From Wenyingzhuangia marina (GTDB lineage Bacteria > Bacteroidota > Bacteroidia > Flavobacteriales > Flavobacteriaceae), in the NCBI RefSeq assembly GCF_900130035.1, contig NZ_FQXQ01000001.1, positions 558,001 through 622,000 of the forward strand: DNA of 64,000 bases. Direction: 5' to 3'. Below are positions 1-64,000 of the stretch, one piece after another (position 1 is the stretch's first letter; every line of letters begins with the position of its first letter). The notes below the pieces were generated by a model that was not told where the DNA came from, searched no databases, and saw only the letters and a program-made list of their open reading frames with translations. Made by a program: the position numbers and the translations under genes.

Positions 1-453
1 ATCACCACATTTAGGACAAGTTCCTACTACAAATCTATCTGCCAAAAATTGATTGGCTTCCTCATCAAATAATTGAGATTCTACTTTTTCTATAAACTCT
101 CCTTTTTCGTACAACTTGGTAAAAAAACCAGAAGCTGTATCGTGGTGTATAGGTGCAGATGTTCTTGAGTAGTTATCATAAGAAATTCCAAAATCTTCAA
201 AAGATTTTTTAATAATTCCATGATATTTATCTACCACATCTTGCGGGGTTACTCCTTCTTTTTTTGCCTTAATGGTAATTGGCACCCCATGTTCATCAGA
301 ACCACCAACAAAAGCAACATCTTTTCCTTTGTTACGCAAGTAACGCACATAAATATCTGCAGGCACATAAACACCCGCCAAATGCCCAATATGTATAGGT
401 CCGTTGGTATATGGCAAAGCCGTTGTAATGGTATATCTTTTAGGATTGTTCAT
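1..453 (-). CDS. metG: Methionyl-tRNA synthetase, N-terminal part (cut by window edge)
   Basis: Charges tRNA(Met) with methionine in the cytoplasm. About 151 N-terminal residues are visible, starting [15 protein letters not shown]. The class I signature HIGH lies in [10 protein letters not shown], followed by GGSDEHG and, at the very edge, the start of the Cys-rich zinc-knuckle region (VVGTCPKCG). The ATG at 453-451 begins the conserved N-terminus directly, and a TATTTTTG -7 box lies just upstream. The rest of the gene lies left of the window. The identification rests on several class-specific motifs and is secure. Confidence 0.96.
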
Positions 454-474
454 CAGTTACATAAATTTAGACCG

Positions 475-482
475 CAAAAATA
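475..482 (-). promoter_or_regulatory. -7 box for metG
   Basis: TATTTTTG on the minus strand matches the Bacteroidota -7 consensus TANNTTTG and sits about 20 bp before the metG start. No convincing -33 TTG at the ideal spacing was seen. Confidence 0.45.
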
Positions 483-590
483 CAATTCTGTTGTCAAACA
501 TTATAACATTGATTTATAGAATATAAAATGATTCTTCATTCATTTACAACAGATTATGCAGAACGCCGTTTACTCTAAATATTAAATCCT

Positions 591-598
591 TATTTTTG
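591..598 (+). promoter_or_regulatory. -7 box for the S66 peptidase gene
   Basis: TATTTTTG matches TANNTTTG and ends 17 bp before the ATG at 616. A weak TTTA element lies about 20 bp further upstream. Confidence 0.45.
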
Positions 599-615
599 AA
601 TACCAAATCAACTTT

Positions 616-1593
616 ATGAAATCCTTTTTTAGGCTCATTTTTTTCTTTGTGATTACTACCATGAACAGTCAAAACATCACTTTTACCCAACCCTCTTTTT
701 TACAACAGGGAGATACTATTTTAATTGTGGCTCCGGCAGGAATTGTAAAACAACCTACCGCTATTGAAAAAGCCAAAGAAACTTTTGAAAACTGGGGATA
801 TACCGTTATTATTGGAGATGCTGTTTTTAACGAACATTATCATTTTGCAGGAACGGATGCACAACGTAAAAATGATATGCAATGGGCTTTGGATCACCCC
901 ACAGCCAAAGCTATTTGGTGTGCTCGTGGCGGATATGGTTCTGTAAGAATTGTAGATGATTTAGATTTTAGCAAATTTGCTAAACATCCTAAATGGGTGG
1001 TTGGTTATTCTGATATTACCGTTTTTCACAACAAATTACACAATTTAGGTTTTCAGAGTATTCATGCTCCAATGCCTATAAATTTTAAGGAACCTTGGCC
1101 TGCAATTGATGAAAGTATGCAGCAGTTAAATTATATTTTAAAGGGAGATTTACCCAACTATAGCATTCCTTCAAACCCATACAATCAGACAGGGAAAGTC
1201 TCTGGAATTGTAGTTGGTGGAAATTTAACCATACTAGAAAATATGATTGGAACCAGCACTTGTTTTTCTACAAAAGACAAAATCCTTTTTATAGAAGAAA
1301 TTGGCGAATATAAATACCATATTGACAGATTGTTAAGAGCCCTTGAGAGAAAAGGATATTTTAAAGATTGTGCAGGATTAATTTTAGGTGATTTTACAGA
1401 CACCAAACAAAATTATCCTGAATTTGGGCAAAGTATTGAAGAGATTGTATTGAGCATTGTAGAAAAATACAACATTCCAGTACTTTTTGATTTTCCTGCT
1501 GGACATGAAGACAAAAATATGGGATTGATTTTTGGTCATGAAATCCTTATGACTGTTGGCAATAACTCATCTTCCGTTAAATTTTCTAATTAA
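616..1593 (+). CDS. S66 family LD-carboxypeptidase
   Basis: 325 aa. Family members cleave the L,D bond that removes the terminal D-alanine from muropeptides during peptidoglycan recycling. The N-terminal hydrophobic stretch (residues 3-18) looks like a signal peptide, suggesting an envelope location rather than the cytoplasmic one of E. coli LdcA. The S66 triad is visible: Ser132 in VVGYSDIT, Glu227/228 in LFIEEIGE and His297 in FPAGHED. GGNL near residue 201 is also typical. It is a single-gene unit with a -7 box upstream and a hairpin terminator directly after the stop. Microcin-C-immunity-type S66 proteins are a less likely alternative. Confidence 0.88.
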   Translation: MKSFFRLIFFFVITTMNSQNITFTQPSFLQQGDTILIVAPAGIVKQPTAIEKAKETFENWGYTVIIGDAVFNEHYHFAGTDAQRKNDMQWALDHPTAKAIWCARGGYGSVRIVDDLDFSKFAKHPKWVVGYSDITVFHNKLHNLGFQSIHAPMPINFKEPWPAIDESMQQLNYILKGDLPNYSIPSNPYNQTGKVSGIVVGGNLTILENMIGTSTCFSTKDKILFIEEIGEYKYHIDRLLRALERKGYFKDCAGLILGDFTDTKQNYPEFGQSIEEIVLSIVEKYNIPVLFDFPAGHEDKNMGLIFGHEILMTVGNNSSSVKFSN

Positions 1594-1631
1594 AAATTAC
1601 GACTACCTACAACTAAGCAGTCGTAATTTTT
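1592..1631. terminator. Bidirectional hairpin terminator
   Basis: A 13-bp perfect stem (AAAAATTACGACT paired with AGTCGTAATTTTT) with a 14-nt loop. It directly follows the S66 peptidase stop on the plus strand and the 48-aa ORF on the minus strand, so it can serve both. Confidence 0.8.
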
Positions 1632-1639
1632 AGCACTAT

Positions 1640-1786
1640 TTATATAAACAGAATAGGCTCATCATCTCCCCCATTTTCTTTTTCCAAAAAATATGGTCTT
1701 GGATACAATCTTCTTGCAACTATTTCTGCATTGCTTATAAATCTGTTTTCTATAATTCCGTTGATTCTATTTATTATTTTGTTCAT
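1640..1786 (-). CDS. Small ORF, 48 aa, unknown
   Basis: Reads MNKIINRINGIIENRFISN at its start and ends DDEPILFI. It is basic in the first half and acidic near the end, with no membrane segment and no family recognised. It is the last of three consecutive small minus-strand ORFs, each followed by a hairpin. The hairpin at 1592-1631 follows this one. Coding status is inferred only from the arrangement and the normal ATG start and TAA stop. It could equally be non-coding. Confidence 0.4.
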   Translation of the reverse strand: MNKIINRINGIIENRFISNAEIVARRLYPRPYFLEKENGGDDEPILFI

Positions 1787-1804
1787 TTTATTTAAATTTT
1801 GCTC

Positions 1805-1831
1805 AATAAAAAAGACACTTTAAAAAGTGCC
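1805..1831 (-). terminator. Hairpin after the 40-aa ORF
   Basis: On the minus strand GGCACTTT-TT-AAAGTGTC followed by TTTTTTATTG, a standard intrinsic terminator shape. It lies between the 40-aa and 48-aa small ORFs. Confidence 0.65.
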
Positions 1832-1861
1832 TTTATAAATATTGAATATGTTGATAATTAA

Positions 1862-1984
1862 CTATCTGTTATCATTTTTATAAAGGACTACGGTTCTCGA
1901 TTTGACCTGTTGTAAAGCCATCATAAACTTTACTGCTAAAGCCTGTTTTGATTTTAAAATGGAAATGTTAGAATGTGTGTTCAT
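1862..1984 (-). CDS. Small ORF, 40 aa, unknown
   Basis: Reads MNTHSNISILKSKQALAVK and ends VVLYKNDNR. It is basic and lacks a membrane segment. A K-x-L-(4-5)-MM-x-V-K-like core (KQALAVKFMM) loosely resembles the core of the neighbouring 38-aa ORF (KKSLFQAMMV), hinting at distant paralogy. Each has its own downstream hairpin. No family is recognised, and a leader peptide or small RNA remains possible. Confidence 0.4.
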   Translation of the reverse strand: MNTHSNISILKSKQALAVKFMMALQQVKSRTVVLYKNDNR

Positions 1985-2016
1985 GATATTAAAATTTATG
2001 ATTGGTATTAAACGAA

Positions 2017-2045
2017 AAAAACATCCCGAAATGGGATGCTTTTTA
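2017..2045. terminator. Hairpin after the 38-aa ORF
   Basis: A GCATCCC/GGGATGT stem with a short A/T loop, flanked by an A-run on the left and a T-run on the right, so it could work in both directions. It follows the 38-aa minus-strand ORF by about 30 bp. Confidence 0.6.
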
Positions 2046-2073
2046 TATATTTTGAAATTAATTTTTTCTTTTC

Positions 2074-2190
2074 TTAAAAATTACAAATACACAATAACAT
2101 CCCGACATTATGGTTCTTGACCATCATGGCTTGAAATAACGACTTCTTAGAAGTGATTAATTGGGTGGTATGTAAATTGTTTTGTTTCAT
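2074..2190 (-). CDS. Small ORF, 38 aa, unknown
   Basis: Reads MKQNNLHTTQLITSKKSLFQ and ends GMLLCICNF, with a Cys-x-Cys close to the C-terminus. It is the first of three small minus-strand ORFs in the 670-bp gap between the S66 peptidase and yraN, and a bidirectional hairpin follows it. No function can be assigned. Confidence 0.4.
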   Translation of the reverse strand: MKQNNLHTTQLITSKKSLFQAMMVKNHNVGMLLCICNF

Positions 2191-2266
2191 TTGTAATGCA
2201 AAATTGTGCTTTTTTTGGTTCATAACCAAATATTTATCTAAATAAAAACTATTTTAGAAAATAAAA

Positions 2267-2629
2267 ATGGCATCACACAATGATTTAGGGAATTTAGGCG
2301 AGGCTTTGGCTACCGAATATTTAATAAAACAAGACTATACCATTCTTGATAAAAACTGGCGATACTTAAAAGCAGAGATTGATATTATTGCCATTAAAGG
2401 AAATACACTTGCTATTGTAGAAGTAAAAACCCGAAGCACTACTTTTTTTGGAAGTCCCGAAGAATTCATCACAAAATCTAAAATTAAATTATTGATTACT
2501 GCTGCAGATGCTTATGTGCAAAAAAAGAATTTAGATGTTGATGTTCGTTTTGATGTAATGGCCATTGTTAAAAATAAACATGAAACCACTATAGACCATA
2601 TTAAAGAGGCTTTTTTGGCTTTTGAATAA
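2267..2629 (+). CDS. yraN: YraN/UPF0102 family protein
   Basis: 120 aa, the usual length of the family, which has a restriction-endonuclease-like PD-(D/E)xK fold but no settled function (suggested roles are in DNA processing). Conserved features are seen: GNLGEALA at residues 8-15, then AEIDIIA (Glu37, Asp39) and IVEVKTR (Glu52, Lys54), which together make the nuclease-like core. It is followed convergently, after 2 bp, by the LytTR regulator gene. A short inverted repeat TTGGTT-CAT-AACCAA lies at 2215-2229, upstream of the gene. Confidence 0.9.
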   Translation: MASHNDLGNLGEALATEYLIKQDYTILDKNWRYLKAEIDIIAIKGNTLAIVEVKTRSTTFFGSPEEFITKSKIKLLITAADAYVQKKNLDVDVRFDVMAIVKNKHETTIDHIKEAFLAFE

Positions 2630-2631
2630 AT

Positions 2632-3399
2632 TTAAGATTCTAACCAAATTTTAAAATCTTTTACTCGCTCTCTCGCCACAATTATTTCTTGCAAATGATA
2701 CGTATTAAGTGTAATTATTAAACGAGAGTTAGCATAATTTAGCATGTCTTTTATGGCATGAATATTCACAAAAAACTTACGATTAACTCGAAAAAAAGTT
2801 TGTGGTTCTAATTCCATTTCTAACTGATCTAAAGTGCTATCTAACAAATAATTTCTTCCATCATTTGTACATAAATAAGTTGCTTTATTTTCACTATAAA
2901 AACATTCAATTTCATCAGCATTAATCAATTTTATGTGCTGCCCAACTTTTATAGAAAAACGTTTTTTATACTCTCTGTCTATTGGATTTACAAGCAATCT
3001 TTTAATATCTTCAAAATCTATGTTTACTGCCTGTTTTTTTGGAATACGCTCTTTGTATTTTTTAACAGCCATTGCAAGTTCTTCATCATCAATAGGTTTT
3101 AACAAATAATCAATACTATTAAGTTTAAAAGCCTGCAAAGCGTATTCATCATAAGCAGTTGTAAAAATTACGGCACTTTTTATATCAATGGCTTCAAAAA
3201 TTTCAAAAGACAGACCATCATTTAATTGTATATCCAAGAAAATTAAATCGGGATGTTCATTGTTTTTAAACCAAAAGATAGCTTCCTCAACAGAATGCAA
3301 CAAAGTATCTACCTTAATATTAAGTGCAGATAACATACGCTGAAGATAACGCGCTGATGGTTTTTCGTCTTCAATAACAATCACTTTCATAGCATCCAT
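2632..3399 (-). CDS. LytTR-type response regulator
   Basis: 255 aa. An N-terminal receiver domain (residues 4-120) has the acidic pocket IEDEKP, the phosphoacceptor Asp56 in LIFLDIQL, the conserved Thr in FTTAYDEYA and the Lys in YLLKPID. A C-terminal LytTR DNA-binding domain follows (about 150-250; FRVNRKFFVN is typical). It is the last gene of an operon with a 2TM protein and a LytS-type kinase and is the expected partner of that kinase. The start could instead be Met4 (MKVIVIEDE). The regulated genes cannot be read from the sequence. Confidence 0.92.
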   Translation of the reverse strand: MDAMKVIVIEDEKPSARYLQRMLSALNIKVDTLLHSVEEAIFWFKNNEHPDLIFLDIQLNDGLSFEIFEAIDIKSAVIFTTAYDEYALQAFKLNSIDYLLKPIDDEELAMAVKKYKERIPKKQAVNIDFEDIKRLLVNPIDREYKKRFSIKVGQHIKLINADEIECFYSENKATYLCTNDGRNYLLDSTLDQLEMELEPQTFFRVNRKFFVNIHAIKDMLNYANSRLIITLNTYHLQEIIVARERVKDFKIWLES

Positions 3400-3402
3400 T
3401 AT

Positions 3403-3771
3403 TTAATCCCATTGTTTGTTTTCCTTATTCATAAATTCTTGAATTTTACGTGCTTCCCATTCTTTTGAAAATACAAGATTTTTTCCGAATACTGATAAGG
3501 CATGAACCCCCAAACCTATTCCCCAAAATACTGCGGTTGAATATGTATTAAAATGTAAAAGATTGTAATATTCACCATTTATAACAGCACTACTAATAAT
3601 TATAAAAGCATTAACAATTAAATACCAGAACAAATGCCAATAAAAACCTTTTAACGATTTTAATCTTTTTTCTGCCAATAAATATACCTCTTCTCTTTCA
3701 AATCCATTTTGAAAGGAACTACTCTTTTTCTCTCTTTGATTATATTTTTCCATGATTTCTTTTATTTCCAA
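3403..3771 (-). CDS. 2TM domain protein
   Basis: 122 aa, with two hydrophobic segments (about 45-62 and 80-97) framed by LKSLKGFYWHL before and FSKEWEARKIQEFM after, the signature of the 2TM family (PF13239). The same module forms the C-terminus of the kinase encoded immediately upstream, so the protein looks like a detached copy of the kinase's membrane module. It overlaps the kinase gene by 10 bp and precedes the regulator by 3 bp, so all three are co-transcribed. Modulating the kinase is an inference. The biochemical role of 2TM domains is not established to my knowledge. Confidence 0.82.
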   Translation of the reverse strand: MEIKEIMEKYNQREKKSSSFQNGFEREEVYLLAEKRLKSLKGFYWHLFWYLIVNAFIIISSAVINGEYYNLLHFNTYSTAVFWGIGLGVHALSVFGKNLVFSKEWEARKIQEFMNKENKQWD

Positions 3772-5129
3772 TTCTTATCTTCTTCTGTACGCATAAACTC
3801 CTCCATTTTTCGTTTTTCCCAATTACTTCCAAAAACACCATTATTAACAAAAACTCTGTACGCCTGAAAAGCAAGACCCAAGCCCCAACCAAACGTTGGA
3901 AACCAAAACCATTGAATTCCCCATAAGATTTTATAATTAATAAAAATTAAAAAAGGAATTACTAGCACATAAGATACTAGACTGTAATAAAATCCTTTTA
4001 ACTCTTCTACGTGTTTACGTGCTCTTACATAACTGTCATCTACTCTTGATTCTGTTGTTCTCATCACTGATATTTGTTTGGTTAGCATAGGTATTGACAC
4101 AGCAAAACTGCTTGTCTCTTTATTGATATTAACTTTTTTGTGGGTTAACAATTTGTAACGTTGTAGAATATTATTTAAACCAATACCACTACTCTTTTTT
4201 ACTATTTGTTTAGGTTGTAAATTGTTTTCTACTACTAAATAATCCTCTTTTTCATAAATAGTAATATGTAAGGGTTTTGTAGCTGTTACAATATTGTGTT
4301 TTACAGCATTTTCTAAAAGTAACTGTAACGATAATGGCACTATTTTACTTTCAGGATTGGTCGCCTTTTCTGGAATATTAAAAACAATACTATCTTCAAA
4401 TCTCATTTTTAACAAAGACATATAAGTTTTTGCAAAAATTAATTCTTCATCAACCAACACCAATTCTTTGTTTTTTTGCTCTAAAACATATCTATACACT
4501 TTTGACAATGAAGTAGTAAACTTTTGAGCACTTTGTGGATTTTCTTCAATCAAACTAGTCAACACATTTAAGCTATTAAAAAGAAAATGAGGATCTAGCT
4601 GATTTTTTAAAGCATCAAACTTTGCACTAGCGGTACCTGCAATTACTTTTTGCTCTTTTATTCTATTTTGTTGATATCTATTATAAAAATATACTAGATG
4701 AAAAATAACTACTATGGTTAAAGAAATCCATAAACCAAATTGATAATTACTAAACGTCTCTCTGCTTATAAAAGATTGGAATGATTCTCCTTTATAAAAA
4801 ATGGCTAAAAAAGTTCTGATGAAAAATAAACCTACTAAAGAAATGATTACAGAACCAAAAACACCTATTAAAATACGTTTTACAAAATCTTTCTTTTTCC
4901 AGTTTTGTTGATTTAAATAATCAAAAAAAGACAAGTTGGCATACCCTAAAACAAAAGAGTAAAATTGATATTGTAAAAAATTATTTAATACTTGAGTGAT
5001 TGTATTAAATGAGAATCCAGTAAATAATGCATTTCCAATAACAAAAACTGCACATCCTATAATGAACGAAATAAATATGTTTTTTACTGATTTTTTCATG
5101 AGTTTTAATTTGTTCTTGTTAATGACCAT
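3762..5129 (-). CDS. LytS-type sensor histidine kinase with C-terminal 2TM domain
   Basis: 455 aa. Four hydrophobic segments lie before residue 160, followed by a His_kinase module with LDPHFLFNSLN (the phosphorylatable His) and an ATPase domain with LLLENAVKHN and a G-box GIGLNNI. Unusually, the chain continues after the ATPase domain with a 2TM module (about 370-450; HVEELKGFYY ... SNWEKRKMEEFM) that resembles the separate gene downstream. Met11 (MKKSVKNIF, ATG at 5099) may be the true start, because it puts the first membrane segment close to the N-terminus. The gene is the first of a kinase-2TM-LytTR operon. Confidence 0.9.
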   Translation of the reverse strand: MVINKNKLKLMKKSVKNIFISFIIGCAVFVIGNALFTGFSFNTITQVLNNFLQYQFYSFVLGYANLSFFDYLNQQNWKKKDFVKRILIGVFGSVIISLVGLFFIRTFLAIFYKGESFQSFISRETFSNYQFGLWISLTIVVIFHLVYFYNRYQQNRIKEQKVIAGTASAKFDALKNQLDPHFLFNSLNVLTSLIEENPQSAQKFTTSLSKVYRYVLEQKNKELVLVDEELIFAKTYMSLLKMRFEDSIVFNIPEKATNPESKIVPLSLQLLLENAVKHNIVTATKPLHITIYEKEDYLVVENNLQPKQIVKKSSGIGLNNILQRYKLLTHKKVNINKETSSFAVSIPMLTKQISVMRTTESRVDDSYVRARKHVEELKGFYYSLVSYVLVIPFLIFINYKILWGIQWFWFPTFGWGLGLAFQAYRVFVNNGVFGSNWEKRKMEEFMRTEEDKNWK

Positions 5130-5283
5130 TAAGATACAACCTTGATTTAAAGAAGCTTAATCTTATAAGTCTGATTTTATTTCTATTGATAAAACAAATA
5201 TCTTACACTAAAACCTGTTATAAAAAATATGTTTACCGAACTGTTGTTTTTCTAGGATGAATTGTAAAACAACCGTTTTAAAC

Positions 5284-5334
5284 AACAAAGAAGCTCTTAT
5301 TTTATAGTTAAATAAGAGCTTCTTTGTTTAAATT
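5284..5334 (-). terminator. Strong terminator of the redoxin gene
   Basis: A 19-bp stem (arms 5284-5303 and 5310-5328; core AAGCTCTTATTT/AAATAAGAGCTT) with a short loop and flanking A and T runs. It lies 14 bp beyond the stop of the redoxin gene. Confidence 0.85.
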
Positions 5335-5347
5335 TTATAACATTTAA

Positions 5348-6667
5348 TTATTCTAATATTTCTTGTAAAACCTTGAAATTATTAGGTTTGGCTATAATAC
5401 GTTTGTCCTTATTTAAAATGAAATAAGTAGGCGTTGCATTTACATCATAAGAAACAGCTTCTTTGCTCTCCCATTTTCCAAGTGCTATTACATTCTTCCA
5501 ATCTTTCATGTGTTCTTCTACAATAGTATTCCAATTTTCTTTGGTTCCTTCATCTTCTAAACCAACGGCAACAACAGTAATATCAGAATTTAAGCTTATA
5601 ATTTCTTTCACTTTTGGTAATTCTACTGAACAATGCGAACAGGTGCTACTCCAAAAAATAATTAAATATTTATTTGTTCCTTTTAAAGTATGTAAGGTTT
5701 CTGTAGCTGATATTTTAATATCTGGAGCAATGGCACCAATAATTGTTCTTGCTTTTTTATCGGTTTCTTCTAGTAGTTTTTTATCCTGAACTGTAATTGG
5801 CAATTGTTTATACATATCAACAACCGCAATTAACACTTTGTTATTTTCTTTTTTTATGAACTCAGGAATAAAAAAACGTAATACTTCTTCTTTAAAAACA
5901 TCATCTGTGGTTTTTTCTAATATTTCTTTAATAGCCTGTATATATAACTCATTTTGCTGAACTACATCATCTGTTTGATGTAAATAAAAAACATAATCTT
6001 TTAACCTACTTTTAATAAACATTGAGTTTCTAAGTGTTGGATCTTGAAAATCTATATAATCAAAAAAATGGGTGATAATATTTTCTAAATATTCTTCGGG
6101 TAAGGTAAAAGGCAATGGAGCATTATATCTTCTTGTTGCTTTAATAATTCCTAAACAATAATCATTTTTAGCCAAATCTTCATAATAATTCTGAGCCCCG
6201 TCAATCTTTGATTTGATTTCTTGATACTTTGCTACATTAGTGGTAGGCTTACTAAAATAGGCTATTTGAACCGAATCTAACTTATATTGTAATTGACCAA
6301 TATTATAATTGTAAGCCAACAACAATTGATTTTCTCTAGATTCTAAATAAGAAGCCGAAGGTTGTCCTTTTTTACTATCAACACTAAACTTTACATTTTC
6401 GTTGTTGTAAATAAAATCAACATATCCTGTTTTTATATTTTGATACAAAGCTCTATAATTTCCTGCTGGTAAACTATCCATAGAAAACACAAATTGTTTG
6501 TTTTCTACATCTGCATATTTTACATAATCTGCTTCACCTTTAATAATTCTATACAAAGCAACATCTTCTATATCGGTAACATTATCAGTGAAAACACCTG
6601 TTACTGTATACTGGGCATTTGTAAACTGAAATGCTAAGACTATTATAAATGTGATTAATTTTTTCAT
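5348..6667 (-). CDS. TlpA-like thiol-disulfide oxidoreductase, periplasmic
   Basis: 439 aa. A signal peptide (MKKLITFIIVLAFQFTNAQ) is followed by an N-terminal beta-rich domain like those that precede redoxin domains in Bacteroidota (DUF4369-like), a helical middle, and a C-terminal thioredoxin fold from about 312. The redox motif is Cys343-Ser-His-Cys346 (TCSHCSVELP), and the cis-Pro loop is NATPTYF. Family members reduce or rearrange periplasmic disulfides, sometimes serving cytochrome c maturation. The substrate is unknown here. It is a single-gene unit ending in a strong terminator. Confidence 0.85.
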   Translation of the reverse strand: MKKLITFIIVLAFQFTNAQYTVTGVFTDNVTDIEDVALYRIIKGEADYVKYADVENKQFVFSMDSLPAGNYRALYQNIKTGYVDFIYNNENVKFSVDSKKGQPSASYLESRENQLLLAYNYNIGQLQYKLDSVQIAYFSKPTTNVAKYQEIKSKIDGAQNYYEDLAKNDYCLGIIKATRRYNAPLPFTLPEEYLENIITHFFDYIDFQDPTLRNSMFIKSRLKDYVFYLHQTDDVVQQNELYIQAIKEILEKTTDDVFKEEVLRFFIPEFIKKENNKVLIAVVDMYKQLPITVQDKKLLEETDKKARTIIGAIAPDIKISATETLHTLKGTNKYLIIFWSSTCSHCSVELPKVKEIISLNSDITVVAVGLEDEGTKENWNTIVEEHMKDWKNVIALGKWESKEAVSYDVNATPTYFILNKDKRIIAKPNNFKVLQEILE

Positions 6668-6698
6668 ACAAATCTAATATACCAAAAAAAAGCCAAAG

Positions 6699-7040
6699 CT
6701 ATTCGTCAAAATAACGCACAATAGCTTCTTTCATTAACAATGTTTGTTCTCCAGGTTTTAAATTAGGTAAAGCTTCTAATACATTGTAGTGTGGCCACCC
6801 ATCTTCATCAAAATAATCAAATTCGTAATAACCATAAGGCTCTAACAACCTACAAATGGCAATATGCATTAAATTTAACTTTTCGTCTTTTTTAAAAACT
6901 TTATATCCCTGACCCAATTCTTGAACGCCAATTAAATATAAAATAGCATCAACATCTAGAGTATCGCCATCTGCAAACTTATCAGATAGATCTTTTACTA
7001 CTTCATGCCAACGCAATTTTAGTTGCTCATCATTAACCAT
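6699..7040 (-). CDS. Conserved-looking hypothetical protein, 113 aa
   Basis: An acidic soluble protein, MVNDEQLKLRWHEVV at its start. The ATG at 7040-7038 was chosen because the upstream in-frame extension is unlike protein and runs into the divergent cvpA promoter region. Contains LDVDAILYLIGVQELG and a tyrosine/aspartate-rich stretch (GYYEFDYFDEDGWPHY). It has no membrane segment or known domain that I can name. It is divergent from cvpA with 78 bp between the starts. It is probably a real gene, given the long open frame and ordinary codon use, but its function is unknown. Confidence 0.75.
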   Translation of the reverse strand: MVNDEQLKLRWHEVVKDLSDKFADGDTLDVDAILYLIGVQELGQGYKVFKKDEKLNLMHIAICRLLEPYGYYEFDYFDEDGWPHYNVLEALPNLKPGEQTLLMKEAIVRYFDE

Positions 7041-7118
7041 CTTTACTTTTTTTAACAAATATAAGAAGTCCCAAAGGCTAAAAACGAGAAAACTGTATCT
7101 TTGATTCAAAATTATTCC

Positions 7119-7649
7119 ATGGAAGTTATTGATATTGTAATTGCAGTGGTTTTACTGTTTGGTTTTGTAAAAGGTTTAATTAAAGGGCTTTTTGTAGAAA
7201 TTGCCTCATTGGTTGCTTTAATTGCTGGAATTTATGGAGCCATACATTTCTCTTTTTATGCTAAAGATATTTTAATTCAACATGTTCAATGGGAGCCTAA
7301 ATACATCTCTTTAACTGCCTTTGCCATTACTTTTGTAATAATTGTAGTTGTTATTTCATTGGCAGGAAAACTATTAACAAAAATTGCCTCTTTGGCTGCC
7401 TTAGGATTGGTTAATAAAATTTTAGGCGGGGTTTTTGGATGCTTAAAACTAGCCTTGATAATGAGTATTTTGTTAGGATGGTTTGAAAGAATTAATGTGA
7501 TGATTCCATTTATTGGTGAAAAAGAAATTAAGGATTCTATTCTCTATACCCCAACTAAAAATTTAGCCTCAGCTATATTTCCTGTTCTGTTAGATAAACT
7601 TGATGATTTTAAAGAAAAAGAAAATGATGATGACAAAAAAATCTATTAG
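7119..7649 (+). CDS. cvpA: CvpA family membrane protein
   Basis: 176 aa from the ATG at 7119. An in-frame TTG 18 bp upstream is not needed. Four hydrophobic segments, with the typical opening VIDIVIAVVLLFGFVKGLIKGLF and GKLLTKIASLAALGLVNKILGGVFG in the second half, match the CvpA family of inner-membrane proteins (colicin V production in E. coli; otherwise linked to envelope stress or cell-surface processes). The charged C-terminus (DDFKEKENDDDKK) overlaps the start of the next gene, indicating translational coupling. Confidence 0.87.
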   Translation: MEVIDIVIAVVLLFGFVKGLIKGLFVEIASLVALIAGIYGAIHFSFYAKDILIQHVQWEPKYISLTAFAITFVIIVVVISLAGKLLTKIASLAALGLVNKILGGVFGCLKLALIMSILLGWFERINVMIPFIGEKEIKDSILYTPTKNLASAIFPVLLDKLDDFKEKENDDDKKIY

Positions 7650-8442
7650 TATTTTAGGTTGTGGATGGTTAGGTTTACCATTAGCAGAAGCCTTGGTAAA
7701 TGATGGATTTACTGTAAAAGGAAGTACTACCACTACTGATAAATGTGAAGTTTTACTCACCAAAAACATTCAACCTTATGTGTTGAGTATTGACGAAGAA
7801 ATTGATGGAAATTTAGATCATTTTTTACAATCAGAAATACTTTTTATCAACGTTCCTTTTAGGAAACAAAAGCCATTTTTAAACGCTTATAAAACCTTGG
7901 TAAAAGCCATAGAAAAATCAACAATAAAACATGTTATTTTTATTAGCTCTACTTCTGTTTACAGTGAAGTTAATGGTGAAGTTACCGAAGACATGGACAC
8001 CCCTGTAAACCCAGCTAAAAAAGATTTAATTGTTTTTGAAGATTTGTTTAAAAACAACCCAAATTTTAACACTACCATTATTCGCTTTGCAGGATTGATT
8101 GGAGGTACCAGAAATCCTGGAAACTTTTTTAAAGAAGATAAAGTTGTTCAAAATGCTTTAACACCAGTGAATTTAATTCATTTAGAAGATTGTATAGGGA
8201 TTGTAAAAACCATTATAAAAAAACAAAAATGGAACACAACTTATAATGCAGCAGCAACTACGCATCCAACAAAAGCAAATTACTACAAGCTTGCTACAGA
8301 ACAAATGGGTAAAAAACCAGCGGAATTTATTGAGGAATTAAGCAGTTTTAAAATTGTTTCTAATCAAAAATTAATAGATGAATTAAATTATCAATTCATC
8401 TATCCTGATTTAATAGAAGGTTTAAAAGCTTTTAAAAATTAA
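7624..8442 (+). CDS. NAD(P)-binding SDR family epimerase-like protein (YeeZ-like)
   Basis: About 272 aa. Three ATGs in a row at 7624-7632 offer the start, and the gene overlaps the cvpA end by 26 bp. The Rossmann motif is SILGCGWLGLPLAEAL. The catalytic Ser is in HVIFISSTSVYSE, but the usual YxxxK is replaced by a weakly similar segment, as in atypical extended SDRs such as YeeZ. The C-terminal half has the substrate-domain look (NLIHLEDCIGIV). The substrate is unknown. The stop overlaps the convergent TIGR01777 gene by 4 bp. Confidence 0.8.
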   Translation: MMMTKKSISILGCGWLGLPLAEALVNDGFTVKGSTTTTDKCEVLLTKNIQPYVLSIDEEIDGNLDHFLQSEILFINVPFRKQKPFLNAYKTLVKAIEKSTIKHVIFISSTSVYSEVNGEVTEDMDTPVNPAKKDLIVFEDLFKNNPNFNTTIIRFAGLIGGTRNPGNFFKEDKVVQNALTPVNLIHLEDCIGIVKTIIKKQKWNTTYNAAATTHPTKANYYKLATEQMGKKPAEFIEELSSFKIVSNQKLIDELNYQFIYPDLIEGLKAFKN

Positions 8443-9341
8443 AGTACATCCTTCAAAACACTTTCTAAACTATCATATTTAAACTCAAAACCTGTTGCTT
8501 TTATTTTGGTATTGTCTACAGCACTACCTTCTAAAATAATACTGGCCATTTCTCCAAAAAATAACCTCAACATAAAAGCAGGGACTTTTGGCATAAAAAG
8601 AGGTTTGTGTAAAATTTTTGCAACTTTTTGGGTTACTTCCTCGTTGGTATTATTTACAGCAACAGCGTTGTAAGCTCCTTGTAAATCAACATTATTTATG
8701 GCGTGTAAATACATATTACACAAATCTTGAATGTGAATTAAAGACATTACTTGTTTACCCGATCCTAAAGGAGAACCAAAACCTAATGCAATGGGTTTAA
8801 TCATTTTTTGTAAAGCAGAATCTTTACTAGCACAAACCACTCCCGTTCTTAAACTAACTATTCTAATTCCTAAATGATTAAATTGGTTTGCTGCATTTTC
8901 CCATGCAACACAAACTTTTGCTAAAAAATCATCTCCAAAAGCAGCTGCTTCTTCGTAACAATTATTGGTAGTTTCTAAACCATAACAATCTGCTCCCGAT
9001 GCAGATACAAATGTTTTTACTTGATGTTTATTTTCTTTTAAAGTTTTATAAATCAAATCTGCTGTTTTTACTCTACTGTCAATAATTAATTCTTTTTGTT
9101 TGTCTGTCCACCTTTTGTCACCAATATTAGCTCCTGCCAAATGAATGATATGATCTACACTACAAACTGCCTCAATATCTATGGTTTCCTTTGCTAAATT
9201 CCAAACAGCATAGCTCAATCCTTTTACTTGTGATTCTTTTTCTGAACGAGAAAGCACCATTACTTCAATATTATTAGACAATAACAAATCTGTTAAAAAA
9301 CTACCGACCAATCCTGTTCCTCCTGTAATTAAAACCTTCAT
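8439..9341 (-). CDS. TIGR01777-type epimerase/SDR protein
   Basis: 300 aa, the standard length of the family that includes E. coli YfcH and plant SulA homologues (predicted nucleotide-sugar epimerases, function unproven). The Rossmann motif ITGGTGLVGSFL lies at the N-terminus. HLAGANIGDKRW and the C-terminal VPAFMLRLFFGEMA with the final TGFEFKYDSLESVLKDVL are diagnostic. It is convergent with the YeeZ-like gene. Its promoter must lie in the 127 bp shared with the divergent MscS gene. Confidence 0.9.
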   Translation of the reverse strand: MKVLITGGTGLVGSFLTDLLLSNNIEVMVLSRSEKESQVKGLSYAVWNLAKETIDIEAVCSVDHIIHLAGANIGDKRWTDKQKELIIDSRVKTADLIYKTLKENKHQVKTFVSASGADCYGLETTNNCYEEAAAFGDDFLAKVCVAWENAANQFNHLGIRIVSLRTGVVCASKDSALQKMIKPIALGFGSPLGSGKQVMSLIHIQDLCNMYLHAINNVDLQGAYNAVAVNNTNEEVTQKVAKILHKPLFMPKVPAFMLRLFFGEMASIILEGSAVDNTKIKATGFEFKYDSLESVLKDVL

Positions 9342-9428
9342 AAAATTTTATTTATATATCTGATAAAGCTAAGAAAAACAAGATCTTTAATTAACTTTCT
9401 AACGCAAGTTATTATTATTTAAAATAAT

Positions 9429-9436
9429 TATATTTG
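9429..9436 (+). promoter_or_regulatory. -7 box for the MscS gene
   Basis: TATATTTG matches TANNTTTG, 32 bp before the ATG at 9469. No clear -33 TTG was seen. Confidence 0.45.
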
Positions 9437-9468
9437 AAAATATTAACCATCAAAAAAAACTAACCATT

Positions 9469-10296
9469 ATGGATGTAAATAACATTTGGGAAACGGTAAC
9501 CACTACAGGTTCTGAATATGTAACGGCCTACGGGTTTAAATTAGTATCAGCAATTCTTGTTTGGATTATTGGATCATACATTATCAAAACAATGAACAAT
9601 GCATTTGGTAAAGCACTAGAGAAAAGTAAAACTGATGATTCTTTAAGACCTTTCCTAAAAAGTTTAATTGGAGCCTTATTAAAGGTTGTTTTGGTCATTA
9701 CCGTATTATCTACCTTAGGAATTGAAATGACTTCTTTCATTGCTATTTTAGGAGCTGCTGGTTTGGCTATAGGAATGGCTATGTCTGGAACGTTACAAAA
9801 CTTTGCTGGCGGAGTAATGATTTTAATTTTTAAACCTTACAAAGTTGGAGATTATATTGATGCACAAGGACATGCTGGAACCGTTAGAGAAATACAAATT
9901 TTTAATACCATTTTAAAAACCCCAGACAACAAAACCATTATTATACCAAATGGTGGATTATCTAACTCTTCTATGGTAAACTATTCTACAGAACCAACAA
10001 GACGTGTGGATTTTACATTCGGTATTGGATATGGCGATAGTATTGAACAAGCAAAAGAAGTGTTATTAAATATTTTAAAAAATGATGATAGAATTATTAA
10101 CGAACCTGCAGAACCTTTTGTACAAGTATCTGCTTTGGCTGATAGTTCTGTAAATTTTACAGTAAGAGTTTGGGTAAATTCAGGTGACTATTGGGGAGTA
10201 TTTTTTGACACCAACGCTAAAGTATATAACGAGTTTAATAAAGCGGGTATAAACATTCCTTTTCCACAAATGGATGTTCATGTTCATAAAGATTAA
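9469..10296 (+). CDS. mscS: Small-conductance mechanosensitive channel, MscS family
   Basis: 275 aa, close to E. coli MscS in length and layout: three TM segments (about 20-40, 62-82, 88-112), the Gly/Ala-rich pore helix ILGAAGLAIGMAMSGTLQNFAGG, then the beta domain with FKPYKVGDYIDAQGHAGTV and the alpha/beta vestibule ending FPQMDVHVHKD. The channel opens under membrane tension to release osmolytes during hypo-osmotic shock. It is a single-gene unit with a -7 box and a bidirectional terminator. Confidence 0.94.
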   Translation: MDVNNIWETVTTTGSEYVTAYGFKLVSAILVWIIGSYIIKTMNNAFGKALEKSKTDDSLRPFLKSLIGALLKVVLVITVLSTLGIEMTSFIAILGAAGLAIGMAMSGTLQNFAGGVMILIFKPYKVGDYIDAQGHAGTVREIQIFNTILKTPDNKTIIIPNGGLSNSSMVNYSTEPTRRVDFTFGIGYGDSIEQAKEVLLNILKNDDRIINEPAEPFVQVSALADSSVNFTVRVWVNSGDYWGVFFDTNAKVYNEFNKAGINIPFPQMDVHVHKD

Positions 10297-10312
10297 TTCT
10301 TAGTAATACACA

Positions 10313-10343
10313 TAAAAAAACCGGCTAAATTGCCGGTTTTTTT
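10313..10343. terminator. Bidirectional terminator between mscS and the HNH gene
   Basis: AAACCGGC stem, AT loop and GCCGGTTT with A and T runs on both sides. Both converging genes end within about 20 bp of it. Confidence 0.88.
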
Positions 10344-10924
10344 TATTCATCTATTTTAACAGATCCCCAATTTTCACCAGTTTTAATTCGGTGAATCTGC
10401 ATGTCTGAGACCCCAAACTGTTTGGCAATCATTTTTAATCTTGTTTTGTTATTAGGATCTGCCAATTTTCTTTTTATAATTCTTACCCTACCCTCTGTTA
10501 ACTTTGCATAAGTTCGCTTAGGCTTAGATTTTAAATACTCTTCATTTGCATATTGATGCAATTCCTTTTCTCTTTTTGTAGCCCAACGTAAATTATCTAC
10601 GTGATTGTTTTTTTTATCATAGTCTAAGTGAATAACATAAATATCACCTTCTTTCTTTTCTAAAAAATGTTGTGCTACCAATTTGTGAACATAGCGACTT
10701 GTTTTTTTTCCATTAACTTCTTGAACTAAAGGAATAGTCGTATATCCGTTAATATCATAATGTTTTAAAATTTCTTCTTTTCCGTCTTTGCATTTTAAAA
10801 CACGTCCATAGTTAGATATTTTATACTTTTCAAAAGACGCTATTACACTGTCAAATACAATGTCTTTCCACACTTCATTTCTAAAACCATTTATCATTTT
10901 TGTTAGATTTAAATCATTATACAA
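10343..10924 (-). CDS. NUMOD4-HNH endonuclease, free-standing
   Basis: 193 aa. An N-terminal NUMOD4-type module (EVWKDI ... YKISNYGRVLK, about 18-45) is followed by an HNH nuclease core (YVIHLDYDKKNNHVDNLRWAT, about 96-117) and a C-terminal helix-turn-helix region (LKMIAKQFGVSDMQIHRIKTG). This is the layout of phage- and intron-type homing endonucleases, here as a free-standing gene between the MscS gene and the bat operon. Met10 (MINGFRNEVW) is an alternative start. No target insertion or intron was seen nearby. Its role as a nuclease is inferred from the domains. Confidence 0.82.
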   Translation of the reverse strand: MYNDLNLTKMINGFRNEVWKDIVFDSVIASFEKYKISNYGRVLKCKDGKEEILKHYDINGYTTIPLVQEVNGKKTSRYVHKLVAQHFLEKKEGDIYVIHLDYDKKNNHVDNLRWATKREKELHQYANEEYLKSKPKRTYAKLTEGRVRIIKRKLADPNNKTRLKMIAKQFGVSDMQIHRIKTGENWGSVKIDE

Positions 10925-11029
10925 TAACTAAATGTCAATAAAGACAAATAGTCACTCTTAATAATTCTTAATCATAGCGGTGATTTTTGTTGGAGTATTA
11001 TGGTGTCAAATATACTAATTAAAAATTTA

Positions 11030-11782
11030 TTATAACTTTTTAATTGTTTTCTTGTGAATCCAACCTACTTGACCATCAATAATTTTAATTTTATTCCAAT
11101 CTCCAACAGCATCCATAATTTGCACTTTGGTTCCTTCATGCAACATAAAAGTTTCTGAAGCGCTTTCTCTTGGGGCATTTTTAACTTCTACTTGTGTAGC
11201 AAATACAATTGCAAAATGAATGTTTTGCGATCTCTCATATTGATGAGCGGTAATAACTAAGGTTGTTAAACACGCTGAACTTAGAATAATTCCTAAAGTA
11301 AAGTATAATTTTTTAACACTTGGCACCGTACTAAAAAAGAAAAACATCCAAATAAGTCCTGCCAATAAAGAACATGCTACTGCAATAATTGCCCAAGTAT
11401 TATATGGAAAAATTGCTAAAACAGTATCATTAAATTTCTCAAAAGTAGATTTAGGAACCGATTTTATATTATCAATAATACTTCTGTTCGCATATTCTAA
11501 ATTTACTTTGATATCATTATTGGTAGGATCTAAAACTAAAGCTTTTTCGTAATGATAAATAGCTTCTGCCATATTGTTGGTTTTATAATATGAGTTTCCC
11601 ATATTATAATACAAATCAGCAGACTCAAAACCTTGATGAATCACTTTTTGGTAAGCTTTAATAGCTCCATTATATTCTTCCGACTGATATAATCTGTTCC
11701 CTTGATCAAACAGCTCTTGTGTTGTTTGTGCATTTACATAACCAATGGTTAGTAATAAGATTCCCAATACAAAATTTTTCAT
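11030..11782 (-). CDS. batE: BatE: TPR protein with SH3-like domain
   Basis: 250 aa. Signal peptide (to about residue 18), TPR repeats (about 20-100; ADLYYNMGNSYYKTNNMAEAIYHYEKAL), two TM helices (about 128-150 and 158-178) and a C-terminal bacterial SH3-like domain (GTKVQIMDAVGDWNKIKII ... VGWIHKKTI). Last gene of the bat operon (Bacteroides aerotolerance genes). Its role is known only as a member of the envelope-associated MoxR/VWA system. It lies 12 bp after batD. Confidence 0.88.
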   Translation of the reverse strand: MKNFVLGILLLTIGYVNAQTTQELFDQGNRLYQSEEYNGAIKAYQKVIHQGFESADLYYNMGNSYYKTNNMAEAIYHYEKALVLDPTNNDIKVNLEYANRSIIDNIKSVPKSTFEKFNDTVLAIFPYNTWAIIAVACSLLAGLIWMFFFFSTVPSVKKLYFTLGIILSSACLTTLVITAHQYERSQNIHFAIVFATQVEVKNAPRESASETFMLHEGTKVQIMDAVGDWNKIKIIDGQVGWIHKKTIKKL

Positions 11783-11793
11783 GTTATCGGTTT

Positions 11794-13590
11794 TTATAAA
11801 TTCTTATCTAATTCTGTGATGGCCTGTTTCGCTTTGTCAAAATCTTCTTTCATCTTTTCATCAGAAGAAGGAGCATATCTAGCAAATTCACAAGCACTAA
11901 ATACCTCAATAAATTGAGTAATGGCCTCATTAGAAACACCTTTTTTAGTTAACATTTCTGCAATGCTATCTTTACTAATATCGGTGGTTTCTACCTGTAA
12001 TTTGGCTTTTAAATAATTATGTAATGCTTTTTCTAAAGAACTATAGAACGTGGTTTTGTTCCCCAATTCTTTTTTAGCACTTGCTAAATATTTTTTAGTC
12101 AATTTATCAGCCTTTCTTAACTTATTTCGACTGATGTCTCTACTTAACTCTCTTTGTTTTTTTGATGCAAAAACACCTAAAGGCAATATTACCAATGGCA
12201 ATAGTAACAGAATATAAAACCATTTTGTTTTGTAAAACTCTGATTTTTCAATAGGCTGTAACGTTGTTGATGTGTGTACATATCTAAAATCGTTTCCAGT
12301 AGTCTTTACCGTTTGTTTAAGCGCTCCATTACTGTAATCAGCTCCTAGACTTGTTGCCAAATCTTTTCCTTCGGTAACATCTAATAAAATTTCATCAGAA
12401 GTAATGGTGTGATATTTTTTATCGGTAGGATTAAAGTAACTAAATGAAGTTGCCGGAACTTTAAATTTTCCTTTGTATTGTGGAACCACAGTATAAGCAT
12501 TCTCAATACTACCTGTTAAACCGGTTGTAGTTACGGTAACTTGCTCTTTTCGTTCTGGATCATAAACTTCTAATTCCTTTGGCGTAACAATGTTTGGTAA
12601 TTCAAATAATTTTAAATTTCCTTTACCTGAAACTTTTACTTTTATTTGAGCAGATTCATTGGCTTTAAAAACAGATCTACTTGTATTGACTTCATAATTA
12701 TAATCACCCACTGCACCTGTAAAATCAAGTGGTTTTCCTTCTAATGGTAAAGATTTTACCTTGATGATTTTTTTATCAGAAACCAATCTTTGACTTACAT
12801 TTCGGGTAATCATATTTCCAAAAAAATCTCCTCTTCCTGTAGGAACTCCAACCACCAAATCGGCAGACATTGGATTTACTGTTAACTCACCATTTCTTTG
12901 CGGAATTAAAACTACTTTGTGTAAAACCGCATATTTCCACATTTCTCCCTTATATTTCCCATCTTTAAATTGTGGATTTTTATTATCTAAAACTTGACTC
13001 CAAAATCCTTCATAATTTGGTGGTGTATCAACATCAAAACTATTGATGGCTAGTTGATTTACATACAGTCTATATTCTGCATAAATAGGCTCTCCCACAT
13101 ATGGGTTTTCATCAGAAATGGTTACTACCATTTTTATATTTTGACTTGCAATATAATTAGGATCATTAGGATCTTTTGGTAAATCAACTGCATCAACTAC
13201 ATTTATAGTAATGGTGTTAGATACAATTCTCTTTCCTTGGTATTCTATACTTGCAGGTTCTAAAGTAAACGTTCCTTTGCCTATAGGCTCTAAAATATAA
13301 GAATAGGTTTTAGAAAAAGTACTTTGTGCCTTTCCGTTTACATATGAATAAGAATTACTAACCGACTGACTTGGACCTTGAACTACTTTAAAATTTTTAA
13401 AATTTGGAAGTTTAAAATTGTCCGCCTCTTGGTTGTTAATGTTATATTCTAATCTAAATCTTTGATTTTCACCAAGTGTTTTTTTACTTGTTCTTGCTGT
13501 TAACTCTACTTGAGCAAATAGGCTTGTACTTATGAAAAGTAAGAACAAACAAACACTGTTTAATAAAAATGTATTACCAGTCTTTTTCAT
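11794..13590 (-). CDS. batD: BatD: large periplasmic protein with C-terminal TM
   Basis: About 598 aa from MKKTGNTFLL. The six residues before it in the open frame are probably not used, since this Met directly opens a signal peptide ending in SLFAQ. Beta-rich oxygen-tolerance (BatD) domains cover about 25-440, then there is one TM helix (about 458-478) and a cytoplasmic charged helical tail. The family works with BatA/BatB and MoxR at the envelope. The exact activity is unknown. It overlaps the batC end by 17 bp, so the two are translationally coupled. Confidence 0.9.
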   Translation of the reverse strand: MKKTGNTFLLNSVCLFLLFISTSLFAQVELTARTSKKTLGENQRFRLEYNINNQEADNFKLPNFKNFKVVQGPSQSVSNSYSYVNGKAQSTFSKTYSYILEPIGKGTFTLEPASIEYQGKRIVSNTITINVVDAVDLPKDPNDPNYIASQNIKMVVTISDENPYVGEPIYAEYRLYVNQLAINSFDVDTPPNYEGFWSQVLDNKNPQFKDGKYKGEMWKYAVLHKVVLIPQRNGELTVNPMSADLVVGVPTGRGDFFGNMITRNVSQRLVSDKKIIKVKSLPLEGKPLDFTGAVGDYNYEVNTSRSVFKANESAQIKVKVSGKGNLKLFELPNIVTPKELEVYDPERKEQVTVTTTGLTGSIENAYTVVPQYKGKFKVPATSFSYFNPTDKKYHTITSDEILLDVTEGKDLATSLGADYSNGALKQTVKTTGNDFRYVHTSTTLQPIEKSEFYKTKWFYILLLLPLVILPLGVFASKKQRELSRDISRNKLRKADKLTKKYLASAKKELGNKTTFYSSLEKALHNYLKAKLQVETTDISKDSIAEMLTKKGVSNEAITQFIEVFSACEFARYAPSSDEKMKEDFDKAKQAITELDKNL

Positions 13591-14419
13591 TATTGTTCTC
13601 TTTTGCATTTACCTTTTGAGCATTCACTTTTTTCTGTGTTTTTTGCTCTTCGTTATTCATAGACTCTAACAATTGTTGAATTTGCTCAGGCGATAATTTA
13701 GACTCATTGGGTTGAGCAGGTTGTTGATCTTGTTTTTCATCTTCCCCTTTATCTCCCTGATCCTTTTTATCTTCAGGATTTTCTCCATCCTTTTGATCAT
13801 CTTCTTTTTTATCCTTGTCTCCTTTATCGTCCTTTTTATCTTGATCTTTATCTCCTTTATTATCCTTATTCTGATCTTTATTATCTCCCTTGTTATCTTT
13901 GTCTTTATTGTCGTCTTTGTTATCCTTGTTCTTATCCTTATTATCTTTATTCTGCTGGTCTTGTTTTTCTTTTTGTTTTTTAGCCGCTACAAATTTTTCG
14001 CGCAACACATCGTCTGTAGGTTTTTTTAACAAAGCTTGTTTGTAAGACTCCAATGCTTTTTCTAACTCATTTTGTTTTTTAAAAGTATCGCCAATCAACT
14101 CACTGGTTTTAGCTTTATCTTCTTTGGTTTTGGCCAATTTATTTGCCAATTGATATTGCTCACCAGCTTCTTTATATTTTTTTTGCTGAAAATAGGCATT
14201 CCCTAAATTATAGGCTCCTTTATAATAGGTACCATCTTCTGCCAAACTTTTTTGATAAGCAATGGCAGCATCATCAAGTTTGTTTTTTTTATATAATTCG
14301 TTTCCCTCTCTTAATTGTTTTTTAGCCTCGTATAACTTCTCTTTAGGAAGCCCCGTTTCTTCTTGTGCAAAAGATGAAAACGTAGTAATGGCAAAAAACA
14401 ACATCCATAACTTCTTCAT
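13574..14419 (-). CDS. batC: BatC: TPR protein with charged low-complexity tail
   Basis: 281 aa. Signal peptide (MKKLWMLFFAITTFSSFAQ), three TPR units (about 30-145; YYKGAYNLGNAYFQQKKYKEAG) and a tail from about 150 to 235 made almost only of Asp, Lys, Asn, Gln and Glu in DNK/DKD-type repeats, then SPEQIQQLLESMNNEEQ, a segment conserved in BatC proteins. It sits between batB (1 bp gap) and batD (overlap). TPRs suggest a scaffold among the Bat proteins. The disordered tail is repeat-encoded and likely variable in length. Confidence 0.88.
   Translation of the reverse strand: MKKLWMLFFAITTFSSFAQEETGLPKEKLYEAKKQLREGNELYKKNKLDDAAIAYQKSLAEDGTYYKGAYNLGNAYFQQKKYKEAGEQYQLANKLAKTKEDKAKTSELIGDTFKKQNELEKALESYKQALLKKPTDDVLREKFVAAKKQKEKQDQQNKDNKDKNKDNKDDNKDKDNKGDNKDQNKDNKGDKDQDKKDDKGDKDKKEDDQKDGENPEDKKDQGDKGEDEKQDQQPAQPNESKLSPEQIQQLLESMNNEEQKTQKKVNAQKVNAKENNNEKDW
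13740..13975. repeat. batC: Low-complexity repeat tract inside batC
   Basis: An imperfect tandem of short units (TTTATC/TTTATT/TCCTTT variants on the plus strand) encoding the Lys/Asp/Asn-rich tail of BatC. It is the most repetitive coding stretch in the operon and throws a 105-residue antisense open frame that is not a gene. Confidence 0.75.
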
Positions 14420-14420
14420 T

Positions 14421-15461
14421 TTATTCCTTATTTTCGTTAAACAAGTTTACACTTTTTACCCATTTGGTTTTCTTTTCAAACACAAACATATCTAACACCA
14501 ACCATAAAATTCCTAAACCGATAAACCATTGGAACTGACTTTTGTATTCTGAGAATTGCTTAGATTCAAATTCTGTTTTTTTGGCTTTAGACAATACCTC
14601 CATAATTTTATTTACAGAGTTTGATGTTTTGTTTCCATCCACATAAAAACCATTGGCTGTTTGTGCAATTTCTTGTAATACTTTTACATGTCTTTGGGTG
14701 ATGACCACTTCACCGTTTTTATCTTTTTTTAATCCTTTTTTATATCCATTAATCATGTCAGGAATAACATCACCTTTTTCAGTTCCAATACCAATGGTGA
14801 TAACTTTAATTCCTTCTTCATCTAATTCTTTGGCCTTATCAACAGTGTTTTCTTCATGATCTTCTCCATCAGATAAAATGACCAAATATTTATTGGTTTG
14901 TTCATCATTATCATAATAAGTTTTAGCCAAATTTAAAGCATCATTAATAGCCGTTCCTTGACTAGAAACCATATCTGGAGAGGCATTTTTTAGAAATAAC
15001 CTAGCTGCAGATTGGTCAGTAGTAATAGGCAATAGAGGGTAAGCGTTCCCTGCATAAATAATTACTCCAACTCTGTCACTCCCTAATTGATCTATGGTTT
15101 TAGAAATAATTTGTTTTGCTTTTTCTAATCTGTTTGGAGCAATATCCTCTGCTAACATACTTTTAGAAACGTCTAATGCAAAAACAATATCAACTCCTTC
15201 TCTTTTAACCGTTTCTAACTTGGTTCCGATCTTAGGATTGACCAAAGCAACAACTAAAAAGGTAATACTTAAAGCCAAAAACAACCACTTAATAGTGGCT
15301 TTAAAAGTTGAGTAATCTGGTGCTAATTTTTGAATTAAATAAACGTTTGCAAATGCTTTTTGAGTTCTTTTTTGCCACCAAAATTTATACAACAAAACAA
15401 GTAACAATAAAGGAATTATTGCCAATGCATAAAAATATATAGGTTCTTCTAATCTCTGCAT
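14421..15461 (-). CDS. batB: BatB: VWA domain membrane protein
   Basis: 346 aa. Two N-terminal TM helices (about 10-27 and 58-76), a von Willebrand A domain (about 88-290) with a complete MIDAS motif (DVSKSML, Thr in GTAIND, Asp in LSDGEDHEE) and one C-terminal TM helix (about 311-328). It is predicted to bind a metal ion and partner proteins at the membrane with BatA. It is separated from batA by a 160-bp gap containing an imperfect inverted repeat, so expression of the distal genes could differ from batA. Confidence 0.92.
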   Translation of the reverse strand: MQRLEEPIYFYALAIIPLLLLVLLYKFWWQKRTQKAFANVYLIQKLAPDYSTFKATIKWLFLALSITFLVVALVNPKIGTKLETVKREGVDIVFALDVSKSMLAEDIAPNRLEKAKQIISKTIDQLGSDRVGVIIYAGNAYPLLPITTDQSAARLFLKNASPDMVSSQGTAINDALNLAKTYYDNDEQTNKYLVILSDGEDHEENTVDKAKELDEEGIKVITIGIGTEKGDVIPDMINGYKKGLKKDKNGEVVITQRHVKVLQEIAQTANGFYVDGNKTSNSVNKIMEVLSKAKKTEFESKQFSEYKSQFQWFIGLGILWLVLDMFVFEKKTKWVKSVNLFNENKE

Positions 15462-15475
15462 AATTTATGTTTATA

Positions 15476-15602
15476 AAGTTTGAAAGACCAAAGTTTATAA
15501 AGTTGTTGATGTTATCAAAAACGCATTAAACAATCTAACATTTATCTCCATCTCTTAAACTTTCTTTTTATTTAACTTAATACTTTACGAACTTTTTAAC
15601 TT
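15476..15602. repeat. Imperfect inverted repeat between batA and batB
   Basis: Arms 15476-15504 and 15574-15602 are rich in AAGTT/AACTT and match at about 19 of 29 positions when one is reverse-complemented, with a 69-nt loop. The 160-bp gap holds no ORF. It is an unusual break in an otherwise tightly packed operon. Confidence 0.4.
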
Positions 15603-15621
15603 GTTACTTTCTAACTTATTT

Positions 15622-16626
15622 TTATATAAAACTTTTAAACAATGTGTTTTTTAATAAATACTCTATGACCAACAAGAGTAAAGCAGCAATAACTAAATTT
15701 CTATACAACTCATCGTAATTATAGTATTTAATATCTTCAATCACTGTTTTTTCCAATTTATCAATCTCTTCATAAATGGTTTTTAACTTATTATTTGAAG
15801 TTGCTCTAAAATATCTCCCGCCAGTTTCCTCAGCAATGTAGGTTAATAACTTTTCATCAATCTCAACTTTCATTGGTTTGTATATTAAGTTACCATTGTA
15901 GTCTTGTGCATAAGGCATTTCTGCCATTCCATTGGTTCCAATACCAATGGTATATACCTTAATTCCTAAACCTTTGGCTAATTCTGTTGCCAACTTAGGA
16001 TCTACAGAACCTGCAGTATTTACACCATCTGTAAGCAAAATAATTACTTTACTTTTTGCGGTACTTTCTTTTAATCTATTAACAGCTGAACCCAATCCCA
16101 TTCCAATAGCTGTACCATCTTGAATACCTCCATATTCTATAGATTGAATGGTTCTTTTTACAATAGATTTATCAGTGGTAATAGGCGTTTTGGTATAGCT
16201 TTCTCCTGCATAAACCACAATTCCTATTCTATCATTTGGGCGTTTGTCTACAAAGTCTTCTGCTACTTCTTTTAGCGCTTCAAGTCTATTTGGCTTTAAA
16301 TCTCTAGCCAACATAGATCCTGAAACATCAGTTGCCATCACAATATCAATTCCTCTGTTTTTTTTGCTTTTAGTAGTAACACCAACATTTCTAGGTCTTG
16401 CTAAAGCCACTATTAACAAAACCAAAGCCAACAACCTAAAAACCCATAAAGCCCTATAGAGATAAATATAAACACCTGGAGATTGCATTGCTTTTGTTGA
16501 TGCAATAGAAAGTTTTGCTTGATTTCTATTTCTACTGATATACAACCAAAATCCTAAAATAGGAATGATGATTAATAGCCATAAAAAAGCGGGTTGGGTA
16601 AATTCAAAATTACTGTTGCTCATCAT
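15622..16626 (-). CDS. batA: BatA: VWA domain membrane protein
   Basis: 334 aa with the same plan as BatB: N-terminal TM helices (about 13-28, 54-72), a VWA domain (about 88-280) with a MIDAS set (DVSGSML, GTAIGMG, LTDGVN) and a C-terminal TM helix (about 307-325). The 17-bp overlap with the upstream 313-aa gene implies coupled translation. It forms the expected VWA pair with BatB next to the MoxR ATPase. Confidence 0.92.
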   Translation of the reverse strand: MMSNSNFEFTQPAFLWLLIIIPILGFWLYISRNRNQAKLSIASTKAMQSPGVYIYLYRALWVFRLLALVLLIVALARPRNVGVTTKSKKNRGIDIVMATDVSGSMLARDLKPNRLEALKEVAEDFVDKRPNDRIGIVVYAGESYTKTPITTDKSIVKRTIQSIEYGGIQDGTAIGMGLGSAVNRLKESTAKSKVIILLTDGVNTAGSVDPKLATELAKGLGIKVYTIGIGTNGMAEMPYAQDYNGNLIYKPMKVEIDEKLLTYIAEETGGRYFRATSNNKLKTIYEEIDKLEKTVIEDIKYYNYDELYRNLVIAALLLLVIEYLLKNTLFKSFI

Positions 16627-17551
16627 CTTTTACTTCTTGCTTTTTAGATTCTACTAATTGGTGTATGGTTTCTATAATTCTAGACGCATTGGATTGATGT
16701 CCTTTAATTTCCATTTCAACAGGTTTTTGTTTGGCAAACTTTACAAAATCTGCTTGAGATAATAAGTCTCTTAAATTTTCTAAAGTATCCTTATCTAAAC
16801 CTAATTTTTGTTGTTTATTTTCATTAATCAACAAACTCATTAACTCGTCAGTCGTAGTTTCTAATGCCTGAACAAGTAATTCATTACCAATATATTTTCT
16901 AACAATATCGGTTAGTTCAGAATAATACTCCTTAACCTTGTTATTTTGCCATAATTGCTTTTTTTCTAAGTTTTTCAACTCTTTGGTTGCTTCTATGTAA
17001 GGAGGAATCACCACTTTTTTAACTTTAACAGGCTCTTTTTTATTGCGGAACAAAAAGTAAAGTCCAACCATAAAAGCAATCACTGCCAAACCTACGTATA
17101 CATAATTTTTAATTCGGTACCACCATTCAGCCAACGTATAATCTTCATTCTCTAAATCTTTAACAGCATAATGCTTTGCTAACTTAACTGTATCAACAGA
17201 AATGGTTGCAACGTTTACCAATAAAGAATCGGTAAAATAAGCTTTGGCATCAATAAAAACTTGTTGTTTTTTAATATAAAAAGTACCACTATCAAAACCA
17301 GTAATTAAATACTTTTTATACAATTGATTTTGAATAGTGTCTACAGGAAGTTCTTCTGCAACCACTAAACTATCAAGATTTTCTATTTTAGGGAAGATTA
17401 CTTTTTTATGGTTTGGAGCTGAAATTGTATAAGTAACTTGTTCTCCTATTTTAATATTTGTGGTATCTATTTTTACACTTATTGATGGATTTTTTTGTGC
17501 CATCATTGCAAAACCGATACATAAAAAAAGACTTGTAATGATATATTTCAT
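16610..17551 (-). CDS. Bat-operon membrane protein, unnamed
   Basis: 313 aa. Signal peptide (to about 18), a beta-rich periplasmic domain (about 20-140; a BatD-like look with KIGEQVTYTISAPNHKK), one TM helix (about 150-167) and a cytoplasmic helical domain (about 180-313; IRKYIGNELLVQALETTTDEL). A protein of this plan regularly sits between the DUF58 and batA genes in Bacteroidota. It is 1 bp from the DUF58 gene and overlaps batA. The function is unknown, but a structural or adaptor role in the Bat complex is likely. Confidence 0.8.
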   Translation of the reverse strand: MKYIITSLFLCIGFAMMAQKNPSISVKIDTTNIKIGEQVTYTISAPNHKKVIFPKIENLDSLVVAEELPVDTIQNQLYKKYLITGFDSGTFYIKKQQVFIDAKAYFTDSLLVNVATISVDTVKLAKHYAVKDLENEDYTLAEWWYRIKNYVYVGLAVIAFMVGLYFLFRNKKEPVKVKKVVIPPYIEATKELKNLEKKQLWQNNKVKEYYSELTDIVRKYIGNELLVQALETTTDELMSLLINENKQQKLGLDKDTLENLRDLLSQADFVKFAKQKPVEMEIKGHQSNASRIIETIHQLVESKKQEVKDDEQQ

Positions 17552-17552
17552 T

Positions 17553-18419
17553 TTACCCTCGTTGTTTAAAATACGTCAATAATTTCTTTACGTAATTTTC
17601 TTCTACACGACTACTCAATACACCGGCTCCACTCTTTTTAAAAGCATTCTCAAAATTATGTTTCCAATGTAAAAATTGTTGCTGATACTGATTTCTAACT
17701 TTTTTAGAAGAAGTATTCACCAAAGTTGTTTGTCCAGATTCGGCATCTACCATAGGAACTAGTCCAATTTTTGGTAAGGCTTCATCAAACTGATCGTAAA
17801 TTCTAATTCCAGTAACATCGTGTTTATTGGCTACAATTTTTAAAGTTTGTTCATATCCATCATCCATAAAATCCGATAGGATAAAAACAATAGCTTTTTT
17901 CCTTAATACATTAGACATGTATTTTAAGGCCGTGTTGATATTTGTTTTATGACTTTTAGGCTCAAATTCTATCATTTCTCTAATGATACGCAACACGTGA
18001 CTTTTTCCTTTTTTTGGTGGAATGTATAATTCTACCTCATCAGAAAAAAGTAACAAACCTACTTTGTCATTATTTTGAATGGCCGAAAAAGCCATGGTAG
18101 CAGCAATTTCTGTAAGTGTTTCTCTTTTAAATTGCTCTTTAGTTCCAAAGTTTCCCGATCCACTAATATCTACCATTAACATCATGGTAAGCTCACGTTC
18201 TTCTTCAAAAACTTTTACATAAGGTTCGTTATAACGAGCTGTTACGTTCCAATCTATGCTACGGATATCATCACCAAATTGATATTGTTTTACCTCACTA
18301 AAAGTCATACCACGTCCTTTAAAAGAACTGTGATATTCTCCTGAAAAAATATGATCAGACAAACGACGTGTCTTGATCTCTATTTTTCTTACTTTTTTTA
18401 AGATTTCTTTGGTATCCAT
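17553..18419 (-). CDS. DUF58 domain protein
   Basis: 288 aa, soluble. Diagnostic DUF58 segments are YHSSFKGRGMTFSEVKQYQFGDDIRSIDWNVTAR (about 29-62) and EEERELTMMLMVDISGSG (about 73-90), the latter starting a VWA-like fold with MIDAS-type DISGSG. It is a standard partner of MoxR ATPases. It is separated from moxR by a hairpin-forming 77-bp spacer. Confidence 0.92.
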   Translation of the reverse strand: MDTKEILKKVRKIEIKTRRLSDHIFSGEYHSSFKGRGMTFSEVKQYQFGDDIRSIDWNVTARYNEPYVKVFEEERELTMMLMVDISGSGNFGTKEQFKRETLTEIAATMAFSAIQNNDKVGLLLFSDEVELYIPPKKGKSHVLRIIREMIEFEPKSHKTNINTALKYMSNVLRKKAIVFILSDFMDDGYEQTLKIVANKHDVTGIRIYDQFDEALPKIGLVPMVDAESGQTTLVNTSSKKVRNQYQQQFLHWKHNFENAFKKSGAGVLSSRVEENYVKKLLTYFKQRG

Positions 18420-18434
18420 GTTTTAATAGTACTG

Positions 18435-18493
18435 AGTACTGAGTAATGAGTATTAAGCACTTTCTTTGTACTTAATACTTGATACTGAGTACT
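18435..18493. repeat. 26-bp imperfect inverted repeat between moxR and the DUF58 gene
   Basis: Arms 18435-18460 and 18468-18493 match at 21 of 26 positions around a 7-nt loop and are built of AGTACT/GAGTA/TATTAAG words. Part of the left arm is repeated just before it (AGTACTGAG twice). It lacks a T-run, so it is not a simple terminator. It could stabilise or process the operon mRNA, or be a dispersed palindromic element. Confidence 0.55.
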
Positions 18494-18496
18494 AGA

Positions 18497-19486
18497 TTAA
18501 GGTACTTCTACTACGTTTACTATTTGGTTTACAATGTCTTCGGCAGTTACATTTTCTGCTTCTGCTTCATACGTAATTCCGATACGATGACGTAAAATAT
18601 CTAAGACAACTGCTCTAACATCTTCTGGAATTACATATCCTCTACGTTTGATGAATGCATGACATTTAGCGGCTTTAGCTAATGAAATACTACCACGAGG
18701 AGAGGCTCCAAAAGAAATTAATCCTTTTAAGTTTTCTAATCCGTATTTTTCTGGATAACGCGTTGCAAAAATCAAATCAAGAATATATTTCTCAATTTTT
18801 TCATCCATATAAACCTCGTTTACTACTTCACGAGCTTTTCTAATTTGCTCTAAAGAAACCACTGGATTTACTTTTTCATAAGCTCCAGTTAAATTTGCTC
18901 TCATAATTAATTGCTCCTCTTCTAACTTAGGATAATCAATTACTACTTTAAGCATAAAACGGTCTACTTGTGCTTCTGGTAATGTATAAGTTCCTTCTTG
19001 ATCTACTGGGTTTTGAGTAGCCATAACCAAGAATGGTTCATCTAATTTAAAGGTTTCATCACCAATGGTAATTTGACGTTCTTGCATGGCTTCTAACAAT
19101 GCCGATTGTACTTTTGCTGGAGCACGGTTGATCTCATCTGCCAATACAAAATTTGCAAAAATAGGACCTTTCTTAATAGAAAAGTCATTTTCTTTCATGT
19201 TGTATATCATGGTTCCAACCACATCGGCAGGTAATAAATCTGGAGTAAACTGAATTCTGCTAAACGCTCCATCAACCGCTTTTGCAAGCGTATTAATAGC
19301 CAACGTTTTTGCCAAACCAGGAACTCCTTCTAATAAAATATGTCCGTTTCCTAATAAACCAATCAACAACCGGTCAACCATGTGTTTTTGACCAACAATA
19401 ACTTTGTTCATTTCCATGGACAATAAATCCACAAATGCACTTTCTCTTTCGATTTTTTCGCTGATAGCTCTTACGTCTACTTCCAT
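18497..19486 (-). CDS. moxR: MoxR family AAA+ ATPase
   Basis: 329 aa. Walker A variant GVPGLAKT (about 52-59), Walker B LADEINRAP, sensor segments ATQNPVDQEGTYTLPEAQVDRFMLK, and the C-terminal lid domain. MoxR ATPases act as chaperone-like partners of VWA proteins. It is the first gene of the bat operon (moxR, DUF58, membrane protein, batA, B, C, D, E). The region upstream (19487-19645) has a near -7 sequence TGTATTTTG but no exact consensus. Confidence 0.94.
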   Translation of the reverse strand: MEVDVRAISEKIERESAFVDLLSMEMNKVIVGQKHMVDRLLIGLLGNGHILLEGVPGLAKTLAINTLAKAVDGAFSRIQFTPDLLPADVVGTMIYNMKENDFSIKKGPIFANFVLADEINRAPAKVQSALLEAMQERQITIGDETFKLDEPFLVMATQNPVDQEGTYTLPEAQVDRFMLKVVIDYPKLEEEQLIMRANLTGAYEKVNPVVSLEQIRKAREVVNEVYMDEKIEKYILDLIFATRYPEKYGLENLKGLISFGASPRGSISLAKAAKCHAFIKRRGYVIPEDVRAVVLDILRHRIGITYEAEAENVTAEDIVNQIVNVVEVP

Positions 19487-19589
19487 TATTTATAAGGTTT
19501 TATTCTTAATACAGTTGTTTGCAATCAATTTGTGTACCAAAATACAACATTGAAATCAATTAAGTAAATATGACAGATTTTAAAAAAAC

Positions 19590-19622
19590 AAAAAAGTCAA
19601 GATAATTTCTTGACTTTTTTGT
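19590..19622 (-). terminator. lpxH: Terminator after lpxH
   Basis: An AAAAAGTCAAGA/TCTTGACTTTTT stem with a 5-nt loop, flanked by A and T runs, 25 bp beyond the lpxH stop. It may also insulate the moxR promoter. Confidence 0.82.
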
Positions 19623-19645
19623 TAGTATTTATGCAATAATAAAAA

Positions 19646-20395
19646 TTATTTTAAGAATTCTTTAATTTTAAACTCCCCATTTTCTAAAACACCATAAGTA
19701 TTATAAGTAATCCAATCCCCAGTGTTTACATATTTTGAATTTTGTGGCAAATCAAAAATCATAGGTAAATGACGGTGACCAAACACAAAATAATCGTAAT
19801 GTTTTTGTTCTAAAATTTCTTTACAGTGTAAGATTAAATACTCTTTATCTTCTCCTAAAAAGTGTACATCTTCTGCTCCTGAAACCGCTTTATTTTCTCT
19901 AGATAAATACATGGCAAATGACATTCCTACATCGGGATGTAACCAGCGAAACAACCAATTACAAACTGGGTTTGTAAATATTTTTTTGATGAATTTATAT
20001 CCCTTGTCTCCAGGACCTAAACCATCTCCATGTCCCATTAAAAAAGTTTTTCCTTGTAATATAAATTCTTTAGGCTCGTGATATACTGGAATATTTAATT
20101 CTTTTTCAAAATAATCTTTCATCCACAAATCGTGGTTTCCCACAAAAAAATGAATATCAACTCCTGCATCTTTTAGTTCAGCTAACTTTCCTAAAACCCT
20201 TACAAAACCTTTAGGAACTACATATTTATATTCAAACCAAAAATCAAACAAATCTCCCAATAAAAAGAGCGTTTCTGCATCATTCTTAATGGAGTCTAAC
20301 CAAGAAACAAATACCTTTTCTCTTGGTATACTTTTTTCAGAACTTTCTGCTCCAAAATGTTGATCGGAAGCAAAGTAGATTTTTTTATTACTCAA
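19646..20395 (-). CDS. lpxH: UDP-2,3-diacylglucosamine diphosphatase
   Basis: 249 aa calcineurin-like phosphoesterase that removes UMP from UDP-2,3-diacyl-GlcN in lipid A synthesis. Metal-ligand motifs are in order: SDQHFG (Asp11, His13), GDLFDFW (Asp48), GNHDLW (Asn87, His88), GHGDG (His122) and GHRHLP near 207. The gene starts 2 bp after the ctpA stop, so it shares that transcript. Other UDP-diacylglucosamine hydrolase subtypes (LpxH2) are the only serious alternative. Confidence 0.9.
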   Translation of the reverse strand: MSNKKIYFASDQHFGAESSEKSIPREKVFVSWLDSIKNDAETLFLLGDLFDFWFEYKYVVPKGFVRVLGKLAELKDAGVDIHFFVGNHDLWMKDYFEKELNIPVYHEPKEFILQGKTFLMGHGDGLGPGDKGYKFIKKIFTNPVCNWLFRWLHPDVGMSFAMYLSRENKAVSGAEDVHFLGEDKEYLILHCKEILEQKHYDYFVFGHRHLPMIFDLPQNSKYVNTGDWITYNTYGVLENGEFKIKEFLK

Positions 20396-20397
20396 AA

Positions 20398-21957
20398 TTA
20401 TTGATTTTGTTCTAACGCTATAACTTTTAAAATATACGGATCTCTTTTTTGCACCAACTTATAATACACTTCGTCGTTTATTAAAGTGCTAGCAAAGTTT
20501 TCTTTTAACAAATCATCAACTAATTCTTGACTACTAAATTTATAGGGTGCTATATATTTATCAAACGCTTTTTTAATTTCTGATGTAATTTTAAAATCAT
20601 TAATAAAATTACTTTCGTTGTATTTATTTAACTCTTTTCTGTGAGTATCAATATAACTAGACACAAATTTATTAATCATATTTAATTCAAAATAATTAAC
20701 ACCATTAAGCGTGTCTAAAGGAATGAAAACATCTGGCGTAATTCCACCACCTCCATAAACCACTTTTCCTTTTGGTGTAGTGTATTTAAGTGAGTCTATA
20801 ATTTTAATACTGTCTTTACTATAAAGTTCACCACTTTTATATCTATTTAATACTTCATTTTCATAATTATTAGTATCATCATATGGTTTTTGGATAGAAC
20901 GTCCAGTAGGAGTGTAGTACCTTGCAATGGTTAATCTCATTGCAGAACCATCGTTAAAATCTAATTCTTGTTGTACCAAACCTTTTCCAAAAGTTCTACG
21001 TCCAATAATAGTTCCTCTATCATTGTCTTGCAAAGCTCCTGAAACTATTTCACTTGCTGAAGCTGAGTTTTCATCAACCAATACGTAAATATGTCCTTTT
21101 TCAAAAGAACCTTTGCTAGTAGCCACATTGTTTTTTTGACGACCTTTTTTATTTTTAGTGTAAACAATTAATTGTCCATCGGCTAAAAATTCATCTGATA
21201 TTTGATCAGCAATGTGCATAAATCCACCTGGATTTCCTCTTAAATCTAAGACCAAATCTTTAATTCCTTGTTCTTGTAATTTGTCTAAGGCTGACTTAAA
21301 CTCATCATAAGAAGTCATGGCAAAACGAACTAATTTAATATATCCTAAACTATCTGTTAATTTATAAGCAACAGGTACACTTTTAATATCAACTTTTCCT
21401 CTGGTGATATTAAAATCAATAATTTTATTCGTTGTAGGTCTATAAACTTTTACTAAAACTTGACTATTTTCTTCACCTTTTAATTTACTAAGAACATCGT
21501 TGTTAGATATTTCTTTTCCATAAAGAGTGTCTTTATCAGCCATTAAAATTCTATCACCTGCTCTAAGTCCAGCTTTTAAACTTGGTCCATCTGGAATTAC
21601 TTTTTCTACTAAAATAGTATCCTTTTCTAGTCTAAATTGTACTCCAATTCCTACAAAACTTCCGTTCATAGTTTCTTGAGTATATGCTTGAATTTCTTTT
21701 GGGATGTAAGTAGAGTGTGGGTCTAACCTATCTAAAAGATCAGAAATAACTTCATCCGTAATTTTTTCAGCATCTACGTCATCAACATATTCACTTTCAA
21801 TAAATTTTAGAACCGTGTTTAACTTACTATTTCCTGTATTTGAACTTACAGGATAAAAAGTTCCTGTATTTTTTACATTAAAAAAACTACCTATAATAAT
21901 TCCTAGAGCTACAGAAATTCCAATAAATAGTGGAAGATTATTATTTTGCTTCATCAA
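20398..21957 (-). CDS. C-terminal processing peptidase, S41 family
   Basis: 519 aa. An N-terminal membrane anchor (about 8-25), a PDZ domain (about 90-175; GIGVQF ... GDRILM) and an S41 catalytic domain with the Ser of NSASASEIVSGAL and the Lys of RTFGKGLVQ forming the Ser-Lys dyad. A long C-terminal tail is typical of Bacteroidota CtpA. It acts in the periplasm on envelope proteins. The start may be Met2. It overlaps the upstream dCMP deaminase gene by 17 bp. Confidence 0.92.
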   Translation of the reverse strand: MMKQNNNLPLFIGISVALGIIIGSFFNVKNTGTFYPVSSNTGNSKLNTVLKFIESEYVDDVDAEKITDEVISDLLDRLDPHSTYIPKEIQAYTQETMNGSFVGIGVQFRLEKDTILVEKVIPDGPSLKAGLRAGDRILMADKDTLYGKEISNNDVLSKLKGEENSQVLVKVYRPTTNKIIDFNITRGKVDIKSVPVAYKLTDSLGYIKLVRFAMTSYDEFKSALDKLQEQGIKDLVLDLRGNPGGFMHIADQISDEFLADGQLIVYTKNKKGRQKNNVATSKGSFEKGHIYVLVDENSASASEIVSGALQDNDRGTIIGRRTFGKGLVQQELDFNDGSAMRLTIARYYTPTGRSIQKPYDDTNNYENEVLNRYKSGELYSKDSIKIIDSLKYTTPKGKVVYGGGGITPDVFIPLDTLNGVNYFELNMINKFVSSYIDTHRKELNKYNESNFINDFKITSEIKKAFDKYIAPYKFSSQELVDDLLKENFASTLINDEVYYKLVQKRDPYILKVIALEQNQ

Positions 21958-22384
21958 TATCTAATTTCAATAATTCAACACCTGCTTTTCTTAAAAAATC
22001 TATTCCTGTGGTGTCTTTGTATTCTTTTGCGTAAACTACTCTATTAATTCCAGATTGGTGAATTAATTTACTACAATCTTTACAAGGAGATAAAGTAATG
22101 TACAAAGTAGCATCTTTGGTAGATTGGGTAGAGGAAGCTACTTTTAATATGGCATTTGCCTCGGCATGTAAAACTGTCCATTTGGTGTCATAATTATCAT
22201 CTTCACAACAATTTTCAAAACCGGTTGGAGTTCCATTATATCCATCAGAAATAATCATTCTATCTTTTACAATAAGCGCACCTACTTGTTTTCTTTTACA
22301 ATGAGATAATTTTGCCCATTCAAAAGCCATTTTTAAATATGCAGTGTCATATTTTAATTGTTTTTCATCCAACATAGAAATCAT
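21941..22384 (-). CDS. Deoxycytidylate (dCMP) deaminase family protein
   Basis: 147 aa. Zinc-dependent deaminase motifs HAEANAIL (His-Ala-Glu) and PCKDCSK (PCxxC), plus the dCMP-deaminase segment CKRKQVGALIVKD and SDGYNGTP. The family converts dCMP to dUMP for dTMP synthesis. The competence-linked ComEB belongs to the same family. Met4 is an alternative start. It is the first gene of the deaminase-ctpA-lpxH operon, with a -7 box 29 bp upstream. Confidence 0.9.
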   Translation of the reverse strand: MISMLDEKQLKYDTAYLKMAFEWAKLSHCKRKQVGALIVKDRMIISDGYNGTPTGFENCCEDDNYDTKWTVLHAEANAILKVASSTQSTKDATLYITLSPCKDCSKLIHQSGINRVVYAKEYKDTTGIDFLRKAGVELLKLDIDEAK

Positions 22385-22412
22385 ATAAACCTGTTTTTAT
22401 AAGTATTTGGTA

Positions 22413-22420
22413 CAAAAATA
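22413..22420 (-). promoter_or_regulatory. -7 box for the dCMP deaminase-ctpA-lpxH operon
   Basis: TATTTTTG on the minus strand, with TTG-containing sequence (CTTTTTGTTAAG) about 22 bp upstream. A reasonable Bacteroidota promoter. Confidence 0.5.
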
Positions 22421-22541
22421 GTATCTTATTGATACAACTTAACAAAAAGTTAAATATAAATGGATAATATTGTAGTGTTAACAAAGCTATAAAATAAAAA
22501 ACACTACATCTGTTTTTAGTTTATTAAAAACTACTTTCCTT

Positions 22542-24776
22542 TTGAAGTATTTAATTTTATTTATTACGCTAATTATATCCATGGTTTCTTGCAAACCAAA
22601 AGAAGAGAGTACTTATAAAAAAATAGATTCTAATGCTATTTTTACCAATACAGATAGCATTCCCAACAATCACTATGTTGGGAGTCAAAAATGTAAAGAG
22701 TGTCATCCAAATCAATTTAAAGATTGGGAAGGATCTCATCATAATAAGTCTATGCAAAAAGCCGATAGACAAACCATTATTGCCCCTTTTGATGGAGAAG
22801 TTTTTAAAAATCAGGGAGTCACGTCAACCTTTTTTCAAAACAAGGGAAAATTTTATGTGAATACCGAAGGACGTGATGGTAAAAATCATGATTATGAAAT
22901 TATTTACACTTTTGGTTTTACCCCTTTACAACAATACATTGTTTTATTTCCCGATGGACAATATCAATGTTTAAGAACTGCTTTTGATACCCAAAAAAAC
23001 AAATGGTTTGATTTATATCCAGACTTTAAAGTTGTACATAAAGAATGGTTGCATTGGAGTAGAGGAGGACTAAATTGGAATACCATGTGTGCAGATTGTC
23101 ACAGCACCAACGTAAAGAAAAATTACAACGAAAAAGACCATAGTTATAATACTAATTATGCCATTATTAACGTGAGTTGTGAGGCTTGTCATGGACCAGG
23201 AAAAGATCATGTTAACCATGCTTTAAAAAGTGGGAATGATTATAAAAGCGATGGAACCATGCAAATGGTTGGCTTAAACTCTAAAGAATTGGTAGATACT
23301 TGTGCAAGATGCCATGCTAGAAGAGAAAACATTACTTTATTCCACACACCACAGGGAACTTTTTTAGATCATTATTTTCCACAATTAATTTCTGAGCCTA
23401 TTTATCATGCTGATGGTCAAATTTTGGATGAAGATTATGTTTATGGATCATTCATCCAAAGTAAAATGTATCACAATGGAGTGAGTTGTAAAGATTGTCA
23501 CAATCCACATTCTACCAAACGAAAATTTGATGATAACAGACTTTGTATGCAATGTCATGATGGTGCTACTTTTAATGTAGAAAGTCATCACAAGCATAAA
23601 ATGGGAACCGAAGAAGCTATGTGTATCAACTGTCATATGCCTGGAAAATATTATATGGGAAATGATTTTAGACGTGACCACAGTTTTAGAATTCCAAGAC
23701 CTGATTTAAGTTTAAAATATGGAACACCAAATGCATGTGTTGGATGTCATAAAGACAAAAATGATCAATGGGCTTATGAAAATTTTGTGAAACTTTATGG
23801 AGAGCCAAAAAAGAATCATTTTTCAGATAAATTAGCTCCAGGAATAAAAGGTGAAGTAGGAGGGAGAGATAGTTTAATGTTATTGGCTCACGATACTATT
23901 TATCCTAATATGGCTAGAGCCTCAGCTGTCTCCACCCTTAGAAATTATACTGGACAAATTAATGTATCTGAAGTCTTAAAATTTTTAAAAGATACATCCC
24001 CATTAGTAAAAGGAGCTACTGTAGATTTAATCTCTGATTTAAATTTAAGAACAGAGCATTACAAATCTGTTTTACCTTTATTAAAAGATGCCAAAAGAGC
24101 TGTACGTGTAAAAGCATTTTTTGCATTAAGCAGTGTTGATTATGCTAAAATACCTGAAGATTATAAAGATATTTATAACAAAGTTAAAATAGAATTTGCC
24201 AATCAATTAAAAGCTACGGCCGAGTTTAGTGGTGGAAGAATGAAACGTGCTCAATATTATTTAAACAATGGTAAAACACAAAGTGCTATTAAAACTTTAG
24301 AAGAAGCTTTGGTTTTAGATCCTATCAACAATATTGTAAGAACTACCTTGGCTAATTTATATTATCAAGTAAAAGATTATCAAAAATCTGAAAAAGCTTA
24401 CAAAACCATTATAGAACAAGAACCTGGTTATGGATTAACCAATTACAATTATGGTTTGTTATTAAACGAATTAGGTAGGTCTAAAGAAGCAATTGTTCAG
24501 TTACAAAAAGCTATTAAATATATGCCAGAAAATGACAGGATAGCTTATAATTTAGCTTTGTTATATTTTAAAGATACTCAAACCCAAAAAGCTATTACTG
24601 TTATAGGTATCCAACTAAAAAGAAGTACTAATAATACTGATTTAATTTATTTGATGGCTTATATATACAATGAAACAAATCAAAAAGAAATGGCTAAAAA
24701 GTATGCTAAACAGCTTTTAGAGTTAGCACCAAATAATCAGCAATATCAAAACTTTTATCAAATTTTAAATCAATAA
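22542..24776 (+). CDS. Octahaem cytochrome c lipoprotein with HEAT/TPR C-terminus
   Basis: 744 aa from a TTG start. The first in-frame ATG is codon 14 and would cut off most of the signal peptide, while the TTG gives a full lipoprotein signal with lipobox SMVSC (Cys17). Eight CxxCH haem c sites are seen: C51, C183, C213, C254, C316, C335, C361 and C399. A HEAT-like stretch (about 450-545) is followed by TPR units (about 555-744). The spacing resembles the cytochrome c554/multihaem families, in which electrons pass along the haem chain. Donor, acceptor and substrate are unknown. The downstream 53-aa membrane protein gene starts 1 bp after the stop. Confidence 0.87.
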   Translation: MKYLILFITLIISMVSCKPKEESTYKKIDSNAIFTNTDSIPNNHYVGSQKCKECHPNQFKDWEGSHHNKSMQKADRQTIIAPFDGEVFKNQGVTSTFFQNKGKFYVNTEGRDGKNHDYEIIYTFGFTPLQQYIVLFPDGQYQCLRTAFDTQKNKWFDLYPDFKVVHKEWLHWSRGGLNWNTMCADCHSTNVKKNYNEKDHSYNTNYAIINVSCEACHGPGKDHVNHALKSGNDYKSDGTMQMVGLNSKELVDTCARCHARRENITLFHTPQGTFLDHYFPQLISEPIYHADGQILDEDYVYGSFIQSKMYHNGVSCKDCHNPHSTKRKFDDNRLCMQCHDGATFNVESHHKHKMGTEEAMCINCHMPGKYYMGNDFRRDHSFRIPRPDLSLKYGTPNACVGCHKDKNDQWAYENFVKLYGEPKKNHFSDKLAPGIKGEVGGRDSLMLLAHDTIYPNMARASAVSTLRNYTGQINVSEVLKFLKDTSPLVKGATVDLISDLNLRTEHYKSVLPLLKDAKRAVRVKAFFALSSVDYAKIPEDYKDIYNKVKIEFANQLKATAEFSGGRMKRAQYYLNNGKTQSAIKTLEEALVLDPINNIVRTTLANLYYQVKDYQKSEKAYKTIIEQEPGYGLTNYNYGLLLNELGRSKEAIVQLQKAIKYMPENDRIAYNLALLYFKDTQTQKAITVIGIQLKRSTNNTDLIYLMAYIYNETNQKEMAKKYAKQLLELAPNNQQYQNFYQILNQ

Positions 24777-24777
24777 T

Positions 24778-24939
24778 ATGCTACTTGAACTTTTATTTAC
24801 TTTTTTAATTTTAGGTATTGTATTTACTTCTACAAAAGCCTTTGTTTGGTTTGCTAGAAAACGAATGAATGCTATAAAATACATGAACAAAAACCAACAC
24901 AATCCTTGGTTTAGAATTTTGAAAAAACATAAGTTTTAA
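24778..24939 (+). CDS. Small single-TM protein, 53 aa
   Basis: Starts MLLELLFTFLILGIVFTSTK: one N-terminal TM helix (about 3-24), then a basic tail ending NPWFRILKKHKF. ATG 1 bp after the cytochrome stop and a strong terminator right after its own stop make it the second cistron of that transcript. No family is recognised. It may help assemble or anchor the cytochrome, which is inference from position only. Confidence 0.72.
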   Translation: MLLELLFTFLILGIVFTSTKAFVWFARKRMNAIKYMNKNQHNPWFRILKKHKF

Positions 24940-24940
24940 A

Positions 24941-24975
24941 AAAAAAAAGCCTCTGAAAATTCAGAGGCTTTTTTA
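24941..24975. terminator. Terminator, copy 1 of an identical pair
   Basis: Stem GCCTCTGA/TCAGAGGC (24949-24968) around AAAT with A-run and T-run flanks. Serves the cytochrome transcript on the plus strand and the BNR_4 gene on the minus strand. The same hairpin and flanks recur at 28278-28297. Confidence 0.88.
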
Positions 24976-24995
24976 TATATAATTTAAGCTAAAAA

Positions 24996-27900
24996 TTAAT
25001 ATTTAATTATTTTTATGACGTAACTATTAATCCCATTATTTAGTTTTAGTATATAAACTCCTGCTAAAAGATTTTGACCTACTTCACATGAGGTTTTTGC
25101 TGCACCTGATTCTATTTTTTTTCCATCAAAGCCATAAATATCATAAGTAAAATCTCCATCCATTTCAACTAAAAAGAATGAATTACTTGGGTTAGGAGAA
25201 ACTTTAAGACTTTTTGGAAACAATGCAACATCAGAAATACCTAATGAAAGATTTTTTAATTCTCCAAAGTATCCTTTTAAAGGAATCATATCTTTTGGAA
25301 CATTAAGAGAAGACCATTCTAGCTTGGTTGTTACATTATTAGAAGAACTATAAGAACCCTCTACGCGAATATCATACTTATAGCTTGGATATAAATTTAA
25401 TGTAGTTGTAAATTCTTGTTCTACAGATAAATCTCCTGTGTCTATTTTTAACTCATCATTAATATAAACTTGTACATTTCCATTTGATGTTAAATGAAGT
25501 GTATATTCTTCTGGTTGCTGAATTTCTAACTGTCCTGTCCATTTAATATTTATATTGTCTCCATAAGCCGAGTAATCCATATTATAAAGATCTATAGCAT
25601 CTAATTCCTCAACTACAGGATGGTCTAAATTATTATAAACTACCTTTTGTAATCCATTACCATTTGGTTTTTTAGAACGTTCTAATAAATAATAAGGAAC
25701 TATGATTTTACCATCTTTATCTGCATGTGTAAATACAAAAGATAATATATCATTTTCAAGTAATGCTTCTCTATCAATTAGTGGTTCATTTATAACAGTT
25801 CCAACTTCATTTACATCCATTTCAGTCCAATTTTGCCAATTATTTTCAGCTGAAGCAAAATAGACTCTATAATCAGAAGCTACTACATAAAGATTGTTAT
25901 TTCCATCAACTGCTATTTCTGCTCTATTACGTTGAGAACGAGCAATTACGTCACTACGCCATGACCCAGATTGATCTTTGTAAATATGTCTAAGATATCC
26001 CTTATTAATTCTAAAATCCCAAAAATTATTACTATTAGAATCACTCTCCATGATATAAGATTGAAGTATATGAATTCCTCCATTACTATCAACTGCTTGA
26101 GATTCCTGATTGATTAATCCTCTATTAGTTCCTATATCCCAAATTTTTAATCCTGGTCTTGATTGTACCATAGGATCAGATCCTGCAGTCCCTACCTTTA
26201 CTCCATCAGAATTATACCAAGTTCTACCATCATCATCACTATAAGCATAATACACATCATGATTGGTTTGAGCATCTGGAGTTCCTCGCCATATCCATGA
26301 TACATGTAAACGTCCATTAGAATCATAGTGAATACCATTAATGTATGCATTTTCATTCACTGAAGTTCCGTTTAAGTATTCCCCTATATACGTCCATTTA
26401 CCATTAGAACCGTTGTATTCCCATAAAAAACTATCACCATCTCCACTCCAACCAATACGACATTCATAAATCATATCTCCATTTGGTTTCGAAACAAAAC
26501 GCGGATAGGTAATATTTGAAAGGTTAACATTATCAACTAAATTTTGTTGTACAGAACCAAAAGAGGACATTTTCCAACTAGTGTCATCACTATAAGCTAA
26601 ATTAGCTATAGATTTTCTGTAATGAAGTACATCATTATGATGATCAAAAGCCAAATGAATAGTTCCATCATTCTCACAAATTCCCATAGAGATTGTATAA
26701 TGATTATCTGCAACGCGATTTGGACTAATAGTATAATCCGTTAATTCTACTGTTTTCCAATCACCTTCTGGTAATTTTCTTCTTGCAATACATACTCTAG
26801 AAACTTTATTCCAAAAAGTAACATATTGATAATTATTAAATGTGATGATGGCATTTTGCTGAAAAGAAGCAAAATTAGATCCTTCAAAAGTACTCGCTGC
26901 ATTGGTGGTAACTACCGAAGCAGGAAGCTTAACGCTATTACTAAAAATACTAGATTTTATTTCTAATTTTCCTGTAGATGCTGTTGAAGTTGGTGTTAAT
27001 ACTTGAGTATTTGTAGATTCTAAAGTAAAATTATTACAAGTTATATCTATAGAATTTCCTTCTGTAGCGCTGTTAGAAACATCCGCTGTTATCCAAAAAA
27101 CATTTTTACCCTGACTTAATGTTTGATTACAATTTACCGAAAAAGATTCTGTTAAAGGGGATTGATTTAGTTCTCCACAAAGTTGAGTTGTACTAAATTT
27201 AGCATCAACACCCGTGTAATAAATTTTTACATTATTTAAATCTGAAAGTGAAGTAGTTCCTAAAGCTGATAAAGCTAAATTTTTAAGCGAAAAAGGTTCT
27301 GATGCGTTTTGTGTTTCTATTTCTAAAGAAAATACTACATTGTTTGTTGAGTTATTTTTAATGAAAGCTTCTTTTTCTTTGACTACTGAACTTGAATAAG
27401 TCATTGGGTTAAATACAGTAGAAACAACATAAGTTCCTCCGTTAATAATACCATCTAAATGATTACTAGTTTGATCAGTAGCAACATTTGCTTGATCATC
27501 AAAATTCCAATATCCATATAAACCTGTTTCTGAACCCGTTAATTTTTTATTTTTATTATCTACTATTTCTTGAGCTGTTCTTTCTGTGGTCCAAACCCTT
27601 ACTTCATCAAAATATCCTTGAATTGTTCTATCATTTGTTGCTGCATCCCATCCTATATATAGTCCAGAATCAAAAGGCAACATTGCTGGTACCTCTTCGG
27701 ATGTTGTTGGAATTCCATTTACATAAAGTATCATTCCTGTTGAAGTGACCACCCAAGCCACATGATTCCAATCATTAAAATTAATATTATTAGCAGCTAC
27801 CGCATTAACTCCATCATTTGCTATTCCTCTGAAGGAATTTGGATTTGTCCATCTATCAAACTGAATTCCTCCATTAGTGTTTGTTCCTCTGTAATAAAAC

Positions 27901-28112
27901 AATCCACCATAATTATTTTTTGCTATAGGATACACCCAAGCTTCTATGGTTACAGGATATGATGTAAGGTTTAATCCAGGCAAAGCAACATTACTAACAT
28001 TACCGTCTGAACCTCCTGGTAAACTAATAGCGTAATTTGTTTGTGCATTTGTTATAGAAGTGAAAAACACTAATATTATTATAATAAGTTTAACAAAGTA
28101 TTTTTTTTTCAT
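24996..28112 (-). CDS. Secreted LamG/BNR_4 protein with T9SS sorting tail (putative polysaccharide lyase or binder)
   Basis: 1038 aa. Signal peptide to about 24; LamG/concanavalin-like domain (about 30-205; TIEAWVYP, FDEVRVW, GYWNFDD); a BNR-associated N-domain (about 235-385); a BNR_4 beta-propeller (about 400-820) with DNHYTISMGICENDGTIHLAFDHHND, a block also present in ulvan lyases PL24/PL25; a PA14-like beta domain (about 835-960); and a type A T9SS tail (VSPNPSNSFF ... GVYILKLNNG). It is predicted to be exported and anchored by T9SS and to act on an algal polysaccharide. Lyase activity and substrate are not proven by the sequence. No SusCD pair or other CAZyme is adjacent. Confidence 0.82.
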   Translation of the reverse strand: MKKKYFVKLIIIILVFFTSITNAQTNYAISLPGGSDGNVSNVALPGLNLTSYPVTIEAWVYPIAKNNYGGLFYYRGTNTNGGIQFDRWTNPNSFRGIANDGVNAVAANNINFNDWNHVAWVVTSTGMILYVNGIPTTSEEVPAMLPFDSGLYIGWDAATNDRTIQGYFDEVRVWTTERTAQEIVDNKNKKLTGSETGLYGYWNFDDQANVATDQTSNHLDGIINGGTYVVSTVFNPMTYSSSVVKEKEAFIKNNSTNNVVFSLEIETQNASEPFSLKNLALSALGTTSLSDLNNVKIYYTGVDAKFSTTQLCGELNQSPLTESFSVNCNQTLSQGKNVFWITADVSNSATEGNSIDITCNNFTLESTNTQVLTPTSTASTGKLEIKSSIFSNSVKLPASVVTTNAASTFEGSNFASFQQNAIITFNNYQYVTFWNKVSRVCIARRKLPEGDWKTVELTDYTISPNRVADNHYTISMGICENDGTIHLAFDHHNDVLHYRKSIANLAYSDDTSWKMSSFGSVQQNLVDNVNLSNITYPRFVSKPNGDMIYECRIGWSGDGDSFLWEYNGSNGKWTYIGEYLNGTSVNENAYINGIHYDSNGRLHVSWIWRGTPDAQTNHDVYYAYSDDDGRTWYNSDGVKVGTAGSDPMVQSRPGLKIWDIGTNRGLINQESQAVDSNGGIHILQSYIMESDSNSNNFWDFRINKGYLRHIYKDQSGSWRSDVIARSQRNRAEIAVDGNNNLYVVASDYRVYFASAENNWQNWTEMDVNEVGTVINEPLIDREALLENDILSFVFTHADKDGKIIVPYYLLERSKKPNGNGLQKVVYNNLDHPVVEELDAIDLYNMDYSAYGDNINIKWTGQLEIQQPEEYTLHLTSNGNVQVYINDELKIDTGDLSVEQEFTTTLNLYPSYKYDIRVEGSYSSSNNVTTKLEWSSLNVPKDMIPLKGYFGELKNLSLGISDVALFPKSLKVSPNPSNSFFLVEMDGDFTYDIYGFDGKKIESGAAKTSCEVGQNLLAGVYILKLNNGINSYVIKIIKY

Positions 28113-28270
28113 TTTAATAAAGTTTAATAATTTCTATCATAATCCTTTAAATCAAAATTAATTAAGTAATAAACCTAAAAAGGTATCAAATTCATAAAAA
28201 AAAGGGTAATTAATAATAATTTTCTTCTTTTATAAAATAATTATTAATTTTTCATGATCTGCTTAATCAT

Positions 28271-28304
28271 AAAAAAAGCCTCTGAAAATTCAGAGGCTTT
28301 TTTT
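28271..28304. terminator. Terminator, copy 2 of an identical pair
   Basis: The same 20-bp palindrome (28278-28297) with the same A7 and T-run flanks as at 24941-24975. On the minus strand it follows the rpiB stop by about 27 bp. Confidence 0.88.
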
Positions 28305-28324
28305 ATTTATGATCTTAATTATAA

Positions 28325-28759
28325 TTAACAACCACAAGGAATTTTATCAATTCTGGTTTGGTGACGACCACCTTCAAATTCAGTATTTAAAAAAGTTTCT
28401 ACCATTTCTAAAGCTTGAGGAATGGCAGTAAATCGAGCAGGAATACATAAAACATTTGCATTGTTATGTTGTCTTACCAACAATACAATTTCTTTAGACC
28501 AACACAAACCAGCTCTTACATTTTTATATTTATTAGCAGTCATAGCAACTCCGTTTGCAGAACCACAAATTAAAATTCCAAAATCTACTGCTTTGGTATC
28601 TACATCGTTTGCCACTTTATGAGCATGATCAGGATAATCAACACTATCTAAAGTATCAGTTCCATAATTTACAACTTCAATACCTTTTTGTTCTAATAAT
28701 TTAACAATAGCTAATTTATAATCTGGACCAGCGTGATCGTTTCCTATGGCTATTTTCAT
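28325..28759 (-). CDS. rpiB: Ribose 5-phosphate isomerase B
   Basis: 144 aa, full length. Interconverts ribose 5-phosphate and ribulose 5-phosphate in the pentose phosphate pathway. Opening IAIGNDHAGPDYK with the substrate-binding Asp-His, NYGTDTLDSVDYPDHAH, and the phosphate-loop segment CGSANGVAMTANK (Cys base region). It ends in CGC. A TAAATTTG -7 box precedes the gene. Confidence 0.95.
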   Translation of the reverse strand: MKIAIGNDHAGPDYKLAIVKLLEQKGIEVVNYGTDTLDSVDYPDHAHKVANDVDTKAVDFGILICGSANGVAMTANKYKNVRAGLCWSKEIVLLVRQHNNANVLCIPARFTAIPQALEMVETFLNTEFEGGRHQTRIDKIPCGC

Positions 28760-28782
28760 TTTAATATATATTTAATTTTAGA

Positions 28783-28790
28783 CAAATTTA
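28783..28790 (-). promoter_or_regulatory. rpiB: -7 box for rpiB
   Basis: TAAATTTG on the minus strand, 23 bp before the ATG. Lies between rpiB and the NDH-2 stop at 28804. Confidence 0.45.
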
Positions 28791-28803
28791 CGCAAAAAAA
28801 AGA

Positions 28804-30111
28804 CTACAGCTCTGCGTTGGTTCTAATTCTACGTTTGGTAACACTATATCTACGTACAATTAATCTAGATCCTTTATTATAGTTAGTATAATTATATATC
28901 CAACTGATTAAAATCACCAATCGGTTTCTAAATCCTACTAAAGACATTAAATGAACAAACATCCATATAAACCAAGCAAAAAACCCACCGAATTGTAATT
29001 TTTTAATATCTGCCACAGCTTTATTTCTACCAATGGTTGCCATAGAACCTTTATCTTTATATACAAAAGGTTTTAAACTAGTTTCTCCTTTTAAAATTTT
29101 AGGAAAGTTTTTAGCTAGATTTTTAGCTTGTTGAATAGCAGGTTGAGCTACTTGTGGATGTCCTCTTGGATAATCATCAGATATCATTAAAGCTACATCA
29201 CCTAAAGCAAAAACATCTTTAAAACCTTTGATTTGATTGAATTCGTTTACAAAATATCTTCTAGTTCTTGGTTCAGAACACTCTTCGTTAAAACCATCAA
29301 TTCTATTAGCAATAACTCCAGCAGACCAAATTAAAGTACGTGTGGCAAATTCTTTTCCATCTTTGGTAGTTGCTAGTTTACCATCGTAAGAAGTTACAAT
29401 GGTATTGGTGTGGATTTGAACACTTAATTCTTTTAAAAATTTAGTAGATTTTTTTGATGCATGTTCACTCATAGGAGGCAACACTCTATCAGCACCTTCT
29501 AATAAATTAATTTGCATTAAATTAGGATCTAAATCTGGAAAATCTAAAGGAAGTACACTCTTTTTAAATTCAGCAATTGCTCCAGCCAATTCAACTCCTG
29601 TAGGTCCAGCTCCAACAATCACAAAATTCAATAAAAACTTTTGAGTTTCTATGTCTTTTTCAACCGTTGCACGTTCAAAATTTTGTAATATTAAACTACG
29701 TAAATTCAATGCCTGAGGAATAGTTTTCATTGGCATTGCATGTTTTTTTATTTCTTTATTTCCAAAGTAATTGGTTTTTGTACCCGTATTAATAATTAAG
29801 TAATCATAAGATAAATCACCAATATCTGACTTAATTATTTTGTTATCTGGATCTATTTCTTTGACATCAGCCAATCTAAAATAAAAATTTTGTTGCTTTT
29901 TAATAAACATCCTTAGAGGATAAGCAATAGAATCAGACTCAATACCACTGGTAGAAATTTGATATAATAAAGGTTGAAAAGCATGATAATTATGCTTGTT
30001 AATCATGACCAATTGAATTGGTAGTTCTCTTAATTTTTTAACCAAATTAAGACCAGCAAATCCTCCTCCAATAACTACAACTCTTGGTAAATCTGATTTA
30101 GGTACATTCAT
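28804..30111 (-). CDS. ndh: Type II NADH dehydrogenase (NDH-2)
   Basis: 435 aa FAD-dependent membrane-associated oxidoreductase that passes electrons from NADH to quinone without pumping protons. N-terminal FAD motif VVIGGGFAGLNLVKKL, NAD motif FVIVGAGPTGVELAGAIAE, the ATRTLIWSAGV segment, FALGDVALM for the FAD ribityl side and AQPAIQQA near the quinone site. A hydrophobic C-terminal segment (about 370-400) may anchor it. It reads away from the origin-like region at 30.1-30.8 kb. Confidence 0.92.
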   Translation of the reverse strand: MNVPKSDLPRVVVIGGGFAGLNLVKKLRELPIQLVMINKHNYHAFQPLLYQISTSGIESDSIAYPLRMFIKKQQNFYFRLADVKEIDPDNKIIKSDIGDLSYDYLIINTGTKTNYFGNKEIKKHAMPMKTIPQALNLRSLILQNFERATVEKDIETQKFLLNFVIVGAGPTGVELAGAIAEFKKSVLPLDFPDLDPNLMQINLLEGADRVLPPMSEHASKKSTKFLKELSVQIHTNTIVTSYDGKLATTKDGKEFATRTLIWSAGVIANRIDGFNEECSEPRTRRYFVNEFNQIKGFKDVFALGDVALMISDDYPRGHPQVAQPAIQQAKNLAKNFPKILKGETSLKPFVYKDKGSMATIGRNKAVADIKKLQFGGFFAWFIWMFVHLMSLVGFRNRLVILISWIYNYTNYNKGSRLIVRRYSVTKRRIRTNAEL

Positions 30112-30149
30112 ATAAGGGTATTTTAAAAAAACGCTAAATTACAAAATGA

Positions 30150-30780
30150 CCATGCTTGTTGATCTATCTATTTTGTTTTTTTAATCTAAACAACTCATAT
30201 ACAGTAAAATACAAATTATCATATATTTAATAAAAACCAATATTGTTTATAAAATATGCATTATTAACACTTATTAACAGCGTATATGATAACTTATACA
30301 AATTACCTTAGAAATCAAGTAATTACAAAAAACATCAAAATGTTAATAACATGTGGTTAAAAAAAGCAAACTAAATTTTGATTTTAAGGTTTAAAAAACA
30401 ATACAAGAGACAGCTAATACAATGCAAATTTATTTACTAAAAAGTTATAAACGGTTATTAACAATTTATCCACGGTTTATTAATAATTAAGCATCTACTT
30501 TTTGTAATCAAAAGAATCTATTTAATAGATGTTAACAACTGTGAATAACTAGTCTTAAAATCTTATTTTTTAATAGATTATATATCTAACAACTTGTTGA
30601 TAAAGTTAAATTGATGTTAAATCAAAATTAAATTAAATAAACTTATTGTATAAATGAACAGCTTATAATAACACATCATTTGTTTTATAAATTTTTAAAA
30701 AAAAAAAATTAGATATTATATAAGTGTTGATAAGGTTTACAGAAAATTTATTTACAGAGAACATTCTGTATTTTTAATTG
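30150..30780. other. Candidate chromosomal replication origin (oriC): DnaA-box cluster
   Basis: A 704-bp gene-free AT-rich gap between divergent ndh and rnr. DnaA-box-like 9-mers: TTATTAACA at 30261, 30271 and 30455 (plus) and 30341 (minus); TTATCCACG at 30466; TTATTCACA at 30540 (minus); TTATCAACA at 30595 and 30725 (minus); weaker TTAACCACA at 30352 (minus) and TTGTTAACA at 30530 (minus). An A/T-only stretch at about 30680-30724 could be the unwinding element. Gene polarity switches here, and parS-like sites lie 8-11 kb to the right. What is seen is the box cluster, the composition and the polarity. Origin function is inferred. Confidence 0.7.
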
Positions 30781-30815
30781 CTGTACCTTTATCGTAGATA
30801 TAAAGAAGAAGATAT

Positions 30816-33026
30816 ATGCCAAGAAATAATAAGAAAGGTGTTTTTAAGAAAAAAGGAGGAGTGATTAAAGATCTTACACGCAAGGTTTTTAAAGTGTTGA
30901 ATGAAAACAGTGGCAATCCGTTAAATTATAAACAAATTGCAGCCAAGCTTGGTTTAGAAGATCATGCGGCTAAACAGCAATTATTATTAAAGTTAGAAGA
31001 GTTAAAAGCTCAGAAAAAAATTAAAGAAGAAGATAGAGGTAAATATATTTTAGATGCTTCTAAAAATTATCACATTGGTACTTTAGATGTGACCAGTTCT
31101 GGGAATGCTTATTTTATTTGTGATGATTTTGAAAGTGATGCATTTATCAATAAAAGCAGTGTAAATGGTGGTTTAAATGGTGATACCGTTAAAGCTTATG
31201 TTTACAAACGCAAACAACGTAACAAATTAGAAGCTGAAGTTGTAGAAGTTTTAGAAAGAAAAAAAACTGATTTTGTAGGAACGTTACAATTAAGTTCAAA
31301 ATTTGGTTTTGTGGTGGCTGATGACAGATCTATGAACAACGATATTTTTATTCCAAAAGATAAGTTGATGGATGCTGTGGATGGCGATAAAGTTGTGGCA
31401 AGAATTACAGATTGGTCCGGTGAGGCTAAAAATCCTTTTGGAGAAATTACCAGAGTTTTAGGAAAAGCAGGAGAACACAACACAGAAATTCACGCCATTT
31501 TAGCCGAGTATGATTTGCCATATGAATTTCCTCCTGAAGTAGAAGCTGCTGCTCAAGAATTAGATTTAAGTATTTCTGAAGAAGAAATTGCCAAACGTAG
31601 AGATATGAGAGATGTGTTAACATTTACTATTGATCCTCGTGATGCCAAAGATTTTGATGATGCTTTGTCTTATCAAGTTTTAGAAAATGGAAATTATGAA
31701 ATAGGAATTCATATTGCAGATGTTTCACATTATGTAAAAGAAGGAACTATTTTAGATGATGAAGCTTATAACCGTGCAACATCCGTTTATTTGGTAGATA
31801 GGGTAGTACCTATGTTACCAGAAATGTTATCTAATGGAGCTTGTTCTTTAAGACCTGAAGAAGAAAAATTAACTTTTTCTGCGGTTTTTGAATTGAATGA
31901 AAAAGCAGAAATTGAAAAAGAATGGTTTGGTAGAACGGTTACTTATTCTGACAAACGCTTTGCTTATGAAGAAGCTCAGGTAGTGATTGAACAACCAGAA
32001 GAAAAAAATCATACCATTCCTGCAGAAATTTCTATTACTGATGAAGCTTATGATGTGGATCCAAAAATATCTGAAGCGATTTTAAAAATGGATGTTTTGG
32101 CAAAAATTATGCGTGGTAAACGTATGAAATCTGGGGCTTTGGCTTTTGATAAAGTAGAGACTAAATTCAACTTAGATGAAAATGCCAATCCTATTGGAGT
32201 GTTCTTTAAAGAATCTAAAGATGCTAATAAATTGATTGAAGAATTTATGTTATTAGCCAATAGAAAAGTGGCTGAGTTTGTAGGGAAAACAAAAGTTGGT
32301 GCAGCTAAAAAAACATTTATTTATAGAACACATGATGAACCTAACGTTGATAAATTAGAAGCATTAGGAAATTTGGTTCAAAAATTTGGATATGGAATCA
32401 ATACCAAATCTAGAATGACCACCACTGCTTCTTTAAATAAATTATTGAGTGATGTACATGGTAAAGCAGAATCTAACATGATTGAAACTTTAACCATTCG
32501 TACCATGAGTAAAGCTGAATATACTACAGAAAATATTGGTCACTACGGTTTGGCTTTTGATTATTATAGTCATTTTACCTCGCCAATTCGTCGTTATCCT
32601 GATGTAATGGCTCACAGATTATTACAGCATTATTTAGATAAAGGAAAATCAGTATCTTCAGAAGATTATGAAGAAAAGTGTAAACATTCTTCAGAAATGG
32701 AAATGTTAGCTTCTAAAGCAGAAAGAGATTCTATTAAATACATGCAAATTAAATACATGCAAAACTTTACTGGAATTGCTTTTAAAGGTGTGATTTCTGG
32801 AGTGACTGAATGGGGAATTTATGTAGAAGTAATAGAAAATAAATGTGAAGGAATGGTGCGTACCAGAGATATTACAAGTGATCATTTTGCTTTTGATCAA
32901 GAAGAATATGCTTTGGTTGGACGTAAATATGGAGAAATGTATCGTTTAGGGGATGAAGTTTGGATTAAAGTAAAAAATGCAGATTTAGAACGTAAACATT
33001 TAGATTTTTATTTGATAGAGGAATAA
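30816..33026 (+). CDS. rnr: Ribonuclease R (RNB family 3'-5' exoribonuclease)
   Basis: 736 aa. Basic N-terminus with a winged-helix segment (about 15-70), cold-shock/OB domains (about 75-225), the RNB catalytic domain (about 255-590) with the acidic cluster TIDPRDAKDFDDAL that binds Mg, SPIRRYPDVMAHRLL, and a C-terminal S1 domain (about 645-730; GVISGVTEWGIYVEV). Degrades structured RNA processively. A near-consensus -7 TACCTTTA at 30784-30791 lies 24 bp upstream, at the edge of the origin-like region. Confidence 0.96.
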   Translation: MPRNNKKGVFKKKGGVIKDLTRKVFKVLNENSGNPLNYKQIAAKLGLEDHAAKQQLLLKLEELKAQKKIKEEDRGKYILDASKNYHIGTLDVTSSGNAYFICDDFESDAFINKSSVNGGLNGDTVKAYVYKRKQRNKLEAEVVEVLERKKTDFVGTLQLSSKFGFVVADDRSMNNDIFIPKDKLMDAVDGDKVVARITDWSGEAKNPFGEITRVLGKAGEHNTEIHAILAEYDLPYEFPPEVEAAAQELDLSISEEEIAKRRDMRDVLTFTIDPRDAKDFDDALSYQVLENGNYEIGIHIADVSHYVKEGTILDDEAYNRATSVYLVDRVVPMLPEMLSNGACSLRPEEEKLTFSAVFELNEKAEIEKEWFGRTVTYSDKRFAYEEAQVVIEQPEEKNHTIPAEISITDEAYDVDPKISEAILKMDVLAKIMRGKRMKSGALAFDKVETKFNLDENANPIGVFFKESKDANKLIEEFMLLANRKVAEFVGKTKVGAAKKTFIYRTHDEPNVDKLEALGNLVQKFGYGINTKSRMTTTASLNKLLSDVHGKAESNMIETLTIRTMSKAEYTTENIGHYGLAFDYYSHFTSPIRRYPDVMAHRLLQHYLDKGKSVSSEDYEEKCKHSSEMEMLASKAERDSIKYMQIKYMQNFTGIAFKGVISGVTEWGIYVEVIENKCEGMVRTRDITSDHFAFDQEEYALVGRKYGEMYRLGDEVWIKVKNADLERKHLDFYLIEE

Positions 33027-33069
33027 TTTTTGAGAGTTACCGTTATCTATAAAATATAGAATTTAATTT

Positions 33070-33735
33070 ATGAAGAAATTATTTTTATTTGCTTTGTTTA
33101 TTAGTAACATAGCTTTTTCACAAGACTTATTACAAAATTTAAAAACTTTTAAATCTATTGATATCAGTAGTGCTATGGATGTTGAATTGGTAGCTGCTGA
33201 CACTGCAAAAATTGAAGTAACCGGAAGTGATTTAGAAAAATTAACAATTAGTGATCAAGGTGGTGAATTAAGAATATCCACTTCTTTAGACAAAAAATTC
33301 AAAAGCGATTTGATAGTAAAAATTTATTATCAACCAGGTTTAAGATATTTAAAATTGGCAAATCTTGTAGAGATCAGCTCAAATGATACTATTAATGAGA
33401 AATTTTTAGAAATAGATGCCATCAACAACGTTAAAGTTAATTTAAGCTTAAAAACTGATGATTTTATAGCTAACCTTAGCTTAGGAAGTAATTTTGTCTT
33501 AAAAGGCATTACAGAAAGTCAAAAAATTAACGCATCTACCAAAAGTTTTTATGATGCTTTTAATTTTATAAGTAAAAAAGCTTATGTGGAAGCTAAGACT
33601 TCTCAAGTAGGAGTAAACGTAACTGAGTTTTTAGATGCGAATGCCAAATATAAAGCTGAGATTGTTTATACTGGAAATCCTTATTCTGTTAACGAAAAAA
33701 CTTTCCTTGGAAAAGTTATAAGTAAAAAGGAATAG
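33070..33735 (+). CDS. DUF2807 (GIN head domain) secreted protein
   Basis: 221 aa. Signal peptide (MKKLFLFALFISNIAFSQ), then a beta-solenoid-like domain with LQNLKTFKSIDISSAMDVELV and repeated short strands, the pattern of DUF2807/putative auto-transporter adhesin head domains. These are common exported proteins in Bacteroidota with no known biochemical function. It lies 43 bp after rnr and may be read through from it. The domain assignment is from memory of the family. Confidence 0.8.
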   Translation: MKKLFLFALFISNIAFSQDLLQNLKTFKSIDISSAMDVELVAADTAKIEVTGSDLEKLTISDQGGELRISTSLDKKFKSDLIVKIYYQPGLRYLKLANLVEISSNDTINEKFLEIDAINNVKVNLSLKTDDFIANLSLGSNFVLKGITESQKINASTKSFYDAFNFISKKAYVEAKTSQVGVNVTEFLDANAKYKAEIVYTGNPYSVNEKTFLGKVISKKE

Positions 33736-33763
33736 GATAAATATGTTTGATTATAATTTGTTG

Positions 33764-33771
33764 TATATTTG
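33764..33771 (+). promoter_or_regulatory. tatA: -7 box for tatA
   Basis: TATATTTG matches TANNTTTG, 24 bp before the ATG at 33796. TTTG at 33746-33749 is closer than the ideal -33 spacing. Confidence 0.5.
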
Positions 33772-33795
33772 TCAACGATTTAAAATTTAATTAAA

Positions 33796-33984
33796 ATGAA
33801 TGTTTTAAATATATCCCTTGGAATAATGGGAATGAACGAATGGGTAATAATAGCAATCATTGTTTTGTTATTGTTTGGAGGTAGAAAAATTCCTGAGTTG
33901 ATGAAAGGACTTGGTGGTGGAATTAAAGAATTTAAAAAAGCGACCAAAGAAGAAGAAGCTAAAAAAGAAGAAGAGAAACAATAA
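33796..33984 (+). CDS. tatA: Twin-arginine translocase subunit TatA/TatE
   Basis: 62 aa. One short TM helix (about 14-30; [16 protein letters not shown]), then the conserved hinge [22 protein letters not shown] amphipathic helix and a Lys/Glu-rich tail, the complete TatA plan. TatA oligomers form the pore through which TatC passes folded proteins. The tatC gene is not in the window. It has its own -7 box and a terminator 23 bp after the stop. Confidence 0.94.
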
Positions 33985-34007
33985 ATTTAATTGTTTTATA
34001 AAAATAT

Positions 34008-34037
34008 ACCTGCTCATTTATTTGAGTAGGTTTTTTT
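34008..34037 (+). terminator. Terminator after tatA
   Basis: An ACCTGCTCA/TGAGTAGGT stem with a 6-nt T/A loop and a T7 run. The next gene starts only 10 bp after it. Confidence 0.85.
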
Positions 34038-34047
34038 GTTTGTATCT

Positions 34048-34623
34048 ATGACTAATATTGATATTATAAAAAAATCTATTAAAGATTTAAGGGGGTATTG
34101 GAGCATGGCTTTATTAGCTTCTATACCCTTAAGTTTATTACCTGTTTCTATTCAGTATGATAAAAATATTGGAATGTTACTATTGTTACTTTTTTCCGGA
34201 GCATTTAGAGCAGGATTATCTAAAGTAACCCTAAATATAGCTACTAAACAACCTTTAAAAATGTATTTAATTTTTGATGGATTCACTTACTTTAAACATT
34301 CTTTAGGAGTGTTTTTACTATCCATGTTGTTTATTGGTTTAGGATTGATATGTTTTATTATTCCTGGAATTTTGATTGCTATTTGGTTGTCTCAGGCATT
34401 TTTTATTTTAGTAGAAAATCCATCTTTAGAACCTTTAGAAATTTTTAAAAAAAGTAGAGAATTAATGAAGGGGAATGAGATAAAATATTTATCATTATTT
34501 TTAATTTTTATTTTACTCTCAGTTGTTTTAATTATTTCAAATCTTGTATTGTTAACGTTGTTAATTACTCCAATACAGTATGTTGTTTTTGCTAATTTTT
34601 ATAGAAGTATAAAGATAGATTAG
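34048..34623 (+). CDS. Integral membrane protein, DUF975-like layout
   Basis: 191 aa from the ATG at 34048. The in-frame TTG at 34036 lies in the terminator T-run and was rejected. About five hydrophobic segments (roughly 20-35, 42-60, 85-105, 107-125, 150-180), with GFTYFKHSLGVFLLSMLF and IIPGILIAIWLSQAFFILVENP, like proteins grouped as DUF975/glycerophosphoryl diester phosphodiesterase membrane domain. The function is unknown. Leaderless or short-leader transcription is implied by the tatA terminator just upstream. Confidence 0.7.
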   Translation: MTNIDIIKKSIKDLRGYWSMALLASIPLSLLPVSIQYDKNIGMLLLLLFSGAFRAGLSKVTLNIATKQPLKMYLIFDGFTYFKHSLGVFLLSMLFIGLGLICFIIPGILIAIWLSQAFFILVENPSLEPLEIFKKSRELMKGNEIKYLSLFLIFILLSVVLIISNLVLLTLLITPIQYVVFANFYRSIKID

Positions 34624-34722
34624 TATTGTATTTTTCCTTGTTAACTATTTATTTAGTTATTTGGTCGATTTTTATAAAAGTTAAAATAATATTTCAGATA
34701 TTTTTCATAGTTTTAAAACAAC

Positions 34723-36225
34723 ATGAAAAACAAATTTGTTTTTATACTCGTATTACTTTACGGAACAACATTTAGTCAAAGCTCGATAGGTTTTATAGAT
34801 AATTACTCAGGTATTCAATCTGTTATATATAACCCTGCCAATATTTTAGATACCCCTTATAAGTTGGATGTTAATATAGTTTCATTAAGTGGAAATATTG
34901 GTAATCAATATATATCTGTAAATCCTTTTAAAATTATTAGTGATCTTAACTTTGGTTTAAATAATATTAAACCTACTTACAGTGCTTTTAAATACAATAG
35001 AAAACTTACTTCTCGTTTTGGTATTAAAAATTTAAATAGTTATACAATATCAAGTGAATCGTCTTCAAATAGAAATGCTTATGGGAATGTTACTGTTTTA
35101 GGTCCTTCATTTTTATGGACAATTAATAAATACAACGCAGTAGCCTTTACTAGTAGTATAAAAGCTTATGGACATGCTTTTAAGTTAAATAGTATATTAT
35201 ATAATAATGTTACCAATAAATCTTATTCAAATGTAAGTATTAATTCCATAGAAGAACTTCAAACATTAAAAGATAATTTAGGAATTACTCCAAGGAATTA
35301 TTCACAGGTTTTTTCTTGGTTTGAAGCCGGTTTTTCTTATGCTGGAGTTATTAGTCACACGGCAAGTAATTTTCTAAAATTTGGTACCACTTTAAAATTA
35401 TTAAGAGGTATTAGAACTGGAGCCATCTATTCTAGTGATTTAAATTTAGATTTTCAATTCAATCAAAACGACCCTCAAAATAGTACTTTAGATTTTACAG
35501 GAAATATTACCAATCTTTATTCTAGAGTAGGGGCTAATTTTGGAATGGGCTTAGATATTGGTTTTGTTTATGAAAAAAGAGATAAAACATTTCCAATAAA
35601 TTTAAGAGATCGATATGGGAATATCTATTTTGCTAAAGCACCTTATTCATATAAAATAGGGGTTTCAATTACTAATTTAGGTTTTTTAAAATACAATAAT
35701 GTTCATACAAATTTTGATCAACCTAACCAAATAAATATTGATTTAACTTCTCAAAACTATTCTTTTAGAATTAAAGATTATTTAGCAATTAATAATTTAG
35801 AGACGAATACAAAAAGATACTTTTTACCTAGCACTGCTAGTGTAAACTTTGATTACCATTTGTATCGTCGTTGGTTTTTAAATACCAATTTTGATGTATT
35901 TATGTTAGCATATGATCATAATAAAAATATCAAATACGTTTCAAATTTAGTGGTAAGTCCCCGTTATGAATCAAGACATTTTTCTGCTTTTTTACCTATG
36001 AGCATTAATAAATTTGGAGTTTTTACAGCAGGCATTGGTTTTAGAACGGGATATTTTTTTGCTGGTAGTTCTTCTATTTTTACCAACGTATCTAATTACT
36101 CAAAAGCAGGTAATTTTTTCTTAGGATTTAAAATTCCTATTTACAATAAAAAAGCAATCAAAGAATATAAGAATTCTTTAAATCATAAACTTATCTCCCC
36201 TCCAAAACTAAAGAGTAGGAGATAA
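34723..36225 (+). CDS. DUF5723-like outer-membrane beta-barrel protein
   Basis: 500 aa. Signal peptide (MKNKFVFILVLLYGTTFSQ), then QSSIGFIDNYSGIQSVIYNPANI, the opening typical of Bacteroidota proteins annotated DUF5723. Alternating hydrophobic beta strands with aromatic ends run to a C-terminal strand (GNFFLGFKIPIYNKKA), followed by a basic tail. Predicted to be an outer-membrane barrel of unknown function. It is a single gene, convergent with the SPFH gene (16 bp). Confidence 0.75.
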   Translation: MKNKFVFILVLLYGTTFSQSSIGFIDNYSGIQSVIYNPANILDTPYKLDVNIVSLSGNIGNQYISVNPFKIISDLNFGLNNIKPTYSAFKYNRKLTSRFGIKNLNSYTISSESSSNRNAYGNVTVLGPSFLWTINKYNAVAFTSSIKAYGHAFKLNSILYNNVTNKSYSNVSINSIEELQTLKDNLGITPRNYSQVFSWFEAGFSYAGVISHTASNFLKFGTTLKLLRGIRTGAIYSSDLNLDFQFNQNDPQNSTLDFTGNITNLYSRVGANFGMGLDIGFVYEKRDKTFPINLRDRYGNIYFAKAPYSYKIGVSITNLGFLKYNNVHTNFDQPNQINIDLTSQNYSFRIKDYLAINNLETNTKRYFLPSTASVNFDYHLYRRWFLNTNFDVFMLAYDHNKNIKYVSNLVVSPRYESRHFSAFLPMSINKFGVFTAGIGFRTGYFFAGSSSIFTNVSNYSKAGNFFLGFKIPIYNKKAIKEYKNSLNHKLISPPKLKSRR

Positions 36226-36241
36226 GTGATGGATGAAATCT

Positions 36242-37159
36242 TTATTTATTTTTATCAGAACTTTCTTGAATTTTGTTAGCAGCAACCAAACTTGTAACCA
36301 TATCATTTAACATGCTACTAGCTGCATTAGGGTTGTTAGGCAACAAAATTAAATTACTATTACTTTCTGATCCTATAGATTGTAAAGTGTCATAATGTTG
36401 TGTAATTACAATTAATGCAGATGCTTCTTGGCTGTTAATTCCAGCTTTGTTTAATACATCTACAGATTCTTCTAAACCACGAGCAATTTCTCTACGTTGA
36501 TCTGCAATACCTTTTCCTTGTAGTCTTTTACTTTCTGCTTCACCTCGTGCTCTTTCTACAATTGAAATTCTTTGTGCATCTCCTTCAAACTGTGCAGCAA
36601 TTTTTTCACGTTCTGCTGCATTAATTCTGTTCATGGCAGCTTTTACTTGTGCATCAGGATCTATGTCTGTTACTAAGGCTTTAACAATGTCGTATCCATA
36701 GCTTAGCATGGCTTCTTTTAATTCTCTTTGTATCGCTAAGGCAATGTCATCTTTTTTTTCAAAAACATCATCTAATTTCATTTTAGGCACTTCTGCACGA
36801 ACCACATCAAAAATGTATGCAGTAATTTGATCATGTGGATTTTGTAATTTGTAAAAAGCATCTTCAACTTTTTCTCTTAAAATTTGAAATTGAACAGATA
36901 TTTTCATCTGTACAAATACATCATCTTTTGTTTTGGTTTCTACCAATACATCTAATTGCTGAATTTTTAAACTTACTCTTCCAGCAATTTTATCTATTAA
37001 AGGAATTTTAAAATTTAAGCCGGCTTGTCTTGTTCCAACAAATTTTCCAAATCTTTCTACAATAGCAGTTGTTTGTTGTTGAACGGTAAATATTGCTAAT
37101 ACTAATAATATAATTATTGGTATTAAATAAGTTAAGTTACTTAGTAATGATTCTAACAT
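36242..37159 (-). CDS. SPFH/band 7 (stomatin-like) membrane protein
   Basis: 305 aa. One N-terminal TM segment (about 8-26), the SPFH domain (about 28-190; TAIVERFGKFVGTRQAGLNFKIPLIDKI), a coiled coil (AMNRINAAEREKIAAQFEGDAQRISIVERARGEAESKRLQ) and GIADQRREIARGLEESV, as in stomatins and QmcA. These organise membrane microdomains and modulate proteases. No NfeD partner gene is adjacent. It lies downstream of gltX, separated by a terminator in the opposite order of transcription. Confidence 0.92.
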   Translation of the reverse strand: MLESLLSNLTYLIPIIILLVLAIFTVQQQTTAIVERFGKFVGTRQAGLNFKIPLIDKIAGRVSLKIQQLDVLVETKTKDDVFVQMKISVQFQILREKVEDAFYKLQNPHDQITAYIFDVVRAEVPKMKLDDVFEKKDDIALAIQRELKEAMLSYGYDIVKALVTDIDPDAQVKAAMNRINAAEREKIAAQFEGDAQRISIVERARGEAESKRLQGKGIADQRREIARGLEESVDVLNKAGINSQEASALIVITQHYDTLQSIGSESNSNLILLPNNPNAASSMLNDMVTSLVAANKIQESSDKNK

Positions 37160-37197
37160 GTTGTTTTTCTTTTAAAGATAGTCTTTTTTATATACAA

Positions 37198-37228
37198 AAA
37201 GCCCTGAGTAAAAACTCAGGGCTTTTAA
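37198..37228. terminator. Terminator after gltX
   Basis: AGCCCTGAGT-AAAA-ACTCAGGGCT (37200-37223) with A-run and T-run flanks, 16 bp beyond the gltX stop on the minus strand. Confidence 0.87.
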
Positions 37229-37243
37229 TTTTTTGAATAATAA

Positions 37244-38758
37244 TTATCCTAATTTTTCAATGGCATTTTCAATTCTTTGCAAAGTATTTTCTTTACTAAT
37301 CATTTCAATAATATCAAATAGGTGAGGACCTTTCATTTCTCCAACTATACACAATCTTAATGGAGGCATTACTTTTCCAAAACCTAATTCCTTTTCTGTT
37401 AAATAAGCTTTTACTTTATTTTCTATTTCAATACTTTTAAAATCTTCTATGTTTTTAATGATTTCTTTTACCTCTAACATAATGTCTTTGGTATCTGGTT
37501 TCCATTGTTTTTTAGAAGCTTTTTCATCGTAGCTAGTTGGATTTGTAAAATAGTAATCAGATAAATCCCATAGATCTTTTGTAAAAACAGCACGTTCTTT
37601 TACTTGCTCAATTACTTTAGTAATATATTCTTTGCTAAAATCTTTTACTTTTTCTTGATTCAATTTTATAAACAAATCTGCAATTTCTTCATTACTTTTT
37701 TGTTGCATGTATTGCTGATTAAACCAATTTGTTTTTTCAGGACTAAATTTTGCTCCAGATTTAGAAACTCTCTCAATGCTAAAAATATTAGCCAATTCTT
37801 CTAAAGAAAATATTTCTTGTTCTGTTCCAGGATTCCATCCAAGTAATGATAACATATTTATAAATGCATCATTAAAATATCCATCTTCTCTATATCCTCT
37901 AGATATTTCTCCAGTTTCCTCATTGGTATAATTTAATGGGAATACAGGAAATCCTAATTTATCACCATCACGTTTGCTAAGCTTACCTTTACCAACTGGT
38001 TTTAAAATTAATGGTAAATGTGCAAATTTTGGTGCTATCCAACCAAAAGCTTCATATAATAAACTGTGTAATGGTAAAGACGGCAACCATTCTTCTCCAC
38101 GAATTACATGACTAATTTGCATTAAATGATCATCTACAATATTTGCCAAATGATAGGTTGGCATTCCATCAGATTTAAATAATATTTTATCATCTAAAGT
38201 ATTTGTATCAATAGTAATTTCTCCACGAATCATATCATCTAAAATCAATTTTTGATCTTTTGGAGTCTTGAATCTTATTACATATTTTTCGCCAGCTGCT
38301 AATTTAGCTGTAACTTCTTCCTCTGATAAATTGATGGAGTTATTTAGTGTTTCACGTGAAACATTGTTGTAAACAAAAACAGTTTTTTCAGCCTCTGCTT
38401 TAGTACGCAATGCATCTAATTCTTCAGCAGTATCAAATGCATAATAAGCCTGTTTACTTGCTACTAAAGCGTCTGCATATTTTTTATATATATCTTTTCT
38501 TTCTGATTGTCTGTAAGGTCCAAATTTTTCATTTTTTCCTGGGCCTTCTTCAAAAGGAATTCCACACCATTCTAAAGCATCAATAATATATTTTTCAGCA
38601 TTTGCTACATACCTTGTTTGATCTGTATCTTCAATTCTCAATACAAATGTTCCATTATTTTTTTTAGCAAATAAGTAATTAAATAATGCTGTTCTTACTC
38701 CTCCAATATGTAAAGGTCCTGTTGGACTTGGTGCAAAGCGTACACGTACATTTTCCAT
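37244..38758 (-). CDS. gltX: Glutamyl-tRNA synthetase
   Basis: 504 aa class I synthetase. RFAPSPTGPLHIGGVRTALF with the HIGH-equivalent near the N-terminus, LRIEDTDQTRYV, VIRGEEWLPSLPLH and the KMSKS-equivalent KLSKRDG (about 254-260). The C-terminal anticodon-binding helical part ends LQRIENAIEKLG. The coding sequence contains a perfect parS consensus at 38348-38363, preserved inside an ordinary reading frame. A TATATTTG -7 box lies upstream. Confidence 0.96.
   Translation of the reverse strand: MENVRVRFAPSPTGPLHIGGVRTALFNYLFAKKNNGTFVLRIEDTDQTRYVANAEKYIIDALEWCGIPFEEGPGKNEKFGPYRQSERKDIYKKYADALVASKQAYYAFDTAEELDALRTKAEAEKTVFVYNNVSRETLNNSINLSEEEVTAKLAAGEKYVIRFKTPKDQKLILDDMIRGEITIDTNTLDDKILFKSDGMPTYHLANIVDDHLMQISHVIRGEEWLPSLPLHSLLYEAFGWIAPKFAHLPLILKPVGKGKLSKRDGDKLGFPVFPLNYTNEETGEISRGYREDGYFNDAFINMLSLLGWNPGTEQEIFSLEELANIFSIERVSKSGAKFSPEKTNWFNQQYMQQKSNEEIADLFIKLNQEKVKDFSKEYITKVIEQVKERAVFTKDLWDLSDYYFTNPTSYDEKASKKQWKPDTKDIMLEVKEIIKNIEDFKSIEIENKVKAYLTEKELGFGKVMPPLRLCIVGEMKGPHLFDIIEMISKENTLQRIENAIEKLG
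38348..38363. promoter_or_regulatory. parS site, perfect consensus, inside gltX
   Basis: TGTTTCACGTGAAACA, a perfect 16-bp palindrome equal to the widely conserved parS sequence bound by ParB/Spo0J. It lies about 8 kb from the candidate oriC. Confidence 0.85.
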
Positions 38759-38798
38759 GATGGTGATTTTTAGAATTTATGGTTGTTTTATTCGTTTG

Positions 38799-38806
38799 CA
38801 AATATA
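38799..38806 (-). promoter_or_regulatory. gltX: -7 box for gltX
   Basis: TATATTTG on the minus strand, 40 bp before the ATG, preceded by a TTTGG element. Confidence 0.45.
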
Positions 38807-38874
38807 CTTTATCTGCCAAATTATTAATTATATATACTTTATTTTATTGTGTTTCAACGTATCATCCTTTTTAC

Positions 38875-38882
38875 TACCTTTG
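38875..38882 (+). promoter_or_regulatory. ybeY: -7 box for ybeY
   Basis: TACCTTTG matches TANNTTTG, 18 bp before the ATG at 38901. A TTG at 38847-38849 lies 25 bp upstream. Confidence 0.5.
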
Positions 38883-38900
38883 CAAAACTAAATTTAGTAT

Positions 38901-39314
38901 ATGATTGCATTTAATTATGAAACTGATTTTGAATTGGTTAACGAAAAAAAATACAGTAATTGGATTTCTAATTCTATTGTAAATGAAGGTTTTGAAGAAG
39001 GAGAAATCAATTATATTTTTTGTGATGATGAATATCTTCATAAATTGAATGTAGAATTCTTAAATCACGATACTTTAACAGATGTAATTAGTTTTGATTA
39101 TTGCATGGGTAAATTGATTTCAGGTGATATTTTCATATCTATCGAAAGGGTTCAAGATAATGCTAAAGATTTAGGAATTACTTTTGATGAAGAATTACCA
39201 AGGGTTATGATTCATGGTGTTTTACATTATTGTGGATTTAAAGATAAGTCTGATGATGATGCAAAGCAAATGAGAACTAAGGAAGAACAATATTTAACTG
39301 ACTTAGTAAAATAA
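38901..39314 (+). CDS. ybeY: Endoribonuclease YbeY
   Basis: 137 aa. The family's zinc-binding signature HGVLHYCGFKD (H-x3-H-x5-D/H type) lies near the C-terminus, and DVISFDYCMGKLISGDIFIS is the conserved central block. Acts in 16S rRNA 3' maturation and ribosome quality control. It is followed by a parS-like palindrome and then mnmG, probably on one transcript. Confidence 0.94.
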   Translation: MIAFNYETDFELVNEKKYSNWISNSIVNEGFEEGEINYIFCDDEYLHKLNVEFLNHDTLTDVISFDYCMGKLISGDIFISIERVQDNAKDLGITFDEELPRVMIHGVLHYCGFKDKSDDDAKQMRTKEEQYLTDLVK

Positions 39315-39320
39315 TTTTAT

Positions 39321-39336
39321 TGTTCCACGTGGAACA
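39321..39336. promoter_or_regulatory. parS-like palindrome between ybeY and mnmG
   Basis: TGTTCCACGTGGAACA, a perfect 16-bp palindrome that differs from the gltX parS at one symmetric position pair. It matches the B. subtilis-type TGTTNCACGTGAAACA at 15 of 16 positions. Confidence 0.78.
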
Positions 39337-39384
39337 AAAACCATTTATAGGATAAATACCTATAATTTTAAACTTGAATTTTTT

Positions 39385-41262
39385 ATGAGTTTATTTACTG
39401 ATACTTATGATGTAATTGTTGTTGGAGCTGGTCATGCTGGTTCCGAAGCTGCTGCTGCTGCTGCTAACATGGGTTCTAAAACTTTGTTAGTTACTATGAG
39501 TTTGCAAAACATTGCACAAATGAGTTGTAATCCTGCTATGGGAGGAATTGCAAAAGGACAAATTGTAAGAGAAATTGATGCATTAGGAGGGTATAGTGGA
39601 ATTGTAACAGATAAGACTGCTATACAATTTAAAATGCTAAATAAATCTAAAGGACCTGCAATGTGGAGTCCAAGAGCTCAATCTGATAGAATGCGTTTTG
39701 CTGAAGAGTGGCGTAATATGTTAGAACAAACAGATAATTTAGATTTTTATCAAGATATGATCAAAGGGTTGATTATTGAAGATGGAGAGATTAAAGGGGT
39801 AAATACAGGATTGGGTTTTGAAATAAAAGCTAAATCTGTAATTATTACTGCGGGTACTTTTTTAAATGGATTGATTCATATTGGTGAAAAATCTTTTGGA
39901 GGAGGAAGGTCTGGTGAAAGTGCTTCTACTGGAATTACCGAAGATTTAGTAAAAGTTGGTTTTGAAGCCGGAAGAATGAAAACAGGAACTCCACCAAGAG
40001 TGGATGCCCGTTCTTTAGATTTTTCTAAAATGATTGAACAACCTGGTGACGAAAACCCCGAAAAATTCTCTTATTTACCAACTACAAAACCGTTAATAGA
40101 GCAACGTTCTTGTTATATGAGTTATACTTCTCAAGAAGTTCATGATTTGTTGCGTTCTGGTTTTGATCGTTCTCCAATGTTTAATGGTAGAATTCAATCT
40201 ACGGGACCAAGATATTGTCCTTCTATTGAAGATAAAATTGATCGTTTTGCAACCAAAGATAGACATCAAATTTTTGTAGAACCAGAAGGATGGAATACAG
40301 TTGAAATTTATGTGAATGGATTTTCTACTTCTTTACCAGAAGATGTACAGGATAAAGCTCTACGTAAAGTAGCTGGTTTTGAAAATGTAAAATTCTTACG
40401 TTATGGTTATGCTATAGAATATGATTATTTTCCACCAACACAGTTAACACATTCTTTAGAAACAAAATTGGTTAAGAATTTGTTTTTTGCTGGTCAAATT
40501 AATGGTACTACAGGATATGAAGAAGCAGCTTCTCAAGGTTTGATGGCTGGAATAAATGCTGCTTTAAAAGTACAAAAAAGACCTCCTTTTATTTTAAAAA
40601 GAGACGAAGCTTATATTGGTGTTTTAATTGATGATTTAATTACTAAAGGAACAGAAGAGCCATATAGAATGTTTACATCAAGAGCAGAATATAGAACTTT
40701 ATTACGTCAAGATAATGCAGATATTCGTTTAACTCCAATTTCCCATGCTATTGGTTTGGCTTCTGATGAACGTTTAGAAAGAGTAAAACAAAAGGTAGAA
40801 AAATCTGATTTATTAGTTCAATTTTTACATGAAACAAGTATTAAACCAGAAGATATCAATCCTATTTTAGTAGCTAAAGAATCTGCTACTATTACACAAT
40901 CTGTTAAAATGTTTAAAGTTGCTTCTCGTCCACAAATAGATTTTAAAGATGTGATTACTTTTCCTGGTGTAGCTCAATTTGTAGAAGAACATAATATAGA
41001 TGCTGAGGCTATTGAACAAGCTGAAGTTAAAGTTAAGTATGCTGGTTATATTGAAAAGGAAAAGAATAACGCTGATAAATTACAACGTTTAGAAAATATT
41101 ACAATTCCTAAAACATTTGATTATTACAAAGTAAAATCTTTATCGATTGAAGCTCAGCAAAAGTTAACAAAAATTCAACCTGTAACCATTTCACAAGCTA
41201 GTAGAATTAGTGGGGTATCGCCTTCTGATGTTTCTGTTTTGTTGGTTTACATGGGTAGATAA
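39385..41262 (+). CDS. mnmG: tRNA uridine-5-carboxymethylaminomethyl modification enzyme MnmG (GidA)
   Basis: 625 aa FAD enzyme that, with MnmE, modifies wobble uridine 34 of certain tRNAs. FAD motif VIVVGAGHAGSEAAAAAANMG at the N-terminus, CNPAMGGIAKGQIVREIDALGG, GTFLNGLIHIGEKSFGGGR, TGTPPRV and the C-terminal TSRAEYRTLLRQDNAD block. The stop is followed by a second parS-like palindrome. gidA/mnmG is a frequent neighbour of bacterial origins. Confidence 0.97.
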   Translation: MSLFTDTYDVIVVGAGHAGSEAAAAAANMGSKTLLVTMSLQNIAQMSCNPAMGGIAKGQIVREIDALGGYSGIVTDKTAIQFKMLNKSKGPAMWSPRAQSDRMRFAEEWRNMLEQTDNLDFYQDMIKGLIIEDGEIKGVNTGLGFEIKAKSVIITAGTFLNGLIHIGEKSFGGGRSGESASTGITEDLVKVGFEAGRMKTGTPPRVDARSLDFSKMIEQPGDENPEKFSYLPTTKPLIEQRSCYMSYTSQEVHDLLRSGFDRSPMFNGRIQSTGPRYCPSIEDKIDRFATKDRHQIFVEPEGWNTVEIYVNGFSTSLPEDVQDKALRKVAGFENVKFLRYGYAIEYDYFPPTQLTHSLETKLVKNLFFAGQINGTTGYEEAASQGLMAGINAALKVQKRPPFILKRDEAYIGVLIDDLITKGTEEPYRMFTSRAEYRTLLRQDNADIRLTPISHAIGLASDERLERVKQKVEKSDLLVQFLHETSIKPEDINPILVAKESATITQSVKMFKVASRPQIDFKDVITFPGVAQFVEEHNIDAEAIEQAEVKVKYAGYIEKEKNNADKLQRLENITIPKTFDYYKVKSLSIEAQQKLTKIQPVTISQASRISGVSPSDVSVLLVYMGR

Positions 41263-41270
41263 TTAATAAA

Positions 41271-41286
41271 AGTTCCACGTGGAACC
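41271..41286. promoter_or_regulatory. parS-like palindrome after mnmG
   Basis: AGTTCCACGTGGAACC, sharing the 14-bp core GTTCCACGTGGAAC with the site at 39321-39336 but with altered outer bases. The third member of the cluster. Confidence 0.65.
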
Positions 41287-41363
41287 TTAAAATTTAAACC
41301 GATATTTTTATAATAAAGTATCGGTTTTTCGTTTATATTTAAGCCTTCTTTTGATAAAAAATA

Positions 41364-41987
41364 ATGAAAAAAATACTTGTCATTTTATTAGTAATTTTTG
41401 GAATTTCTGTTTTTTTGCCAAATTATATTATCGAAAAAAAAACAGAAAAACTTGTATATGATCAAGTAGATAAAATACCAAAAAATAAAGTTGGATTGGT
41501 TTTAGGAACCTCTAAATGGAGTAGAGAAGGAGTGGTAAATTTGTTTTTTAAATACAGAATTGATGCTACGGTAGAACTTTATGAAAAAGGTAAAATTGAG
41601 TTTGTTTTGGTGAGTGGAGATAATGCATTAATTGAATATAATGAGCCTAGATTTTTTAAAAAAGAATTAATCAAAAGAGGAATTCCTGAAGAAAAAATAT
41701 TTTTAGATTTTGCAGGTTTTAGAACTTTAGATTCGGTTATTAGAGCATATAAAGTTTTTGGTCAACAATCCTACACAGTTATTTCTCAAGAATTTCATAA
41801 TAAAAGAGCTATCTTCATTGCTTCCTTAAACGATATAAATGTAATAGGATTTAATGCAAGTGATGTAAGTAGTAAGTATGGATTTAAAGTATATTTGCGT
41901 GAATATTTTGCAAGAACAAAAGTTTTTGTTGATGCATTATTTAATGTACAGCCTAAATTTTTAGGTCCTAAAATTGAAATAAAATAA
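41364..41987 (+). CDS. sanA: SanA/YdcF family (DUF218) envelope protein
   Basis: 207 aa. One N-terminal TM helix (about 4-20), then the DUF218 fold: GLVLGTSKW, FVLVSGDN, KRGIPEEKIFLDFAGFRTLDSVIRA and VISQEFHNKRAIFIA. E. coli SanA affects envelope permeability to vancomycin. The biochemical role is not settled. It ends exactly where the methyltransferase gene begins, implying coupling. Confidence 0.88.
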   Translation: MKKILVILLVIFGISVFLPNYIIEKKTEKLVYDQVDKIPKNKVGLVLGTSKWSREGVVNLFFKYRIDATVELYEKGKIEFVLVSGDNALIEYNEPRFFKKELIKRGIPEEKIFLDFAGFRTLDSVIRAYKVFGQQSYTVISQEFHNKRAIFIASLNDINVIGFNASDVSSKYGFKVYLREYFARTKVFVDALFNVQPKFLGPKIEIK

Positions 41988-42992
41988 ATGGCATTAGAAA
42001 AGTATTTAAGAACTAAAGATTATTCCGTTTCAAAAGAAAATTTTGAACTATTATTGGATGATAGGATTGATTTATTAATTACAAATCCAAGACCAAAAAA
42101 AGAAAATTTAAGCAAGTATTATGAAACTGAAAATTACATCTCTCATACAGATCGTAAAAAATCTGTAACAGAAATTGTATATAGTTTGGTTAAAAAGTAT
42201 ACGCTAAATAAAAAATTAGAATTGTTAAATTCTTTTCCTGTAGAAGAAAAAAATGTTTTAGATATAGGATGTGGAACAGGTGATTTTTTAAATGTTTGCC
42301 AACAAGCAGGATGGAAGGTTACCGGAATAGAACCAAGTGAAAAAGCTAGAGAAAAAGGATTAGAAAAATTAGAAAAGGGAACTTATATCTATTCTGATAT
42401 TCATGCTTTTTTTGAAGATGATTTTGCTGAAGAAGAAAAAGATTTAGATTATAAACAAAGTTATAAGCAAACCAAATTATATCATCATTCAGAACATGAA
42501 ACTAAAAATATAGAAAATGAAGTTTTAAAGTTTGAAGATGATTATAAACCAGAAAATAAACCTTATCAATTTGATGTAATTACCATGTGGCATGTTTTAG
42601 AACATGTACATGATTTGGATATGTATATTTACAGATTAAAACAATTGTTAAAACCAGATGGTGTTTTAGTAATAGCTGTTCCAAATTATAAAAGTTACGA
42701 TGCTGATTTTTATAAAGAGCATTGGGCTGCTTTTGATGTACCTAGACATTTATGGCATTTTTCTCAAACAGCAATTCATAGATTATTTGCAACTGAATTA
42801 ATGAAAGTGGTAAAAACCATTCCAATGAAATTTGATGCTTTTTATGTTTCGTTATTAAGTGAAGAATACAAAACAGGAAAAAAGAATTTTATTAAAGCGG
42901 TAATAAGTGGAATTAAGTCTAATAAAGAAGCAAAACGTACTGGAGAGTATTCATCTTTAATTTATGTGTTAAAAAACATGAAAAACGAATAA
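41988..42992 (+). CDS. Class I SAM-dependent methyltransferase
   Basis: 334 aa. SAM-binding motif I VLDIGCGTGDFLN (about 94-106), GIEPSEKAREKG for the acidic loop, a low-complexity acidic insert (about 140-180) and then ITMWHVLEHVHDL and PDGVLVIAVPN, the Methyltransf_23-type order. The N-terminal region (LLITNPRPKKENLSKYYETENYISH) is typical of Bacteroidota homologues. The substrate is unknown. It abuts sanA and ends before a bidirectional terminator. Confidence 0.88.
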   Translation: MALEKYLRTKDYSVSKENFELLLDDRIDLLITNPRPKKENLSKYYETENYISHTDRKKSVTEIVYSLVKKYTLNKKLELLNSFPVEEKNVLDIGCGTGDFLNVCQQAGWKVTGIEPSEKAREKGLEKLEKGTYIYSDIHAFFEDDFAEEEKDLDYKQSYKQTKLYHHSEHETKNIENEVLKFEDDYKPENKPYQFDVITMWHVLEHVHDLDMYIYRLKQLLKPDGVLVIAVPNYKSYDADFYKEHWAAFDVPRHLWHFSQTAIHRLFATELMKVVKTIPMKFDAFYVSLLSEEYKTGKKNFIKAVISGIKSNKEAKRTGEYSSLIYVLKNMKNE

Positions 42993-43051
42993 TTAAAGGG
43001 TTTTAAGTAATTATAAATTATAAAACCTAGTATTTACCTTAGAAAAAAAAT

Positions 43052-43090
43052 AAACCCCTTTAAAATTGCTTTAAAGGGGTTTGTTTTTTT
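43052..43090. terminator. Bidirectional terminator
   Basis: An AAACCCCTTTAAA/TTTAAAGGGGTTT stem (43052-43064 and 43070-43082) with a T-run on the right and A-rich sequence on the left. Between the methyltransferase gene and the convergent receptor gene. Confidence 0.87.
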
Positions 43091-43140
43091 ATTAATTATC
43101 TATTGTTATTTAAAAAACGATAATAAAAACTTATAATAGA

Positions 43141-45879
43141 TTATTTATAATGTCTGGTCGCTCCTTTTTTACCAAGACTATTAAATTTCCAACTAAAGCT
43201 AAACATAAAATATCGTTGCAGCACGGTGCTTTGTCTGTTTGTTATTTTATTGTTATAAGCATATTGTCTGGCATTAATATTTTGGTTTAATAAATCGTAT
43301 GCTTTAATACTTAAATTAGCCTTGTCTTTAAATAAGCTATAAGATATTGAGGTATTCCAAAACCAAGCACTTTTATCAAACCCATCAGAAATATTTGGAT
43401 TATAACTGTAATTTATGTCATTACTAAATTCTATTTTCTTCATAAAATGATTGTTAGTATTTATACCAACATTATGACTTGTAAATTCTTGAAGATTATT
43501 GTTAATATAATTTTTGGTATAAGATGGTCTATACCTTACACTTAAACTGGCAATGTCTCTCCAGTTGAATCTTGTATAAATATTAGGTGATATACTTCTG
43601 GAAATACTAGGATTTTGTGTGTTGTTAATAAGATTTATAGATTTTCTAATATTAGAAGATCCTCCAATTCCAACTCTAATACTTTTTACGGTATCTATTT
43701 TTATTTCTTTACTATAATTTAAATAACCATATAAAGAGTATTGTCCATTAACATTTTCATATGTAGTATTTCTTAAATTTCCCTCACCAATTTCGGTTTT
43801 GCTTACAATTTCATCTTCAGTAATATATCCATATATATAGCTATAAAAATAGATTTTTTTCTGAAAATTATTTTGACTAAAGTCTACAGACATTGTATGA
43901 CGTTTGCTTGGTGATAATAATGGATTTCCTTCTACAGTGTTTAATGGATTACTTATATTTTTAAAAGCTTGAATTTGGTTTATATAAGGGGCTACATTTT
44001 TCAAATCATAATTTAAACCTAAATTGGTTTTTGTACTTCTATAATTTAATCTATAACTAAATTGTGGTGCATTAAACCTTCTTTTAAGATTTAATTCAGG
44101 TCTTAAAAAATCTGAACTTTCTAGAGTTCTTAAAAGATATTCTGATGTAAAATTAGAAGACCATTTGTCTTTTGTATATTTTATTTTTATGCTAGGAGTT
44201 GTGGTAATGTTATCATATCTAAAGTCTGTGCTAAATTCGTCATTAATAAAAGACTCATATTCACCTGTAGTATCATTATAATCATAAGTGTTGTTTGTAT
44301 TTTTTTGAACATTATTTCTATAACCTACTCCCAAGTCTAAGGATAGTTTTTTTTCTATAATTGATAATTGATATTTGGTCTCTAAAAAGAATGTATTGTT
44401 TTTGTTTTTACCCTCTCTTAATTGATTTGTAGTTCTGCTTTCAGAAGGATTATTTATTATTTCAACATTATTTTCTATGTTGTTTGTAGAGTTTCTAATG
44501 TTTATATCATTATTAATATTAAACTTTAAATAAGACCCTTTTTTACCAATACGTTTGGTAACACTTAAATTATTAGAGAAATTATTATTTGTGTTCTCAT
44601 TTAAACTTTTTGAACTAGAGGTGTTTATAGTATCGTTATTTGAGTTTAATGAAATACTATTGTTATCATTTGTGTTTTTTGTTTTTGTTAGATTAAACTC
44701 TGGTCTAATTGTTATAAGAAGGGTGGAATCTAGTTCTATTTTAAATTTACTTTCAGAACTATGCTTTTCTGATTCATCATTAGATCTTGAGTTAGAATTT
44801 GTAAAAATATTACCGGTTTCTAGTGTCTCTTCTGTTTCAGATTTTGAAGTATTATTATTGTTTGTAGTAGAACCAAAATAATTGGTAGAGGCATCTATAT
44901 TTTTACCCCAAGTATCTACATAATTTAACCCTTTATTATTAGACGTTATAATACCTTCTCTTCCCCAATTGTTAATTTGACTATTTATATTTCTTGAAGA
45001 AGAACCACCAAACATTTTACTAATTTCACCATAACTAAATCCTGGCGAATTAATGTTGTTTCCTCCGGCAAGTAAACTTAAACGTAGGTTGTTATTAAAT
45101 CTGTTATACATTCCTGCATATTCATAACGTTTATCTGTTCCTGCACCAGCGGCTACACGACCAAAAACTCCTTTGTTATTTTCTTTTTTAATGACCAAGT
45201 TTACTGTTTTATTGGTTTGTGCTCCATCTTCCCCAGTAAAAGCTTCTTGATCAGTTTTTGTGTTAGATACTTGTATCTTTTCAATCATTTCTTTGCTTAA
45301 ATTTTTGGTAGCAATGGTAGGATCGTTAGAGAAAAAAGGTTTTCCGTTTACTAGTATTTTGTTTACATCTTTTCCATTTATTTTTATTTTTCCATCTTCA
45401 TCAACTTCTACACCTGGTAGTTTTTTTAGTAAATCTTCTACATTGGCATTATTTTTAGTTTTAAAAGATTTTACATTAAACTCCAGCGTGTCTTTTTTAA
45501 CTGTTACTGGTGGAGCTTGCGCTCTAATCACAACTTCTTGTAAAGCATTAGCATTTTCTTGTAAAGCAATAGTTCCTAGGCTTGTTTTTTTATTCTCAAT
45601 AGTAATTTTTTTTTGATAGGTTTTGTAACCTATATAAGATATAAAAAGGTTAGCTGTTTTGTCACTTGTTTTGTTTTCTAAAAGAAACTCACCTTTTTTA
45701 TCAGAAATAGTATAAGTAATGATAGTACTATCTTTTACACGTTGTAAATAAATAGTGGCTGATTCGATTGGAATTTTGTCTTGTTTTGAAGTTAAAGTTC
45801 CAGAAATTTCAAAAGATTTTGTTTGGGAAAAGACAGTACTAGTCATAGCTATAACTAGTAGCATTAGTAATTTTTTCAT
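43141..45879 (-). CDS. TonB-dependent-receptor-like outer-membrane beta-barrel protein
   Basis: 912 aa. Signal peptide (MKKLLMLLVIAMTSTVFSQ), a carboxypeptidase-regulatory-like domain (about 22-110; FEISGTLTSKQDKIPIESATIYL), a plug-like part (about 125-235; VEDLLKKLPGVEVDEDGKIKINGKDVNKILVNGKPFF) and a C-terminal barrel of the outer-membrane beta-barrel (OMP_b-brl_3) type with Asn-rich loops. It is probably a transport or surface receptor of unknown ligand. No SusD partner is adjacent. It is a single gene. Confidence 0.85.
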   Translation of the reverse strand: MKKLLMLLVIAMTSTVFSQTKSFEISGTLTSKQDKIPIESATIYLQRVKDSTIITYTISDKKGEFLLENKTSDKTANLFISYIGYKTYQKKITIENKKTSLGTIALQENANALQEVVIRAQAPPVTVKKDTLEFNVKSFKTKNNANVEDLLKKLPGVEVDEDGKIKINGKDVNKILVNGKPFFSNDPTIATKNLSKEMIEKIQVSNTKTDQEAFTGEDGAQTNKTVNLVIKKENNKGVFGRVAAGAGTDKRYEYAGMYNRFNNNLRLSLLAGGNNINSPGFSYGEISKMFGGSSSRNINSQINNWGREGIITSNNKGLNYVDTWGKNIDASTNYFGSTTNNNNTSKSETEETLETGNIFTNSNSRSNDESEKHSSESKFKIELDSTLLITIRPEFNLTKTKNTNDNNSISLNSNNDTINTSSSKSLNENTNNNFSNNLSVTKRIGKKGSYLKFNINNDINIRNSTNNIENNVEIINNPSESRTTNQLREGKNKNNTFFLETKYQLSIIEKKLSLDLGVGYRNNVQKNTNNTYDYNDTTGEYESFINDEFSTDFRYDNITTTPSIKIKYTKDKWSSNFTSEYLLRTLESSDFLRPELNLKRRFNAPQFSYRLNYRSTKTNLGLNYDLKNVAPYINQIQAFKNISNPLNTVEGNPLLSPSKRHTMSVDFSQNNFQKKIYFYSYIYGYITEDEIVSKTEIGEGNLRNTTYENVNGQYSLYGYLNYSKEIKIDTVKSIRVGIGGSSNIRKSINLINNTQNPSISRSISPNIYTRFNWRDIASLSVRYRPSYTKNYINNNLQEFTSHNVGINTNNHFMKKIEFSNDINYSYNPNISDGFDKSAWFWNTSISYSLFKDKANLSIKAYDLLNQNINARQYAYNNKITNRQSTVLQRYFMFSFSWKFNSLGKKGATRHYK

Positions 45880-46037
45880 GCAATTTTTTAAAAAAAAGGT
45901 TGTAAGAACCTTATTGTGGCAATTTTTTGATTGCTAAAATAGAAAAAATGTACAAAAATGATTGTTTAAACATATAAAAGGTAGATATTAATTAGTAAGA
46001 AGTTGTTTTTATTAAATATTTTACAATAAAACTAGTT

Positions 46038-46403
46038 TTATAGAACTTGTAAATACCATCCTAAAATGGTTAGTATTAAATAAATTCCTAGATTGGCAGC
46101 TCCTTGAAAATCTCCAGCTATTCTTTGACCAAAAAGTAAAATCAAAATATTTAAAACGCAAGTTTTATAAATAATGACTGGCGAGAATAAATAGAAATTA
46201 AACAGAGTAGAAAAAATTCCAATGATTAAAATTAGAGAAGTAAAAGTGTTGATGAAAACTAATAACCACCAAAACAGATTTGCATATTTTGTTTGTTTTA
46301 AATGATGGTTTAAAAAAGCTGTGTATCCTTTTTTGTCTTTTAATTTTTCGAACAAAGAATATCCAAATGAAATAAAAAGAAAACATAAAATAGAAAGGAT
46401 CAT
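46038..46403 (-). CDS. DoxX-like four-TM membrane protein
   Basis: 121 aa from the ATG at 46403 (MILSILCFLFISFGYSLFEK). The longer open frame would start inside the lipoprotein gene's terminator. Four hydrophobic segments (about 1-16, 42-62, 70-90, 100-119), KKGYTAFLNHHLKQT after the first and GQRIAGDFQGAANLG before the last fit the DoxX/MauE-like membrane family. Family members couple to quinones or redox proteins in some cases. No role can be assigned here. Confidence 0.65.
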   Translation of the reverse strand: MILSILCFLFISFGYSLFEKLKDKKGYTAFLNHHLKQTKYANLFWWLLVFINTFTSLILIIGIFSTLFNFYLFSPVIIYKTCVLNILILLFGQRIAGDFQGAANLGIYLILTILGWYLQVL

Positions 46404-46435
46404 AGATTGATTTTTTTCAAAGGTCAACAAAAATA

Positions 46436-46468
46436 AAAATCCCTGCAAAATATATTTCACAGGGATCT
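46436..46468 (-). terminator. Terminator of the repeat lipoprotein gene
   Basis: ATCCCTG (46439-46445) pairs with CAGGGAT (46460-46466) across a 14-nt loop. On the minus strand it is followed by TTTTATTTTTG. It lies 21 bp past the stop of the 277-aa lipoprotein gene. Confidence 0.75.
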
Positions 46469-46488
46469 TTTCTTAAATAGGTTATTTA

Positions 46489-47322
46489 TTATCTTCTTTT
46501 ATTAGGTCTATTTGCTTTTATGTATTCTTCTAAAGCAATTTCATCAGCTATTTCTATAATATTTCCATCTTTATCTTCAATAGAAATAGGAAATTGAAAA
46601 GTTGGCTTTACACCTTCTTCTAAAGTTTCATGGTAAGCTTTAAAAGCATCATGGTCAGCAATTTCAGTAGTTGTTTCATCTGCGTTAATAACTGTTACAG
46701 GAAATACCAATTTAAATGGAGGTTGTTTAAGCTCTGGTCTGTCATCTTCTCTATTGTTTTTTAAATAAGTCATAAATGCTTCTTCATTTTCAATAGTAAC
46801 AATGGTTCCATCTTTTTCTTGTATAGAAATAGGGAATTGAAAAGTTGGCTTTACACCTTCTTCTAAAGTTTCACGATAAGCTTTAAAAGTATCATGGTTA
46901 GCAATTTCGGTAGTAGTTTCATCTGCATTAATAACTGTTACAGGAAAAATTAATTTAAAAGGAGGATGAAAAGGTTTAGGTCTTTTTAATAAGGCTCTTA
47001 AATTATTAATTCCATCAATTGTGTAGGTTTCTCCATCAATAATAACATCAAAAGGAAATTCAATTTTTGGTCTAGTATTTCGGCTAATTATTTTTCCTAA
47101 TTGCTCATCAGAGTTAATTTCTTCAGTAGAATTATCATCATTAACAGCCGTTACAGGATAATTAACAATAACTGTTTTTAAAGCAGTAGATAATTCTTCT
47201 TTTGATATTTCATCATTACCAGTTAAAGCTGTTTCTTCGTCAATATTTAATGAACTCTGAGAACAACTAACCGATAAAAATGTTGCAAGAATAATTACAA
47301 ATGTTGTTTTAAATAATTTCAT
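46489..47322 (-). CDS. Lipoprotein with three internal repeats
   Basis: 277 aa. Lipoprotein signal with lipobox SVSC (Cys20), then three copies of a roughly 75-residue unit (about 47-113, 118-190, 201-270). The unit reads FPVTVINADETTTEI ... FKAYRETLEEGVKPTFQFPISI ... EEAFMTYLKNNR. The last two are nearly identical in DNA, and the first is diverged. No known family is recognised. It is divergent from an ECF sigma gene (83 bp between starts), so it may be controlled by that system. A surface-exposed or periplasmic binding role is possible. Confidence 0.72.
   Translation of the reverse strand: MKLFKTTFVIILATFLSVSCSQSSLNIDEETALTGNDEISKEELSTALKTVIVNYPVTAVNDDNSTEEINSDEQLGKIISRNTRPKIEFPFDVIIDGETYTIDGINNLRALLKRPKPFHPPFKLIFPVTVINADETTTEIANHDTFKAYRETLEEGVKPTFQFPISIQEKDGTIVTIENEEAFMTYLKNNREDDRPELKQPPFKLVFPVTVINADETTTEIADHDAFKAYHETLEEGVKPTFQFPISIEDKDGNIIEIADEIALEEYIKANRPNKRR
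46560..46975. repeat. Tandem intragenic DNA repeat of about 200-250 bp
   Basis: The block starting AATTGAAAAGTTGGCTTTA at about 46591 recurs at about 46837 with scattered substitutions. Each encodes one of the two C-terminal protein units of the lipoprotein. High DNA identity suggests a recent duplication that could change copy number. Confidence 0.75.
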
Positions 47323-47405
47323 GATCTTTAAATTTTTTAAGGTTTATATAACTGAAACCGTTATTTTTACAATTACCCTACCTTTAAAATTAATTATTTT
47401 ATTAA

Positions 47406-47921
47406 ATGTCCAAAAAGATATCTGTTTGCGAAGCCAAAATATATGAATCGATCTATAAAAAATACAGCAAATCACTTTATAGTTTTATGTATTTTAAATG
47501 TGGTGATGCCGATAGAGCAAACGATTTGGTTCAGGAATCTTTTATAAAACTTTGGAACAATTGTGCTAAAGTTATTTTTGAAAAAGCAAAATCTTATTTA
47601 TACACCATTGCAAACAATCAATTTTTAAATGAAGTTGCTCACTTTAAGGTAAAATTAAAATATGAGCAACATAATAACAAAGATGATAGCAATATTGAAA
47701 GTCCTGAATTTTTATTAGAAGAAAAAGAATTTATGGACAAACTTCAAATAGCTATTGATGAATTAACTCCTAGTGAAAGAGAGGTTTTTTTATTAAACAG
47801 AATAGAAAACAAAAAGTATAGAGAAATAGCAGAAATGTTAAATATTTCTGTAAAAGCTGTTGAAAAAAGAATGCATGGAGCTTTAATTAAGCTTAGAAAA
47901 AGTATTGGAAAAAATATTTAA
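47406..47921 (+). CDS. ECF RNA polymerase sigma factor (FecI-like)
   Basis: 171 aa. Region 2 (about 12-75; YSFMYFKCGDADRANDLVQESFIKLW) and region 4 (about 115-170; LTPSEREVFLLNRIENKKYREIAEMLNISVKAVEKRMHGAL). First gene of a sigma-FecR-receptor set typical of Bacteroidota cell-surface signalling, in which ligand at the TonB receptor releases the sigma factor through FecR. The near-consensus TACCTTTA at 47379-47386 lies upstream. Confidence 0.94.
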   Translation: MSKKISVCEAKIYESIYKKYSKSLYSFMYFKCGDADRANDLVQESFIKLWNNCAKVIFEKAKSYLYTIANNQFLNEVAHFKVKLKYEQHNNKDDSNIESPEFLLEEKEFMDKLQIAIDELTPSEREVFLLNRIENKKYREIAEMLNISVKAVEKRMHGALIKLRKSIGKNI

Positions 47922-47989
47922 ACAGTTAAAAATCAAAAAATAAAGTAGGGTATATATTAAGTATTTGGTTATATATAAAAGGAACTAAC

Positions 47990-48898
47990 ATGAAACAAGA
48001 TTACAATATAGATGATACTTTTTTAGCCAGATGGTTAAATAATGAGTTGACAGAGGAGGAGTTGTCTGATTTTAAAAAATCGGAAGATTATGTGTTGTTT
48101 AAAAAAATAGCAGATAAAAGTACTTTGTTTAGTGTTCCAGAATTTAATGAAGAGAAATCTTTTCAGAAAATTCAACAAAAATTAAAAAATCAGAAAACAA
48201 AAGTACGTAAGCTTGCTACTAATTGGGTTTATGGAGCTGCTGCTGCGATTTTAATTTTGTATGGACTGTCTTATTTTATAAATAACGGAACGGATGTAAC
48301 TTGTAATACAGGAGAGCATTTGGCTTATGTGTTGCCAGATGGATCTGAAGTAAAGTTAAACGGAAGTTCTTCTCTTCATTTTAACAAAAAGCAATGGGAA
48401 AAAGGAAATAGAACTTTAGATTTAGAGGGAGAAGGATATTTTAAAGTAAAAAAAGGTTCTAAGTTTTCTGTAAATACAGATCAAGGAACAGTAACTGTTT
48501 TAGGAACACAATTTAATGTACAGACCATAGATAATTATTTAGCTGTAGAATGTTATGAAGGTAAAGTAAGTGTAAAAAACACCAAGCACGAATCTATATT
48601 AACACATGGAAAAGGAGTTAAATTTTTAGAGAATAAAAAAGAGAATTATCAAATAGAAAATTCAGAGCCTAATTGGCTTGCAAATAATTACCAGTACGAT
48701 GCAGTTCCTTTAAGTATTGTTTTTAAAGATTTACAGAATGTATACAAAGTAAAAATTGAAAATAAAGGAGTTGATTTGTCTCAACTTTACACCGGAAAAT
48801 TAGTAAAAAACAACTTAGAAAAAGCTTTAAAAGTCATTTGTAAACCTATGATGATTAAGTACACAATTCATAAAGATGTGATCACTATTTCTGAGTAA
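47990..48898 (+). CDS. FecR family anti-sigma factor
   Basis: 302 aa. Cytoplasmic N-terminus with FLARWLNNELTEEELSDFKKSEDY, a TM helix (about 78-95), a periplasmic FecR domain (about 100-205; YVLPDGSEVKLNGSSSLHF, VLGTQFNV, CYEGKVSVKN) and a C-terminal DUF4974-like part (about 225-302; PLSIVFKDLQNVYKVKIE). Holds the sigma factor inactive until signalled from the receptor encoded 1 bp downstream. Confidence 0.94.
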   Translation: MKQDYNIDDTFLARWLNNELTEEELSDFKKSEDYVLFKKIADKSTLFSVPEFNEEKSFQKIQQKLKNQKTKVRKLATNWVYGAAAAILILYGLSYFINNGTDVTCNTGEHLAYVLPDGSEVKLNGSSSLHFNKKQWEKGNRTLDLEGEGYFKVKKGSKFSVNTDQGTVTVLGTQFNVQTIDNYLAVECYEGKVSVKNTKHESILTHGKGVKFLENKKENYQIENSEPNWLANNYQYDAVPLSIVFKDLQNVYKVKIENKGVDLSQLYTGKLVKNNLEKALKVICKPMMIKYTIHKDVITISE

Positions 48899-48899
48899 T

Positions 48900-51473
48900 A
48901 TGAAAAAGGTTTTATTGCTTTTTTATTTGTTTTCTTTCACTGTTTTTTCACAAGAAAATATCAGTTTAAAACAAGTATTAAGTCAATTATCTAAAACACA
49001 TAAAATAGCGTTTTCTTACAATGAAAATCAAATTCAAAATTTTAATCAAATTTTGGTTGATTCGGAAAATGATTTAAATACTATTTTAATCAACTTATCA
49101 CTACAAACCCAGTTGGTATTTGAGAAGATTGATGAAAAAAACTATATCATCAGAAATAAAAGTAGTGAAACAAAAAATATTTGTGCAGTAATTTACAGCG
49201 ATAAAACCAAAGAAGAATTACCGTTTGCAAACGTTTATTTTGATGACAAAACAGTGCTTACAAATCAACAAGGAAAAGTTGAAATAAAAGATATTTTAAA
49301 CGATGCTGTTATCAGTATAAAATTGATTGGATATAAAACAAAAAATATTCCTGTACATAGTTTTACCACTACTTGTAAAGAGATTTTTTTAAGCGAAGAA
49401 ATTCATCAATTAAACGAAGTAGTTATTACCGATTATTTAACCACAGGTTTATCTAAAAAGAAAGATGGAAGCATTGTCTTAAATCCTAAAAAAACTGGGA
49501 TTTTGCCTGGGGTTTTAGAGCCCGATGTTTTACAATCTTTACAATTAATTCCGGGAGTACAAAGTCCTGATGAAACTGCTTCTGGAATTCACATAAGAGG
49601 AAGCACTCCCGATCAAAATTTAGTGGTTTTTGATGGAATGAAAATGTATCATTTTTCTCATTATTTTGGATTGATATCTGCCTTTAATCCATACATCACA
49701 AACAATGTAAAATTATTCAGATCTGGTACCCACGCAAAGTATGGAAATATTGTTGGTGGTGTTTTAGATATTAGTATTGATAACAATGCTCCTGATAAAT
49801 TTTCTGCCGGTTTTGGAAGTACTTTAACTCATGCTGATTTTTTTATAAAAGCTCCTTTATTAAATAATAAAATAGGGTTGGTTTTTTCTGCTCGTAGATC
49901 TATTACAGATTTTGCTAACACTATTACTAATCAAAAATATGCCGAGGTTGCTTTTCAAAACAGTAAAATTGCTGAAGGTTTAGATCAAGAAAATTTAAGA
50001 ATAACCAATGCCAAAAATGATTTTTTTTACGAAGATTATTATTCAAAAATTTTGGTAGCTCCCAATGAAAAAAATCAATTGTCTTTCAGTTATTTATACA
50101 GCCTTAACGATTTAAATTTTACTGGAGAAAATCCAAGAACTCAAGAGGATTTTAGAGATGATATTGTTATAAAAAACAAAGGATTTCATACAGATTGGAA
50201 ATTAGATTTGGCAGATAAGGGAAGTCATAAAATAGCATTTGCCAAAACAGATTTTTATAAAGATTATGATGGCTCAAGAATAAGAACTAGACCCAACGGA
50301 AACCAAGATAATGTGTTTTTTAACAAAACCAATACAGTACAAGAAACCAGTGCCGAATATTCTTTTAAAAAAGAAACCAAAAAACAGAATCATTGGGAAA
50401 TAGGAACTCAGTTTAGCAATCATCAATTAACTTATAATTTTAAAAGAATAAGATCTGCTCTGAATGATTTTGTAGATGATAACATTAACGGTAAAATGTT
50501 TAGTTATGCATTGTTTTCAGAGTATCAAATCAACACAAATAACAAATGGTTGATTAATTTAGGATTAAGGTGGCAACATTTTAATGGAATAGCTAAAAAT
50601 TTTGTAGAACCAAGGTTTAACATTAATTACAAAACAACTAAAAACTTAAATTTTAAATTTTCTACGGAACTTAAACATCAATCCGTTTCTCAGGTTTTAG
50701 ATTTTAGAAACGATGGTTTGGGCGGATTGTTTAATCATTTTTGGGCTTTGGCAGATGAAAGAGAACTTCCTGTTTTACAAAGTTTTCAAACTACTATAGG
50801 AGCAGATTATCAAAAAAAGGGTTGGACTTTAGATTTAGAAATCTATCATAAAAACATTGATGGAATTTTGTTTTTGTTTGATCAGAATGTAAGAGCCCAA
50901 AAATATTATAGCGGAACCAATAGTGTTAATGGATTGGATTTGTTAATCAAAAAACAATGGTATAATTACAACACTTGGGTTAGTTATTCTTTGTCAAAAA
51001 GTATTTATCATTTTAATAATTTAAATGATGGAGATAATTTTAATGGTTCTTTTGATACGCCTCATAATTTTATTTGGTCCCATAATTATAATCTTAAAAA
51101 AGTGGAATTTTCTTTAGGATGGAGATTTCGTTCGGGAATTCCTTATACCGTTAAAACAGCTGAATTAAATAATAGCAATAGATTAAAAATTGTGTTTAAT
51201 GATTTAAATACAGAAAGATTACCAAATTATAAAAGATTAGATTTTTCTGCCAGATATAAATTTTATTTCAAAAGAGATAAAAACATAAAAGGACAATTAG
51301 GATTCACTTTACAAAATATATTAAATAGAAGAAATATTTTAAGTAGAGACTATGAAATTCAGACAATTGTAAATGGGCAAGGGGCTAATAGAACAGAAAA
51401 AGAAGTGTTGGTAGAAACCGATAAAATATCATTAGGTTTTGTGCCTAATATATCTTTTAGAGTATATTTTTAA
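48900..51473 (+). CDS. TonB-dependent receptor with STN signalling domain (FecA-like)
   Basis: 857 aa. Signal peptide (to about 18), an STN secretin/TonB short domain (about 20-90) that contacts FecR in this receptor class, a carboxypeptidase-regulatory-like domain (about 98-170), a plug (about 190-310; LQLIPGVQSPDETASGIHIRGSTPDQNLVVFDGM) and a 22-strand-type barrel ending FVPNISFRVYF. It takes up an unknown substrate and signals to the sigma factor. It starts 1 bp after fecR, so the three genes are one operon. The ligand could be iron- or glycan-related. The sequence does not decide. Confidence 0.92.
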   Translation: MKKVLLLFYLFSFTVFSQENISLKQVLSQLSKTHKIAFSYNENQIQNFNQILVDSENDLNTILINLSLQTQLVFEKIDEKNYIIRNKSSETKNICAVIYSDKTKEELPFANVYFDDKTVLTNQQGKVEIKDILNDAVISIKLIGYKTKNIPVHSFTTTCKEIFLSEEIHQLNEVVITDYLTTGLSKKKDGSIVLNPKKTGILPGVLEPDVLQSLQLIPGVQSPDETASGIHIRGSTPDQNLVVFDGMKMYHFSHYFGLISAFNPYITNNVKLFRSGTHAKYGNIVGGVLDISIDNNAPDKFSAGFGSTLTHADFFIKAPLLNNKIGLVFSARRSITDFANTITNQKYAEVAFQNSKIAEGLDQENLRITNAKNDFFYEDYYSKILVAPNEKNQLSFSYLYSLNDLNFTGENPRTQEDFRDDIVIKNKGFHTDWKLDLADKGSHKIAFAKTDFYKDYDGSRIRTRPNGNQDNVFFNKTNTVQETSAEYSFKKETKKQNHWEIGTQFSNHQLTYNFKRIRSALNDFVDDNINGKMFSYALFSEYQINTNNKWLINLGLRWQHFNGIAKNFVEPRFNINYKTTKNLNFKFSTELKHQSVSQVLDFRNDGLGGLFNHFWALADERELPVLQSFQTTIGADYQKKGWTLDLEIYHKNIDGILFLFDQNVRAQKYYSGTNSVNGLDLLIKKQWYNYNTWVSYSLSKSIYHFNNLNDGDNFNGSFDTPHNFIWSHNYNLKKVEFSLGWRFRSGIPYTVKTAELNNSNRLKIVFNDLNTERLPNYKRLDFSARYKFYFKRDKNIKGQLGFTLQNILNRRNILSRDYEIQTIVNGQGANRTEKEVLVETDKISLGFVPNISFRVYF

Positions 51474-51476
51474 AAA

Positions 51477-51543
51477 AGCCCCAATCTAAACTTTTAAAGA
51501 ATAACCTATTAAAGAAAACTATCAAAGTAAACCGATTGGGGCT
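51477..51543 (+). terminator. Long-loop hairpin after the FecIR-receptor operon
   Basis: AGCCCCAATC (51477-51486) pairs with GATTGGGGCT (51534-51543) across a 47-nt A/T-rich loop, then TAAAAATTTCTCTTTTTC. The A-run before and weak T-run after suggest a terminator, but the loop is unusually long. Confidence 0.55.
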
Positions 51544-51858
51544 AAAAATTTCTCTTTTTCAAATATCATCAATAACTTTTTTTAAGTATTTCAGAGTATA
51601 AGAATTGTTTTTACAATGTCTGTAGTTATATAAATCAAAAAACAATAAAAGTTTTAAAAACTCTTTTAAGAACTTTAATATCCTTTTTTGAATTAAGACA
51701 TGAACATCAAAACCTACTGCAAATTAAAGGTTTCAAATTATCAGTATTAGATCAAATTTGCTCACAAAAGAATCAAATTACACTAACATATGTTGTTTTT
51801 TGTGTTTTTTTAATGTTAATTGTTATTATTTTTGAGTATTGCTTTGATTAATAAAAAA
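51544..51858. other. Non-coding upstream region of the hybrid kinase gene
   Basis: About 315 bp of AT-rich sequence with no ORF of note. It ends with a TATTTTTG -7 box at 51827-51834, 24 bp before the kinase ATG. No clear operator repeat was seen. Confidence 0.5.
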
Positions 51859-53922
51859 ATGAATTTTAAAAACCTCCCATTTAATATTCCAGTTCCTAAC
51901 TATAACAATTTATCTAAAACAGATAGAAAACGAGTTAGGCTAATGCAAGTATTTAGTACTATTTGGATAATTCAATCATTCATATCAATCATTATAGTAC
52001 TATCAAAGAAAAATCTCTTAGAATTTTATGGTCATGTTTTTAATGTATTTGTGGTGTCATTAATATTTTTCCTTCTTTATAATAAAAAACATAATGGTGC
52101 TTTTGCATTGTTTTTAAGTTTAATATTAACTACAGTAATACTATTTACCATTTTTATTGATCCAGGAGCTTATGCTGAGTATTATTATTTATGTGTGGGG
52201 CCTTTGGCTTTGGTTTTATCAGATAATAAAACAATTATATTCACAAGTTTTTTTGCCTCTTACTTAGCTTTTATTTTACCAAACTATTTTTTAAATCTTT
52301 ATCCAGCGGGTCAATATCAAAATAATTATGAAGCCTTTATTCTCTTTTTTGTAATCTTTATTTTAGTCTATTATTTTAAAACAATAAATAATAGAAATGA
52401 AGAATTATTAGAGTTAAAATCAAAAGAGTTACAAGAAATAAATCAATTTCAATCTCAGTTTTTTATTAATATTTCTCATGAAATAAAAACCCCACTAACT
52501 TTAATAAAGGGACAAGTTGATAAGTTTGATGTAAATAAAAATATTAGCAAAAACAAACATAAAATCAATAAACAAATCAATAATATTAAGAAAATTGTAG
52601 ATGACGTAATTGATTTGTCTAAAATGAATGATGATACTTTTAATTTTAACAAAGGAGTCGTAGATCTTAAGAAACTAGGATGGAAAATTTATACTTCTTT
52701 TGATTCTTTATTTATTCAAAAAAACATCACTTTTACCTTTGAACACTCTGATGAAGATTTTTATGTTTTTGTAGATGCTTTGTATTTAGAAAGAGCCATC
52801 AACAATTTAATTTTAAACGCTTACAAATACACTGAAAAAAAAGGAAGTGTTGTTTTTAAATTAACCAAACAAAATGATAGTGTTTCTATCATTGTATCTG
52901 ATACAGGTATAGGAATTGAAAAGGAAAACATTAATAAAATATTTAATAGGTTTTACCAAGTAAATAATGACTTTAATAAAACCGGTGGAAGTGGTGTAGG
53001 ACTGGCATTTACCAAAGAAATTGTTTACAAGCTAGATGGTGAAATTTTAGTGGAAAGTAAACCAAATGTTGGTTCTGTGTTTAAAGTAATTTTTCCGTTT
53101 GTAAATGACTATAAAAATGAGGAAAGTCGTCAAATATTTAATCTTAATGAGGAAGATAAAAACTATAATACAGAGTCTGTTGTTTTAGACCATAATAAAA
53201 CTATTTTAATTGTTGATGACTCTTATGATATGAGAGATTATCTAAAAGAACTATTGATAGATTATAATTGCTTAGAAGCAGAAAATGGTATAGAAGCTAT
53301 TAAAATACTACAACATGAACAAATTGATTTTATTATTACAGATTACATGATGCCGAAAATGAATGGTCTTGAATTTGTTACTTATATTAAAAAAAATAAT
53401 ATTTCTATTCCTGTTTTAATGCTTACTGCACGTAGTGATTATCATAGTAAGTTGGAAGTATTAAGACTTGGAATAGATGATTATTTAAACAAGCCTTTTA
53501 ATAAAAATGAATTACTGATTAGAATTCAAAATAGAATAAAAAATCAAGATAGTAGAAATAAATTTGTCAATGCTGAAAAGATAACCAATGATGAAATTAA
53601 ACAAAATTCTGAATGGGTTATCAAGCTAAAAAAGTGCATTATTAAAAAATGCGATAATCCCAAGTTAAATCAAGTAGATATTGCCGAACATTTTAATGTT
53701 TCTAAAAGCACCTTTTATAGAAAAGTTAAAATGGAAACAGGTTTAACACCTAACGAATTTATTAATGAAGTAAAGTTGTTAGAAGCAAGAAAAATTGTGG
53801 AAAATAATAATGATATTTCTTTAAAAGAATTGTCTTTAAAAGTAGGTTTTTTACACACTACATATTTTGCAAATCAGTACAAAAAAAGATTTGGAGTACA
53901 CCCTATAAAACAAGAAGTTTAA
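51859..53922 (+). CDS. Hybrid histidine kinase with receiver and AraC output
   Basis: 687 aa from the ATG at 51859. Upstream in-frame non-ATG codons are unnecessary and would overlap the -7 box. Six hydrophobic segments (about 25-180) replace the large periplasmic sensor of classic HTCS proteins. Then HisKA (FINISHEIKTPLT), HATPase_c (NNLILNAYKYT, DTGIGIEKEN, GGSGVGLAF), a receiver with phospho-Asp in FIITDYMMPKMNG and KPFNKNEL, and an AraC helix-turn-helix (QVDIAEHFNVSKSTFYRKVK ... GVHPIKQEV). One protein thus senses and binds DNA. The target is unknown. The FecIR-receptor operon upstream is a candidate neighbour. Confidence 0.92.
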   Translation: MNFKNLPFNIPVPNYNNLSKTDRKRVRLMQVFSTIWIIQSFISIIIVLSKKNLLEFYGHVFNVFVVSLIFFLLYNKKHNGAFALFLSLILTTVILFTIFIDPGAYAEYYYLCVGPLALVLSDNKTIIFTSFFASYLAFILPNYFLNLYPAGQYQNNYEAFILFFVIFILVYYFKTINNRNEELLELKSKELQEINQFQSQFFINISHEIKTPLTLIKGQVDKFDVNKNISKNKHKINKQINNIKKIVDDVIDLSKMNDDTFNFNKGVVDLKKLGWKIYTSFDSLFIQKNITFTFEHSDEDFYVFVDALYLERAINNLILNAYKYTEKKGSVVFKLTKQNDSVSIIVSDTGIGIEKENINKIFNRFYQVNNDFNKTGGSGVGLAFTKEIVYKLDGEILVESKPNVGSVFKVIFPFVNDYKNEESRQIFNLNEEDKNYNTESVVLDHNKTILIVDDSYDMRDYLKELLIDYNCLEAENGIEAIKILQHEQIDFIITDYMMPKMNGLEFVTYIKKNNISIPVLMLTARSDYHSKLEVLRLGIDDYLNKPFNKNELLIRIQNRIKNQDSRNKFVNAEKITNDEIKQNSEWVIKLKKCIIKKCDNPKLNQVDIAEHFNVSKSTFYRKVKMETGLTPNEFINEVKLLEARKIVENNNDISLKELSLKVGFLHTTYFANQYKKRFGVHPIKQEV

Positions 53923-55061
53923 GAATTTAATTCTTGTTCTTTTGCATGTAATAATCTGGTTAGTTTTATAGAAGTATCTAATAAAATTAATTTAGCATTA
54001 CCGTTTCTTTCAATATGGTAAATAGCATCGTTTAACTCATTGTTAATGGCTTCTATATTTGCACTATTTATAAAAGGAGCAAATTTTTCTATACTAAACC
54101 CTTTGGTTTGAGGTTCGTAAAAAACTAAGTCTTTAGCACCATAATTCCACAAAAGTGCTTGTCTAAAAAATTGTAAACAAAAGTTTAAAAACTGTTTTTG
54201 TTTTTCACGTCCCATAGCACCAATAGTATCAGACCAGGCAATTAAATCTTGAATTACACTAGCATTTCCTTTGGCTTTAAAAGCAGCACGAACCCAGGTA
54301 ATAAAAAGTTGTTCAAATTCTAAATCATTTCCTTCACTTTTTAAAAGTTCTAAAGCTTTTTGATAATTCCCCTCAGCTCTGTGAGCTAATTTTTGTGCTT
54401 CGGCAGGAAAAGAATTTTCACGTGCTATTAAAGCTTCAGCAATATTTTCTTCACTTAATAGAGGGAAGTCTAAAATTTGGCAACGAGATAAAATAGTGTT
54501 TATCAATTGTTCAGGATGTTCCACGATCAATAAAAAAATGGTTTTTGCAGGTGGCTCCTCAATCAATTTTAACAATTTATTGGCAGCAGCATTGTTCATT
54601 TTTTCTGCCATCCAAATAATCATAATTTTATAACCTCCTTCGTAAGATTTTAATTTAAGAGCGCTTACAATTTCTTCAGCTTCATCTACTCCAATTTGTC
54701 CTTGTTTGTTCTCAATACCTAATTGTTGATACCATTGATACAAACTCCCGTAAGGTTGTTCTTTAATAAAAGTTCTCCAATCATTCAAAAACAGTTTACT
54801 TACTGGATGTTTTTTAACATTTTCATTTACCGCTGTAGGAAAAGCAAAATGTAAATCAGGATGTTGTAGTTTAGCAACTCTTGTATCACAAGCTTCATCA
54901 TTTTTACATAGTATATATTGGGCATAGGCGATTGCTGCTAATAAAGTACCCACGCCATTAGCACCAACAAATAACTGTGCATGTGCAATTCTACCAGTAT
55001 CAGCAGTTCTTTTTAGGTGATTAATAATGTGTTGTTGCCCAATAAGATTGTTAAATAACAT
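53919..55061 (-). CDS. holB: DNA polymerase III delta' subunit (clamp loader)
   Basis: 380 aa. AAA+ fold with LFNNLIGQQHIINHLKRTADTGRIAHAQLF, but the P-loop reads GANGVGTL and lacks the Lys, as expected of the non-ATP-binding delta' subunit. YKIMIIWMAEKMNNAAANKLLKLIEEPP and LSRCQIL are typical of the family. Part of the sliding-clamp loader. It is convergent with the hybrid kinase, overlapping by 4 bp. Confidence 0.93.
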   Translation of the reverse strand: MLFNNLIGQQHIINHLKRTADTGRIAHAQLFVGANGVGTLLAAIAYAQYILCKNDEACDTRVAKLQHPDLHFAFPTAVNENVKKHPVSKLFLNDWRTFIKEQPYGSLYQWYQQLGIENKQGQIGVDEAEEIVSALKLKSYEGGYKIMIIWMAEKMNNAAANKLLKLIEEPPAKTIFLLIVEHPEQLINTILSRCQILDFPLLSEENIAEALIARENSFPAEAQKLAHRAEGNYQKALELLKSEGNDLEFEQLFITWVRAAFKAKGNASVIQDLIAWSDTIGAMGREKQKQFLNFCLQFFRQALLWNYGAKDLVFYEPQTKGFSIEKFAPFINSANIEAINNELNDAIYHIERNGNAKLILLDTSIKLTRLLHAKEQELNS

Positions 55062-55087
55062 AGAATTTGGATGAGTTAAAAGAAGTT

Positions 55088-55095
55088 CAAATTTA
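55088..55095 (-). promoter_or_regulatory. holB: -7 box for holB
   Basis: TAAATTTG on the minus strand, 26 bp before the start codon. Confidence 0.42.
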
Positions 55096-55187
55096 CAATT
55101 TAAATAAACAGTGCTTATAAATTTATAATAATTAAAACGTTTTAGTTAATTTCATGCTCAACTAAATATTAAATAACTATCAACTAC

Positions 55188-55195
55188 TATATTTG
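55188..55195 (+). promoter_or_regulatory. pgk: -7 box for pgk
   Basis: TATATTTG matches TANNTTTG, 25 bp before the pgk ATG at 55221. Confidence 0.5.
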
Positions 55196-55220
55196 TAGCA
55201 CATCAACTTAGATTTGACAT

Positions 55221-56408
55221 ATGAAAACAATCAATGATTTTAATTTTAAGGATAAAAAAGCCTTAATAAGAGTAGATTTTAATGTTCCTTTAGACGCTGA
55301 GTTTAATGTAACAGACACAACAAGATTAAAGGCTGCTAAGCCAACAATCATCAAAATTTTAGAAGATGGTGGTGCTGCTGTATTAATGTCTCACTTAGGT
55401 CGTCCAAAAGGAGTAGAAGACCAATTTTCTTTAAGACATATAGTAAAAACTGCTTCAGAAATTATTGGAGTTGAAGTTAAATTTGTTGCTGCTACTGTGG
55501 GTGCAGAAGCTGAAGCTGCTGTGGCTGCTTTACAACCAGGAGAAGTTTTATTATTAGAAAACTTACGTTTCTTTGCCGAAGAAACTAAAGGAGATTTAGC
55601 TTTTTCTGAGCAATTATCTAAATTAGGAGATGTATATGTAAACGATGCATTTGGAACTGCACACCGTGCTCACGCTTCAACTACAATTGTTGCACAATTT
55701 TTTAAAGATAAATTAGCTGGTTTGGTCATTGAAGCTGAATTGGTAAACGCTGATAAAGTTTTAAAAGGAGGAGTAAAGCCTGTTACTGCAATTATGGGTG
55801 GAGCTAAAGTATCTGATAAAATTTTAATTATAGAAAAATTATTAGATGTAGCTGATAACATTATTATTGGTGGAGGAATGTCTTACACTTTTGCAAAAGC
55901 AGAAGGAGGAAACATAGGTAAATCTCTTTGTCAAAATGATTTATTAGATTACGTTTTAGAATTAGAAGAAAAAGCAAAAGCAAAAGGAGTTAAATTAATA
56001 TTCCCTATTGATAATTTATTGGGAGATGATTTTTCTAACAATGCAAACACTCAAGTAGTATTAAGAGGTCAAATTCCTGATGAATGGGAAGGATTTGATA
56101 TTGGACCTCAAACAATTGAATTATTCTCTAAGATTATTAAAGAATCTAAAACGGTAATTTGGAATGGACCAATGGGAGTTTCAGAAATTCCTTTATACGC
56201 AACAGGTACTATAGAAGTAGCAAAAGCGGTAAAAGAAGCAACAGAAGGTGGAGCATTCTCTTTAATTGGAGGTGGAGATTCTGCTGCAGCCATTAACAAT
56301 TTAGGGTTTGGAGATGATGTATCTTACGTTTCTACAGGAGGTGGAGCATTATTAGAATACATGGAAGGTAAAACTTTACCAGGTATTGCTGCATTACAAG
56401 AAGCTTAA
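55221..56408 (+). CDS. pgk: Phosphoglycerate kinase
   Basis: 395 aa, full length. Transfers phosphate between 1,3-bisphosphoglycerate and ADP in glycolysis. RVDFNVPLD near the N-terminus, MSHLGRPKG, LLENLRFFAEE, DAFGTAHRAHAST, PVTAIMGGAKVSDKI, and the C-terminal nucleotide loop GGAFSLIGGGDSAAAI with VSTGGGALLEYMEG. Codon use is more G-rich and regular than that of its neighbours, as expected for a highly expressed gene. Confidence 0.98.
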   Translation: MKTINDFNFKDKKALIRVDFNVPLDAEFNVTDTTRLKAAKPTIIKILEDGGAAVLMSHLGRPKGVEDQFSLRHIVKTASEIIGVEVKFVAATVGAEAEAAVAALQPGEVLLLENLRFFAEETKGDLAFSEQLSKLGDVYVNDAFGTAHRAHASTTIVAQFFKDKLAGLVIEAELVNADKVLKGGVKPVTAIMGGAKVSDKILIIEKLLDVADNIIIGGGMSYTFAKAEGGNIGKSLCQNDLLDYVLELEEKAKAKGVKLIFPIDNLLGDDFSNNANTQVVLRGQIPDEWEGFDIGPQTIELFSKIIKESKTVIWNGPMGVSEIPLYATGTIEVAKAVKEATEGGAFSLIGGGDSAAAINNLGFGDDVSYVSTGGGALLEYMEGKTLPGIAALQEA

Positions 56409-56435
56409 AAAAGAAGTAAACACTTGTTTATAAAA

Positions 56436-56470
56436 CCAAAGCGTCTCAAATTTTTGAGACGCTTTTTTTT
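56436..56470 (+). terminator. Terminator after pgk
   Basis: An AAAGCGTCTCAAA/TTGAGACGCTTT stem (56438-56465) and a T-run, 28 bp past the pgk stop. Confidence 0.88.
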
Positions 56471-56501
56471 ATGTAATTTAATAGCCCAAATAAAAATCAA
56501 T

Positions 56502-57542
56502 ATGAAGTATACTAACATCCCCAAAACAGATATTAAAGTTTCTAAAATATGTTTAGGAACCATGACTTTTGGAGAACAAAACACCGAGGCAGAAGCTCAT
56601 GAACAATTAAATTACGCGGTTTCTAAAGGAATAAATTTTATTGATACCGCAGAAATGTATTCGGTTCCTGGTAGAAAAGAAACCCAAGGAAGCACAGAAA
56701 GATTTATAGGTTCTTGGTTAAAAGATCAAAAAAGAGAAGATTTGGTCGTAGCTACTAAAGTAACAGGTCCCAACCCTGGATTGTCATATATAAGAGAACC
56801 TCAGCAGTTTTCTAAAGAAATGATTCACAGTGCCATTGAACAAAACCTTAAGCGTTTACAAACGGATTATGTAGATGTTTATCAATTGCATTGGCCAGAT
56901 AGAAATACCAATTTCTTTGGAAAATTAAATTATAAACATAAATCTGAAAATGAGTGGTTTGATAACATCAATATTGCTGTTTCTGCTTTAGATGATTTGG
57001 TAAAACAAGGAAAAATTCGTCATTACGGATTGTCTAACGAAACGCCTTGGGGAGTGATGAGACATTTACAAGAATCAGATCAACATAATTTAACCAGATG
57101 TAAAACCATTCAAAATCCATATTCTTTGTTAAATAGAACTTATGAAATAGGTTTGGCTGAGGTTGGAATGAGAGAAGAAGTAGGTTTATTGGCTTATTCT
57201 CCATTAGCATTTGGAGTTTTATCAGGAAAGTATTTGGAAGGTGGAAATGCTACAGAAAATGATCGAGTGAATAAATTTCCACAATTTTCTAGATATAACA
57301 GTAAAGAGTCAGCTTTCTTAACGCAACAATATGCAGATTTAGCTAAAGAGTTAGGAATTAGTTTAGTTCATTTGGCTTTGGCATTTATCAATCATCAACC
57401 TTGGGTAACGGCCAATATTATTGGTGCTACCAAAATGGAGCAGTTAAAAGAAAATATCAGTTCTATTGATGTTGAATTATCAGAAGAGGTATTGACTAAA
57501 ATTGATGAAATTCAAAAATTACAGCCAAATCCGGCACCTTAA
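56502..57542 (+). CDS. tas: Tas-like aldo/keto reductase
   Basis: 346 aa from the ATG at 56502 (MKYTNIPKTDIKVSKICLGT). The longer open frame would run through the pgk terminator. Close to E. coli Tas: CLGTMTFGEQNTEAEAHEQL, FIDTAEMYSVPGRKETQGSTE (catalytic Asp/Tyr), the Lys of VVATKVTGP, the His of VYQLHWPDRNTNFFGKL, TIQNPYSLLNRTYEIGLAEV and a C-terminal PAP. NADPH-dependent reductase of unknown natural substrate. The last 273 bp are duplicated, with decay, at 60961-61232, on the far side of a 3.4-kb accessory island. Confidence 0.93.
   Translation: MKYTNIPKTDIKVSKICLGTMTFGEQNTEAEAHEQLNYAVSKGINFIDTAEMYSVPGRKETQGSTERFIGSWLKDQKREDLVVATKVTGPNPGLSYIREPQQFSKEMIHSAIEQNLKRLQTDYVDVYQLHWPDRNTNFFGKLNYKHKSENEWFDNINIAVSALDDLVKQGKIRHYGLSNETPWGVMRHLQESDQHNLTRCKTIQNPYSLLNRTYEIGLAEVGMREEVGLLAYSPLAFGVLSGKYLEGGNATENDRVNKFPQFSRYNSKESAFLTQQYADLAKELGISLVHLALAFINHQPWVTANIIGATKMEQLKENISSIDVELSEEVLTKIDEIQKLQPNPAP
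57270..57542 (+). repeat. Direct repeat L: tas 3' end
   Basis: The final 273 bp of tas, of which 60961-61232 is a diverged second copy in the same orientation. The two bracket the lipoprotein island. Confidence 0.85.
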
Positions 57543-57550
57543 TTTTAAAT

Positions 57551-57586
57551 AAAAAACAGCTGATTTTACTCAGCTGTTTTTTATTT
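57551..57586. terminator. Terminator between tas and the lipoprotein array (inverted-loop form)
   Basis: Stem AACAGCTGA/TCAGCTGTT with loop TTTTAC on the plus strand and T/A runs on both sides. Serves tas and, in the other direction, lipoprotein copy 1. The related hairpins at 58127 and 58703 carry the loop in reverse-complement orientation (GTAAAA). Confidence 0.88.
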
Positions 57587-57591
57587 AATTT

Positions 57592-58110
57592 CTACGGAAT
57601 ATCACTGATAGTACCAGTTACTTTTAACTCATCATCAATGTATAAAATTACTTTACCAAGGAGATTTTTTATCACTTTATGTTTGACTAAATCAATGGAG
57701 ATAAGTTTATCTATTGTTCCACCACTTTCAATTAAATAATTATCACCATTTGCTAAGACTGCTTTAAAATAAGCTTTGTCAGATATAGTTTTAATTTTAT
57801 CAAAATCTGGATTCCATCTGTTTTTTAAATTAATTAATTGAGCAGTTTGACCATCATCATTAGAATTTATGATTTCAGATTTTAATTTAATGGTAGGTAA
57901 ATTAAAGGTATCAACCGCTACAAATATATCTTCTTGGTTGATACCACCAATGATAATTTTAAGGTCTTCTATTTCTTTATCATAATTATTATAAATTTCA
58001 AACCCAATGCCAATTTTAGTGCCATCTTCGTCACCAAAATCCCAACCCCCACAAGCTGTAAGTAAGCTTAGTGAGATAAATACTATTAGGTAATTATATT
58101 GTTTAATCAT
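57592..58110 (-). CDS. Small lipoprotein, array copy 1 (distal)
   Basis: 172 aa. Lipoprotein signal MIKQYNYLIVFISLSLLTAC (Cys20), followed at once by GGWDFGDEDG. The rest is soluble and beta/alpha-like, with conserved blocks IIGGINQEDIFVAVDTFNLP, NRWNPDFDKIKTISDKAYF and the C-terminal TGTISDIP shared by all three copies. This is the most diverged copy, differing mainly at about 45-52, 88-98 and 125-140. It recurs at an exact 576-bp period with copies 2 and 3. No known family is recognised. Immunity protein or partner of the upstream 506-aa lipoprotein is inferred from the arrangement. Confidence 0.82.
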   Translation of the reverse strand: MIKQYNYLIVFISLSLLTACGGWDFGDEDGTKIGIGFEIYNNYDKEIEDLKIIIGGINQEDIFVAVDTFNLPTIKLKSEIINSNDDGQTAQLINLKNRWNPDFDKIKTISDKAYFKAVLANGDNYLIESGGTIDKLISIDLVKHKVIKNLLGKVILYIDDELKVTGTISDIP

Positions 58111-58126
58111 AATTTGAAACAGTTAT

Positions 58127-58158
58127 AAAAACAGCTGAGTAAAATCAGCTGTTTTTTT
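58127..58158. terminator. Terminator between array copies 1 and 2
   Basis: AACAGCTGA/TCAGCTGTT stem with loop GTAAAA and a T7 run on the plus strand and A-run flanks. On the minus strand it follows copy 2. Confidence 0.85.
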
Positions 58159-58167
58159 ATTTAATTT

Positions 58168-58686
58168 CTACGGAATATCACTGATAGTCCCCGTAAATTT
58201 TAAGTCTTTATCAATATATAATACTACTCTACCAAGGAGGTTTTTTACCACTTTATGTTTGACTAAATTGATTGATGAAAGTTCCTCTAGTGCAGAATCT
58301 TCTATCAAATGATTATCACCATTTGCTAAGACTGCTTTAAAATAAGCTTTGTCCGAAATAGTTTTAATTTTATCAAAATCTGGATTCCATCTGTTCTCAA
58401 TGATGTTAATGTATTGTCGATCAACGCCGATATCATTAGAATTAGCAATTTCAGATTTTAACTTTATGGTAGGTAAATTAAAAGTATCAACCGCTATAAA
58501 TATATCTTCTTGGTTAATACCTCCAATCACTATTTTAGTACCTTCTATATCAGCAGGGTAATTGTTAGAGACATCAAAAGAAATCCCAATTCTATCGGCA
58601 TCTTCGTCACCAAAATCCCAACCCCCACAAGCTGTAAGTAAGCTTAGTGTGATAAATACTATTAGGTAATTATATTGTTTAATCAT
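58168..58686 (-). CDS. Small lipoprotein, array copy 2 (middle)
   Basis: 172 aa, lipobox LTAC (Cys20), GGWDFGDEDADRIGISFDV. The middle (about 55-115) is nearly identical to copy 3, including NSNDIGVDRQYINIIENRW, while the region around 118-140 differs from both others. Same length and spacing as its neighbours. Because a terminator separates it from copy 3, it needs read-through or its own promoter in the short spacer. Function unknown. Confidence 0.82.
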   Translation of the reverse strand: MIKQYNYLIVFITLSLLTACGGWDFGDEDADRIGISFDVSNNYPADIEGTKIVIGGINQEDIFIAVDTFNLPTIKLKSEIANSNDIGVDRQYINIIENRWNPDFDKIKTISDKAYFKAVLANGDNHLIEDSALEELSSINLVKHKVVKNLLGRVVLYIDKDLKFTGTISDIP

Positions 58687-58702
58687 AATTTGAAACAGTT
58701 AT

Positions 58703-58734
58703 AAAAACAGCTGAGTAAAATCAGCTGTTTTTTT
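58703..58734. terminator. Terminator between array copies 2 and 3
   Basis: The same hairpin and loop orientation (GTAAAA on plus) as at 58127-58158. On the minus strand it follows copy 3. Confidence 0.85.
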
Positions 58735-58743
58735 ATTTAATTT

Positions 58744-59262
58744 CTACGGAATATCACTGATAGTCCCCGTAAATTTTAAGTCTTTATCAATATAAAGTTT
58801 TACTTTACCAAGACTGTTTTTTATAACTGCATGTTTCACTAAATCTATGGATATAGGATGCTTTAAAGCATAACTTTCAATTAAATAATTATCACCATTT
58901 GCTAAGACTGCTTTAAAATATGCTTTGTCAGATATGGTTTTAATTTTATCAAAATCTGGATTCCATCTGTTCTCAATGATGTTAATGTATTGTCGATCAA
59001 CACCGATATCATTAGAATTAGCAATTTCAGATTTTAACTTTATGATAGGTAAATTAAAAGTATCAACCGCTATAAATATATCTTCTTGGTTAATACCTCC
59101 AATCACTATTTTAGCACCTTCTATCTCGGTAGGATAATTATTAGAAATTTCAAAACCAATTCCAATTTTAGTGCCATCCTCGTCACCAAAATCCCAACCC
59201 CCACAAGCTGTTAGTAAGCATAGTGTGATGAATACTATTAGGTAATTATATTGTTTAATCAT
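58744..59262 (-). CDS. Small lipoprotein, array copy 3 (proximal, coupled to the 506-aa lipoprotein)
   Basis: 172 aa from the ATG at 59262-59260, which overlaps the TGA of the upstream 506-aa gene as ATGA, a translational-coupling junction. Starting at the Met four codons further upstream (59274) would break the exact length match with copies 1 and 2. Lipobox LTAC, GGWDFGDEDG, and the shared core blocks. It differs from copy 2 mostly at about 40-52 and 118-140. Coupling makes it the best candidate for the direct partner of the leading lipoprotein. Confidence 0.85.
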   Translation of the reverse strand: MIKQYNYLIVFITLCLLTACGGWDFGDEDGTKIGIGFEISNNYPTEIEGAKIVIGGINQEDIFIAVDTFNLPIIKLKSEIANSNDIGVDRQYINIIENRWNPDFDKIKTISDKAYFKAVLANGDNYLIESYALKHPISIDLVKHAVIKNSLGKVKLYIDKDLKFTGTISDIP

Positions 59263-60779
59263 AATTGGTAGCATTTTAGAACCATCCTGTTAACACATGG
59301 AGCGTAGGTTGTTTGTGGTATAGTAATTGTTCCACCGCCACTGCCAAGCCAAGGAAGTGTTATTGTTGTATATGTTGTTGTAGAATATGGTAAATCTGCT
59401 GAGGTACAAGCAGAATAATCATATTCACTTGTTATTAAATATTCAGAGCTAGGAGCTATCGGTCCAATAAAATAAACAACTTTAGAGTTATCTATATTTT
59501 CTATTTTAGATTTTATGTAAGGTTCATCTTTATTATTAGCCTCGCTCACTAAGTATCTTTCAGGAAAAAACACTTCATCATATTCTTTAACAATAAAACA
59601 ACTCTGGTTTTCTACACGGTTTTTAGCATCGGCAGCATAAGTGCTTGTTGGTGCTTCTGAAACACCATAAGGTATTCCCAACCAATTTCTTTTTATGCTT
59701 GTATGGTCCCAATAGATACCTCTTCCAATAGTATTGTTGTGTAAGTCCATTGCTTCTGAATCCAAGTCATTGTCCCCACATTCTTCATACGCATCGGCTA
59801 CTCTTTTTGCAAAATCAGTTCTAGTACTTCTTGCAGTACTCATGGTAATATAATATTTAGCTAATAAAACATTCCACATTAAGTGCCTAAAGGCATCTCT
59901 TCGGTCGTTTGCTCCAGGTAAATTTGAATATTCTTGAGCAGCAAGGTCTCTAGCATCTTCACCAGCATCCCTAACACTAAGTGTATTTGCTAGGGTTCCT
60001 GATAGATCTAAAACACATGCCATGTGTGAAGGGCTTCCAGATTCATAACCAAGATTAGTTGTTTTTTGTGTTTTACTAGCTATTTTGGTTGTTAGTTCTT
60101 GTTTTTTTTCCTCAGCTGTTAACAAAATTTCATAGTTCATGTTTTTTTTGTAGTATTCATCAATCAGATCTATGTTTGTTTCTATTTGTTCATCAGACAG
60201 TCCTTCAAAATCGTCTCTAATCATTTCCCATTTTTTCTTTTCTTGTTTAATATGGAATGCTTCAACATTTTTTTCGTGTTCTACAAGTCTTAAAGAATCT
60301 TTTGAAAGGTCAATAAGATTGTTTGCTAATATATATTCTCTTATTTCTATAGACACAGTATCAAGAAATTTTTGTTCCTCACTTTTAATAAACATGGGTT
60401 CTCTTTCAAAGTTATAAGGAAATATATCGGTAACAAGTTTAGTAGCTTCTATAATTAAATCAGTATCAGGTAATTCTAATAAGTCTGTATTACCGCTAGT
60501 TTTAGAAAGTTGAAAATGTGGATTTTTAATTTTACTGTACATTTGTTTTAAACCAGTATCTGTCAATTCAATTTCTAAATCTTCAACAGGAGTTCTAAAC
60601 CTATGTTTTACAGTTAAACCATTAAAATCAATAATTTTAGATGTTTCAGTTTCAATCTTAGCTTCTTTAGTATTTGAATCTAAATTGTTTTCAACATCTT
60701 GACAAGAAGTTAAAAACAAAAACAAACCAGATGCAATTGTTAAAAATTTAACAGGGGGGGTGTAAATGTTTTTTTTCAT
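59259..60779 (-). CDS. 506-aa lipoprotein with DUF6973-like C-terminal domain (putative effector)
   Basis: Lipoprotein signal with lipobox LTSC (Cys26) and a mostly helical, charged region (about 40-245), then a domain (about 250-365) with NDRRDAFRHLMWNVLLAKYY (Asp295, His299), ADAYEECG, and MDLHNNTIGR (His347), the pattern I associate with DUF6973, a family seen in exported and toxin-like proteins. A Ser/Thr-rich tail with several Cys ends CVNRMVLKCYQL. A C7 tract covers codons 7-9. Leads three small lipoprotein genes and is coupled to the first by ATGA. Effector or hydrolase activity is inference. A cell-surface adhesin is an alternative. Confidence 0.75.
   Translation of the reverse strand: MKKNIYTPPVKFLTIASGLFLFLTSCQDVENNLDSNTKEAKIETETSKIIDFNGLTVKHRFRTPVEDLEIELTDTGLKQMYSKIKNPHFQLSKTSGNTDLLELPDTDLIIEATKLVTDIFPYNFEREPMFIKSEEQKFLDTVSIEIREYILANNLIDLSKDSLRLVEHEKNVEAFHIKQEKKKWEMIRDDFEGLSDEQIETNIDLIDEYYKKNMNYEILLTAEEKKQELTTKIASKTQKTTNLGYESGSPSHMACVLDLSGTLANTLSVRDAGEDARDLAAQEYSNLPGANDRRDAFRHLMWNVLLAKYYITMSTARSTRTDFAKRVADAYEECGDNDLDSEAMDLHNNTIGRGIYWDHTSIKRNWLGIPYGVSEAPTSTYAADAKNRVENQSCFIVKEYDEVFFPERYLVSEANNKDEPYIKSKIENIDNSKVVYFIGPIAPSSEYLITSEYDYSACTSADLPYSTTTYTTITLPWLGSGGGTITIPQTTYAPCVNRMVLKCYQL
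60754..60760 (-). repeat. C7 homopolymer tract in codons 7-9
   Basis: Seven consecutive C (G on the plus strand) between AACA and TGTAAATG, inside the signal-peptide coding region of the 506-aa lipoprotein. It is the longest G/C run I found in this AT-rich window. Confidence 0.85.
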
Positions 60780-60960
60780 AGTATATTTTTTTAAAGAGCC
60801 TACTCCTTGTTTTAAGTCTTTTTTCAGCTTGTTCAGACCTAAGGTTTGAAATATAAAAAAATAATAAGATAGACTATAATTTTACAGTTTATATTATTGA
60901 CTGTTTTATTGAGTGTATATAAAAAATACTCTATTGAATATAATCTAATTATAGTAGTTA
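60780..60960. other. Upstream region of the lipoprotein operon
   Basis: 181 bp, AT-rich, no ORF. TATATTTC on the minus strand near 60850 is one mismatch from the -7 consensus. The right end is the junction with the tas remnant at about 60955-60961. Confidence 0.45.
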
Positions 60961-61232
60961 AATAAATTCCCACAATTTTCTAGGAACAATAGTGAGCAGT
61001 TAGTTTTTTAACGCAACAATATGCGAATTTGGCTAAAGAATTAGGATTGAGTTTAACACATTTAGCTCTAGCTTTTGTCAATCATCAACCTTGGGTAACG
61101 GCCAATATTATTGGGATTACTAACATGGAGCAGTTAAAAGAAAATATGAGTTCTATTGATGTTGAATTGCCAGAAGAAGTTTTAAAAAAAATTGATGAAA
61201 TTCAGAAATTACAGCCTAATCCAGCTCCGTAA
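60961..61232 (+). pseudogene. Truncated, frameshifted copy of the tas 3' end
   Basis: Aligns with 57270-57541 from AATAAATT[T/C]CC to the stop. It is 272 bp versus 273 bp: one base is missing, which puts a TAA in frame after about 16 codons. The remaining open part encodes LSLTHLALAFVNHQPW ... QKLQPNPAP, with substitutions such as NIIGITNM for NIIGATKM. There is no start, promoter or N-terminal half, so it is a remnant. It marks the right edge of the island and probably the original tas end next to trpS. Confidence 0.9.
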
Positions 61233-61248
61233 TTAGGAAATATAAAAC

Positions 61249-61283
61249 ATAAAAAAAAGCACCTTATTAGGGTGCTTTTTTTA
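61249..61283. terminator. Terminator after trpS
   Basis: An AAAAAAGCACC/GGTGCTTTTTT stem around TTATTA, between the tas remnant and the trpS stop. Works for trpS on the minus strand and may be the ancestral tas terminator on the plus strand. Confidence 0.87.
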
Positions 61284-61284
61284 T

Positions 61285-62253
61285 TTAGTAACCAATTTTG
61301 GTTCTTACTCTTTGTAAAACTTCATTTGCAATGGCTCCAGCTTTTTTAGCTCCGATAGCTAAAGCTTTGTCAACTTCTTCTAAGTTTTCCATATAGTAGT
61401 TGTATTTGGCACGTTGCTCAGCAAATCTATCAACTAATAATTCGTAAAAAGCCTGTTTTGCGTGTCCGTATCCATAATTACCACCTTCATAATTGGCTCT
61501 CATTTGTGCAATTTGCTCTTCTGAAGCTAATAATTGGTACAAGGCAAATAAATTACAAGTATCAGGGTTTTTAGGTTCTTCTAAAGGAGTACTATCCGTT
61601 TCAATTTTCATGACTTGCTTACGTAGTTTTTTATCGTCTTGAAAAATATCAATAATATTTCCTTGAGATTTACTCATTTTACCTCCGTTGGTTCCTGGAA
61701 CATACATACTGCTTTCTTGAATTTTAGCATCAGGCAATACAAAAGTTTCTCCCATTTGGTGGTTGAATCTACTAGCCACATCTCTAGTAATTTCTAAATG
61801 TTGTAATTGATCTTTTCCAACAGGGACAATTTCAGCATCGTATAATAAAATATCAGCAGCCATTAACATTGGGTAATCAAACAAACCAGCATTTACATCT
61901 TCTAATCTATCAGCTTTGTCTTTAAAAGAGTGTGCTAAGGTTAATCTTTGATATGGAAAATAACAATTTAAATACCAAGTTAACTCAGTAGTTTGAGGTA
62001 CATCACTTTGTCTGTAAAACACAGTTTTGTTAATGTCTAACCCAAATGCTAACCATGCAGCTGCTACGCTGTATGTATTTTGTTTTAATGTTTTGCTATC
62101 TTTAATTTGAGTTAAAGAGTGTAAGTTAGCGATAAACAAAAAAGATTCATTTTCTGGATTGTTTGCTATTTCTATAGCTGGAATAATTGCTCCTAATAAA
62201 TTCCCTAAATGAGGAGTTCCCGTACTCTGTACACCTGTTAAAATTCTTGCCAT
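61285..62253 (-). CDS. trpS: Tryptophanyl-tRNA synthetase
   Basis: 322 aa from MARILTGVQSTGTPHLGN (ATG 62253-62251). The 12 residues ahead of it in the open frame are not conserved in type, and the -7 box lies within 33 bp upstream. HIGH-equivalent PHLGN, DILLYDAEIVPVGKDQLQHLEITRDVA, and KMSKS motif GGKMSKSQGN. Full-length bacterial TrpRS. Confidence 0.95.
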   Translation of the reverse strand: MARILTGVQSTGTPHLGNLLGAIIPAIEIANNPENESFLFIANLHSLTQIKDSKTLKQNTYSVAAAWLAFGLDINKTVFYRQSDVPQTTELTWYLNCYFPYQRLTLAHSFKDKADRLEDVNAGLFDYPMLMAADILLYDAEIVPVGKDQLQHLEITRDVASRFNHQMGETFVLPDAKIQESSMYVPGTNGGKMSKSQGNIIDIFQDDKKLRKQVMKIETDSTPLEEPKNPDTCNLFALYQLLASEEQIAQMRANYEGGNYGYGHAKQAFYELLVDRFAEQRAKYNYYMENLEEVDKALAIGAKKAGAIANEVLQRVRTKIGY

Positions 62254-62278
62254 TTCCTCTAAAAAATAATGTTTTGCA

Positions 62279-62286
62279 CAAAAGTA
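62279..62286 (-). promoter_or_regulatory. trpS: -7 box for trpS
   Basis: TACTTTTG on the minus strand matches TANNTTTG, 25 bp before the chosen ATG, and supports that start. Confidence 0.48.
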
Positions 62287-62396
62287 CACTTTCGTAAAAA
62301 ACTATATAAGAAAGCTTGTAATTTATTTACAAAATAGTTGACTTAACAATTGTTAATGATTGTGCTTTTTTGTAAATTATAAAGAAACTTATAGTA

Positions 62397-63041
62397 ATGG
62401 AATTTAAGGTAACATATTATGAACCTGTAGAGGAAAAATGGAATGTGTGGACACATGCAATCGGTTTTTTTCTCAGTGTTTTGGTGTTTCCTTTACTGAT
62501 GTATAAAGCAATTGTTTCGGGGAGTTTTAATGCTGTTTTAAGTTATGCGATTTACGGAATTAGTATGATGGTTTTGTATGCCTCATCAACTTTATATCAT
62601 AGTGCTATCAATCAAAAAGTAAGATATTATCTTAATATTTTAGACCATTCTGCGGTGTATGTTTTAATTGCAGGATCTTATGCTCCCATTTGTTTGGTGG
62701 TATTAGAGGGAAAAGTAGGTTGGTTGGTGTTTATTATTTCTTGGATAGTGGCAATTTTAGGAATAGTATATAAGATTTATTTTATAGGTAGATATAAAGT
62801 AATTTCCGTTTTATCCTATGTTTTTATGGGATGGATTATTCTTTTTTTCTTAAAATCTTTAATTGAAAATTTACCACTTTGGGGACAAAGATGGTTGTTA
62901 TGGGGAGGGATTTTTTATTCTATAGGAGCATATTTTTATGCAGCTAATAAAATAAAGTACAATCATGCTATTTTTCACATACTAGTTTTGTTAGGTAGTC
63001 TATGTCATTTTATTACTATATATTATCACACTATAAAGTAA
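62397..63041 (+). CDS. trhA: Hemolysin III/TrhA (PAQR) family membrane protein
   Basis: 214 aa, seven hydrophobic segments. Zinc-site residues typical of the family are visible: WNVWTHAIGFF near the N-terminus, YASSTLYHSA and LDHSAVYVLIAGSYAP in the middle, and NHAIFHILVLLGSLCHF near the C-terminus. TrhA proteins influence membrane energetics and lipid state. The cytolysin name is historical. It is convergent with the CYTH gene, with no base between the stops. Confidence 0.92.
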   Translation: MEFKVTYYEPVEEKWNVWTHAIGFFLSVLVFPLLMYKAIVSGSFNAVLSYAIYGISMMVLYASSTLYHSAINQKVRYYLNILDHSAVYVLIAGSYAPICLVVLEGKVGWLVFIISWIVAILGIVYKIYFIGRYKVISVLSYVFMGWIILFFLKSLIENLPLWGQRWLLWGGIFYSIGAYFYAANKIKYNHAIFHILVLLGSLCHFITIYYHTIK

Positions 63042-63515
63042 TTACCAGTTTTTGTATGGGTTTTTACTTAGTTGAGAATTGTAGTATTTTACCTCTCCTG
63101 TAACTTCTTTTCCTAACCATTCAGGTTTTTCAAAAGTTTCGTTTTCCGATGACAATTCTACTTCGGCAACAATTAATCCTTGGTTGTCACCATCAAAAAC
63201 ATCAACTTCAAAAGTATGTAGGTTGGCTTTTACTAAATATCTTGTTTTGCTGATCACACCTGGTTCACAAATGGCTATTAATTGTTTGGCTTCTGCTACA
63301 GGAATTTCTTTTTCCCATTCAAAACGTGTCGTTCCACTTTCATTAGAACTTCCTTTAATGGTTAAAAAACCGTGATTGTTTTTTATTCTTACTCTAACAG
63401 CTCTATTTTTGTTAGAGTTTAAGTACCCTTGTTCAATTCTGTTGTGGTCAAAACTCTCTTTTATAAAGTTTAAATTGTTGATTAAAAACTTGCGTTCTAT
63501 TTCTTTATAATTCAT
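63042..63515 (-). CDS. CYTH domain protein (triphosphate tunnel metalloenzyme)
   Basis: 157 aa. The family's ExExK signature is MNYKEIERKFLI (Glu5, Glu7, Lys9). Alternating basic strands (RAVRVRIKN, GFLTIKG, TRFEWEKEI) line the tunnel, and acidic residues near the end (VAEVELSSENE) complete it. Family members hydrolyse inorganic triphosphate or other polyphosphates, and some are class IV adenylate cyclases. The short single-domain form favours tripolyphosphatase. Confidence 0.92.
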   Translation of the reverse strand: MNYKEIERKFLINNLNFIKESFDHNRIEQGYLNSNKNRAVRVRIKNNHGFLTIKGSSNESGTTRFEWEKEIPVAEAKQLIAICEPGVISKTRYLVKANLHTFEVDVFDGDNQGLIVAEVELSSENETFEKPEWLGKEVTGEVKYYNSQLSKNPYKNW

Positions 63516-63588
63516 AATGTTTATTCAATATTACTTTGTTTTTTATGTTTTACATTTGTTACATTACCAAATCCTTAGTAATTAAAAA

Positions 63589-64000
63589 ATGAGATATTTA
63601 CTTTCTTTCCTATTTTGTTTTACAAGCATAGTTTTTGCTCAAAAAGATTATTCAAATCAATGGCAAGATTTGTATTCTTACAACGATGTAAAAGATTTTA
63701 CAATAGTAGGAAATAAATTATATTCAATATCTAACAATGCGATGTTCATTTATGACTTAGATACAGAAGAAATACATAAATTTTCATCAGTAAATGGACT
63801 TTCGGGAACAACTACTTCTAGTATTTCTTTTGATGAACTTTCCGAAAGCATTATTATAGGTTATGAAAGTGGTTTGGTAGAAATTATTGATGCAGAAAAT
63901 AATGTAATTCCTGTAACCGGAATAAAAGACAATCTTATTTTGGTTGATAAAATTGTAAAGGGAGCTTATCGTTCTCAAAATCAATTGTATTTATATGGAG
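63589..64000 (+). CDS. porZ: PorZ-like T9SS component, N-terminal part (cut by window edge)
   Basis: 137 residues visible from MRYLLSFLFCFTSIVFAQ (signal peptide). KDYSNQWQDLYSYNDVKDF and repeated short blades (NKLYSISNNAMFIYDLDTEEI, VNGLSGTTTSSISFDE, IIGYESGLVEIIDAENN) match the beta-propeller start of PorZ, a surface protein that helps attach cargo in the type IX secretion system. Consistent with the T9SS-tailed protein elsewhere in the window. The rest lies outside the window. Confidence 0.85.
   Translation, partial: MRYLLSFLFCFTSIVFAQKDYSNQWQDLYSYNDVKDFTIVGNKLYSISNNAMFIYDLDTEEIHKFSSVNGLSGTTTSSISFDELSESIIIGYESGLVEIIDAENNVIPVTGIKDNLILVDKIVKGAYRSQNQLYLYG

Follow-up and report, generated by a model that had tools for sequence, protein, structure and literature searches.

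The locus at positions 57592-60779 (minus strand) of the window, by which we mean the whole 64-kb stretch of Wenyingzhuangia marina DNA analysed here, is best explained as a toxin-immunity cassette in which a Wnt-fold lipoprotein toxin is accompanied by small lipoprotein antidotes, a reading to which we give a probability of about 0.8. As such it is probably an antibacterial weapon carried together with its antidotes. The first-pass annotation had proposed toxin and immunity functions from the gene arrangement; that proposal is partly supported. Computational evidence for a Wnt-type sequence and predicted fold with conserved active-site residues, recurrent pairing with small anchored proteins, Rhs-type carriers of the same domain and, in a relative, immunity genes stacked with remnants of the toxin gene speaks for it, while the lack of a partner in five of the phylum's 27 long carriers weakens it.

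Table 1. Features of the cassette and its edges, in window coordinates
Feature	Position	Strand	Remarks
506-aa lipoprotein, predicted effector	59259..60779	-	lipobox Cys26; C-terminal DUF6973 (Min-Wnt/Lipocone), approximately residues 250-400
Small lipoprotein copy 1, 172 aa, predicted immunity protein	58744..59262	-	ATGA overlap with effector gene
Small lipoprotein copy 2, 172 aa	58168..58686	-	86% protein identity to copy 1
Small lipoprotein copy 3, 172 aa	57592..58110	-	82% protein identity to copy 1
Terminator-like hairpin between small copies 1 and 2	58703..58732	.	hairpin scan
Terminator-like hairpin between small copies 2 and 3	58127..58156	.	hairpin scan
Perfect 19-nt inverted repeat 3' of copy 3, common to convergent aldo/keto reductase gene	57545..57588	.	
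Aldo/keto reductase gene (name by reading), left edge of cassette	56424..57542	+	
Displaced 3' fragment of aldo/keto reductase gene on trpS side, right edge of cassette	60961..61234	+	

The coordinates, strand and lengths first given for the four genes are correct (Table 1), and lipoboxes were assigned to all four by reading (LTSC in the large protein, LTAC in each small copy). The TGA of the large gene (59261-59259) overlaps the ATG of small copy 1 (59262-59260) as ATGA, bearing out the coupling noted earlier; a further in-frame ATG lies four codons upstream of this start. The small gene is indeed triplicated, in tandem units of 576 bp (both spacings 576), with coding identities of 89.1, 83.8 and 82.7% in the three pairs. 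This tandem repeat is not a matter of chance, because self-comparison of the window (same strand, E 1e-10) gives just one other direct repeat outside the cassette and its flank. That other repeat, of 163 nt and 90% identical, lies at 46563-46725 and 46806-46968. A terminator had been assigned to each small copy; copies 1 and 2 do have terminator-like hairpins, whereas copy 3 is followed by the inverted repeat that it has in common with the reductase gene. The scanned stretch holds three terminator-like sites against 1.3 expected from shuffles, the third adjoining the trpS-like gene, and promoter-like matches, scanned as sigma-70-type sites only, are not in excess (24 versus 23.3 in shuffles). 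Gene names without a Pfam result, such as aldo/keto reductase and trpS, were assigned by reading.

The domain described earlier as DUF6973-like is a Pfam match at residues 266-363 of the large protein (82.6 bits, cut-off 27). Its predicted structure has the Wnt-like helical core and fifth helix of the Min-Wnt domains of the Lipocone superfamily, with a His on helix 2, a Glu on helix 3 and an Asp on helix 4 (H299, E332 and D345) as the predicted active site, and the sNxxGR motif beside the helix-4 site is present as NNTIGR at residues 348-353. The three active-site residues are invariant in 22 of 22 sequences of one alignment (A5), as are the corresponding columns in all 19 of another (A4); NNxxG is found in 22/22 (A5), and NNxxGR in 15/22 (A5) and 13/19 (A4). 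By sequence and structural model alike, DUF6973 of the large protein is assigned to Min-Wnt, with its predicted active site intact. The model of the whole protein is of modest confidence, with a mean pLDDT of 61.7, a pTM of 0.42 and residues 1-123 mostly below 50. As a single sequence the protein gave nothing convincing against PDB sequences (best E 0.19), and TelC is absent among the structure matches listed for it, which excludes nothing. A sequence profile of the domain matches a Bacteroides fragilis T6SS effector (PDB 9uu0, E 4.4e-12). Literature searches found no paper on PDB 9uu0 and, in a collection of 5.39 million papers, none under the name DUF6973, a domain that may be studied under other names.

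Among known systems the closest are the Min-Wnt toxins of the Lipocone SAW clade (PMC12419801, cited throughout for those sections of it that we draw on), which the window protein resembles in predicted fold, active-site His/Glu/Asp and sNxxGR. That study knows lipobox-bearing Min-Wnt carriers and predicts phosphate-linked lipid head groups as substrates; the immunity proteins of Lipocone toxins are described there as structurally diverse, with folds that include BamE-like and jelly-roll, yet all are transmembrane proteins or lipoproteins. Its main text nowhere uses the name DUF6973. The earlier label of an undescribed system therefore needs narrowing, since Min-Wnt toxins that bear a lipobox and have immunity lipoproteins had already been predicted in 2025. 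What is new, as far as our literature search tells, is the connection between the Pfam name DUF6973 and Min-Wnt, the particular carrier and partner family, the lipoprotein immunity array and the stacked toxin ends in a relative. In contrast to the Min-Wnt toxins, the immunity gene is here triplicated and its family has no Pfam or NCBIfam match above cut-off, nor does the N-terminal part of the carrier have a Pfam match above cut-off.

The B. fragilis effector shares the domain by sequence profile and is, according to its name, T6SS-delivered, whereas the window protein is a lipoprotein and its genome (99.97% complete) has no match to a T6SS sheath gene (VipB/TssC). This genome does carry the T9SS family SprA_N. 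TelC/TipC of Streptococcus intermedius belongs to the same superfamily and has extracytoplasmic action and immunity at the membrane side in common with our proposal, and prok-TelC is the sole polymorphic-toxin domain of the superfamily reported as experimentally characterised (PMC12419801); TelC families have an Asp six positions past the helix-4 Asp, where the window protein has Ile351. SitA/SitI of Myxococcus, in what the excerpts used of PMC5562445 and PMC8546572 describe, also has a lipoprotein toxin, together with a kin-discrimination role and polymorphic tails. Homogeneous polyimmunity loci, as presented in the part of PMC3482391 relevant here, are alike in their tandem paralogous immunity genes, short spacers and single orientation. 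Here, however, the immunity genes adjoin their toxin, have a hairpin after each and encode lipoproteins; Imm65 is given as the only apparent lipoprotein in that paper's immunity collection.

The small proteins are predicted to be mostly-beta. Their family gave nothing convincing against PDB sequences (best E 1.6), a scan of the small protein against genome contigs gave no relative, and one alignment (A3) varied too much to serve in a pattern scan. The copies had been called diversifying partners, and they have diverged by 14-18% in protein, but there is no excess of amino-acid-changing substitutions in the three pairs (dN/dS 0.085/0.252, 0.128/0.445 and 0.151/0.407) and no sign of positive selection. 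Amino-acid changes gather in patches, and codons 100-120 are unchanged in all three pairs.

Small-family matches occur in six of 397 genomes of the family, three of them weak (G248, G160 and G105, E 5e-4 to 1e-3); these three were left out of the count of relatives. In L055, the nearest relative that the searches gave (47% identity), the large gene is followed by five small ones, of which two are short. The genome of L055 holds two further loci: L067, with three small genes, and L068, with one small gene beside a large ORF without the N-terminal part. In L067, remnants of the 3' end of the toxin gene precede copies 2 and 3 and also follow copy 3, so that modules of toxin end plus immunity gene have been stacked there; neither the window array nor L055 yielded such remnants. 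A further genome (G176) has an orphan, apparently broken small gene, its sole DUF6973 match being a short frame half a megabase off. Displaced toxin ends and orphan immunity genes, as looked for in polymorphic toxins, are thus seen among the relatives. The flanking radical-SAM-like and Sel1-like genes of L067 (named by reading) occur three times around its cassette (5759-11568), as partial or full copies. As with the window's reductase gene, the neighbours of one such cassette in the relative G432 are repeated as partial copies; G432, a contig of which is classed as uncultured Flavobacteriaceae, is placed in one family with the window genome.

The orphan copy, the diverged patches around an unchanged core and the precedent of polyimmunity loci (PMC3482391, same part) lend some weight to a variant of the toxin-immunity explanation, to which we give somewhat less than even odds: the array would be mainly a defence store in which copy 1 alone fits the resident toxin, while copies 2 and 3 neutralise the toxins of relatives. 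Against this, simple duplication for dosage could account for an array whose copies differ by the amount seen.

DUF6973 matches occur in 100 of the 397 family genomes, nearly all in frames below 260 aa, and short exported DUF6973 proteins are common beside housekeeping-type genes, which means that not every DUF6973 domain is a toxin. The window genome itself has a second DUF6973 gene (L002, G000:C1:414359-414745), for a 235-aa exported protein with a 141-aa membrane protein at -3 bp downstream, a layout also present in two congeners; this looks like a conserved, non-toxin version. We counted partners for 116 distinct DUF6973 ORFs in retrieved loci (one per distinct last 60 residues, each with 250 bases of downstream sequence; many short genome matches without a locus are left out), further loci having been chosen mostly by frame length, with three as divergent short ones, and not by partner. 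Three candidates, L117 (beta-lactamase-like by reading), L119 and L071, were dropped as not DUF6973. The partner pattern was a 90-210-aa lipoprotein at -60 to +30 bp downstream. It is found for 20 of the 35 ORFs of at least 260 aa (21 with any anchor, and 23 once two pattern misses, L026/L055 and L112, are added by eye), compared with 4 of the 81 shorter ORFs (any anchor, 9) and, by pattern alone and not read by eye, 8 of 262 control genes from the same loci (any anchor, 12). The survey of presence and absence that had been suggested earlier thus supports the pairing within the window's phylum, where the pattern gives a partner for 20 of 27 long carriers and reading raises this to 22 (none in L020, L021, L109, L173 and L197), and not among long carriers from Lachnospiraceae or viral contigs, of which one (L140) has a partner and the other seven none.

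These partners fall into several groups. In profile comparison the window family aligned with three of four other groups over signal peptides alone, and we therefore claim no common origin; diverse but anchored partners match the pattern described for Lipocone immunity proteins (PMC12419801). The carriers vary as well: DUF6973 ends a 2778-aa Rhs-type protein with a Pfam RHS repeat match (L198), sits on an Rhs-type protein inside an array (L112/L121; Pfam YD-shell E 0.0097, below cut-off) and is found on two partial Rhs-type carriers recognised by reading (L202 and L203). As in polymorphic toxins, one C-terminal domain is borne by differing carriers, lipoproteins and Rhs-type, with an immunity-type gene directly downstream. 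The array in L121 (G812:C1:860000-876000) consists of repeated Rhs-core ends with differing tails, two JAB/MPN-like by reading and one DUF6973. Viral contigs gave 29 DUF6973 loci with the domain alignment and nothing with the long-form alignment, and a phage collection gave no DUF6973 match; in two viral contigs (L129 and L140) a small lipoprotein gene lies directly 3'. DUF6973 is also present in 34 plasmid records (Streptomyces 19, Acinetobacter 7, Enterococcus 4, Rhodococcus 2, Paracoccus 1, Bosea 1). In L205 (G172:C4), a DUF6973 protein of 218 aa contains a glycine-rich stretch, is paired with a lipoprotein and has a C39-peptidase transporter gene (by reading) nearby on the opposite strand; it is perhaps a bacteriocin-like carrier.

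The window cassette sits between the aldo/keto reductase gene and trpS, genes that directly adjoin each other in two of six congeners (G002 and G005); in the other four, trpS alone aligned within the flank compared. Relative to those two congeners the cassette is an insertion at this site. Compared with G002, the 5' part of the left reductase gene is 93.3% identical and its last 276 nt 87.3%, followed by a different terminator, while the displaced 3' fragment is 87.3% identical, has a G002-like terminator and is continuous with the trpS side. In our interpretation the cassette came in through recombination that involved an incoming copy of the reductase gene's end. Neither the large protein nor the small family has a match in the six congeners, one of them 85% complete.

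This lack of matches in the congeners and the insertion argue against a self-directed envelope enzyme, that is, a DUF6973 lipoprotein that remodels the cell's own lipids under the control of small lipoproteins acting as inhibitors or chaperones. Such a role would suit the short DUF6973 proteins, which adjoin coproporphyrinogen oxidase, CysZ-like and acyltransferase genes (by reading), and Lipocone families do include envelope enzymes (PMC12419801); Rhs-type carriers and partners drawn from several families that share just a signal peptide with the window's in the three cases compared also count against it, and we consider it improbable for this locus. A secreted effector for predation or directed at a host, with the small lipoproteins as accessory surface proteins and not immunity, is more improbable still: such roles have been proposed for secreted Min-Wnt proteins without immunity (PMC12419801) and some long carriers lack a partner, but the small anchored proteins are tightly coupled and recurrent, and toxin 3'-end remnants are stacked with small genes in L067.

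Under the toxin-immunity explanation we infer that the proteins are lipidated, that the toxin is an enzyme with a given substrate and passes to other cells, and that the small proteins neutralise it, as follows. The large lipoprotein would be exported, lipid-anchored at the envelope and brought to a neighbouring cell by contact, where DUF6973 would act in the periplasm or at the outer face of the inner membrane. As predicted from its superfamily, it may cleave or swap a phosphate-linked lipid head group, either on a phospholipid or on a carrier lipid, for example lipid II. The small lipoproteins would sit in the producer's envelope and block the toxin, copy 1 being co-produced with it through translational coupling and copies 2 and 3, as diverged duplicates, backing up or broadening protection. 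After its lipobox the large protein reads C-QDVEN, which has just a loose likeness to the export signals for surface lipoproteins K-(D/E)2, Q-A-(D/E)2 and SDDFE (PMC5080379, in the portion consulted for these motifs). A wider generalisation, which we rate as rather unlikely, would have Bacteroidota surface lipoproteins with a catalytically live Wnt-fold domain act as contact weapons, passed lipid anchor included between outer membranes without a dedicated secretion machine, with lipoprotein antidote arrays that diversify by stacking toxin-end and immunity modules.

The analysis connects DUF6973, a Pfam domain of unknown function, with the bacterial relatives of the animal signalling protein Wnt, and the locus offers a compact set, one predicted toxin with three predicted antidotes, for probing the role of a Wnt-fold domain whose predicted active site is intact. 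To the polymorphic toxins known so far it would add a lipoprotein carrier with a lipoprotein immunity array, and one relative shows a possible route by which such an array may grow.
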